Shown here piece after piece: positions 1 through 33,244 of a stretch of DNA of 33,244 nucleotides. The DNA comes from an uncultured Oscillospiraceae bacterium (GTDB taxonomy: Bacteria > Bacillota > Clostridia > Oscillospirales > Oscillospiraceae). The DNA is taken from positions 1 to 33,244 of the forward strand of contig CANRNF010000031.1 in the NCBI GenBank assembly GCA_947631865.1, written 5' to 3'. The translations under genes and the position numbers were made by a program. The stretch's first letter is position 1, and every line of letters starts with the position of its first letter. The notes under the pieces were generated by a model, which made no database searches, was not told the origin of the DNA, and saw only the letters and a list, made by a program, of their open reading frames with translations.

Positions 1-61
1 CTCCCGTGGTCCTCTCTCGGATGAACCAGTTGTGGAGATATGCCAAAAGACGTTCAAGCAT
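1..61 (-). CDS. Partial phage protein, N-terminal 20 codons only
   Basis: An ATG at 61 on the minus strand is preceded by an excellent ribosome binding site (AAAGGAGGG, 68-76). It opens a frame that runs off the left edge, beginning MLERLLAYLHNWF. It lies downstream of the capsid gene pair, where siphoviruses usually keep head-completion or head-tail connector genes. Similar short starts occur in uncharacterised phage proteins at this place. The function cannot be told from 20 residues. Confidence 0.6.
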   Translation of the reverse strand, partial: MLERLLAYLHNWFIRERTTG

Positions 62-76
62 TACGTTGCCCTCCTT

Positions 77-469
77 TTACTCTTTCTCTACGCCGGAAAA
101 GTCCACCGTCATAACGGTGTCCTCGCCCTTCTTGATGGTCATGGTGTCAGCCGTGAGGTTTTCAAGCCTCGTAATCAGCAGCCGGTCAGCGTCAACCTTT
201 ACGTTTCTATCGCCGCCTTCTCTGCCGCTGATGGTGATTTTCTGGCCCACCAAATCGGCGGGAAGTTCAATCGGCGCAAAGTGTCCCGTGTTGTCTGTCT
301 TGTCAAATTCCGTCCATCCCTCTTCAATGTTCTTCACCTTGCCCTTTGCAATCACGTTTGTACCGATAGGGGTAAGAGTGTAGGATTCATCTACGAGGTT
401 AGCAACGGTCTTTCCTCCCGGTAGGTCCTGACGCTGGGAGGGGACATTTACTCCGTCAGGACCGCTCAA
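77..469 (-). CDS. Putative capsid-associated phage protein, unknown function
   Basis: 130 codons starting at TTG 469, which overlaps the TGA of the major capsid gene as TTGA, so it is probably translationally coupled. The product is small, soluble and acidic, with alternating hydrophobic and charged segments that suggest beta structure. It has no membrane segment or recognisable catalytic motif. Its place directly after the major capsid gene suggests a decoration or head-completion protein, but that is position-based inference. No in-frame ATG exists near the 5' end. Confidence 0.7.
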   Translation of the reverse strand: MSGPDGVNVPSQRQDLPGGKTVANLVDESYTLTPIGTNVIAKGKVKNIEEGWTEFDKTDNTGHFAPIELPADLVGQKITISGREGGDRNVKVDADRLLITRLENLTADTMTIKKGEDTVMTVDFSGVEKE

Positions 470-1371
470 GGGGAAATGGTGCCCTTGACAACGCCCTCGG
501 CGTACTCGACAAGGAACTGGATGCCGGACATGACAAGGCTCTCAATCTGCGCCCGCTCCTCGTTCTGATAGCCGCTCTTGATGCCGATATAGCCAAGGTC
601 ATCAGCGGTCAGGGAGAAAGCGCGGGCAAGGTCGCCATTCATGGTCAGGTAGTACAGGATGAAGTTCTGCTTGGCCGTGGCGATAATAGTCCCCTTGTCG
701 ATTCGGTTCGTCATGATGACGGTGCCAAGGCCGAGGAAATTCTCAACGTAGTTCATGCCAAACACGGTCTGCGTGGTGATATTGGCGGTAGCCAGATAAT
801 CGGCCACATCCTGCGGGTTGACAAAATACACGGCCTCGGCGGTATCATCCTCAAACTTCACCTGCAACTGGCCCCACGCCTGCGCCAGTGCCTCCTGCAA
901 GGTCTTGCCCGTAACAGTGGTAGCAGTCTTTCCGTCAATCGCGTCGGAATACTCACCTTTAAGGAAAGTGAACAGGTCAGAGCGGATGGTGTTCTGCACG
1001 TCCCGGAGCATCTGCGCGTCGGTGGACTGGACAGCCTCGTTATAGCCGGACTTCTTGATAGCCTCGGCGGACACGGCCTTGCGCCACTTCTTCAGCTTGA
1101 TGTCACCAACAGCCTTCTTCTCCTGTTTGTAGTTGGACAGGGGAATGATAGCGCCCTCGTCTACGTTGCCCTTGTCAAGGGTGCCGCTGGTGGTGTAGAC
1201 GTACATAGTGGTGCCTTCCATCATGGGGATTTTCCGGGTAACGCCCAGCACCTCAATCAGCTTGGAAAGGCTCTTGTGCGTGAACTGGGTGACAAAATCC
1301 ACCTCACGCACTCTCTGCATATTTTCAGCTTTGGTCAGATTGGTTTCGGCTTCAACATTAACGGTAGCCAT
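466..1371 (-). CDS. Major capsid protein (HK97-fold type)
   Basis: 301 codons, ATG start at 1371. The product has the look of Clostridia siphovirus major capsid proteins. An N-terminal arm (about residues 1-40) is followed by a beta-rich E-loop-like part with the stretch YVYTTSGTLDKGNVDEGAIIPLS. The long spine-helix region comes around residues 110-150, and a P/A-domain segment contains YFVNPQDVADYL near residue 185. It lies immediately downstream of the GP20 scaffold gene with only four bases between, the normal scaffold-capsid order. It builds the icosahedral head shell around the scaffold before packaging. The family is recognised from sequence character and gene order, not from a search. 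Confidence 0.88.
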   Translation of the reverse strand: MATVNVEAETNLTKAENMQRVREVDFVTQFTHKSLSKLIEVLGVTRKIPMMEGTTMYVYTTSGTLDKGNVDEGAIIPLSNYKQEKKAVGDIKLKKWRKAVSAEAIKKSGYNEAVQSTDAQMLRDVQNTIRSDLFTFLKGEYSDAIDGKTATTVTGKTLQEALAQAWGQLQVKFEDDTAEAVYFVNPQDVADYLATANITTQTVFGMNYVENFLGLGTVIMTNRIDKGTIIATAKQNFILYYLTMNGDLARAFSLTADDLGYIGIKSGYQNEERAQIESLVMSGIQFLVEYAEGVVKGTISP

Positions 1372-1375
1372 TCAA

Positions 1376-1984
1376 TTAACTCCTTTCAGTTAGCCCGAAT
1401 AGACCCGGATTCTCGGCGATAGCCTTCATGCGCTCGCCAGGGTCTTTCATGTTGATGATTTCTTCTTTGGTCTTTGTGCCGTTTCCGCCATTGTTGGCGG
1501 GCGGCGTGTCGGTTTTTGCCCCGGTCACGGTGGTCTTGCTCACCAGCCCGGCAAAGGTGCCGGAAATGAGTTCATCCAGCGCGGAGGCGTCCTTGATTTT
1601 GCCATTTTCCAGTTCTACGGCATCGATTTCCGCCGCGCTGCCTCTCATAGCAATATCAAGGCTCTTCCCGGTGATGTTCTTGCTCTCATAGTAGGCGCGG
1701 ACAGCCTTTTCTTTGGCGGTCTTTGTCTCTTTGGCAGAAACATCGGATTTGTAATCGTCAAATTCCTTTTTGACCTTCTCGTACTTCTCTTTGTAGCCGC
1801 CGTCCCCTGCAGCTTTCAGGTCGTCCAGTTCCTTCTGGACGGCGGGCAGCTTTTCAGCGTCCGCCTTGTACTTCTGGACATCGGCTTTAAGGCCGTCCAC
1901 CGTATCGGTGTGCGCCTCTATAATCGTGTCCATCTGTTCCTCGGTCAGGTTCATTCCCTTTAGAAGTTTGCGGGTGAGTGCCAT
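1376..1984 (-). CDS. GP20-type phage scaffolding protein
   Basis: 202 codons, ATG at 1984, with AAGGAAG upstream. Residues about 10-100 are strongly charged and helical, with a Lys/Glu heptad-like pattern typical of a coiled-coil scaffold. A Gly/Asn/Pro-rich hinge near residues 160-172 (PPANNGGNG) is followed by a short C-terminal domain ending in NPGLFGLTERS. This matches the phage minor structural protein GP20 family (Pfam PF06810). These proteins act as internal scaffolds for procapsid assembly and precede the major capsid gene. A structured leader and a terminator lie upstream, so capsid expression may be separately controlled. Confidence 0.88.
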   Translation of the reverse strand: MALTRKLLKGMNLTEEQMDTIIEAHTDTVDGLKADVQKYKADAEKLPAVQKELDDLKAAGDGGYKEKYEKVKKEFDDYKSDVSAKETKTAKEKAVRAYYESKNITGKSLDIAMRGSAAEIDAVELENGKIKDASALDELISGTFAGLVSKTTVTGAKTDTPPANNGGNGTKTKEEIINMKDPGERMKAIAENPGLFGLTERS

Positions 1985-1989
1985 GCTCT

Positions 1990-2062
1990 ATCTTCCTTTC
2001 CCTTGTCCGCAGTTCTTTGCGGCGATAGATTTGTATAATGACCGCTGTACCTCGCGGCGATT
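1990..2062 (-). promoter_or_regulatory. Tandem hairpin leader upstream of the GP20 gene
   Basis: On the minus-strand transcript two similar small hairpins follow each other. One has CCGC/GCGG arms (2054-2057 with 2042-2045). The other has CCGCA/TGCGG arms (2018-2022 with 2007-2011). Each is preceded by the same ATCGCCGC word. They sit in the 5' untranslated region of the scaffold gene, after the terminator at 2072-2118. Candidate structured RNA motifs named GP20-a and GP20-b have been reported near such genes. Whether this is one of them needs a covariance-model search. Confidence 0.45.
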
Positions 2063-2071
2063 ACCATAAAC

Positions 2072-2118
2072 AAAAAGAGCGTGGCCAGCTATTGCATCTG
2101 CAACAACTGACCACGCTC
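2072..2118 (-). terminator. Rho-independent terminator between YopX-like and GP20 genes
   Basis: In the minus-strand transcript a 12-bp stem with one mismatch (arms 2118-2107 and 2088-2077) is followed by TTTTTGTTTAT. The loop itself contains a small TTGCA/TGCAA stem. It lies inside the late operon, upstream of the scaffold and capsid genes, so it may attenuate read-through from the packaging genes. Confidence 0.8.
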
Positions 2119-2177
2119 GGCCCTTCTCTCCCAAACGCTTATGGGGAGGAATGATATTGAATTATCACGCGATTAAA

Positions 2178-2507
2178 TCAATTTACCTTTTCGACTGCAA
2201 CAAAACCAAAATCTTTTATCGGTTTTCTAACGTATGGTATGTATGCCGTCTGCCCGTCTTTATCAGGGAAAAACACAAACGCACAATAGTCTATGTCATA
2301 CCTTATTACGCCGTTTACCTTTCGTATCCGTTTTATCTCTGGTAGAGAAAACGTGCCATTATCGTAATCCAGAATAGGATTATTGTAGTCATCTTCAGCA
2401 TACTCTTCATGGACAACAACACGGTCTCCGCAAAAAAGCTGTTTACCGTTTTTGTCATCTATGCCGATATACTCACCGTCGAACATATCAGAGCCGTGTT
2501 TCTCCAT
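2178..2507 (-). CDS. YopX-like phage protein
   Basis: 109 codons, ATG at 2507. The N-terminal part contains YIGIDDKNGKQLFCGDRVVV, the typical 'target is in use, parameter changed' phrase of YopX-like phage proteins. This is followed by an aromatic-rich middle and a C-terminal WV/FG-type ending. The family is small, beta-rich and without a firm biochemical role. It is usually found among replication or accessory genes, and here it sits between two head-gene groups. It starts within the end of the preceding small gene and is the last gene before the terminator at 2118-2072. Confidence 0.7.
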   Translation of the reverse strand: MEKHGSDMFDGEYIGIDDKNGKQLFCGDRVVVHEEYAEDDYNNPILDYDNGTFSLPEIKRIRKVNGVIRYDIDYCAFVFFPDKDGQTAYIPYVRKPIKDFGFVAVEKVN

Positions 2508-2682
2508 CCGATTTCACCGTTTCCCTCTTGACGTGCATAACCCTAACGCCATCTTTTGTAGGTATGACCTCGGCCCGGTGTCCTACCGCCAGTACAGAGT
2601 TGATAGCAGCGATAGCGCGTTCATCTAGCTTCATTATACCACATCTTGTGTCGGATGTATAGGATTTTTCACGCATTTTCAA
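2488..2682 (-). CDS. Small phage protein, unknown function
   Basis: 64 codons from TTG 2682 with an AAAGGAA signal just upstream. An alternative start is ATG 2634, giving a 48-residue protein beginning MKLDERAIAAINSVL. The second half has the pattern hxAVxxGxRAEVxPTKDGVRVMxVxRE, suggesting a small alpha-beta fold. Its ends overlap both neighbours (gp10-like upstream, YopX-like downstream). Similar very short proteins are frequent in Clostridia phages. No function can be assigned. Confidence 0.55.
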   Translation of the reverse strand: MKMREKSYTSDTRCGIMKLDERAIAAINSVLAVGHRAEVIPTKDGVRVMHVKRETVKSDGETRL

Positions 2683-3109
2683 GAGATTCCTTTAGCTTTT
2701 CTCTAAACTCTTTCGTGTGGTCAGCGGCAGCGGGCTTTAGGAACGGCCTAGCCCTCATAGGATGGGCTATATGGAATTTACCATCCACTTCACTGAAATA
2801 TACCCAGCTTTCTTTCGGCGTTCCACCGCCCTTATAATACTTGCCTGTGCCAAATTCCACGTAAATGCTGTGCTCGACATCGGAACCTATGTAAACTTCA
2901 TCGTCGCGGACTTCATACTTGATACTGTTCAACAATCGGCCTGTATCAACTGCGTCTTGCCGCCTTATATTCTCTTGCGCATATCCGACAGCATCTTCTC
3001 CGATAGCCGCAAGCCCTCTCTCGACAGCGTTTTGTAGGGCTTCTAATACCTCTTTGCTGTTATCCTCAAATTCAACTGTTATCCCGTGTGACGTGAATGT
3101 GTGTTTCAT
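2669..3109 (-). CDS. HK97 gp10-like head-tail (tail completion) protein
   Basis: 146 codons, ATG at 3109 overlapping the upstream stop as ATGA. The pattern is that of the HK97 gp10 family. It has an N-terminal helix, DTGRLLNSIKYEV (about residues 55-67), IYVEFGTGKYYKGG (about 82-95) and the C-terminal PFLKPAAADHTKEF. These proteins join the neck to the tail tube end during siphovirus assembly. Its location upstream of the scaffold and capsid genes is less usual, since the family mostly lies after the capsid gene. Confidence 0.85.
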   Translation of the reverse strand: MKHTFTSHGITVEFEDNSKEVLEALQNAVERGLAAIGEDAVGYAQENIRRQDAVDTGRLLNSIKYEVRDDEVYIGSDVEHSIYVEFGTGKYYKGGGTPKESWVYFSEVDGKFHIAHPMRARPFLKPAAADHTKEFREKLKESLENA

Positions 3110-4092
3110 CCGCTCACCACCCGGATATTTGCCTTTTTACGCTGTTCATCTGTCAGGATGGATTTGAATCCGACAACTTTATTCCGTCTGGAACAGCGGC
3201 AATTATAGAGATTCCAGCCGCTTGCGCCCATGCTTGCGTCACCGGGGAACATCAATTCCTCGCCTCCAACGATAAAAGGCTCGTCTACCTCTGCCTCCTG
3301 CCCGTCAGCTTCAATGTGGGCGTCTCTTGTCCTGGCGTCATGCGTTGCCAGCCATATCTTTTTCATAATGACGCCCTTTTCGGCTAATTCCTCAGTTGCC
3401 GCTTGCCTCCCGGCGTTCTCTGCCTCTGTGATAGCCGTCCGAACAGCACGAACCGCGCTTGTACGGTTCATTTCTGGTATCGTGTCCATGAGATTACGGG
3501 CTATCTTGCCCGTACTCTCTCCACGCAATAGGCCGCTCGTAACACTGGCTGTTATGCGCTTTTTACCCCATTCCAAATCGAACCCGCGCTTCAGCGCTTT
3601 TTCTTTCGGGTAATACGGGAGAAGGTCAGGCTGTTCAACAATAAGCCGTTTAACGGTCTGTTCATCGAACATATTGAAGTCTATTCCGTCTATCATGCCG
3701 CCAGCCTGTTCGCGTATATCCTCTATGATATGGCGGTGATTTATGGCGTAGATGTTCGGTATCTCTCCGTTGGCATAGGATATGGCTATTTCATTTGCGT
3801 GTGTCATACGCTCTGCCAGCGCGTCCCGCATAGCCTCAAATCGTTTCCCACGGCCTATCTGTGCAAGCCGCCACTGTTTGTAATCTTCCTCTGTGTACTC
3901 TTTGCCGTTGACGATTGTACCGATAAGGCCCTTTATTTCCTCGTCGCGCTTTTCAAACTTCTTGAAGTATTCATCGACCTTATCTTGCATATCCTTGGCC
4001 GCTTGCTCGTATAGCTTGGATATTCTCTTTTCAAGGTCAGCTAATGCCTCGTCGGTCTGTTCGTGGGCTATATCACGCTTCGGCATCGTCAT
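3106..4092 (-). CDS. Phage head morphogenesis protein (SPP1 gp7 / MuF family)
   Basis: 328 residues from ATG 4092 (a GTG at 4095 and an ATG at 4086 are alternatives). The N-terminal half is helical and charged. The C-terminal MuF-type domain shows KIWLATHDARTRDAHIEADGQ-like residues, with D and H at the conserved places. It ends in the typical Cys cluster NLYNCRCSRRN. Family members are minor head proteins packaged with the portal and needed for productive DNA ejection or head assembly. The gene lies downstream of the portal gene as expected. Confidence 0.88.
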   Translation of the reverse strand: MTMPKRDIAHEQTDEALADLEKRISKLYEQAAKDMQDKVDEYFKKFEKRDEEIKGLIGTIVNGKEYTEEDYKQWRLAQIGRGKRFEAMRDALAERMTHANEIAISYANGEIPNIYAINHRHIIEDIREQAGGMIDGIDFNMFDEQTVKRLIVEQPDLLPYYPKEKALKRGFDLEWGKKRITASVTSGLLRGESTGKIARNLMDTIPEMNRTSAVRAVRTAITEAENAGRQAATEELAEKGVIMKKIWLATHDARTRDAHIEADGQEAEVDEPFIVGGEELMFPGDASMGASGWNLYNCRCSRRNKVVGFKSILTDEQRKKANIRVVSG

Positions 4093-4279
4093 CACCGCAC
4101 AATGCCAGAAAATCTGGCTTTACGGCCTCTCTGATTTCTTCCCATACCTTATGCTCTGCCAGTTCATGCGTCCATACGGGACGGCCCAGCGCCTTTTCTA
4201 TGTACTCATGTAATTTATCCATGTCGCACATAAGAACACCGGTATACGCAGAAACAATAAGGCGTTCATTCAGCGTCAT
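4073..4279 (-). CDS. Small phage protein (DUF7736-like)
   Basis: 68 residues starting at ATG 4279, preceded by GGAGGCGGTAAG. This start is preferred over a TTG at 4300 because of that signal. The sequence begins MTLNERLIVSAYTGVLMC and continues with HEYIEKALGRPVWTHELA and a V-W-E-E-I motif. Short proteins with this pattern are frequent in Firmicutes phages and carry only domain-of-unknown-function names. It starts two bases after the stop of the 27-residue membrane peptide, so translation is probably coupled. Confidence 0.7.
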   Translation of the reverse strand: MTLNERLIVSAYTGVLMCDMDKLHEYIEKALGRPVWTHELAEHKVWEEIREAVKPDFLALCGDDDAEA

Positions 4280-4280
4280 C

Positions 4281-4364
4281 TTACCGCCTCCACTTATCAA
4301 TTACCATTATCGCCAGAACCGTCACGCAGATTATCAGGATATTCACCGTTGATGTTGCTATCAT
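4281..4364 (-). CDS. 27-residue single-helix membrane peptide
   Basis: Begins at ATG 4364 behind a very strong site (AGGAGGT, 4370-4376) and ends TAA 4281-4283. The protein is almost entirely one hydrophobic helix (VNILIICVTVLAIMVI) capped by DKWRR, so an N-out, C-in inner-membrane peptide is likely. It lies between the portal gene and the DUF7736-like gene. The ribosome binding site of the latter is within its last codons. Function unknown. Confidence 0.6.
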   Translation of the reverse strand: MIATSTVNILIICVTVLAIMVIDKWRR

Positions 4365-4396
4365 TCTGCACCTCCTGTAACTGTCTCTCCATAGCA

Positions 4397-5971
4397 CTAA
4401 ACCTGTAACTCTCCCCGAATGATGGCCCGCGCCTCGTCTTTGGTCACGCCAATAGCCGTAGCTATGATGTTTACAGCCTGCCCCTCTGTGATAACGCCAG
4501 ATTGTAGCTGTCCTATAACGCTAATGAGGCTCTGTGTCTGTGCGCCATTGAGCGTCTTGCCAGCCACATCTTCAGCCGTGTCGATTGCCTCATTCGTACT
4601 GGCAACATCTGTATCTTCCGTTTCCGTAGGCCCGTTAAACCTATCAAGGCTTTCAGCGTCCTTCCTCTGTAGCAAATCCTCCACTTCTTCGGGAGTGAGC
4701 CAAGGAAGATGATTCAGCACCGCTTCATCGTCAAGGTAGTTGGCGGCGGTCATTACCATCTGCGTTTCTTCGCTCTGGTTCGCTATGCGGTTCCATTTGA
4801 AAGACGGGTTATCCTCTACGCCGATAAGCGCCAGCAGCTTTTGTATGGCCTCGATAATGCAATACTCAAAGTCGCCGCATTTATCGTCCATCGGCTGATA
4901 TGCCGCTCTGATCTCCGTGGCTGTTTTCTGCGTTGCGGAAAGCTCATTCACGTTGACTATCTGAAAGTCCCTGTACAAATCCGTTTCAAGACGGTTTAAC
5001 AGCGATTCACGGGCCGCAACGGGAACCTCTAGCGTATGTGCCTCTGCCTCCTGGTCGCCCATCAATGCCGCGCCCTTTATCTGCTTTAGGCGGTTGATGA
5101 AATCAACTATATCCGCCTCATCCATGCCGCCAGCGTTCTTGAACGTCCAGTAGAACCCGCTGCTATCGTCTAATTCGTTGGCAAAGTTGCTCTTGATGAA
5201 GTCGTAACAGTCTATGCTTTCCCGGATTCCTACTATCTCCGATTCGCGCAAATCGTTGGCGTACATGGGAACAATAGGAAATCCGGCATAGTTGTCGCCA
5301 TTGTAGACCTGTACGCCGTCAACGTCGTTTGCCTTTACTATCTGCAAATACGATTTCTTGGGCTGGAGGACGCGCATATCTTCGCCATCCGGCTTTATGT
5401 ACTCCGTATAGCCGTCCAGTTCGTACAGCGTGGCCCTCTGCGGCTTATCCGGGCATATCTTCCAATACCTGATGCCCGCTTTCATGGCCCCATCATCTTC
5501 ATCCTCCAGCGGGACAAATCCGGGGTCATTCGCCGTATCAACAAAGCTAAAGACTTCAACATGGTCTTTGTTGAAGAAAAGATAAGATACACGGTCTACC
5601 ATAGCCTTTTTAGCGGCCTTTTGCAGCTGTGTATCAAAATCCGCGCCCAGCTTTTCCTTTGTGTCCTCTTTCTCAAACGTCACGCCGTTGGAAAGGACAT
5701 ACTGCACTTGCTGGATAACGAATCGGCGGAAAAATGTAGTCCGCAGCTTATAGTTAGCGCTCACCAAATCCTGTCTAGCTATGCCCTGCGCGTCATACAG
5801 CAGTTTTTGGAATTTGGAGATAGTGACGTTTCTCTTGGCGTAGTATTCCTCCGCCGTCCACGCCATCTTGTAAGCGTCGCTGTTGATATGCTCATTGATA
5901 GCAGACTGGACAAAGTCTATTCTCGCTCTTTCATCCTCGCCCAAGGCGGCCAAATCATTGTAGGTTTTCAA
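4397..5971 (-). CDS. Phage portal protein (SPP1 gp6-like)
   Basis: 524 residues, TTG start at 5971 behind GAGGTGA, overlapping the upstream stop as TTGA. Length, acidic character and gene order (after the terminase, before MuF) fit a portal of the SPP1 gp6 type. Recognisable parts are an N-terminal helical region with YYAKRNVTISKFQKL, the wing and stem with VSYLFFNKDHVEVF, and the ELSATQKTATEIRAAY motif around residue 345. Helix-rich C-terminal crown residues follow. Twelve copies would form the channel at the head vertex through which TerL pumps DNA. Confidence 0.92.
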   Translation of the reverse strand: MKTYNDLAALGEDERARIDFVQSAINEHINSDAYKMAWTAEEYYAKRNVTISKFQKLLYDAQGIARQDLVSANYKLRTTFFRRFVIQQVQYVLSNGVTFEKEDTKEKLGADFDTQLQKAAKKAMVDRVSYLFFNKDHVEVFSFVDTANDPGFVPLEDEDDGAMKAGIRYWKICPDKPQRATLYELDGYTEYIKPDGEDMRVLQPKKSYLQIVKANDVDGVQVYNGDNYAGFPIVPMYANDLRESEIVGIRESIDCYDFIKSNFANELDDSSGFYWTFKNAGGMDEADIVDFINRLKQIKGAALMGDQEAEAHTLEVPVAARESLLNRLETDLYRDFQIVNVNELSATQKTATEIRAAYQPMDDKCGDFEYCIIEAIQKLLALIGVEDNPSFKWNRIANQSEETQMVMTAANYLDDEAVLNHLPWLTPEEVEDLLQRKDAESLDRFNGPTETEDTDVASTNEAIDTAEDVAGKTLNGAQTQSLISVIGQLQSGVITEGQAVNIIATAIGVTKDEARAIIRGELQV

Positions 5972-6255
5972 TTAGTCACCTCATCCATAACCGCGCCGCA
6001 ATTCGGGCAGTAAGTCCATGTGCTTGTTTGGCCGTCTTGCGATACTAGGCACTCACTACACTTCATCCATGAATGACCGAGAGTGTTTCCGAACACCCAA
6101 TGCGCGTGTTTCTGTGGGTGTTTTGTGTGCATTCCGCTTATCATTTCAGTAATCTTTTCATCAGAAAAAAGGCATTTTTCAAAACCTTTTTCCTCTCTTA
6201 TCCTTTTAATGATTCCAATTTCATCTATAAGTGCGTCTGCGTCAATCAGTCTCAT
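5968..6255 (-). CDS. Small phage protein with zinc ribbon
   Basis: 95 residues from ATG 6255, which has GAGGTGG seven bases upstream. The ATG at 6270 would destroy that site. The N-terminus MRLIDADALIDEI is a stock opening of many Firmicutes phage proteins. The second half has a CxxC (KCSECL) and a second CPNCGAVMDE pair, a four-cysteine zinc ribbon. Its function is not known. Its position between TerL and the portal gene is unusual for a head gene and suggests a small inserted accessory gene. Confidence 0.7.
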   Translation of the reverse strand: MRLIDADALIDEIGIIKRIREEKGFEKCLFSDEKITEMISGMHTKHPQKHAHWVFGNTLGHSWMKCSECLVSQDGQTSTWTYCPNCGAVMDEVTN

Positions 6256-6448
6256 TCTGTCCCACCTCATATTGCCAAGACAATCTACACGTCTGTTTCA
6301 TATACTCACTTGTATACGCCGTGAACAAAATTTCAAGTTTCTTTCTACCGTCATCGTCAATCTGAAAAATGTTCATCGCCATATCGATAACGGCATCCAT
6401 ACCGCTTGTGTCCATCTTTGGAATGTTTTTCAGTTCAGAACCATTCAT
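6242..6448 (-). CDS. Small phage protein, unknown function
   Basis: 68 residues, ATG at 6448 with GAGGTGAGAGGGA upstream. It overlaps the next gene by 14 bases. The product is helical and acidic, with the repeated pattern MDAVIDMAMNIFQIDDDGRKKLE, and has no membrane helix or cysteine pair. It was placed by its good start site and tight packing between TerL and the zinc-ribbon gene. I do not recognise the family. Confidence 0.6.
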   Translation of the reverse strand: MNGSELKNIPKMDTSGMDAVIDMAMNIFQIDDDGRKKLEILFTAYTSEYMKQTCRLSWQYEVGQNETD

Positions 6449-6454
6449 TCCCTC

Positions 6455-7816
6455 TCACCTCGCAATAGGCATATAAAGCGGTTTAGACGGCTGCGGGCCT
6501 ATCAGCAGCTTTTCGTAATACGGCTCTATGGAATATTCAAAAGCGTCCAGGCTGTCGATGTCCGTTGTACCATCGTCCAGCCGTGTATCATCGAAACGCT
6601 TTGAATCATAGACAGCCTCGCATAACGCCTCTATCAGATGTTCGCATTTCCGGCAGATATAAAGCCGTTTCTGCGCCATCAATAACAGGGTCAGCTTGAT
6701 GCGGTCGTGTATCTCCATCTTCTTTGCGTTGGAAACGCCTGTCGGAAGATTGTCTTTCTTGACCGTATTCTGGAATCCTCGTATAAGTATCTGCTCCGCG
6801 CTGTCGGCCCACGTGGAGCTTTTACCATACTCGGCAATGCGCCGCACGAACAGCGAAAAGCGGCCATTCAGCGCGTCAGGGTCTACCATTCCCTTGATGT
6901 ATTCTTCATCGAACGCTATCACCGTCCACTTGTCTGTTATCGCTGTCGCTTGGAATTTCGTTGCGGAACCTGTGCCGCCAAAGTCAACGCCGATAGTTAC
7001 ATAGCGGATTCTCTGTTCATGCTCTCTACACCATTCCCGCACATCATCTGTCAGATAGCCCTTTGTGTTGTCTGCAAAGTGCTGGTAGATAAGGCCATCG
7101 GCAACGCACCGCTCACCCTTTATGTCTCTCCTATACCAGACAGAATTAGGGTCGTACTGTGCTTTTATCTGCTCCCGGCGCTTTTCGTCGATAGACAGGT
7201 TATCTTCCAGCGTGAAATGCTCGTACAGATAGCCGTCAATCTCTCGCTCAGCGTAAGAATCTATGTATTCCTCATAGATACGGTGATTTGGATTGCACGG
7301 GTTTAGGTCCCACAATACAAGCTGGTCAAGAGCCGCCGCCTGACGGCCGAACGCGACCTTGATGAAGCTCTCCCGGCTGTCGTCGCTGTCATAGTGTTCG
7401 TTGATCTCTGTCGCTATCCACAGCCCGTAGGAGTTACCCAAAATGCGCTTGTAGCTGTCGGACTTTCCTCCGCCAGCGAAAACAACTATCTTCTCGCCTG
7501 TCTGCGAATATATGAAAAGCGCCTCATTATCCCTGTATTTTCCCCACTTGCACCGTCCACGGAACAGGTTTTCAAGCCCAAACCCATTGCACACTCCTAT
7601 ATTGAGCTTTGCATTACCTATCGTTGAGCCGCTTGCAAGATGTATCTTGTCTCTGCACGTTTCCAGATATGCCGCCGCTATAATGCAGTTGTCTATCGTC
7701 TTTCCAGACCTGATAGCGCCCTCAGCAACACATATACGGCTCTGCATAGCGTTGTTGATATAATCAATGTGCTTTTGCGAGAACGGTGCCCAAGGTATCG
7801 TCTGCGTCGTTGTCAT
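6455..7816 (-). CDS. terL: Terminase large subunit (PBSX type)
   Basis: 453 residues, start at 7816 overlapping the TerS stop. The N-terminal ATPase domain has a Walker A at residues 31-40 (AEGAIRSGKT) and a Walker B-like LWIATEINEH near 135. A coupling WDLNPCNPNH motif follows. The C-terminal RNase H-like nuclease begins with IGVDFGGTGSA and carries further acidic residues (WADSAEQ; DSLDAFEYSIE). It cuts concatemeric phage DNA and powers its translocation through the portal. Length and motif order agree with PBSX-like TerL proteins, and TerS lies directly upstream. Confidence 0.95.
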   Translation of the reverse strand: MTTTQTIPWAPFSQKHIDYINNAMQSRICVAEGAIRSGKTIDNCIIAAAYLETCRDKIHLASGSTIGNAKLNIGVCNGFGLENLFRGRCKWGKYRDNEALFIYSQTGEKIVVFAGGGKSDSYKRILGNSYGLWIATEINEHYDSDDSRESFIKVAFGRQAAALDQLVLWDLNPCNPNHRIYEEYIDSYAEREIDGYLYEHFTLEDNLSIDEKRREQIKAQYDPNSVWYRRDIKGERCVADGLIYQHFADNTKGYLTDDVREWCREHEQRIRYVTIGVDFGGTGSATKFQATAITDKWTVIAFDEEYIKGMVDPDALNGRFSLFVRRIAEYGKSSTWADSAEQILIRGFQNTVKKDNLPTGVSNAKKMEIHDRIKLTLLLMAQKRLYICRKCEHLIEALCEAVYDSKRFDDTRLDDGTTDIDSLDAFEYSIEPYYEKLLIGPQPSKPLYMPIAR

Positions 7817-8193
7817 CGTTTCAGCATTTTGGAAAGCGGCGTCAAATCTTCAACGTCATTGTGATTCTCCGTAGCCGCAAACCTCTTCATAAGCTCCACG
7901 CCAGCCTTAATCTTATCCGAGATCGCCACATCAAGGCCAAACTGGTCTTTCACTTCTCCACGCAAAACAGATGTATAAAACTGCATTACCTCGTCAGCGT
8001 CTGCTATGCGCTTTTTATCCGCCTCTGCTAGTCTTTCGGCGATATAAGCAGAAATTTTAGGTTTCTTTAGGTTTTCGGCTCCAATAAAAGGCGCTGTCTT
8101 TTCTGAATATCCCGCTTTTCTTGCGGCCTCGCTTGCATTTCCTGTCTGGATGTAATAATCACAAAAGGCTTTCTGTTTTGGTGTTAGCTTCAC
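7813..8193 (-). CDS. terS: Terminase small subunit
   Basis: 126 residues, GTG start at 8193 overlapping the preceding TGA (GTGA). Residues 1-60 are the Terminase_2 helix-turn-helix with LTPKQKAFCDYYIQTGNASEAARKAGYS, a highly typical pattern, followed by a helical oligomerisation region. It recognises the packaging site and presents DNA to TerL, whose gene overlaps its 3' end by four bases. Confidence 0.94.
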   Translation of the reverse strand: MKLTPKQKAFCDYYIQTGNASEAARKAGYSEKTAPFIGAENLKKPKISAYIAERLAEADKKRIADADEVMQFYTSVLRGEVKDQFGLDVAISDKIKAGVELMKRFAATENHNDVEDLTPLSKMLKR

Positions 8194-8732
8194 GTAGTAT
8201 CACGTCCAGCCCACTGTTCAGCCATAGCCTTTGCGATTCCAGGGAACGTCTTTGCCCTGTTTTTAGCTCGGTCAGTTGTGAACATTCCCCTGTGCTTTTC
8301 ATCGTGTTTATGAGAATATGACCCGCTCGGACACCATGTGGCCGTAGGCTCTACAATATTTGTCGGTTCCAACGGTTCAAGCCCTTTCAGCCATAAACAA
8401 GTGCGTTTTGTGAATGGGTGCCCGTATTCATACGGCTGTATCGTCTGTGTGTACGGCGGCAACTCATACACCTTGCTAGGGATTGGATTCTCTACGGCAA
8501 TCCTCGGACAATCAGCGTTCAAAAACCGCATGAAAAACTCTTTAGCCTCAAGGCCCTTTGCATATCTCTCTTGATTCAGCTTGTGGCCTTTCCAAAGATG
8601 TGTCGCCTTGTATATGCCACTCTGGATGCCCCCCGAACATGGAATTATGTCACAGCTATATGCTTCATGGCCCAGCCGCCGCAATTCTTTTGTCACCGCC
8701 TGGCTTTCTTCACAGGCCACTAATATCCTCAT
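8190..8732 (-). pseudogene. Cytosine-methyltransferase-like gene with internal deletion
   Basis: An open frame of 180 codons. Its start MRILVACEESQAVTKELRRLGHEAYSCD and its second half resemble phage class I methyltransferases. The second half contains EAKEFFMRFLNADCPRIAVENP and GHPFTKRTCLWLKGL. In intact relatives, Cys-Ser-Gly-Gly is followed by HPEWHIQGD and later a catalytic PPCTYL loop. Here HPEWHIQGD is encoded in the neighbouring frame right after the six-G run (8629-8634). The segment carrying the PPC loop is absent before THLWKGH. Loss of one G plus a compensating deletion would keep the frame open but remove the active site. Catalytic activity is therefore doubtful. The start overlaps the upstream small gene and the stop overlaps TerS. 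Confidence 0.65.
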
Positions 8733-8964
8733 TTGCCCTCCCGTACAACTCCGCCAGCACCTTTACCGCCTCCGCAGGCTGGTATGTTTCAAGCAGAGTT
8801 TTCGTCTTTAGCTTTCCATCTACCATAACAAGCGTTGATAGCACATACTTTGTGTTCATCCGCTGGTGTTTCTCCGACCATACCTGTCTTTGGTCTATCT
8901 TTATGCGTATTCCTTTTTGCACCAGGGCGGATTGAAGTTTATACATTGTACGCCGTATGTTCAT
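8710..8964 (-). CDS. Small phage protein, unknown function
   Basis: 84 residues, ATG at 8964 with GGGGGCGGAT upstream. It is basic and helical at the N-terminus (MNIRRTMYKLQSALVQKGI), followed by a beta strand pair and the TYQPAEAVKVLAELY helix. It follows the structured RNA region by 18 bases and overlaps the methyltransferase-like gene. Similar short proteins accompany packaging genes in Clostridia phages. No function can be assigned. Confidence 0.6.
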   Translation of the reverse strand: MNIRRTMYKLQSALVQKGIRIKIDQRQVWSEKHQRMNTKYVLSTLVMVDGKLKTKTLLETYQPAEAVKVLAELYGRANEDISGL

Positions 8965-8981
8965 ATCCGCCCCCGATTATC

Positions 8982-9372
8982 AAAAATGTGTGCGGGCGTG
9001 GATTTGCACCACGCATGCCATAACCACGAGACGGGCGTAAACGTCCGTGATGGCTTACTCTGTAAGCGTCTACTGTTGGCAGTATCCGGCGCCTATCCCA
9101 TGTTTGGAAATCGGACTTATGGAAAGCCTATTGACTGCCTTTACCATCCGAAGATGTCTATTCCGCCACCGCACACAATGAGGTATATTGCGGCCCCGCC
9201 CCGCTTTAGCGCTTAGGGGAAGTCCCCTTCGCTTGCTGTGTCCTCCCGGAACGCCGGGTGACTATATACCGTATTGTCCGGCTCAACGGAATTGCACCGT
9301 AGCGCCATTATAGCTGGTACCTACAAAGGCGAGACACTTACCGGCGTGTTGTCTTATATGATTTATGCGACG
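8982..9372 (-). ncRNA. Large structured RNA region behind phage tRNA-Thr (GOLLD/ROOL-like candidate)
   Basis: A 390-base stretch with no plausible gene folds densely in the minus-strand sense. Domain A (9177-8987) is closed by a perfect 9-bp stem TGTGTGCGG/CCGCACACA (9177-9169 with 8995-8987) followed by TTTTT. Inside it are CATC-TTCG-GATG (9156-9145), GGCAGT/ACTGCC (9139-9134 with 9083-9078, in opposite order on the plus strand), GCTTAC-AGA-GTAAGC, and a GCGTGG hairpin with a T-loop-like TGCAAAT (9014-8996). Domain B (9270-9182) is closed by GGTATAT/ATATACC. A second T-loop-like hairpin, ACGG-TGCAATT-CCGT, lies at 9300-9286. Giant ornate RNAs of prophages such as GOLLD and ROOL are often next to or around tRNAs. 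Membership of either is not proven here. Confidence 0.6.
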
Positions 9373-9449
9373 TGGAGCTGCCGGTGGGATTTGAACCCAC
9401 GACCTGCCGATTACAAGACGGCTGCTCTACCATGCTGAGCTATGACAGC
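9373..9449 (-). tRNA. tRNA-Thr (anticodon UGU), phage-encoded
   Basis: A complete 77-nt cloverleaf with encoded CCA: acceptor GCTGTCA/CGGCAGC (one A-C mismatch, one G-U), D arm GCTC/GAGC, anticodon loop CTTGTAA and T arm GTGGG-TTCAAAT-CCCAC. The anticodon stem has a U-U mismatch at its loop-side pair. It reads ACA (and ACG) threonine codons, which are common in the phage genes and would be rarer in the GC-rich host. It is followed without a terminator by the structured RNA region. Confidence 0.9.
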
Positions 9450-9529
9450 ATAATGTCTGTCTCTTCCAGACTGCCAAGGCCGGTTTTCATAGCCTCACAC
9501 TCCGCAGAATGTAGCCTCTATTCACCTAT

Positions 9530-9558
9530 ATTTTATAATATTTCCATGCATTAGTAAA
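9530..9558 (-). promoter_or_regulatory. Candidate promoter for tRNA/structured RNA
   Basis: Minus-strand TTTACT (9558-9553), a 17-base spacer and TAAAAT (9535-9530), about 80 bases upstream of the tRNA-Thr. Between it and the tRNA lie two more small hairpins (ACATTC/GAGTGT and GTCTG/CAGAC). The transcript could therefore begin with structure and contain the tRNA. Confidence 0.45.
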
Positions 9559-9580
9559 TCCTATATATTTAGACATATCC

Positions 9581-9835
9581 CTAAGATATGTACGGCTTAA
9601 AGCCGTGGTCAACAAGCCAGTCATAGGATTTTTGCTTTTGTTCAAACGTCGCTGAGTTGATAGACATTATGCACTTGTGAATCATGGCCCAAAATACTGT
9701 TTCATCTTTCGGCAAGGGAACGTCATATTTCTTGGCATACGCTTCTATCTTTTTCCTATCCAAGGATAGCAATGCGGCATCACGCTCTCGCACAAACTGT
9801 TCCATTTTGATGGATTTTGCATTTACTCTCGCCAT
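9581..9835 (-). CDS. Small phage protein, unknown function
   Basis: 84 residues from ATG 9835 with GAGGTGATAGAG upstream. The upstream start at 9844 lacks a comparable site. The protein is helical and basic (ARVNAKSIKMEQFVRERDAALLSLD), then has VPLPKDETVFWAMIHKCIMSI and ends with the KSYDWLVDHGFKP pattern. Proteins of this shape occur in Clostridia phages near the early-late border. No domain function is known to me. Confidence 0.65.
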   Translation of the reverse strand: MARVNAKSIKMEQFVRERDAALLSLDRKKIEAYAKKYDVPLPKDETVFWAMIHKCIMSINSATFEQKQKSYDWLVDHGFKPYIS

Positions 9836-9840
9836 CTCTA

Positions 9841-9999
9841 TCACCTCACGCTCTTTTCATACGTTTCCAGTGTAATAAACTTAAACCCGCAATTAACACA
9901 TTTCCTATTCCTCCGTATCTGGCCGGACTGTGTTTCCCGTGTCCCATATACTCTTGAATCACCGCCGCATTTTGGACATTTACGCGCTGCTGTTATCAT
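9841..9999 (-). CDS. NrdR-like zinc ribbon mini-protein
   Basis: 52 residues from ATG 9999 to TGA 9841. It has CPKCGGDSRVY followed by IRRNRKCVNCGFKFITLETYE. That reproduces the N-terminal zinc ribbon of the transcription repressor NrdR (CPxC...RRRRxCxxCxxRFTTYE). The ATP-cone domain is absent. It overlaps the methyltransferase gene by 20 bases and ends six bases before the next start. A DNA-binding regulator is possible, and binding to NrdR boxes is inference only. Confidence 0.7.
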   Translation of the reverse strand: MITAARKCPKCGGDSRVYGTRETQSGQIRRNRKCVNCGFKFITLETYEKSVR

Positions 10000-10735
10000 C
10001 GTAAATTCCTTTCCCTGACAATTTCATATAGCAACCCCAAAACGTCCTAGACTGTTTCCCGCTGTGATGGCCAAACAAAGGCTTTTGGCCGATCGCTTTC
10101 CAAACCTTGTCAGCTGGAATATCGTACTCGCTCCATTTGAAAATCAAAACACCGTCAGGCTTTAGGACGCGCATACACTCTTTGAAACCGTCATGTAGCA
10201 TCTGCGGCCAGCTGTCATCTAGCTTTCCGTACTTCTTTACCAACCACGCCGTCTCTTTTGCACCTGTCAAGTGAGGCGGGTCCCATACAACCAGCGGGAA
10301 AGAATTGTCTGGAAACGGCAAATCAGTAAAATCACAAAGCACGTCAGGGTTAATATCAAGTGTGCAATTACCGGCGTTCTTCCAGAGATTGTGATATTCC
10401 TCCCTCCGCTTGTCGCAGTAGATAGCATTTGGATGGTGCTTGTCGAACCAGATGGAACGTGCGCCACAGGTCACGTCCAATATTTTCTTGTCGCTGAAAT
10501 CAATGCTTGTCATTCGTATCGCCTCCTGTAAAAACGGGCACTCCCTCCCGCCAAAGTCATTGTCTGTCAGTATCTCGCAGCGCCTGCCGGAATTTCTGTT
10601 GCAGCTCGTTCTTTGGCAGGAAGGCCAGTCTGACTGGTCTTGTCGCTTTGGCTTGAAATAACGGCAGTTCTTCACGAGGTATCTGTGCGACCTGGCACAA
10701 GGAGTATTTACGCAATCATGGCAATCTCCGTTCAT
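9980..10735 (-). CDS. SAM-dependent methyltransferase with Cys-rich N-terminus
   Basis: 251 residues from ATG 10735, which has GAGGAGG six bases upstream. Residues 1-65 hold about ten cysteines (CHDCVNTPC, CRYFK, CQRTSC, CEIL, ECPF), a probable zinc-binding module. The class I methyltransferase domain follows. Motif I is KKILDVTCGARSIWFDK, an acidic NAIYCDKR strand end comes next, and motif IV is VVWDPPH. A CMRVLKPDGVLIFKW region follows, then the C-terminal SRTFWGCYMKL. The DPPH motif suggests an amino-group target, possibly DNA adenine. In the host or phage it may protect phage DNA from restriction, a role in keeping with the Lar-like proteins nearby. Confidence 0.78.
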   Translation of the reverse strand: MNGDCHDCVNTPCARSHRYLVKNCRYFKPKRQDQSDWPSCQRTSCNRNSGRRCEILTDNDFGGRECPFLQEAIRMTSIDFSDKKILDVTCGARSIWFDKHHPNAIYCDKRREEYHNLWKNAGNCTLDINPDVLCDFTDLPFPDNSFPLVVWDPPHLTGAKETAWLVKKYGKLDDSWPQMLHDGFKECMRVLKPDGVLIFKWSEYDIPADKVWKAIGQKPLFGHHSGKQSRTFWGCYMKLSGKGIYDDNSSA

Positions 10736-11252
10736 CGTCAACCTCCTCAACCGGTCCATGCGTTTTCTCGTACTCAACCATGCAATCCATAAGTTGCCAC
10801 CCACGGCGCTTATATGCCGCTATCATTTCCCGCATCGTAGCATCATCCCACCCGAAGTTGATGGAATATTTCTTCTCCTCAGCAAGCAAGCCAGCATTTT
10901 CTTTAGCAAGCTCTGCTTGCTTTCTTAAACATTCGTTCTCTATCTCATTCTCATTCTCTATCTCGTTCTCTTTCTCCCTTTCAGTTTGCTTTGTGTTTGC
11001 TTTCGCTTTGCTTCCACCTTGCTTACCGCTTTTTGCTTTTCGCTTGCTTGCATCAAGGTTCGGTTTGATAAGCTCAAAAGCAATAGCGGCGGCATCTGGG
11101 AGAGAGTTCATATCCGGTTCAATGCCATACAGAGCGTAGTTGCAGATGGCGTCATAAGCGTCTGCCCTGTCGGTCTTTTTCTTGATGTACCGAAGGGCCT
11201 TTGCGAAGCTCTCAAAGAATGTAAAGCCTTTTCTCGCTTCTTCATCCTCCAA
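10716..11252 (-). CDS. DUF6291 family phage protein (replication region)
   Basis: 178 residues from TTG 11252, eight bases after AAGGGGG. Residues 8-70 (KGFTFFESFAKALRYI, AICNYALYG, AFELIKPNLD) are the DUF6291 signature. A low-complexity linker of Glu/Asn repeats and a C-terminal helical part ending in WQLMDCMVEYEK follow. Such proteins occupy the position of replisome organisers in Firmicutes phages. An ATG at 11245 in the next frame encodes MKKREK, which resembles normal family starts, so a single-base loss near 11230 is possible. Confidence 0.72.
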   Translation of the reverse strand: MEDEEARKGFTFFESFAKALRYIKKKTDRADAYDAICNYALYGIEPDMNSLPDAAAIAFELIKPNLDASKRKAKSGKQGGSKAKANTKQTEREKENEIENENEIENECLRKQAELAKENAGLLAEEKKYSINFGWDDATMREMIAAYKRRGWQLMDCMVEYEKTHGPVEEVDDERRLP

Positions 11253-11265
11253 CTGTCACGCCCCC

Positions 11266-11688
11266 TTATGAGCCAAAGATAGAATCAATATCCGTATCAT
11301 CGTCAAGGTCATCGAAGTCGCTGTAGTTCGTATCAGGAGGGATGGCATCAAGAGGATTGCCATGCTCTTTCTTGTTGGAACAGAAATAGGAATTCTCTAC
11401 GATGGCTTCTGCGGATGTTACCTTGACGCCATCACGATTAGCCCATTCGCGCATTTGCAACCGACCAGAAATAACAATCATGTCACCCTTGAAAAAATAC
11501 TTAGAGATAAATTCGCCAGCTGTTTTCCATGCCACGCAATCAATAAAGTCTACTCCGCGCTTTCCTTCTTGGTCTTTTTTGTCACGTTCAACAGCTATTC
11601 TAAATGACGCTACAGGCGTATTAGAGCGCGTATAACGCAGCTCCGGGTCTTTGGTCAATCTGCCTTGCAGGGTTATATGGTTCAGCAT
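11266..11688 (-). CDS. ssb: Single-stranded DNA-binding protein
   Basis: 140 residues, ATG at 11688 behind AGGAGG. It has the OB-fold SSB pattern: MLNHITLQGRLTKDPELRYT at the start, VASFRIAVER, DFIDCVAWKTAGEFISKYF, and IVISGRLQMREW. The C-terminus is an acidic tail (DDLDDDTDIDSIFGS), a variant of the usual DDDIPF tip that recruits replication and repair proteins. It coats single-stranded DNA during phage replication and recombination. Neighbours are a Lar-like zinc finger and DUF6291. Confidence 0.95.
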   Translation of the reverse strand: MLNHITLQGRLTKDPELRYTRSNTPVASFRIAVERDKKDQEGKRGVDFIDCVAWKTAGEFISKYFFKGDMIVISGRLQMREWANRDGVKVTSAEAIVENSYFCSNKKEHGNPLDAIPPDTNYSDFDDLDDDTDIDSIFGS

Positions 11689-11867
11689 TGTTTATCCTCC
11701 TGTGCTCTCTTGTTCCAAAATTCTAAAATTTCATGGCCTTTTCTGGTATAAGGGAAAACAAACCGCGTTTTACATGACTTGCACTCTACGACCTGCACAA
11801 CGCCATATCCTGTTTCCCACGGTTCAACGGATTCACCGCAAAACGGGCAAGGTTTCAGTTCCTTCAT
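11682..11867 (-). CDS. Lar-like zinc-finger protein
   Basis: 61 residues from ATG 11867, preceded by GGAGGGGGAG. The ATG-less extension upstream is not needed. MKELKPCPFCGESVEP, then VVECKSCKTRFVFP and the closing EILEFWNKRAQ form the Lar-family layout of two CxxC pairs and a terminal AxxxWNxR-like helix. Lar of the Rac prophage relieves type I restriction. Most relatives in Firmicutes phages are annotated by similarity only. It overlaps both HNH and ssb. Confidence 0.75.
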   Translation of the reverse strand: MKELKPCPFCGESVEPWETGYGVVQVVECKSCKTRFVFPYTRKGHEILEFWNKRAQEDKQC

Positions 11868-12184
11868 ACTCTCCCCCTCCACGGCGATTGATAAGTCAGC
11901 TTTGTTTCGTCCCAATCAGGGTATTTGCTCCGTAAGTAGTTCTCAAAGAATATTCTCATGGCCTCCCGCTTCTCTATCGGCCCACGGTCAAACAGTTCAT
12001 GGTGTGGGCGGCATAAGGTGAGGATATTTTCTTCTATCCCTAATCCACCTTTTGAGCGCGGTATGAAATGCGCCTCTGGCATTGCTCCATATTTCCCACA
12101 CCAGACACAGCACCCGCCGTCACGGGCATATACTTTTTGCTTTACCGATGACGGGATAGACGTTGCCTTTGTACGGTTAGTCAT
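11864..12184 (-). CDS. HNH endonuclease
   Basis: 106 residues from ATG 12184, which overlaps the TAA of the upstream gene (ATGACTAA). An in-frame ATG at 12205 is an alternative. It has the HNH fold: VYARDGGCCVWCGK with the zinc CxxC, AHFIPRSKGGLGIEENILTLCRPHHELFD with His and Asn at the catalytic places, and a second zinc pair at C/H. Here it lies in the recombination block rather than next to the terminase, where packaging HNH proteins usually are. Its role could be recombination or be that of a free-standing nuclease. Confidence 0.85.
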   Translation of the reverse strand: MTNRTKATSIPSSVKQKVYARDGGCCVWCGKYGAMPEAHFIPRSKGGLGIEENILTLCRPHHELFDRGPIEKREAMRIFFENYLRSKYPDWDETKLTYQSPWRGRV

Positions 12185-12533
12185 CGACTTTGAACGCATG
12201 TTCATAGGTAAATCCCGTAACGGATAGAATTTTATCTATATTTGACTTTGTGGGAGATACTTCGCCATGCAGAATCTTGTCCATTGTGCATTTATTTACT
12301 TTGCACATTTTAGAAAAAACACTTATTGGCATATCACGCCTTATAAGCCATTCTTTAAGGGCCGGATACACGGTTTTATCAATAGCTAATTCAGATTTAA
12401 TTCTTCCTCTCAATCCTTGCGGCATCCACTTCCTTACATACTCCCTTGAGTATCCGTATTTGTCGCCGATTTCCTGAAGAGACGAACCGTTAAGCCGCAT
12501 GGACACCATGTCCAAAACCTGTTCGTTGGTCAT
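12177..12533 (-). CDS. Two-domain helix-turn-helix protein
   Basis: 118 residues from ATG 12533. Residues 1-40 contain a Trp-repressor/resolvase-like HTH (SLQEIGDKYGYSREYVRKWM). The C-terminal half has a second, Xre-like HTH (PISVFSKMCKVNKCTMDKILHGEVSPTKSNIDKILSVTG). No dimerisation or protease domain is present. A DNA-binding regulator of the replication block is a reasonable reading. The gene starts inside the end of the NinB-like gene and ends inside the HNH start. Confidence 0.7.
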   Translation of the reverse strand: MTNEQVLDMVSMRLNGSSLQEIGDKYGYSREYVRKWMPQGLRGRIKSELAIDKTVYPALKEWLIRRDMPISVFSKMCKVNKCTMDKILHGEVSPTKSNIDKILSVTGFTYEHAFKVDD

Positions 12534-13042
12534 TTCCCTTTCCCCCAATCTTCAAGTAGCAGGGACTTCTCCCTCTCGCTCATAGTCTCTAATCCTATGG
12601 ATTTTGCATCTTGGATAAGGCGGTCTATAAGGTCACTCATTTCCTGTGCGGTGAATGTGGAGCTGCCGTAGTAGGCCCGGAAAAATACCGTTGTGCTATC
12701 CTGCGACATGACCTTGATAAACCAGCCGTCACCGTTTGCCTCCCACGCTCGTTTGAAACGGTCCAGCGCATCGATCTGCATACCAAGCGGCTGAAATACG
12801 TTTCCTTCTTCCAGCGCCCGCCGGTATACGTTCAACGCTGGTTCACCGATGGCCGCGCCTATATCCCGGCACAAGGCCCACATCTTCGCGTTGGCGTCAA
12901 GACTGCGCTTTTTCTTGGCCTTTGTCAGCGTGTATTCACCGGGCTTGAAATGTATCAGGAACCGCCGGGCGTCTACCATGCCGTCACGGTGGAGGGACAG
13001 GACAAGCCTGTTGCCCTCCATCTTGCAATCCTCTATTCTCAT
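12530..13042 (-). CDS. NinB-like recombination protein (putative)
   Basis: 170 residues, ATG at 13042 overlapping the previous stop (ATGA). It shows KKRSLDANAKMWALCRDIGAAIG, then YRRALEEGNVF, AWEANGDGWFIKVM, FFRAYYGSSTFTAQEMSDLIDRLIQDAKSIGLETM. This order of motifs matches NinB/Orf-like phage recombination mediators in Firmicutes phages. NinB binds single-stranded DNA and helps load annealing proteins. It sits next to a probable annealing protein, Gp157 and SSB, which supports a recombination role. Assignment is by pattern and context. Confidence 0.62.
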   Translation of the reverse strand: MRIEDCKMEGNRLVLSLHRDGMVDARRFLIHFKPGEYTLTKAKKKRSLDANAKMWALCRDIGAAIGEPALNVYRRALEEGNVFQPLGMQIDALDRFKRAWEANGDGWFIKVMSQDSTTVFFRAYYGSSTFTAQEMSDLIDRLIQDAKSIGLETMSEREKSLLLEDWGKGK

Positions 13043-13734
13043 GCCGTAGCCTCACGCGCCTTTTTATAACAGGACGGACACAGCTTGCGGCGGAATGTCT
13101 TTAGGCTCTGATTGACAACCGCAAACGCCTGCGTTACCTCTCCCGTAATGGGGTCTGTAAAGTCCACGATTTCAAGGCCGCAATCCTCGCATATAAAAGG
13201 GTTCTTCTTTTGGCCGTTACTTTGTGTGGGCGGCGTTGTATTTCTCTGCGGTGTAGCAACAGGCGGTTCGTCGCGCTGTTCTGCGTCATTACCGCTTGTG
13301 TACTTGTCTCTGTCGGCGGCATAGTACACGTCAGCGCCTATGCCTATGGCCTTTGCAGAAACGCTTATAGCGTCTGTCAGAGCCATTTTGAAGCACTCGT
13401 CGGAGGTATACAGGCCGTTCTTTTCCAGCGCCACAAACTTGCTCCCGCCAGTGCCGGGAATAGGCTGGGAAACATTGTCGTTGTACTTGTAGAAAAGGTC
13501 GATGTCCACGAAGGCGCATACCTCGTCTTTTGACCCACGCTCCATGCGCTTGTCTTTAATGACGTACCACCAGCCGATGCCGCACGGCCCGAACATTTCA
13601 GTAAGCCGCTTGATACGCCACATGGGGTTAATGTCGGTCATGCCCTTTAGCCTACCGGCACTTATGGGCTTTTTGGCTTCATCAGGCACGTTGCGCCCCA
13701 TATCGTAAAGTTCCAGCTTTCTCACAATCTCCAT
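13039..13734 (-). CDS. Probable phage single-strand annealing protein
   Basis: 231 residues from ATG 13734, with GAGGTGC upstream. The N-terminal domain has the conserved RLKGMTDINPMWRIKRLTEMFGPCGIGW and GTGGSKFVALEKNGLYTSDECFKMALTDAISVSAKAIGIGADVYY. A Pro/Gln/Thr-rich linker follows, then a four-cysteine zinc ribbon (CEDCGL ... CPSCYKK). The core resembles Rad52-like annealing proteins in the order of its strands and the ALTDA...KAIGIGA helix, as in phage Sak and ERF families. It lies between NinB-like and Gp157, the usual place of an annealing protein. The biochemical call is inference. Confidence 0.55.
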   Translation of the reverse strand: MEIVRKLELYDMGRNVPDEAKKPISAGRLKGMTDINPMWRIKRLTEMFGPCGIGWWYVIKDKRMERGSKDEVCAFVDIDLFYKYNDNVSQPIPGTGGSKFVALEKNGLYTSDECFKMALTDAISVSAKAIGIGADVYYAADRDKYTSGNDAEQRDEPPVATPQRNTTPPTQSNGQKKNPFICEDCGLEIVDFTDPITGEVTQAFAVVNQSLKTFRRKLCPSCYKKAREATA

Positions 13735-13742
13735 TCCGCACC

Positions 13743-14237
13743 TCACTTAATGCTCATGCTCATGTTGGACACAAGCTCTGCGCCGATAACTGTCTGCCCC
13801 TGTTCAATGGCCTTTTTGATGGCCGTCTTGGAGATTTTCGGCTCGTAGGTGATAGCGCCGGGGATAAGCTCGTTTGCGGTGGAGGACAGGAACAGATTTT
13901 CGTCCACCTGCACAGCGTTGGTCTTTCTCCAACTGATCGCCACGCGGGACGTGCTGAATTTCTCCCCCGCCAGCGCGTCAGACAGATACCGTTTCAACCG
14001 CTCGACCTTGTTCTCCGCCGCCTTGCGCCGCTCAGATAACGCCTGTTCCTCTGCCTTGATAGCCTTTGCGTCGGCGGTGAGATTCTTGACGTAACACGCC
14101 AGGTTCTCTATCTTCGCCTCGCGCTCCATCTGCAAAGCGTCCAGCGCCGCCGGGTCAAGCGTCAATTCCCCGGTCTCCGGGTCAACGCTGTTTTCGATAA
14201 GCTCCTGTATCTGTCGGTCTATATCGTAAAGGTTCAT
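13743..14237 (-). CDS. Siphovirus Gp157 family protein
   Basis: 164 residues, ATG at 14237 behind AAAAGGAG. It has the family plan: an N-terminal helix (LYDIDRQIQELIE), LDPAALDALQMEREAKIENLACYVKNL, a long coiled-coil, and the C-terminal strand set ending TAIKKAIEQGQTVIGAELV. Members such as Gp157 of Streptococcus phage Sfi11/Sfi21 (Pfam PF05565) lie with recombination genes and have been linked to phage resistance when supplied in trans. The coiled-coil resembles Mu Gam-type DNA-end binders, but this is only likeness. Confidence 0.85.
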   Translation of the reverse strand: MNLYDIDRQIQELIENSVDPETGELTLDPAALDALQMEREAKIENLACYVKNLTADAKAIKAEEQALSERRKAAENKVERLKRYLSDALAGEKFSTSRVAISWRKTNAVQVDENLFLSSTANELIPGAITYEPKISKTAIKKAIEQGQTVIGAELVSNMSMSIK

Positions 14238-14266
14238 TTGACAAACTCCTTTTGATGTGATAAGTT

Positions 14267-14596
14267 TTAAGTAACGTCTTTTTCGTTGCCGCTGTCCTCT
14301 GTTCCAGAGAGGGCGGCGGCTCTCTCTTTGAGCATGAAAATCTTTACGCCGTACTTGTAGAAGTAGAGAATATCATAGCCGTCAGTGTAATCTTCTTCAT
14401 GCAGGTCCTCGTGAAAGTATGTTGCCAGCTTTTCCATATTTGCATTATGCAGGTGCATTTTTGCGATAGGCTTGTCCATTTCTGAACTATTGGCATCGAC
14501 CTGAACCTCAGCGTTGATGATGTCAGTATCGTCTGGCATATCCTCTACCGCACATATCAGCGCGTTTAGCTGTTCCTCTACCGCATAATTCGTCAT
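14267..14596 (-). CDS. Phage protein, unknown function
   Basis: 109 residues, ATG at 14596 overlapping the stop of the upstream gene (ATGA). The product is acidic, with an IINAEVQVDANSSEMDKPIAKMHLHNANMEKLATYF segment, an aromatic patch (GYDILYFYKYGVKIF) and a charged tail. It has no membrane helix, cysteine pair or known motif. It is in the early operon between Gp157 and a ribbon-helix-helix-like gene. I do not recognise the family. Confidence 0.6.
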   Translation of the reverse strand: MTNYAVEEQLNALICAVEDMPDDTDIINAEVQVDANSSEMDKPIAKMHLHNANMEKLATYFHEDLHEEDYTDGYDILYFYKYGVKIFMLKERAAALSGTEDSGNEKDVT

Positions 14597-14937
14597 GCCG
14601 TTCTCCTTTCTGTCTCTTTTTCAAGGTCGCTCAAAAACGCATTGACAACGAATGTCATAAGGTCTTGCATCGTTGCATAGGACATCACGTCCATAGCCCG
14701 TGTTAAACGCTCTTTTTGCGCCTGTGTGACGCGGAACTGCACCCGGTAGGGGTTCCGCCTATTCTCTGGCTTGCCTTTGATATGGCGCACTACAACGGGC
14801 CGTAGCATTACGCCGTAATCTGCATTACTCGCCATGCAATGCGTCGATTTGCAATACTTTGGAGCGATCTCTTTTACTTTGGCGATAAACTCCCGCGTTG
14901 GTATGTTGTGTTCCTGGCAGTATGCTTTTGGATTCAA
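14593..14937 (-). CDS. Phage protein with ribbon-helix-helix-like C-terminus
   Basis: 114 residues, TTG at 14937 behind AAGGGGTGATATT. The N-terminal part (MNPKAYCQEHNIPTREFIAKVKEIAPKYCKS) looks like a short helical DNA-binding or adaptor domain. The C-terminal region, with NPYRVQFRVTQAQKERLTRAMDVMSYATMQDLMTFVVNAFL, has a strand-helix-helix arrangement like Arc/MetJ repressors. A regulator of the early operon is possible. It is the last gene before the low-complexity tract. Confidence 0.6.
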   Translation of the reverse strand: MNPKAYCQEHNIPTREFIAKVKEIAPKYCKSTHCMASNADYGVMLRPVVVRHIKGKPENRRNPYRVQFRVTQAQKERLTRAMDVMSYATMQDLMTFVVNAFLSDLEKETERRTA

Positions 14938-14944
14938 AATATCA

Positions 14945-15372
14945 CCCCTTTTTGAAATGAATTATCCTTGCTGAACATTGCGTTTCGTTCCGACGCCTTT
15001 GCTAAACCGCTCTTAGCCGCTCTATGCAATTCCATCGCCTTACACTTCATCGCTTGCCTTTTCCTGTCCTTGCCTTTCCCTAGCTTAGCCTTTCATTTCG
15101 CTTCTCTTCCCTTGCATATCACCGCACGGCTTCTCCGTTGCGCGCCTGTGCAACCCCGTTCATTTCCTTTGCTAGTCCTGGCATTACGACGCCCAGCTTC
15201 TCCGTTACTTTGCTTCTCGTTGCCGCTCCATGCCATCGCAATGCCATTCCAACGGTGCAATGCGATTCCTGCGCCGCTCAAAGCTAGGCTACCCCCATGC
15301 CAAGCTAATCTTAACTGCGCTAAACCATGCCGCCGCGATTCCCGGCCAATCCATGCGGGGCTATTCCATCGC
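14945..15372 (-). repeat. Degenerate five-base periodic tract, copy 1 (non-coding)
   Basis: About 430 bases with no convincing gene on either strand. In the minus sense the strand is purine-rich and built from short words such as GGAAT, GGCAT, AGCAA, TTGCA and GCGGC, with a G recurring in the same place of successive five-base units over long runs. Example: TTGCA TAGAG CGGCT AAGAG near the left end. Pyrimidine bias of the other strand leaves it almost free of stops, which creates a long spurious plus-strand frame. It starts directly after the stop of the RAMP-like gene. Confidence 0.65.
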
Positions 15373-15966
15373 TTACTTAACCTCTTCCCATGTAAACCGG
15401 CCCTTGCCGCTATTGCGCCACTGACCGATGCCGGAGAATCTGCCATAGTCCAGCCACTCGCGGACAGCCTCTTCATGGTCATCGGACAGCATGACGATGG
15501 AAAACTCAACCGTAGCCCCGGCGGGTATCTGTTCGCTGATTGCGAGGCTCACGCGCTCCCCCTGCATGGTCTGCGCCCGCAACGGCCTCTGGCACTCTGT
15601 AATGTCGCCGCTGAAAAGAATGGGAATACAACGCGGCTCCGGGAAAATCAGCTTGTCGATTTCCTTTTTGAACGCCTTGATTTTCTCGCTTCTAGTACCC
15701 TTTACTTTCCGCAAGCCGCCGCAGGTGTCCTTGAAAAAACCTTTGATTTGATAGTCGTACAGAAACGGCGTACCATCGTCCAGCCGGGGAAATACGGTCA
15801 TGCCCTTTTCTACCACGGCGTCGGCTCCAAGCGCGGCCACTTCATCCTCGACCGTTGCGGCGTCAGGCGCTTTTGTTCCGATAAAGTCCCGGTACACTTC
15901 CTCATTTGCCGGGCTTGTCCCAAGAATGGGCTCCGTGAATGTAAGTTTGACTTTCAGTGTTTTCAT
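15373..15966 (-). CDS. RAMP/Cas7-like phage protein, function unknown
   Basis: 197 residues, ATG at 15966 behind AAGGAG. Several signatures of RAMP-superfamily (Cas5/6/7-type, RNA-binding ferredoxin-like) proteins appear in order. These are an N-terminal strand KVKLTFTEPILG (residues 5-16), DGTPFLYDYQIKGFFK (64-79) like the Csm3 'PYIPGSSLKG' turn, and RPLRAQTMQGERV (127-139). EQIPAGATVEFSI (145-157) follows, and then a C-terminal glycine loop GIGQWRNSGKG (179-189) that exactly fits GxGxxxxxGxG. It is one domain with no cas genes nearby. Close relatives are common in Clostridia phages and carry no function. It stands alone between two periodic tracts. RNA binding or processing is an inference. 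The family link is by motif, not by search. Confidence 0.6.
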   Translation of the reverse strand: MKTLKVKLTFTEPILGTSPANEEVYRDFIGTKAPDAATVEDEVAALGADAVVEKGMTVFPRLDDGTPFLYDYQIKGFFKDTCGGLRKVKGTRSEKIKAFKKEIDKLIFPEPRCIPILFSGDITECQRPLRAQTMQGERVSLAISEQIPAGATVEFSIVMLSDDHEEAVREWLDYGRFSGIGQWRNSGKGRFTWEEVK

Positions 15967-15984
15967 GTTTTACTCCTTATAAAA

Positions 15985-16250
15985 ATATTTTTGGATTCCC
16001 TGCTATGCAATTCGATTCGACGCCATTGCGCTACATTTCCTACGCAACTCACGGCCTCGCGCAGCGTTTCCGTTTCGTGTCCTAGCTGTACTATTCCTTT
16101 GCAACGCAACTCCCGGCTATTCGGTGCTATTCCTTCGCCATACACATCATCGCCCGGCTATTCCTTCGCCCTTCTGCTCCTGGCTTGGCCCGGCCGCGCA
16201 TATCCTTTGCCGACCCAATCTGCGCCTTGCCCTACGCCGCACTTCCGTAG
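15985..16250 (-). repeat. Degenerate five-base periodic tract, copy 2 (non-coding)
   Basis: About 265 bases between the RAMP-like gene and the preceding membrane-protein gene, with the same style as copy 1. In the minus sense it has ATAGC ACCGA ATAGC CGGGA (16130-16111), followed by GTTGC GTTGC (16110-16101), and TCGAATCGAATTGCATAGCA (16020-16001). The word GGCGAAGGAATAGC occurs twice (16139-16126 and 16170-16157). No gene is supported. It covers the 5' side of the RAMP-like gene and would be part of its transcript. Confidence 0.65.
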
Positions 16251-16514
16251 CTACTCGCCCATAATTTCGTCTGCGTATTCCGGCCAGCGGTCTATGTATA
16301 TCTTCGCCTCGCCGTTATAGCCGGTCATGTTGTATAGGTTCCGGGCGTAAGCGATTTGAGACGGTGACGGCTCTTTCTTTGGCTCTGGCTTGTCCCATGT
16401 GGTGAAAGATGCCATAGCGGCCAGAATAGCCAACAGGATGATTAGAACGACAGCCTTTCCGCGTCTGCGCCGTCTGCCCTGTCTCTGGTGACGGCCAATC
16501 AGCTCTCTCTGCAT
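16251..16514 (-). CDS. Small single-helix membrane protein
   Basis: 87 residues from ATG 16514 (GAGGGCG upstream). It overlaps the preceding gene by 16 bases. A very basic N-terminal stretch (RHQRQGRRRRRGK) is followed by one hydrophobic helix (VVLIILLAILAAMASF, about residues 20-36) and a Lys/Pro linker. A C-terminal soluble part contains PSPSQIAYARNLYNMTGYNGEAKIYIDRWPEYADEIM. The positive charge before the helix predicts an N-in topology. Unknown function. Confidence 0.6.
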   Translation of the reverse strand: MQRELIGRHQRQGRRRRRGKAVVLIILLAILAAMASFTTWDKPEPKKEPSPSQIAYARNLYNMTGYNGEAKIYIDRWPEYADEIMGE

Positions 16515-16699
16515 ACGCCCTCGTTCCACTCCTCGATAGCCACCTCCTCTGTGATGTGCCGTTCCGTATGCCGACAGCAACTCTTACAACGGATGTAGTA
16601 AGCGCCGTCTATCGGTGAGCGCCATACCTCTGCACGGCCACCGCAGTTACAGCGGTTTAGTTTCAAGTCGCCGTCATATACCAGGTGTTTGCTTGCCAT
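16499..16699 (-). CDS. Lar-like zinc-finger mini-protein
   Basis: 66 residues from ATG 16699 (GGGAGGGC upstream). The ATG overlaps the TGA of the previous gene (TGATG). NRCNCGGRAEVWRSPIDGAYYIRCKSCCRHTERHITEEVAIEEWNEGV has the Lar-type layout: CxCGG, CxSC, and a closing A-x-x-x-W-N helix. Lar proteins relieve type I restriction in some prophages. Here only the pattern supports that. It is the second Lar-like gene in this phage. Confidence 0.65.
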   Translation of the reverse strand: MASKHLVYDGDLKLNRCNCGGRAEVWRSPIDGAYYIRCKSCCRHTERHITEEVAIEEWNEGVCRES

Positions 16700-16815
16700 C
16701 AGTGCCGCCCTCCCAGCGGTAAACTCTCTATGAATCGTTCTATCGGTCCGATGTGTGGGAAGATATAGTCTGCTATGACACATCCGATAGCCAGCACGAA
16801 ACATGTCGTTATCAT
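16699..16815 (-). CDS. 38-residue membrane peptide
   Basis: ATG 16815 with GGAGAATACAG upstream, TGA 16699-16701 overlapping the next start. One hydrophobic helix (MITTCFVLAIGCVIADYIF) leads into a short amphipathic tail (GPIERFIESLPLGGRH). It forms part of a chain of overlapping tiny genes. Unknown function. Confidence 0.5.
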   Translation of the reverse strand: MITTCFVLAIGCVIADYIFPHIGPIERFIESLPLGGRH

Positions 16816-16831
16816 TCTGTATTCTCCATTC

Positions 16832-16966
16832 TTATTTGAAAACTAAATTGGCAATAATAACAAACAAGCCAACGAAGATCCAAAAATCTATAGACGATAT
16901 TTCCTCCTCTATTTTTGATATAATCTCTTTTATTTCTGTTATCGCTTTATATGTTTCGTCATCCAT
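16832..16966 (-). CDS. 44-residue C-tail-anchored membrane peptide
   Basis: ATG 16966 (ACGAGGCAATCTT upstream), TAA 16832. A charged helix with heptad-like spacing (YKAITEIKEIISKIEEEI) is followed by one membrane helix (FWIFVGLFVIIANLVF) and Lys. The layout resembles holin-like or membrane-anchored coiled-coil peptides. Overlaps the preceding 36-residue frame by 28 bases. Unknown function. Confidence 0.5.
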   Translation of the reverse strand: MDDETYKAITEIKEIISKIEEEISSIDFWIFVGLFVIIANLVFK

Positions 16967-17049
16967 AAGATTGCCTCGTGTCCTTTCTGGTCGCCTACGC
17001 TTCGGTGGACCATCTTGCCGGACTTGCGTCTCTTTATGCTCTCGCCCAT
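16939..17049 (-). CDS. 36-residue basic peptide
   Basis: ATG 17049 preceded by GGGGTGACGGG. It begins five bases after the stop of the 72-residue gene. Strongly basic (KRRKSGKMVHRSVGDQKGH), no hydrophobic helix. The support is only its good ribosome binding site and close packing, so it could be spurious. Confidence 0.35.
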   Translation of the reverse strand: MGESIKRRKSGKMVHRSVGDQKGHEAILWMTKHIKR

Positions 17050-17053
17050 CCCG

Positions 17054-17272
17054 TCACCCCATAAAGAAGAACATCGCCAGCATCCCGAAAAACGCGCCAA
17101 GGATGATGACTGCGAAGATAATATCTTCTGCCAGGTCAAGTTTCTGCGCCGCGTTCAACTTCCTGCTCTCTCCCTCATGTCTGAGCAGCCGCGCCGCGTC
17201 CAGAACCTTGTCCACGTCCTTCTCCGACGACGCGATGCTCTTTACCACGTCTGTAAATTTGCGTTCATCCAT
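17054..17272 (-). CDS. 72-residue tail-anchored membrane protein
   Basis: ATG 17272 behind AAAGGAGG. A charged helical part (residues 1-50, with SSEKDVDKVLDAARLLRHEG) leads to one C-terminal hydrophobic helix (IIFAVIILGAFFGMLAMFFF). The topology is cytosolic domain plus tail anchor. Its upstream region contains, on the opposite strand, the promoter of a small RNA. No family recognised. Confidence 0.62.
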   Translation of the reverse strand: MDERKFTDVVKSIASSEKDVDKVLDAARLLRHEGESRKLNAAQKLDLAEDIIFAVIILGAFFGMLAMFFFMG

Positions 17273-17293
17273 AAAAAATTCCTCCTTTGGTAT

Positions 17294-17322
17294 TTGACGG
17301 CCAATCGGAGGTTTGATATAAT
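17294..17322 (+). promoter_or_regulatory. Sigma-70-type promoter of a plus-strand small RNA
   Basis: TTGACG (17294-17299), a 17-base spacer and TATAAT (17317-17322), both near-perfect. It points against the surrounding minus-strand operon and is followed about 40 bases later by an intrinsic terminator. Confidence 0.75.
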
Positions 17323-17328
17323 AGCCTC

Positions 17329-17400
17329 GTGATATGGCCTAGTGCATTAGGTCTGTCACAGCCCTGTCTGGTGCTCCATCACCGGGCGGGGCGCTTTTTA
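17329..17400 (+). ncRNA. Short plus-strand RNA (about 70 nt), antisense to early operon
   Basis: From the promoter at 17294-17322, transcription should start near 17329 and stop at the T-run ending at 17399. The RNA holds a first hairpin GGCCTA-GTGCAT-TAGGTC and a second 13-bp terminator hairpin. It has no ribosome binding site or likely peptide. It is fully complementary to the spacer between the 58- and 72-residue genes on the minus strand. I cannot place it in a named family. Confidence 0.62.
17361..17399 (+). terminator. Intrinsic terminator of the plus-strand RNA
   Basis: GCCCTGTCTGGTG (17361-17373) pairs fully, with three G-U pairs, to CACCGGGCGGGGC (17380-17392). The loop is CTCCAT, and GCTTTTT follows. 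On the minus strand the same hairpin has no T-run, so it acts only for plus transcripts. Confidence 0.85.
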
Positions 17401-17574
17401 TTTTGCTAGTTGTGCGCACATTGCGTACAAGACTTTCACAAAGCATACAATCGACGCTATGGAGCAAACAGAAGAAACTATGTCGGCAAAACTGCTATTC
17501 TCTTCTTTTGCTTTGTTGCAACTTACAACAGCAAGCACCCAAAGTACGATTCCGTAAAACAATGAAGAGAGCAT
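17398..17574 (-). CDS. 58-residue two-helix membrane protein
   Basis: ATG 17574 (AAGGGGCAGTA upstream), TAA 17398-17400. Two hydrophobic segments (LFYGIVLWVLAVVSC, then IVSSVCSIASIVCFVKVLYAM) are joined by a charged turn (NKAKEENSS). A small holin-like or unknown membrane protein of the early operon. Its stop codon lies in the T-run of the opposite-strand terminator. Confidence 0.5.
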   Translation of the reverse strand: MLSSLFYGIVLWVLAVVSCNKAKEENSSFADIVSSVCSIASIVCFVKVLYAMCAQLAK

Positions 17575-17583
17575 TACTGCCCC

Positions 17584-17754
17584 TTACTTCTCTGCGCCAA
17601 CATAGCGCCGCCAGTTGCGGGAGAAGTAACTTGAAACGCCGTCCTTCGTCCTTACAGGCTTATTGATATGCTGGACGCCCTCACGCTCCATCCTGTACCG
17701 CGCAATACGGCGCTTGTACTTTCTCATGCTTGTGGGTTTAACCTTTTCTTTCAT
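17584..17754 (-). CDS. 56-residue basic phage protein
   Basis: ATG 17754 (AAGGAATAATACGC upstream), five bases after the previous stop. Nearly a quarter Lys/Arg (MRKYKRRIARYRMEREG) and ends in SSYFSRNWRRYVGAEK. A nucleic-acid binding role is plausible from charge only. Confidence 0.5.
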   Translation of the reverse strand: MKEKVKPTSMRKYKRRIARYRMEREGVQHINKPVRTKDGVSSYFSRNWRRYVGAEK

Positions 17755-17759
17755 GCGTA

Positions 17760-17969
17760 TTATTCCTTCTTCCTTGCGTCTATCCACTCTTCCAGCAGAC
17801 GCGCATACACAAAGTAAACCGGGCCTCCCGTAACGCTCTGGATGTATGTCCCAAACGGGAAAGCGCCCTGTTGTATGCCCTGTCGTAGTGTTTCAACGCC
17901 GATGTGCATACCCGTGGCCCGGAGGCGTTCTGCCGCCTCTTGCGGGGTCATTGTTTCGATAATGTCCAT
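17760..17969 (-). CDS. Excisionase-like helix-turn-helix protein
   Basis: 69 residues, ATG 17969 behind AAGGAGGG. MTPQEAAERLRATGMHIGVETLRQGIQQGAFPFGTYI is a MerR/excisionase-like winged HTH pattern (tpxEAAerL ... v.tlRqgIqqG.fpfG). It ends in a hydrophobic VYARLLEEWI helix. Many Firmicutes phages carry this small protein in the early region near the Cro-like gene. Its use as an excisionase is not proven. Confidence 0.68.
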   Translation of the reverse strand: MDIIETMTPQEAAERLRATGMHIGVETLRQGIQQGAFPFGTYIQSVTGGPVYFVYARLLEEWIDARKKE

Positions 17970-17978
17970 GTTCCCTCC

Positions 17979-18170
17979 TTATGCCGTGTCCTTTTCCAGA
18001 AGTTCATCAACGGTACAGCCGTAAAGCGCCGCCAGCTTTCGCTGATACTTTCTAGCTGGTTTGTTCACGCCGCGCTCCCAGTTGCTTACTGCGGCCTGGT
18101 CTACCTCTAGGCGCTCTGCCACATCCACTTGCCGAAGCTGCGCCCGCTCCCGCAATTCTTTAAGGCTCAA
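17979..18170 (-). CDS. Cro-like Xre-family regulator
   Basis: 63 residues from TTG 18170, with GGGGGTG upstream and no suitable ATG. It is a single Cro/C1 HTH: LKELRERAQLRQVDVAERLEVDQAAVSNWERGVNKPARKYQRKLAALYGCTVDELL. It is the first gene of the leftward early operon, downstream of the promoter at 18348-18320. Its natural role is to antagonise the divergent CI-type repressor. Confidence 0.85.
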   Translation of the reverse strand: MSLKELRERAQLRQVDVAERLEVDQAAVSNWERGVNKPARKYQRKLAALYGCTVDELLEKDTA

Positions 18171-18216
18171 AAACTCACACCCCCATTCTTAAATCTTAAT
18201 TTTATGAGTTTTTATA

Positions 18217-18246
18217 TTGACAGCCCCGACGGATGAGTGGTACAAT
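18217..18246 (+). promoter_or_regulatory. Promoter for the repressor gene (rightward)
   Basis: TTGACA (18217-18222), an 18-base spacer and TACAAT (18241-18246). An imperfect 11-bp inverted repeat, CGGATGAGTGG (18230-18240) with CCGCCCATCCG further right, surrounds the -10 box. The leader to the repressor is about 150 bases and crosses the opposing promoter. Confidence 0.7.
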
Positions 18247-18271
18247 ACATCTGCCACAACATACCGAAAAC

Positions 18272-18358
18272 CGCCCATCCGAGGGGGTCTGTTTTCTGTA
18301 CCCTAATTGGTACGCTTATATAATAACTCATGAAATTCGGTAAGTCAATACAGAAAAC
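18272..18358. promoter_or_regulatory. Inverted repeats of the lysogeny control region (candidate operators)
   Basis: GTTTTCTGTA (18291-18300) is the exact reverse complement of TACAGAAAAC (18349-18358). TACCGAA and TTCGGTA occur around 18273 and 18337. GTACC-CTAATT-GGTAC lies between them at about 18298-18313. They bracket the leftward promoter, as operators for the CI/Cro pair would. Confidence 0.5.
18320..18348 (-). promoter_or_regulatory. Leftward early promoter
   Basis: Minus-strand TTGACT (18348-18343), a 17-base spacer and TATTAT (18325-18320). It would drive the Cro-like gene and the whole leftward early operon after a leader of about 140 bases. It faces the repressor promoter at 18217, so the two transcripts overlap. 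Confidence 0.72.
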
Positions 18359-18406
18359 TTAATTTATTCGGTTTTGTTGAATCTGCCAAAAGCGAGGCCT
18401 TTCAAT

Positions 18407-18766
18407 TTGGATATTACGCTAGAAAGGATATTGTCTTTGCTCCCACGCAACGAAAACGGGAAGATAAAGCGTGGAGAACAGGCCAAATTTGCGCGGAGCA
18501 TTGGATATGACAGCGGTGACATCGTTTCCATGTGGAAGAATGGGTCTAGCACATCATACTTGACGAAGATTCATGAAATTTCTGCAAAGTACAATGTATC
18601 AGTAGAATGGCTGCGGGGCGAAACGGATATAAAAGAACCCGGCATCCAACCGGGTGCCGGGTCGCTGGATGAAGAACTCATTGCGCGGCTTCTTCTTCTG
18701 ACGCCAGAGGAACAGAAGCAGGTTGACGCTTTTGTTCAAGGTCTTTTAGCATCTCGTTCAGAATGA
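18407..18766 (+). CDS. CI-type phage repressor (Xre HTH)
   Basis: 119 residues from TTG 18407, which has GCGAGG eight bases upstream. A TTG at 18374 would add 11 residues but lacks a site. The HTH part contains ERILSLLPRNENGKIKRGEQAKFARSIGYDSGDIVSMWKNGSSTSYLTKIHEISAKYNVSVEWLRGETD, a Cro/C1 fold. A short C-terminal helical region (LDEELIARLLLLTPEEQKQVDAFVQGLL) takes the place of the usual S24 protease domain. So it should not self-cleave like CI of lambda, and release from lysogeny would need an antirepressor or other signal. It opposes the Cro-like gene. Confidence 0.82.
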   Translation: MDITLERILSLLPRNENGKIKRGEQAKFARSIGYDSGDIVSMWKNGSSTSYLTKIHEISAKYNVSVEWLRGETDIKEPGIQPGAGSLDEELIARLLLLTPEEQKQVDAFVQGLLASRSE

Positions 18767-18821
18767 CCTTTTCTTCTTGGGTCAACCTCGCTATGTAGTC
18801 CTTTGCCTCTTGCAAAGTCAT
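18678..18821 (-). CDS. 47-residue phage protein antisense to the repressor 3' end
   Basis: ATG 18821 behind AGGGAGG; a TACAAT box (18864-18859) with a weak TGTAAA 17 bases away could be its promoter. The sequence MTLQEAKDYIARLTQEEKVILNEMLKDLEQ is a pair of amphipathic helices, a form common next to phage repressor genes in Firmicutes. It runs opposite to the repressor and overlaps its last 89 bases, so the two transcripts would pair at their 3' ends. Confidence 0.62.
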   Translation of the reverse strand: MTLQEAKDYIARLTQEEKVILNEMLKDLEQKRQPASVPLASEEEAAQ

Positions 18822-18926
18822 TGCAATTCCCTCCCTTCGGAAAATATTGGTAAAGGGAATTGTATCAAAAGTTACAGAAAATTTACATCTAATTGACAAT
18901 ATCAGACAGAAAGAGAGGATATAGGC

Positions 18927-19862
18927 ATGGCAGTTATAGCAAAGTTTATTTCCTATGATGGGGGGATAGCGTTTTCGGAAAAGGCTATGAAGATTCAACG
19001 GCAGGATGAAGATGCTTTAGTCGTCCCGCTGGATGATGTGGTGTCTGTGCGCGTTAGACGGCCACAAGAGGATAGCGAGGGCTTTGTCCGCGTTGAGACG
19101 GCGGATGGTAAGCGCATAAGAGTTTTCTTTGATGATGAACAGTTGCAGGAGGCGGTTCAATTCAAAAGGGCGTTTGATGCTGCTGTATCAGATTTTGATG
19201 ATGACCATGCATTAGCACCTGTCCCAGAAATGAACACATACGCACGCCCGCAACGCCAAAACCGTTATGCCGAAAGCACGCAGGCATACCGTGAGTATTC
19301 TGACAGAGCGCCCCAAAAGCCAATATTCAGAAAATGGTGGTTCTGGGCGGCTTGCGCTGTTTTGGTGGTAGGCGTTATCGGAGCTATTGCGGGCGGCGGC
19401 GAAGATAAGAAAGAGAACACTCCAAGCGCCGCAAACCAGAATGTATCAGAGCCAGCCACGCAAAATGATGTCCAGTCAGCCCCTGAACAAGCCAGCGGCG
19501 CGGTGAACATCGGGGACTATGCCGTTGAGATAAAGAGCGCCTTTAAGACTGTGGACTATGAGGGGAATCCCGCGCTGGTCATTACATACACATGGACAAA
19601 CAACAGCGATGATACGACAAGCGCTATGGCCTCTCTCCTGGAAAAAGCATTCCAGGACGGTGTACAACTTGATAATGCCTTTTTGTATGATGTTTCAGGG
19701 TATGACCCTGACCACTATTTGACAGAGATTAGGCCGGGCGTTTCTCTTGATGTACAGCAAGCGTTTGTATTAAGGAGCAACAGTCCGGTGGAGGTTGAAG
19801 TAAGCGATTTGTTTAGCTTTGAGGACCCGGCCACAAAGACGTTTGACCCTAACAACCTATAA
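18927..19862 (+). CDS. Membrane protein with DUF4429-like and DUF5067-like domains
   Basis: 311 residues, ATG 18927 with GAGAGGATATAGGC upstream. The cytosolic N-terminus (residues 1-95, FISYDGGIAFSEKAMKI, VRVETADGKRIRVFF) resembles DUF4429, a PH-like module. A linker with Gln/Arg leads to one membrane helix (FWAACAVLVVGVIGAIAGG, about 140-158). An Asn/Gln/Ser-rich spacer follows. The outer part (VEIKSAFKTVDYEGNPALVITYTWTNNSDDTTSAMASLLEKAFQDG, to 311) matches the DUF5067 Ig-like pattern. It lies between repressor and integrase, the usual place for lysogenic cargo genes expressed from the prophage. A superinfection-exclusion or host-surface role is inference. Confidence 0.7.
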   Translation: MAVIAKFISYDGGIAFSEKAMKIQRQDEDALVVPLDDVVSVRVRRPQEDSEGFVRVETADGKRIRVFFDDEQLQEAVQFKRAFDAAVSDFDDDHALAPVPEMNTYARPQRQNRYAESTQAYREYSDRAPQKPIFRKWWFWAACAVLVVGVIGAIAGGGEDKKENTPSAANQNVSEPATQNDVQSAPEQASGAVNIGDYAVEIKSAFKTVDYEGNPALVITYTWTNNSDDTTSAMASLLEKAFQDGVQLDNAFLYDVSGYDPDHYLTEIRPGVSLDVQQAFVLRSNSPVEVEVSDLFSFEDPATKTFDPNNL

Positions 19863-19906
19863 ATAAAAATCCCCACCCCGGCGTTGGAAGCACCAGAGCG
19901 GAGAAA

Positions 19907-19941
19907 AGGACGTGATTAGGTTGGTCCCCATATCACGTCCT
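19907..19941. promoter_or_regulatory. Perfect 10-bp inverted repeat upstream of integrase
   Basis: AGGACGTGAT (19907-19916) and ATCACGTCCT (19932-19941) with a 15-base spacer. CCTCCAT-TATAAC-ATGGAGG follows directly, a second hairpin that holds the ribosome binding site of the integrase. This may be an operator, an integrase arm-type site or a translation-control structure. Confidence 0.45.
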
Positions 19942-19966
19942 CCATTATAACATGGAGGGAGAAAAA

Positions 19967-21103
19967 GTGCAATGTATAAAATGCCGGGCTGAAATCCCGG
20001 CAGACAGTAGCTATTGCCCTTTTTGCGGGAAGAAGCAGATCCCGGAGAAGCGAAAGGCATTAAAGCGCACCAACGGCATGGGGACGGTGTATAAGCTCCA
20101 AGGCCGGAGGAAACGCCCGTGGGTCGCCGCAAAGAATAAGGTCATCATAGGATACTACGAGAAGAAACAAGAGGCGCAGGAAGCGCTAGAGCGGTTAGCG
20201 GGGAAAGACCTGACAGAGCGTTACAACATGACGTTCAAAGAGGTCTTTGAAGAATGGAAGAAAGAGCACTACAAAGAGATAGACAGCTCTTCCATCCGCT
20301 CTTATGACCGGGCGTATGATGTGTTTGAATCCTTGCACGACAAGAAATTCCGCACATTAAGGACATCGGACTTCCAAGCGGTCATAGACCAGCACATGAG
20401 CAAGACACACTCCACCGTTTCCAAGTACAAGCATCTTATAACCCAAATGTCCCGCTGGGCCATGAGGGAAGAGATATGCACTACGGACTTTGCGTGTTTC
20501 GTCCGTGTCCCGGAAAAGGTCAAAAAGGAAAAAGAGATTTTCAGCGAGGACGATATAAAGAAGCTGGAACAGGACGGGAGCGAATCTGCCCGTATCATCC
20601 TAATGTTACTTTCCACTGGAATGAGGATAGGGGAGTTGTTTTCTCTGCCGGTTAAGGACTGCCACGATAAGTATGTGGTCGGCGGGGAAAAGACAGACGC
20701 GGGGAGAGACAGGGTTATACCTATCAGAAAAGAGGGGCGGGAGCACTTCGCCTACTTCATGGAACACGCGAAAGGGCCTCTACTGCTGTCCGGCCACGCG
20801 GGGGAGCATGACCAAAACAACTACCGCAAGAGGGAATACTACCCATTACTTGAAAGGCTAGGGATAGAGAAAAAGACGCCTCATGCAACGCGGCATACAT
20901 ACGCCACACGAGCCGTCAAAGAAGGGACAAAGCCAGAACTGCTACAGTTGATACTAGGACACGAGGACTACTCCACCACCATCAACACATACACGCACAT
21001 TGACCCGGAAACACTGATCGCGGCGGTGGAACCTCCTGCCGTTACTAACACGTTACTAACAAATTCAGAACAGGTCAAAAAAGATGTGCCCGGAAATGCT
21101 TGA
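19967..21103 (+). CDS. int: Tyrosine recombinase (phage integrase)
   Basis: 378 residues from GTG 19967, which is six bases after ATGGAGGGA. ATG 19952 would place the ribosome binding site inside the gene. It begins with a zinc ribbon (QCIKCRAEIPAD, CPFCGKKQ), followed by an AP2-like arm-binding region (TVYKLQGRRKRPWVAAKNKVIIGYYE) and a SAM-like core-binding domain. The catalytic domain follows. Using GTG numbering it has Arg near 220 (STGMRIGEL), Lys near 242, HATRH near 306-310, LGHED near 331-335, and Tyr near 342 (NTYTH). It performs site-specific integration and excision at the tRNA-Thr. The gene ends inside its own terminator. Confidence 0.95.
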   Translation: MQCIKCRAEIPADSSYCPFCGKKQIPEKRKALKRTNGMGTVYKLQGRRKRPWVAAKNKVIIGYYEKKQEAQEALERLAGKDLTERYNMTFKEVFEEWKKEHYKEIDSSSIRSYDRAYDVFESLHDKKFRTLRTSDFQAVIDQHMSKTHSTVSKYKHLITQMSRWAMREEICTTDFACFVRVPEKVKKEKEIFSEDDIKKLEQDGSESARIILMLLSTGMRIGELFSLPVKDCHDKYVVGGEKTDAGRDRVIPIRKEGREHFAYFMEHAKGPLLLSGHAGEHDQNNYRKREYYPLLERLGIEKKTPHATRHTYATRAVKEGTKPELLQLILGHEDYSTTINTYTHIDPETLIAAVEPPAVTNTLLTNSEQVKKDVPGNA

Positions 21104-21118
21104 TTTCCGGGCACTTTT
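21086..21118 (+). terminator. Intrinsic terminator of the integrase gene
   Basis: GTGCCCGGAAAT (21086-21097) pairs perfectly with ATTTCCGGGCAC (21103-21114) around GCTTG, followed by TTTT. The integrase stop codon lies in its loop and the tRNA begins two bases later, on the other strand. Confidence 0.9.
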
Positions 21119-21119
21119 A

Positions 21120-21195
21120 TGGAGCTAGTGATGTGACTTGAACACACGACCTGCTGATTACGAATCAGCTGCTCTACCGACTGAGCTACACTAGC
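21120..21195 (-). tRNA. tRNA-Thr (anticodon CGU), host gene at the attachment site
   Basis: A 76-nt cloverleaf with encoded CCA: acceptor GCTAGTG/CACTAGC, D arm GCTC/GAGC, anticodon arm GCTGA-TTCGTAA-TCAGC with anticodon CGT, and T arm GTGTG-TTCAAGT-CACAT. A promoter TTGACT-18-TACAAT lies upstream. Its 3' end faces the integrase, the normal geometry for phage integration in a tRNA. The duplicated 3' segment of the tRNA should recur at the other prophage end, outside the window. Confidence 0.93.
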
Positions 21196-21210
21196 GTTTC
21201 GCGCCCGCAT

Positions 21211-21240
21211 ATTGTAGCATACAGGCCCCCGGGAAGTCAA
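21211..21240 (-). promoter_or_regulatory. Promoter of the host tRNA-Thr
   Basis: Minus-strand TTGACT (21240-21235), an 18-base spacer and TACAAT (21216-21211), 15 bases upstream of the tRNA 5' end. Confidence 0.7.
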
Positions 21241-21665
21241 CAGAAATGTTCCGCGCGGGCCCGCGATTACAGACCGTATTATGTCTTGCAATTCCCACCC
21301 ATCTGCATCCGGGCGGCGTGCATTTTCATCCGCCGGGCCGCCGGTTTCCATTTTTGACCAGGGGCGGAAAGCCCCTTGTTTCAACCGTTCTTTCGCGTCT
21401 GAAATTGCGATAATTCACTTTACATAATATTTTATTTCATTTCTAATGCAGAATGTTATCAACATTTTGAACAGGTCTTTCAACATCCATTAAACCGCGA
21501 TTTCCCAACGGTTTCAGCCGAATTTACCAATTTCTTCAAATTCTTGTAACGTGTAAAGCAACAAATAGTTTCAATTTATTATATAACATAATCCGTACTT
21601 TTCACAGCGGTCTGCATACCGGGCGGACAGTATGCCAGCCAGCGCCCCTTCGCTTGCATTTTTCC
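21241..21665. other. AT-rich intergenic region with no supported gene
   Basis: About 425 bases between the tRNA and radC. Bases 21,400-21,610 are strongly AT-rich within a GC-rich chromosome. I see GGGGC-GGAAA-GCCCC (21361-21375) followed by TTGTTT, a weak terminator for plus transcripts. Near the radC end is GCATAC/GTATGC (about 21613-21634). There is a TTATCAACA word at about 21458, one base off the DnaA-box consensus, but no array of such boxes. No credible coding frame or RNA family was found. Confidence 0.5.
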
Positions 21666-22352
21666 TCACTTCTGCGCCAGAAGGCCGCTGTCGGCCATGG
21701 AGACGAAATCGTCCCCCGCCACCACGATATGGTCCGTCAGGGTGACACCCACCTGCTCCAGGAGGTCCCGGATGCGCAGCGTCACGGCTATGTCCTCCCT
21801 GGAGGGCAGGGCGACGCCGCCGGTGTGATTGTGGGCCAGCAGCACGCAGGAGGCGTTCTGCCCCAGGGCGATCTGTACGACGCGCCGCAGGTTCACGCTG
21901 ACGGCGGTGGTGCTGCCCTCCGCTATAGGGCGGCAGTCCAGCACCTTCAGCTTCGCGTCCATGCAGACCAGGTACATGGTCTCGTCCCGGCAGGTCATGA
22001 ACCGGGGCAAGAGGTATTTCCCCGCGGCGTCGCTGTCGGCCAGGATGTCCCCGGGCCCGGCCTTGGAGATGAAGTAACGCCGGGCGGCCTCCGGCACCAG
22101 ATGGATAAGGGCCGCCGCGGTATCCCCCACGCCGGGCACGCTCTTCAGCGCGTCGATGGAGGCGTCAAAGACCCCGTCCAGGGTGCCGAAGGCATCCAAA
22201 AGGTCATGGGCCAGGGCGTTGGTGTCCTGCCGGGGCACGGCATAGAACAGCAGCAGCTCCAGCACGTTGTGGTCGTCGAAATTGTCCAGCCCATAGCGGA
22301 TGAAGCGCTCCCGCATCCGCCGGCGGTGTCCGGTGTGATCTGCCATAACCAT
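21666..22352 (-). CDS. radC: RadC family JAB/MPN-domain protein
   Basis: 228 residues. The start is 22352; ATG 22346 (MADHTGHRRRMRERF) is an alternative. Residues 1-75 form the helical N-terminal part, with RERFIRYGLDNFDDHNVLELLLFYAVPRQDTNALAHDLLDAFGTLDGVF and the helix-hairpin-helix KSVPGVGDTAAALI. The C-terminal MPN+/JAB1 domain contains YLVCMDAKLKVLDC, and AHNHTGGVALPSREDI with the His-x-His metal motif and downstream Asp. RadC proteins are widespread, but their role in DNA repair is not firmly established. It is transcribed divergently from the SEDS gene. Confidence 0.92.
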   Translation of the reverse strand: MVMADHTGHRRRMRERFIRYGLDNFDDHNVLELLLFYAVPRQDTNALAHDLLDAFGTLDGVFDASIDALKSVPGVGDTAAALIHLVPEAARRYFISKAGPGDILADSDAAGKYLLPRFMTCRDETMYLVCMDAKLKVLDCRPIAEGSTTAVSVNLRRVVQIALGQNASCVLLAHNHTGGVALPSREDIAVTLRIRDLLEQVGVTLTDHIVVAGDDFVSMADSGLLAQK

Positions 22353-22377
22353 TATCTCTTTCTTAATGAAATGTTAA

Positions 22378-22406
22378 TTGCCTCTTTGTGTCAGGTGTGA
22401 TATACT
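22378..22406 (+). promoter_or_regulatory. Promoter of the RodA-like gene
   Basis: TTGCCT (22378-22383), a 17-base spacer and TATACT (22401-22406), about 34 bases upstream of the GTG start, with AAGGAGG between. Confidence 0.65.
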
Positions 22407-22439
22407 GTCGGAGCAAGTCCGATGGAAGGAGGGAATGCC

Positions 22440-23597
22440 GTGAAAGGGAAGCTTGCCATAGTCCGCGATTTTCTGAAGCGGGCGGACATGCTGCTGTTCA
22501 CATTGTGCATGGCCGCGTCCATCATGGGCCTGGTGGCCATATCCAGCGCCACCCGCACCATGAGCCCCACCATGATCTACGTGCAGATATTTGCCCTGCT
22601 CATCGGCATCGCCTTCTATTTTGCCTTCACCCTCATCGACGCGGACGTGTTCGCCGACCAGTGGCCGCTGCTGCTGGTGACGGAGATCGGCCTTATCCTG
22701 CTGCTGGCAGTGTTCGGCTCCAAGGACGACACCGGCAACCGGGCCTGGATACGGTTTCTCGGCATCGGCATCCAGCCGGCGGAGGTCATCAAGGTCATCT
22801 ACATCGTCCTGACGGCCAAGCACATCACCTATCTGAAGGAGTACCGGAGCCTGTCCTCGCCCCTGTCCGTGTTCCAGCTGGTGGGCCATCTGCTGCTGCT
22901 GTTCGGGATGTACATGGTCATCTCCAGCGACCTTGGAAACGCCTTGGTGTTCTTCTTTATATTCGTAGTGATGGTGTTCGCCGGGGGGATCAAGCTCTAT
23001 TGGTTCCTCTTCGGCGGCGCGGCCATGGCATTGGCCATCCCCCTGGCCTGGAACTATGTGCTCAGCGACAACCAGAAGATACGTATTCTTCTGCCCTACA
23101 TGCAGGACCAGATAGACCCCTCCGGCTACGGCCTGAGCTGGGAGCCCACCCGGGCCCAGCTGGCCCTGTCCTCCGGCCGGCTCTGGGGCACGGGCCTATA
23201 CCAGGGTACCCAGACCCAGACCGCCGAGGGCGGCCTGCGGAGCAAGCACGCAGACTATATCTTCGCCTGCATCGGCGAGGAGATGGGCATGGTGGGCTGC
23301 ATCGTGGTGATACTGCTTCTGACCGCCATCATCATCCGGTGTGTGTACGTGGGCCTGCACTGCCACAGCACCTTCGGCATGCTGGTGTGCATGGGCATGG
23401 CGGCCATGATATGCTTCCAGCTATTCAACTCCGTGGGCATGTGCACGGGGCTCACGCCGGTCATCGGCCTGACCCTCCCTTTTTTCAGCTACGGGGGTTC
23501 GTCGCTGTTCACCATGTTCGCCGCCATGGGCATCGTCTCGGGCATACGATACCGACCGAAGCCCACTCAGTTCCGCTCCTACTCCTCGGAATTCTGA
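22440..23597 (+). CDS. rodA: RodA/FtsW (SEDS) family peptidoglycan polymerase
   Basis: 385 residues from GTG 22440, seven bases after GGAGG. ATG 22422 lies ahead of that site. About ten membrane helices are visible. SEDS hallmarks are GNRAWIRFLGIGIQPAEVIKVIYI, SSDLGNALVFFFIF, the loop with GRLWGTGLYQGTQTQ, DYIFACIGEEMGMVG, and the final PVIGLTLPFFSYGGSSLFTMFAAMGIV. SEDS proteins polymerise glycan strands from lipid II on the outer face, working with a class B PBP. No PBP gene is adjacent to this copy, unlike the fused copy at 25406. It is followed by a bidirectional terminator. Confidence 0.93.
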   Translation: MKGKLAIVRDFLKRADMLLFTLCMAASIMGLVAISSATRTMSPTMIYVQIFALLIGIAFYFAFTLIDADVFADQWPLLLVTEIGLILLLAVFGSKDDTGNRAWIRFLGIGIQPAEVIKVIYIVLTAKHITYLKEYRSLSSPLSVFQLVGHLLLLFGMYMVISSDLGNALVFFFIFVVMVFAGGIKLYWFLFGGAAMALAIPLAWNYVLSDNQKIRILLPYMQDQIDPSGYGLSWEPTRAQLALSSGRLWGTGLYQGTQTQTAEGGLRSKHADYIFACIGEEMGMVGCIVVILLLTAIIIRCVYVGLHCHSTFGMLVCMGMAAMICFQLFNSVGMCTGLTPVIGLTLPFFSYGGSSLFTMFAAMGIVSGIRYRPKPTQFRSYSSEF

Positions 23598-23601
23598 CCG
23601 T

Positions 23602-23638
23602 AAAAAAGCAGCAGATGCGTCGCCGTCTGCTGCTTTTT
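23602..23638. terminator. Bidirectional terminator between convergent genes
   Basis: AGCAGCAGA (23607-23615) and TCTGCTGCT (23626-23634) pair around a 10-base loop. A-run on the left and T-run on the right serve both the SEDS gene (+) and the DUF975 gene (-). Confidence 0.85.
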
Positions 23639-23641
23639 GAT

Positions 23642-24439
23642 TCACACGGGGGGCGGCTCCGGCGGCGTCCACCCCGGCATGGTCTGCCGGGCCAGGGTCT
23701 CATAATACCCCGCCTCCGTCACCTGCATGTACACATACAGCCATATGGCGAGGAAGAGCCCCACAATTGGGATGGCGCACAGAAGACCCCAGCCGATGAA
23801 GCTCATGTCCAGCTTGAAAAGCTCCCACCGGTGGCCCCGCATCATATCCCGGCTCACGGCCACACACTGGAAGCCGCCCAGCTCCGGCCGGTCCAGCATC
23901 ACGTAGGCGGCCAAGCGGTAGGAATAGGACGCCATGACGGCCGGGGCCAGCAGGGGCAGCAGCGCGATCATCCACCAGCTCTGCCGGGTCATCACCACCA
24001 GCATCGCCGCCGGGAAGGCGTAGAGCATGCTCCACAGCCCGATGAGCAGCGAGGGCAGAAGCTGTATCCACACGGCCCGGAAGAACACCCCGAACCCGTC
24101 GAACAGGTCCCCCACGGAGGCATGGACATGCCGCCAGACCCGCAGGGCGTAGATCACGAAGCCCACGGCCATCACCGCGGTCATGATCTGCAGCGCCACG
24201 TCCAGTATCCAGCCCATCATGCCCCCCACAGGCGTGGGCTCCACATAGGCCACCACACCCATCCGGGCGCTCATGAACATCTGCTTATAGGCCTCGATGC
24301 TGCCGCTCAGGCTCATGCTCAGTATTTCCAGCAGCGTGAGGATGACCATATAGGCCAGGCACACCCAGTAGGGCCGCGGCCGGGCGTTGCCCATGGCGGT
24401 CCGGGCCTGCTGCTTCAGCTGACGTCTATCGATACGCAT
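23642..24439 (-). CDS. DUF975 family membrane protein
   Basis: 265 residues, ATG 24439. The N-terminus MRIDRRQLKQQARTAMG is the typical DUF975 opening. About five to six membrane helices follow. The cytosolic AVSRDMMRGHRWELFKLDMSFIGWGLL segment is the other family hallmark. A proline-rich C-terminal tail (PGWTPPEPPPV) ends the protein. The family lacks a known role; it occurs in many Firmicutes. It lies in a minus-strand group with the Gx transporter and the NusG-II protein, 12 bases from the former, so co-transcription is likely. Confidence 0.85.
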   Translation of the reverse strand: MRIDRRQLKQQARTAMGNARPRPYWVCLAYMVILTLLEILSMSLSGSIEAYKQMFMSARMGVVAYVEPTPVGGMMGWILDVALQIMTAVMAVGFVIYALRVWRHVHASVGDLFDGFGVFFRAVWIQLLPSLLIGLWSMLYAFPAAMLVVMTRQSWWMIALLPLLAPAVMASYSYRLAAYVMLDRPELGGFQCVAVSRDMMRGHRWELFKLDMSFIGWGLLCAIPIVGLFLAIWLYVYMQVTEAGYYETLARQTMPGWTPPEPPPV

Positions 24440-24451
24440 ATCTATTTCTCC

Positions 24452-24958
24452 TTATTTCCGGCCCGTATAGGCCCGCAGGGCCCGGGTCAGGTACATGGCC
24501 CCCAGGCCGGTGAATACGCCGGTGACGATCGCCGCCGCGAGTAAGGCCGGCCCATACCACAGTATGCCCGGCGTGCCCGTCACAATGACTGCCGCCAAAA
24601 GCTGCCCGGCGTTGTGGCCGATGGCACCGAACACGCTCACCACCCACATGAGCTTCTCGGGAAACAGCCCCAGAAGCGCCGCCATCACGCACCAGCTCAC
24701 CACGCCGCCCGTGAGGGAGAACAGGAGCGCCGACGCACTTCCCGCGAACAGAGCCCCCAGCAGGATGCGAGCCAGCAGGATGCACCCCGCCTCCCTCCGG
24801 CCCAGGGAGGCCATGGCGGCCAGGGTGATGACGCTGGCCAGCCCCAGCTTGATCCCCGGCACGGGGACGGGGGCGGGTATCTGGGCCTCGATGACCCATA
24901 TGGTCAGCTCCAGCGCCGTCAAAAGCGCCATGAATACAAGCTTTCGTGTCCTATTCAT
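24452..24958 (-). CDS. Gx transporter family protein (HepA/heptaprenyl diphosphate synthase component I-like)
   Basis: 168 residues, ATG 24958 overlapping the end of the preceding gene by eight bases. It has the family's opening (RKLVFMALLTALELTIWVIEAQIPAPVPVPGIKLGLASVITLAA) and five to six membrane helices with small-residue patches. It ends with a GVFTGLGAMYLTRAL helix. This family was first named as component I of heptaprenyl diphosphate synthase, but the sequence is that of an integral membrane S-component-like transporter. Its usual partner is a NusG domain II protein, as here. The substrate is unknown. Confidence 0.86.
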   Translation of the reverse strand: MNRTRKLVFMALLTALELTIWVIEAQIPAPVPVPGIKLGLASVITLAAMASLGRREAGCILLARILLGALFAGSASALLFSLTGGVVSWCVMAALLGLFPEKLMWVVSVFGAIGHNAGQLLAAVIVTGTPGILWYGPALLAAAIVTGVFTGLGAMYLTRALRAYTGRK

Positions 24959-25307
24959 CCCGCTCTGTCTCTATCACCAGCCGGTGGGGCAGGCACACGA
25001 TGGGTATGGCCCCGTCGGATATTGCCCCCTGCTTTACGCAGTCATGGTTGGGGCAGTCCGCGTCGACGACCTGGATGGCCCCCGGGCTCACCCGGATAGT
25101 GTTCCAGCCCCAGGGCGTCTGGACGGTCTTCTCATAGGGCGCCGCCACCGCCGCCAGGTCGATGGTCTCCCAAAGCTCGCCGTCCACAGACACCACCGCC
25201 ACGGTCCCGGCGGGGCGCAGCGTGTATACGCCTATCCCCCCGGCGGCCAGCAGGGCGAACAGCACCGCCCAGAATACCGTTTTTCCCTTCCATGTTTTGC
25301 CTTTCAT
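24951..25307 (-). CDS. NusG domain II-containing protein
   Basis: 118 residues, ATG 25307. One N-terminal membrane helix (FWAVLFALLAAGGIGVYTL) anchors an outside domain. That domain has VAVVSVDGELWETIDLAAVA, NTIRVSPGAIQVVDADCPNHDCVKQGAI and PIVCLPHRLVIE, the NusG_II (Pfam PF07009) pattern. It has CPNHDC and a later Cys, possibly for a metal or disulfide. It regularly neighbours Gx transporters and flavin-transfer genes in Clostridia. The promoter TTGACA-17-TAAAAT (25343-25315, minus) lies directly upstream. Confidence 0.88.
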   Translation of the reverse strand: MKGKTWKGKTVFWAVLFALLAAGGIGVYTLRPAGTVAVVSVDGELWETIDLAAVAAPYEKTVQTPWGWNTIRVSPGAIQVVDADCPNHDCVKQGAISDGAIPIVCLPHRLVIETERDE

Positions 25308-25309
25308 AG

Positions 25310-25343
25310 TTTACATTTTAGTTACAATATCGTATAATGTCAA
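25310..25343. promoter_or_regulatory. Overlapping divergent promoters
   Basis: Plus strand: TTTACA (25310-25315), 17 bases, TATAAT (25333-25338), for the FHA-SEDS operon. Minus strand: TTGACA (25343-25338), 17 bases, TAAAAT (25320-25315), for the NusG-II operon. The two share almost every base, so polymerase cannot use both at once. Confidence 0.7.
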
Positions 25344-25405
25344 TAGGCGGTTTTGCCCGTCCCCAAAACTTTTCCCTCCCCCATCCTCCCGGAAAGGAGC
25401 CGCCC

Positions 25406-27241
25406 GTGGAACTGGTCACCTTCATCTTCGGCGAATATGCCCCCCGCATCGCCGATATATCCCGCTATATCCTGCCATTCGTGGCGGTGCTCATCGTGGC
25501 CCGCTGCATCGTGAGCATGCTCCGGGAGCGGTATGACCCGGAGACCTGGGCCTATCTCTACCTCAACGGCAATGTGATGGTGCCCCTGCGCCACTGGGAG
25601 TGCATCCTGGGCCGGGCCCGGTCCGTGGACGGGCGGGTGGACGACCCGGCGGTGGAGCGGATGCACGCCTGCCTCATCCGCACGCCGGAGGGGGCCTGGA
25701 CGGTCTATAACCTGGGCAAGGGCAAGACCTACGTCAACGGCGAGCAGGTGCTCCCCGGCGGGGCACCCATCCAGGACGCGGACGTGCTCACTCTGGGCAC
25801 CGTCTCAGCCCGGTTCGTGGACCTCACGGAGCAGGAGCGCTCCTCTCTCTTAAAATACCGCCACGCCCCCGGCCGCCGGGTGCGGCCCAGCGTGACGCTG
25901 CTGCTGTTGACGATTTTTCAAATCGGCCTCCTATTGCAGCATCTGGCCTATGACGCGGAGGCGGGCCTGGGCGTCATCATGGCCTTCGCCGTGCTGGCCA
26001 CGGTCCAGTGGGGCTACTTCATCGTCCTGCGGGCCTCGGGCCAGCGGGGCTTCGAGCCGGAGATACTGGCGCTCTTCCTCTCCACCGTGGGCCTGTCCGT
26101 AGCGGCGTCCAAGACCCCGGACGATATGCTCAAGCAGATCATCCTGCTTCTCGCCGCCATCGGGCTTTACATCTTCATGTGCCTGTGGATACGAAACCTG
26201 GACCGGGTCAAGTCCGTGCGGCTTTACGCCTTCATCGCCGCCATCGGCATGCTTCTGGTGACGCTGGTGCTGGCGCCGGTGGACAACGGCGCGCGAAGCT
26301 GGCTCCACTTCGGCAGCCTCTCCATCCAGCCATCGGAGCTGGTGAAGGTGCTGTACATCTACGCCGGGGCGGCCACGCTGGATAGGCTCTTCGTGAACCG
26401 AAACCTTATCTTCTACATCGGCTTTTCCGCCGGGTGCGTGGGCCTTCTGGCCCTCATGGGCGACTTCGGCACGGCGCTGGTGTTTTTCGTGACGTTCCTG
26501 GTCATCTCCTTCATGCGCTCGGGCAGCTTTGCCACGGTGTTTCTCGCCGTGGCGGGGGCGGTGCTGGGGGTGCTGCTGGTGGTGACGGTGAAGCCCCACG
26601 TGGTGGCCCGGTTCGAGACCTGGGGCCACGTGTGGGAGGACGTGGACTGGCGGGGCTATCAACAGTCGAGGGCCCTGTCCGCCGCGGCCAGCGGGGGCCT
26701 TTTCGGCCACGGGGCCGGCAATGGCTGGTTCATCGGCATCATCGCCGCGGAGACGGACCTGGTGTTCGCGGTGCTGTGCGAGGAGCTGGGGCTCATCACG
26801 GCCCTTTGCTGCATCGCGTCGCTGCTGGCTCTCGCCGGCTTCGTGGTGAAGAACGCCGCCGCGGGCCGGTCCTCCTATTTCTGCATCGCCGCCGCCGGGG
26901 CGGTGAGCATGATGCTGGTGCAGCTGTGCCTCAATGTCTTCGGCGCCATGGACATCCTGCCCTTCACGGGCGTCACCTTCCCCTTCGTGTCCATGGGCGG
27001 CACGAGCCTCCTGGCCTGCTGGATGCTGCTGGCCTTCGTCAAGGGCAGCGACACCCGGGCCAACGCCAGCTTCGCCGTGGTGCGCCCGGAGCGGTTCACC
27101 GGCGGCGCCGGCGTGGAGGACGAGGGCGAGCCGGAGGAGGACTACTACAGCCCCGGGGACGGCTACTATGACGGCGGCCCCCAGGACGGCTATTACGAAG
27201 ACCCTAAGGATGGCTATTACCGGGGAGGCGGGCGCGCATGA
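25406..27241 (+). CDS. FHA-domain SEDS (FtsW/RodA-like) fusion protein
   Basis: 611 residues from GTG 25406, eight bases after AAAGGAG. A first membrane helix (residues 15-35) is followed by a cytosolic FHA domain (about 60-145). It shows ILGRARSVDGRVDDPAVERMHACLI, YNLGKGKTYVNGEQV and DADVLTLGTV. About nine to ten membrane helices with SEDS signatures come next: GARSWLHFGSLSIQPSELVKVLYIY, MGDFGTALVFFVTF, TDLVFAVLCEELGL, and PFTGVTFPFVSMGGTSLLACW. The C-terminus has three DGYY repeats. FHA domains bind phosphothreonine, so PASTA-kinase signalling may tune this glycan polymerase. Its partner PBP gene overlaps its stop. Confidence 0.9.
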   Translation: MELVTFIFGEYAPRIADISRYILPFVAVLIVARCIVSMLRERYDPETWAYLYLNGNVMVPLRHWECILGRARSVDGRVDDPAVERMHACLIRTPEGAWTVYNLGKGKTYVNGEQVLPGGAPIQDADVLTLGTVSARFVDLTEQERSSLLKYRHAPGRRVRPSVTLLLLTIFQIGLLLQHLAYDAEAGLGVIMAFAVLATVQWGYFIVLRASGQRGFEPEILALFLSTVGLSVAASKTPDDMLKQIILLLAAIGLYIFMCLWIRNLDRVKSVRLYAFIAAIGMLLVTLVLAPVDNGARSWLHFGSLSIQPSELVKVLYIYAGAATLDRLFVNRNLIFYIGFSAGCVGLLALMGDFGTALVFFVTFLVISFMRSGSFATVFLAVAGAVLGVLLVVTVKPHVVARFETWGHVWEDVDWRGYQQSRALSAAASGGLFGHGAGNGWFIGIIAAETDLVFAVLCEELGLITALCCIASLLALAGFVVKNAAAGRSSYFCIAAAGAVSMMLVQLCLNVFGAMDILPFTGVTFPFVSMGGTSLLACWMLLAFVKGSDTRANASFAVVRPERFTGGAGVEDEGEPEEDYYSPGDGYYDGGPQDGYYEDPKDGYYRGGGRA

Positions 27242-28563
27242 AAAAAGTCACCACCCGCGCTTTCGCCGTGCTGCTCTTGGTGGCGCTCACCCTGGCCGGC
27301 ACCGGCGTGTTCATCTACCGCCTGGCCGTGGACGGGGGCGACTGGGCCACCTTCTACGCCAACCAGAGCATCTACTCCGAGGGCGTTTTGAACCGGGGCT
27401 CCGTCGCGGACCGGAACGGCCTTGTGCTGGCCACGGCCAGCGACGAGGGCTTCCACTACGCCGACAGCCCTGATATCCGCAAGGCCTGCCTGCACGCCGT
27501 GGGCGACCTGGGAGGCAACATAGGCACCAGCATCCTGTCCATGTACCGGGCGGATTTCGTAAACTATTCCTTCTTCACCGGCACCACCGCCGAGGCGGCC
27601 AGCATGAAGCTGACCCTGGACGCGGACGTGTGCGCCGCGGCCTACAACGCCATTGCCGGGAAGAAGGGCACGGTGCTGGTCTATAATTACCGTACGGGAG
27701 AGATCATCTGCATGGTCTCCACACCCACCTGGGACCCGGAATACGGCATCGACTTTGACGCAAACAGCGAGGCATATGAGGGCGCGTTCATCAACCGGGC
27801 CCTCAGCTCCACCTTCACGCCAGGGTCCGTGTTCAAGCTGGTGACATTGGCGGCGGCGCTGGAGAACATCCCGGACATATGGCAGCAGACATTTTACTGC
27901 GACGGGGACACCATCATCGGCGGCCAGCGGGTGAAGTGCTCCGGCGTGCACGGCACCATCACTGTGGAGCAGGCCCTGGCCCACTCCTGCAACTGCGCCT
28001 TCGGCGAGATCGCCGCCCAGCTGGGCAGCGCTCTCATCAGCCAGTACGCGGAGAAGTACGGCCTCACCTCCTCCCATATGCTCAACGGCAAGATACCCAC
28101 CGCCGCGGGCAGCGTGCCCGCCGGGCGCGGAGAGATAGGCGACGCGGCCTGGGAGGGCATCGGCCAGTATGAGGACCTGATCAATCCCTATGCCTTCCTG
28201 CGGTTCATCGGCGCCATCGCCAACGGCGGCGTGTGCGTGGAGCCCACCATTCTCTACGGCGAGAGCGCCGGCACCACCCAGCTCATGGACCCCAACACCG
28301 CCCAGACCCTTTCCGAGATGATGGGCTACAACGTGCAGTATGAGTACGGCGCCGGTACATATCCCGGCCTTGAGATGCACGCCAAGACCGGCACCGCCGA
28401 GACCTACGGCGGCACCCACGCCTGGTTCGCCGGCTTCATCACCAATGCCAACGCCCCCTATGCCTTCGTGGTCATGGCGGAGCGGGCCGGCGGCGGCTAC
28501 TACGTGGCCTCCCCCATCGCCAACGCCACGCTGCAGAAAGCGGTGCAAAAGGCGAATGGCTAA
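27238..28563 (+). CDS. Class B penicillin-binding protein (transpeptidase)
   Basis: 441 residues, ATG 27238 overlapping the SEDS stop (ATGA). One N-terminal membrane helix (FAVLLLVALTLAGTGVFIY) is followed by a short linker and RGSVADRNGLVLA. The transpeptidase domain has SVFK at 197-200 (catalytic Ser197), SCN at 250-252 and KTG at 383-385. Compared with PBP2/PBP3 types the dimerisation part is very short, as in the small PbpA-like proteins paired with SEDS genes. It cross-links the glycan strands made by the fused SEDS partner. The pair resembles the elongation or sporulation SEDS-PBP sets. Confidence 0.93.
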   Translation: MKKVTTRAFAVLLLVALTLAGTGVFIYRLAVDGGDWATFYANQSIYSEGVLNRGSVADRNGLVLATASDEGFHYADSPDIRKACLHAVGDLGGNIGTSILSMYRADFVNYSFFTGTTAEAASMKLTLDADVCAAAYNAIAGKKGTVLVYNYRTGEIICMVSTPTWDPEYGIDFDANSEAYEGAFINRALSSTFTPGSVFKLVTLAAALENIPDIWQQTFYCDGDTIIGGQRVKCSGVHGTITVEQALAHSCNCAFGEIAAQLGSALISQYAEKYGLTSSHMLNGKIPTAAGSVPAGRGEIGDAAWEGIGQYEDLINPYAFLRFIGAIANGGVCVEPTILYGESAGTTQLMDPNTAQTLSEMMGYNVQYEYGAGTYPGLEMHAKTGTAETYGGTHAWFAGFITNANAPYAFVVMAERAGGGYYVASPIANATLQKAVQKANG

Positions 28564-28578
28564 GGCCTCCCTATGCCA

Positions 28579-28790
28579 GGCCGACGCCCGGCGGGAGCCG
28601 GCAGTGTGCCGGATGCGGTTGGTGAGCAACGCGAACTTTAGCAGCAGGCATACTGTCGGGCCCGTCCGGGCAAAACCTACCTGGTCCCAGGGCGGCTGAG
28701 CCCGACAGGGCCCCTCCCGCTAAAGTTCACTTCGTTCACCGAGCGCGTGCGGGGCACTGCCGGTTCTCACCGCCCGTCGGGTTGGCGGCC
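28579..28790. repeat. Two diverged inverted copies of an intergenic repeat
   Basis: Left arm 28579-28661 and the reverse complement of 28700-28790 are recognisably alike. Both carry CCGGCAGTG, then a GC-rich stretch, GGTGA, GAACTTTAGC and CTGTCGGGC in the same order, with many substitutions. The two could pair into one long imperfect hairpin. No gene is present. This looks like a repetitive extragenic element or the ends of a small non-autonomous element. Confidence 0.6.
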
Positions 28791-28818
28791 CCCATAATCT
28801 TACAAGGAATCACACCTC

Positions 28819-30687
28819 ATGATCGATATATCCCTGCACAACGTAAAAAAGAGCTTTGGCGGCGTGGAGATCCTCCGCGGCGTCAGCTTTGACATTCAAT
28901 CCGGCGAGCGGGTGGCCCTTCTTGGCCCCAACGGCGCGGGCAAGACCACCCTCCTGCGCATCCTCACCGGAGCCTTGGAGCCCGACGAGGGGGAAGTGGT
29001 GCTGGCCGCCGGCAAGCGCATCGGCCTCATCAGCCAGATACCCGTCTACCCCGAGGGGTATACCACCGAGGACGTGCTCCGCTCCGCCGTGCGCCACCTG
29101 GACGACATCCGGGAGCAGATGACCGCCCTGGAGACGGCCATGGCCACGGACGATTCCCCGGCGACACTGGCCAAATACGACCGCCTGGCGGCGGAATTCG
29201 ACCGCTTGGGTGGCTATGACGCGGACTTTGAGCGGGACAGGGTGGCGAACGGCCTGGACCTCTCCCCCGCCATGCGGGAGCAGCTTTTTGAGAGCCTCTC
29301 CGGCGGAGAGAAGACCCGCGTGAACCTGGCCCGGCTCCTTTTGGAGGACACAGATATACTCCTTCTGGACGAGCCCACCAACCACTTAGACCTTAAGAGC
29401 ACCCAGTGGCTGGAGGGGTTTCTCGCCAAGTTCAAGGGCACCGTCCTCACCGTCAGCCATGACCGATGGTTTCTGGACAACATCGCCCAGCGCACCATCG
29501 AACTGGACAACGGCGTATGCCAGTTCTACGCGGGCAACTATAGCTTCTACATTGAGGAAAAGCAGCGCCGGTATCAGGAGCTGCGCCGGCAGTATGAGAA
29601 GAGCCAGCGGGAGATCGCCCACCTGGAGGAGGCGGCCAAAAACCTGCGCCTGTGGGCGTTTCTGGGCAATGACAAGCTCTACAAGCGGGCCTTCTCCATG
29701 GAAAAGCGCATCGCGAAACTGCAGACGGCCCCCAAGCCCACCCAGGCGAAAAAGCTCTCCGTCCGGTTCAGGGAGCGTGACTTCTTCGGCGACGAGGTGC
29801 TGGTGGCCCAGGACCTGGGCAAGGCCTACGGCGAAAAGCTTCTCTTTGAGCATCTGGACCTTCTCATCCGCCCCGGCGAGCGGGTGGCCGTCATGGGCGA
29901 CAACGGCAGCGGCAAATCCACCCTGGTGAAGATCATTCTGGGCGAGGTGACCCCAGATGCAGGCTATACCCGCCTGGGCCCCGCCATCCGGGCGGCCTAT
30001 CTGCCCCAGCAGGTGACCTTCGCCCACCCCGAGCGGACGCTGGTGGACACCCTCATCTACGACGACAAGGCCCAGCCCCAGGACGCCCGGGACCGCCTGG
30101 CCGCCTTCAACTTCACCGGCGAGGACGTGTTCAAGACCGTGGGCAGCCTCTCCGGCGGCGAGCAGAGCAGGCTGAGGCTGTGCATGCTCATGAAATCGGA
30201 CATCAACTTCCTCATCCTGGACGAGCCCACCAACCACCTAGATATCGCCAGCCGCGAGTGGATAGAGCAGGCCCTGGACGACTACGGCGGCACGCTTCTG
30301 TTCGTAAGCCACGACCGATGGTTCACGGACCGGTTCGCCACAAGGGTGTGGGAGCTAAAAAGCGGCGTACTCACGGACTTTCCCGGGGGCTACACGGAGT
30401 ACGAGGCCTATAAGGCCCGGCAGGCGGAGCTCACCCAGATCGCCAAGCACCATGAGCCCAAGGCGAAGGCCCAACGTCCCCCGCGGGAGAAGGACCCGGC
30501 CAAGCGCCTGGCCAAGGTGGAGCGGGAGATCGAAAAGCTGGAAGCCGCCCTCGCGGACATATCCGCCCGGGAGGAGGCCGCCGCCACCGATTACCAGAAG
30601 CTGATGGAGCTGTCCGAGGAGCGCGCGGCCGTGCAGACACAGCTGGACGGCCTTTATGAAGAATGGGAGGCACTGGCGGAGGGATGA
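28819..30687 (+). CDS. ABC-F family ATPase
   Basis: 622 residues, ATG 28819 with AAGGAATC upstream. Two ABC domains lack membrane parts. The first has Walker A GPNGAGKTT (36-44), LSGGEKTRVNLARLLL and LLLDEPTNHLDLKST. The second has GDNGSGKST, LSGGEQSRLRLCMLM and FLILDEPTNHLDIASR. A charged linker (YIEEKQRRYQELRRQYEKSQREI) lies between them. The C-terminal coiled-coil (AKVEREIEKLEAALADISAREE) is typical of Uup/YdiF-like members. ABC-F proteins act on ribosomes in translation or antibiotic protection; no resistance signature can be claimed from the linker alone. It overlaps the next gene. Confidence 0.93.
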   Translation: MIDISLHNVKKSFGGVEILRGVSFDIQSGERVALLGPNGAGKTTLLRILTGALEPDEGEVVLAAGKRIGLISQIPVYPEGYTTEDVLRSAVRHLDDIREQMTALETAMATDDSPATLAKYDRLAAEFDRLGGYDADFERDRVANGLDLSPAMREQLFESLSGGEKTRVNLARLLLEDTDILLLDEPTNHLDLKSTQWLEGFLAKFKGTVLTVSHDRWFLDNIAQRTIELDNGVCQFYAGNYSFYIEEKQRRYQELRRQYEKSQREIAHLEEAAKNLRLWAFLGNDKLYKRAFSMEKRIAKLQTAPKPTQAKKLSVRFRERDFFGDEVLVAQDLGKAYGEKLLFEHLDLLIRPGERVAVMGDNGSGKSTLVKIILGEVTPDAGYTRLGPAIRAAYLPQQVTFAHPERTLVDTLIYDDKAQPQDARDRLAAFNFTGEDVFKTVGSLSGGEQSRLRLCMLMKSDINFLILDEPTNHLDIASREWIEQALDDYGGTLLFVSHDRWFTDRFATRVWELKSGVLTDFPGGYTEYEAYKARQAELTQIAKHHEPKAKAQRPPREKDPAKRLAKVEREIEKLEAALADISAREEAAATDYQKLMELSEERAAVQTQLDGLYEEWEALAEG

Positions 30688-31427
30688 AGAAAGTACTTTT
30701 TACAGGCTCCGGCCTGCTTATCATCGCAGCGGCGGTATTCGAATTCGCTCTGGTGGGCTACCGGGTGACGGCGGTGCTGCTCTTGGCGGGCGCGGCGGTG
30801 TTTGCCATATTCGGCTTCCTTTCCGGGAAGACTACCAAGGGCGCCAAGGCCGCCCGCATAGCTCTGGCCGCCTTTCTCGTCGCCGGCTGCGGCTGCTTTC
30901 TGGCGGCGGAGATACCGGTGCTGGCCGACTGTCACTCCGACGCGGACACGTCCGCGCCCTGGCTCATCGTCTGCGGCAACCAATTCAAGGGCAGCAAACC
31001 CTCCCGGGTCATGGAGGACCGGCTGGAATCGGCGCTTGTCTGGATGAATGAAAACCCCGATCCCGCCGTGATCCTTGCCGGCGGCCAGGGGCCCGACGAG
31101 GATCTCTCCGAGGCTCAGGCCATGTTCGATTGGCTCACGGCCCGGGGCGTGGACCCGGCCCGGCTCATTCTGGAGGACCAGTCCACCGACAGCTATGAGA
31201 ACATCGTAAACTCCCTGGCCCTCATCCGGGCCCGGGAGCCGGACTTTGACGGCCGGGTGGCCATTCTCTCCAGCGAGTTCCACCTGCACCGGCTAGGCTA
31301 TATCGCCGAACACCTGGGCTGCAAGCCGGTGTTGGTGGCCGCCAAGACAAGCATCTTCCCCCTGTTCGTCAACTACGCCGTCCGGGAGGCTTTCGCCATG
31401 TGGAAGTACTGGGTCTTCGGAATGTGA
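30684..31427 (+). CDS. YdcF/SanA-like (DUF218) membrane protein
   Basis: 247 residues from ATG 30684, overlapping the ABC-F stop (ATGA). Two or three N-terminal membrane helices (residues 5-75) are followed by the DUF218 domain. Its features are WLIVCGNQFKGSKPSRVMEDRLESALVWM, PAVILAGGQGPDEDLSEAQAMFDWL, ARLILEDQSTDSYENIVNSLALI, and ILSSEFHLHRLGYIA. The family fits a Rossmann-like hydrolase fold on the membrane, linked in E. coli to envelope tasks (SanA, YdcF, ElyC). The substrate is unknown. Confidence 0.86.
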   Translation: MKKVLFTGSGLLIIAAAVFEFALVGYRVTAVLLLAGAAVFAIFGFLSGKTTKGAKAARIALAAFLVAGCGCFLAAEIPVLADCHSDADTSAPWLIVCGNQFKGSKPSRVMEDRLESALVWMNENPDPAVILAGGQGPDEDLSEAQAMFDWLTARGVDPARLILEDQSTDSYENIVNSLALIRAREPDFDGRVAILSSEFHLHRLGYIAEHLGCKPVLVAAKTSIFPLFVNYAVREAFAMWKYWVFGM

Positions 31428-31442
31428 CAAGGAGGTTTATCT

Positions 31443-32630
31443 ATGCTCACTCTGGACATGATATGGGACGCCCAGTCGGCCCTGCGGGGCATCGCCCGGC
31501 GCACGCCCCTGGAAAACGCCCCGCGCATCGGGAAAAACCTCTACATCAAGGCGGAAAACCTGCAGCTCACGGGCTCTTTTAAGCTCCGGGGCGGCTACAA
31601 CAAGATACGCTCCCTGGCCCCGGAGGAGGCCGCCCGGGGCGTCATCGCCTGCTCCGCCGGCAACCATGCCCAGGGCATCGCCCTGTCCGCGGCGAAGCTG
31701 GGCATCCGGGCCATCATATGCATGCCCGCCGGCGCCCCCATCAGCAAGGTGGAGGCCACCCGCAGCTACGGCGCGGAGGTGGTGCTGGTGCCGGGCATAT
31801 ACGACGACACCGCCCGGGAGGCGGCGCGCCTGGCGGAGGAGAACGGCTATACCTTCGCCCACCCCTTCGACGACGCCTGTGTCATCGCGGGGCAGGGCAC
31901 CATCGGCCTGGAGATATTGGAGCAGCTGCCCGCCGTGGAGCAGATCGTCTGCCCCATCGGCGGGGGCGGGCTCATCTCCGGCATCGCTTTCGCCGTGAAG
32001 AGCCTGAAGCCCTCCTGCCAGATCGTGGGCGTCCAGGCCGCCCAGGTGGGCTCCATGTACGAGTCCGTCCGCATGGGCAAGATCGTCACCGTCCCGGATA
32101 GGGACACCATCGCCGACGGCATCCACGTTCTCACCCCCGGCAAACTCACCTTCGACCTGTGCCGGGAATATGTGGACGACATCGTCACCGTGAACGAGGA
32201 CGAGATATGCGCCGCCATGCTCTCCCTCATGGAGAACCAGAAGACCGTCTCCGAGGGGGCCGGTGCCGCCTCCGTGGCCGCCTGCATGTTCGGGAAGGTG
32301 GACATGGCTAAAAAGACCGTGTGCGTGGTGTCCGGCGGCAACGTGGACGTGACCACCCTCTCCCGGGTTATCACCAAGGGCCTTGTCAAATCCGGCCGCA
32401 TCGTGGAGCTGTCCGTAGAGGTGGCCGACAAGCCCGGCAGCCTAATTGATCTCTTGCAGATCGTGTCCCAGACCGGGGCCAACGTGGTACGCATCCACCA
32501 CGCCCGGGAGGACGAGCACGCCGCCGTGGGTACCTGCACCGTCACCATGGTCCTGGAGACCCGGGACGCTGAGCACGTGGCCCACATCAAAAAGTCCCTT
32601 CTGGGCAAGGGCTATCCCCTCTTAAACTAA
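31443..32630 (+). CDS. ilvA: Threonine ammonia-lyase (threonine dehydratase)
   Basis: 395 residues, ATG 31443 behind AAGGAGG. It is a fold-type II PLP enzyme. Lys47 lies in SFKLRGGYN, SAGNHAQG at 71-78, and the phosphate loop GGGG at 173-176 (PIGGGGLISG). SGGNVDVT occurs near residue 300. The C-terminus has an ACT domain (VELSVEVADKPGSLIDLLQIVSQTGANVVRIHHAR), as in TdcB/IlvA-short forms. It converts L-threonine to 2-oxobutanoate and ammonia, entering isoleucine synthesis or fermentation. The ridA gene follows 18 bases later, in one transcription unit. Confidence 0.93.
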   Translation: MLTLDMIWDAQSALRGIARRTPLENAPRIGKNLYIKAENLQLTGSFKLRGGYNKIRSLAPEEAARGVIACSAGNHAQGIALSAAKLGIRAIICMPAGAPISKVEATRSYGAEVVLVPGIYDDTAREAARLAEENGYTFAHPFDDACVIAGQGTIGLEILEQLPAVEQIVCPIGGGGLISGIAFAVKSLKPSCQIVGVQAAQVGSMYESVRMGKIVTVPDRDTIADGIHVLTPGKLTFDLCREYVDDIVTVNEDEICAAMLSLMENQKTVSEGAGAASVAACMFGKVDMAKKTVCVVSGGNVDVTTLSRVITKGLVKSGRIVELSVEVADKPGSLIDLLQIVSQTGANVVRIHHAREDEHAAVGTCTVTMVLETRDAEHVAHIKKSLLGKGYPLLN

Positions 32631-32648
32631 AGAAAGGAACTGACTGAC

Positions 32649-33029
32649 ATGCTGGAAAAGACCTATACACCCGACGCCCCCGAGGCCATCGGCCCCTACT
32701 CCCAGGCCATCAAAGCCAACGGTTTCCTCTTCGCCTCCGGCCAGGTCCCCCTCATGCCCGGCACCGGTGAGGTGGTGGGCGCCGCCATCGAGGAACAGAC
32801 CCATCGGGCCTGCCAAAACATCGCCGCCATTTTGAAGGCCAACGGCCTTGACTTTGAGGACGTGGTGAAGACCACCTGCTTTCTCGCCGACATGGCCGAC
32901 TTCGCCGCCTTCAACGGCGTGTACGCCCAGTACTTCACCGGCAAGCCCGCCCGCTCCTGCGTGGCGGTAAAGGAGCTGCCCAAGAAGGTGCTGTGCGAGA
33001 TCGAGATCGTCGCCGCATTGCATCAATAA
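32649..33029 (+). CDS. ridA: RidA family enamine/imine deaminase
   Basis: 126 residues, ATG 32649 (AAAGGAAC upstream). The family pattern is complete: APEAIGPYSQAIKANGFLFASGQVPL with Tyr17, EEQTHRACQNIAAILKANG, VVKTTCFLADMADFAAFNGVYAQYF, and RSCVAVKELPKKVLCEIEIVA with Arg102 and Glu117. These are the residues that hold the carboxylate and water in RidA. It hydrolyses the 2-aminoacrylate and iminobutanoate intermediates made by PLP dehydratases, so its position after the threonine ammonia-lyase is meaningful. A strong terminator follows. Confidence 0.95.
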   Translation: MLEKTYTPDAPEAIGPYSQAIKANGFLFASGQVPLMPGTGEVVGAAIEEQTHRACQNIAAILKANGLDFEDVVKTTCFLADMADFAAFNGVYAQYFTGKPARSCVAVKELPKKVLCEIEIVAALHQ

Positions 33030-33042
33030 GTTGACATAATAC

Positions 33043-33078
33043 ATCACCGCCCGGCGTATCGCCGGGCGGTGATTTTTT
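33043..33078 (+). terminator. Strong intrinsic terminator after ridA
   Basis: ATCACCGCCCGGCG (33043-33056) pairs perfectly with CGCCGGGCGGTGAT (33060-33073) around TAT, then TTTTT. It separates the ilvA-ridA operon from the converging minus-strand gene. Confidence 0.93.
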
Positions 33079-33085
33079 GCGGTTT

Positions 33086-33244
33086 TCAGTTGAAGCGCAG
33101 CTCGTTCAGGTCGCAGGAGACAGAGACGGTGAAGGGCGTGCCGCCGTCGGTGGTCAGGGCGAGACAGGACCCATACTCCCCGTCCTGTATCACGTCCCGC
33201 GGGGCGTCCCGCAGGCCCAGCCGGTCCGCGAACATCCACAGCAT
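33086..33244 (-). CDS. 3' end of an unidentified gene (partial)
   Basis: A 53-codon frame enters from the right edge and ends at TGA 33086-33088. The visible protein contains FADRLGLRDAPRDVIQD, then LTTDGGTPFTVSVSCDLNELRFN. It has chromosomal GC-rich codon use. The first codon at the edge is ATG by chance or by start; the gene probably continues rightwards. No family can be assigned. Confidence 0.45.
   Translation of the reverse strand: MLWMFADRLGLRDAPRDVIQDGEYGSCLALTTDGGTPFTVSVSCDLNELRFN

What the first reader, a model, noticed from the sequence alone, without database searches (positions are those of the whole stretch)
14945..16250. Stand-alone RAMP/Cas7-like phage protein lying between two periodic low-complexity tracts
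The 197-residue product of 15373-15966 carries, in order, several marks of the RAMP superfamily. These are an N-terminal strand, DGTPFLYDYQIKGFFK, EQIPAGATVEFSI and a glycine loop GIGQWRNSGKG that fits GxGxxxxxGxG. RAMP proteins of CRISPR systems bind or process repeat RNA. Here there are no cas genes or CRISPR arrays. Yet the gene is bracketed by about 430 and 265 bases of non-coding, five-base-periodic sequence in its own transcript. The two parts may form one system: an RNA-binding protein and the RNA (or DNA) it coats or cuts. The motif match and tracts are visible; the partnership is inference.
Basis: partly seen in the sequence, partly recalled or inferred. Interest (0 to 1): 0.78.

Follow-up and report, generated by a model that had tools for sequence, protein, structure and literature searches.

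The report
Phage RAMP protein with guide-RNA tract
This prophage carries a small relative of CRISPR proteins beside long tracts with a G about every five bases, the anatomy of the newly described VIPR systems by which phages are thought to aim at rival phages' DNA, here with an extra base about every six units.

Summary
Observation real, hunch right. The 197-aa protein is a Cas7-type RAMP: the family profile hits Cas7 in the PDB (E 2.4e-4) and the AlphaFold model matches type VII Cas7 and Csm3. On the gene's strand the tracts carry a G every 5 nt, with one 6-nt step about every six units. Gene and tract travel together: of 137 non-redundant loci found by the protein (window included) with both flanks held, 132 have a tract within 1.5 kb (median 5.5 nt), 153 of 154 segments in gene orientation. 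None of 139 stretches without a profile hit has one. Homologous tracts keep the G (3.0% changed) but not other bases (13-14%). This matches VIPR, a 2026 preprint (PMC13142463): phage RAMP (Vipr) plus pentanucleotide-repeat vrRNAs guiding it to DNA. The SUSP1 protein aligns with the family (E 6e-5). Differences from the preprint's main text: GC/GA rather than GGY, long continuous tracts, the ~31-nt super-period, no conserved accessory gene found. Searches for targets and the skip rule were inconclusive.

The parts
15373..15966 (-). vipr-like gene: 197-aa Cas7-type RAMP with G-loop GIGQWRNSGKGRF
   Evidence: (81-member alignment; invariant G179, W183, G189 in the G-loop and R127, R130, R138)
14962..15369 (-). 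downstream guide-type tract: 79 units, mostly G-C/A-N-N-N, with 6-nt steps (doubled G) every ~6 units
15995..16256 (-). upstream guide-type tract: 51 units, same lattice and strand
16126..16187 (-). two adjacent 31-nt copies (71% alike) inside the upstream tract; a third copy (81%) lies at 15026-15056 in the downstream tract
   Evidence: family D3
15973..15978 (-). AAGGAG ribosome-binding site, 6 nt before the ATG
   Evidence: read by eye from the sequence

Best explanation
The locus is a VIPR-type system of a prophage. The tract RNA, transcribed in the direction of the gene, is most likely bound by copies of the RAMP protein, about one per five nucleotides. Each would grip the conserved G (and less strictly the C/A after it) and present the variable bases for pairing with DNA of rival phages or prophages, which would be silenced. 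Shown here: the RAMP fold and homology, the linkage of gene and tract, the strand rule, the G lattice and its conservation, and block-wise turnover of the variable bases. Taken from the preprint for related systems: vrRNA expression, binding, double-stranded DNA targeting, 1-nt skip rule, silencing. Inferred: that this clade works the same way, and that the extra nucleotide every ~6 units keeps register in a long filament or marks overlapping guides.
Against: No target or skip rule could be shown: in up to 4.5 Mb of related phage and prophage DNA no reading of the variable bases clearly beat unit-shuffled guides. Direct searches with three window guides gave two 2-mismatch hits, one exact hit that does not extend, and none. 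The consensus is GC/GA plus three variable bases, not strict GGY/NN. No accessory gene was found conserved beside the gene. Tract segments (median 98.5 units) are far longer than the 9-16 units of the main text, and no tail element was recognised. 13 of the 37 pattern-scan loci with an HMM tract show no gene: five tracts touch the end of the stretch, one is a microsatellite, seven lie inside. Expression is unknown.
Confidence: 0.8

Rival explanations
1. Anti-CRISPR decoy: a solitary Cas7 with an RNA that poisons host type III or VII effector complexes, comparable to solitary-repeat RNA anti-CRISPRs (Racr; recalled, not looked up).
For: The protein is a genuine Cas7 relative.
Against: The window tracts show no Rfam match and no structure. 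Variable bases turn over in blocks between relatives, which suits guides better than mimics. A related system is reported to target DNA.
Confidence: 0.06
2. Type III toxin-antitoxin-like pair: a RAMP ribonuclease restrained by a repeat RNA, in the manner of ToxIN (recalled).
For: The gene sits next to repetitive DNA in the same orientation.
Against: The units are variable and the window tracts unstructured; the tract can lie on either side of the gene. No catalytic residue was sought or established.
Confidence: 0.04
3. DNA-level element: a G about every half helical turn (10.3 bp per two units) serves as a binding array for partition, packaging or replication, with the RAMP as DNA-binding protein.
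For: The mean period of about 5.16 stays coherent over 160 nt and is close to half a B-DNA turn (recalled).
Against: Strict strand asymmetry tied to gene orientation (153 of 154) suits RNA better, though neighbouring phage genes often run the same way. RAMPs bind RNA in known systems, and the related system uses transcribed tracts.
Confidence: 0.06
4. Neutral repetitive DNA without function.
For: The stretch is non-coding and periodic.
Against: Selective retention of G (24 of 808 sites changed, against 370 of 2704 at other positions), linkage with one gene (132 of 137), and no tandem-repeat array over the tracts in TRF.
Confidence: 0.02

Closest known systems
VIPR type II of Escherichia phage SUSP1 (PMC13142463; KT454805.2)
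   Same: Phage-encoded single-domain RAMP with a GxGxWR..GRF loop, flanked on both sides by non-coding pentanucleotide-lattice arrays in gene orientation.
   Different: By eye SUSP1 has short (~65 nt) arrays of GGTNN, without the 31-nt peak; the preprint gives separate vrRNAs with tails and a vap1 gene. Here the tracts are long (median 529 nt per locus), the consensus is GC/GA + NNN, one extra G comes about every six units, and no accessory gene was found conserved.
Cas7 of type VII CRISPR-Cas (9j9e, 8yhd, 8z4j)
   Same: Closest solved relatives by sequence profile and by Foldseek; small Cas7 of about 200 aa.
   Different: No cas gene or CRISPR array seen here; crRNA with contiguous pairing there (recalled).
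Csm3 of type III-A (9g9i, 6ae2)
   Different: Backbone of a multi-protein complex that binds crRNA at 6-nt spacing (recalled); about 10% identity.
Hydrogenobaculum phage 1 protein ALG96927 (KP282676.1)
   Same: Distant homologue (hhalign E 4e-9) followed by about 700 nt with only one small annotated ORF and G periodicity at 5, 10, 15, 31 and 36.
   Different: Low-C lattice of other composition, not called by the tract HMM; host in Aquificota (recalled).

Membership tests
VIPR (Vipr + vrRNA) | Single-domain RAMP fold with G-loop | tested here: met
   Cas7-type fold, 197 aa, GIGQWRNSGKGRF; residues ~21-60 are of low confidence.
VIPR (Vipr + vrRNA) | Homology to a characterised Vipr | tested here: met
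   hhalign with SUSP1 ALH47069, E 6.1e-5, 170 columns, probability 65%; a single pairwise comparison, no unrelated control run. That this ORF is the preprint's Vipr was inferred from its place and flanking GGTNN arrays.
VIPR (Vipr + vrRNA) | Long intergenic flanks with tandem pentanucleotide repeats, adjacent to the gene | tested here: met
VIPR (Vipr + vrRNA) | GGY/NN repeat consensus 'or a related consensus' | tested here: inconclusive
   G 0.92; next base C 0.55-0.61/A 0.24-0.30/T 0.11-0.12; the base before G is G in a quarter to a third of units. Akin to GGY/NN, not identical; fig. S17 of the preprint was not available.
VIPR (Vipr + vrRNA) | vrRNA of 9-16 units with a 3' tail, expressed and bound by Vipr | not testable with these tools
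   No RNA data. Tract segments have a median of 98.5 units; Rfam found no element beside them (window and 12 relatives).
VIPR (Vipr + vrRNA) | vap accessory gene (typical, not universal) | tested here: inconclusive
   (ORFs of 90 aa or more): leaving out antisense frames of the gene, the commonest other family is SSB, in 21 of 105 loci; homologues of six window neighbours occur in 0-10 of 166 loci.
VIPR (Vipr + vrRNA) | Guide reads DNA by the 1-nt skip rule | tested here: inconclusive
   no code clearly exceeds unit-shuffled controls in up to 4.5 Mb; window guides gave no convincing target.
VIPR (Vipr + vrRNA) | Carried by phages or prophages | tested here: met
   Gp157, NinB-like and SSB genes beside it; 109 relatives in viral contigs, 362 with the profile.
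CRISPR-Cas class 1 | Multi-gene cas operon with CRISPR array | tested here: not met
   No array among direct repeats of the window. No Cas hit in 10 neighbouring proteins against PADLOC nor in 9 against Pfam; the other window ORFs were not scanned.

The most novel reading that the evidence does not exclude
This clade represents a long-guide form of VIPR with its own grammar. Long arrays (median about 100 units per segment) are read with a one-nucleotide seam about every six subunits (one turn or ring of the filament, or the start of overlapping guides), and perhaps three rather than two variable bases are used per unit. The ~31-nt rule would then be old, as the Hydrogenobaculum phage stretch shows 31- and 36-nt peaks too.
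Probability: 0.4. Interest if true: 0.75.

Novelty: new variant of a known kind. Interest (0 to 1): 0.6.

Why it matters
VIPR is described in one preprint of 2026, with biochemistry for SUSP1 and P. fulva systems. The present data confirm from sequence alone that a RAMP gene and a pentanucleotide-lattice tract form one selected unit; the protein family is encoded in at least 362 viral-contig stretches. They add a feature absent from the preprint's main text: a quasi-regular extra nucleotide about every six units. If this reflects filament geometry it constrains how the protein reads RNA, and it would have to be built into any attempt to decode the guides of this clade. The preprint's supplement, which I could not see, may already cover it.

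Tried and rejected
Target decoding. I read the variable bases as pairs p2p3, p3p4, p1p2 and p2p4, as triples, quadruples and singles, with skips of 0-3 for most of these and some offsets at the 6-nt steps, against 2.5 to 4.5 Mb of related phage and prophage DNA with tracts masked. Early high scores came from a microsatellite contig (L153) and GC-rich repeats (L132, L226), which I dropped with other doubtful loci. After that no reading clearly beat unit-shuffled guides. For p2p3 with one skipped base (the preprint's rule) there is a slight excess at the top: scores of 18 or more 6 against 0 and 4, of 20 or more 2 against 0 and 0; for triples with two skipped 15 against 9, 7 and 5 at 18 or more. 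I do not count either as evidence. The best match (L055 units 115-131 to L312:11445, 28 of 32 positions) is codon-phased, but codon-phased hits were about as common in shuffles. Dinucleotide fingerprints did not separate p2p3 from p3p4. One window guide in 199 relatives gave two 2-mismatch hits, one for the backward control. Two others gave 1 and 0 exact hits in viral contigs. The exact hit (10 units, L448, 67% AT) does not extend to the neighbouring units and is not codon-phased (phase judged by eye), so it was left open as probable chance.

Other rejected ideas: structured RNA or ribozyme (Rfam: none in window 14000-17500; in 12 relatives at gathering threshold only a tRNA in L150, far from the tract); simple tandem repeats; a conserved partner gene. 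A first count of linkage (148 of 154) included loci chosen by the tract pattern; one search leaves them out (132 of 137). The five misses are L093 (two lag-5 segments, below the HMM cut), L109 (G-periodic stretch of other composition), L287 (tract at 1689-2580 just before the gene, missed because the ORF was taken from stop to stop), L281 (remnant of about 110 nt) and L270 (about 30 nt).

Full report
What is there. From its ORFs the window reads as a prophage joined to chromosomal genes (by eye; phage families). Two non-coding stretches flank it. Lag-5 identity is 0.435 and 0.401, against 0.25 in the gene and the window as a whole, and the 11 highest 200-nt windows of the 33 kb all start at 14901-16051. 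An HMM puts the tracts at 14962-15369 and 15995-16256, 79 and 51 units, both in gene orientation. RNA folding is not better than shuffled and Rfam is silent in 14000-17500.

Linkage. Searches fetched 105 relatives (80 of 109 in viral contigs, 25 in genome contigs); a profile scan counted 362 encoding stretches in viral contigs, of which the best 80 were kept. In 104 of the 105 loci (L010 left out as a near-copy of L009) plus the window, 9.5% of 150-nt windows within 1.5 kb of the gene are strongly 5-periodic, against 0.1% further away. Of 77 further stretches, many from the same contigs, 75 hold a tract somewhere. The cleanest count takes non-redundant loci found by the protein and leaves out those found by tract pattern. 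It has 145 loci, 137 with at least 300 nt on both sides. Of these, 132 have a tract within 1.5 kb (71 downstream, 48 upstream, 13 both; median distance 5.5 nt, 90% within 69 nt), and 153 of 154 segments point with the gene. The five misses are described under Tried and rejected; only L270 has practically no tract. Of the 8 loci cut near the gene, 4 have a tract.

Reverse test and control. Of the 37 with an HMM tract, 24 hold the gene and 13 do not. Of the 13, five tracts touch the end of the stretch, L153 is a microsatellite, and seven lie inside (L143 with 954 nt, the others with segments of 115-196 nt or, in L197, 110 nt). Of 27 scan loci with lattice score of at least 3.3, a cut chosen after seeing the list, 22 hold the gene at 36-62% identity; at least four of these contigs (L148, L161, L200, L224) had also been found by the protein. 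As control, 140 stretches (1.96 Mb, many overlapping) from terminase searches, prophage regions, a pattern search and SUSP1 were scanned with the HMM: the only one with a tract, L366, is the only one with a profile hit. The HMM is tuned to this clade; it does not call the SUSP1 arrays or the Hydrogenobaculum stretch.

Grammar. The G-G correlation peaks at 5, 10, 15/16, 21, 26, 31, 36 and so on, and stays coherent to 160 nt; Fourier peaks of all four bases lie at 5.16. A cyclic 31-state HMM explains the tracts better (0.266 bits per nt) than 5-, 26-, 30- or 36-state ones (0.250-0.254; 52,863 nt, 136 segments, near-copies left out). Over 158 tracts, a few without the gene, 6-nt steps, mostly doubled Gs, follow each other after 5-7 units in 1465 of 2021 cases and after 1-3 units in 100, where random placement predicts about 820. 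The consensus unit is G, then C or A, then three variable bases rich in A.

Selection. In 14 homologous tract pairs (sharing members), the lattice G changed in 24 of 808 sites and the other four positions in 89/675, 94/675, 93/676 and 94/678. Aligned relatives show stretches of near identity alternating with stretches where almost only the Gs agree: in replaced blocks G agrees in 52 of 53 and other bases in 64 of 180 sites (five pairs). The alignment itself favours matching Gs, so 52 of 53 is an upper bound. The lattice is kept while its contents are exchanged in blocks, as expected of guides.

What it is. A literature search found the preprint PMC13142463 (whole main text read; supplement not available). 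It reports VIPR: a phage RAMP, Vipr, with vrRNAs of YNNGG repeats that guide it to double-stranded DNA by a noncontiguous code with one skipped base, used against rival phages and satellites; seven types with GGY/NN 'or a related consensus' and variable array architecture. Among the listed papers of four searches for the name or the idea it is the only one on it. SUSP1 was fetched. Its ORF 28474-29061 is flanked by GGTNN arrays and aligns with the present family at E 6e-5, probability 65%. A thermophile phage protein aligns at E 4e-9 and is followed by a stretch with G-periodicity peaks at 5, 31 and 36. I conclude that the locus is a VIPR system, or a sister form that works like one.

What differs. 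SUSP1 arrays are short and show no 31-nt peak; the preprint gives them tails and a vap gene. Here tract segments have a median of 98.5 units (all 200 called segments), hold a quasi-regular extra base, show GC/GA instead of GGY, and no accessory gene was found conserved: leaving out antisense frames of the gene itself, the commonest other family is SSB, in 21 of 105 loci, and homologues of six window neighbours occur in 0-10 of 166 loci. Whether the preprint's supplement already covers this I could not see.

What failed. I could not show targets. Guides read in many ways against up to 4.5 Mb of related phage DNA matched no clearly better than unit-shuffled guides (small excesses are given under Tried and rejected), and three window-guide searches found nothing convincing. 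The database is small and no positive control was run, so the result neither supports nor refutes DNA targeting. The gene is rare in relatives of the host (2 of 199 genomes, the own one included), as expected of a mobile element.

Verdict. Observation confirmed, interpretation supported, kind known since 2026, with a distinct tract grammar that deserves a structural test.

Noticed in passing
window 16499-16804: Small zinc-ribbon-like protein with weak similarity to Lar restriction-alleviation proteins (PHROG 599, E 1e-5; below the Pfam cut-off), near the upstream tract.
   Followed up: no
window 9980-10804: DNA methyltransferase in the same early region (PADLOC MTase_II E 2e-52, orphan MTase E 2e-39).
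   Followed up: no
window 14593-14937: 114-aa protein directly after the downstream tract, whose C-terminus by eye looks like a ribbon-helix-helix; homologues in only 2 of 166 relatives, so not a conserved accessory.
   Followed up: partly
L132 and L226 (7944-8418): GC-rich contigs with long 5-nt-periodic stretches (seen) but no hit to the present protein profile; possibly other VIPR types.
   Followed up: no
L143 612-1565: A 954-nt lattice tract whose 4.65-kb contig has no profile hit for the RAMP gene.
   Followed up: partly
L109 3899-4617: Hydrogenobaculum phage 1: region with 5-, 31- and 36-nt G periodicity right after a distant RAMP homologue; the record lists only one small hypothetical ORF (4146-4316) inside it.
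   Followed up: yes
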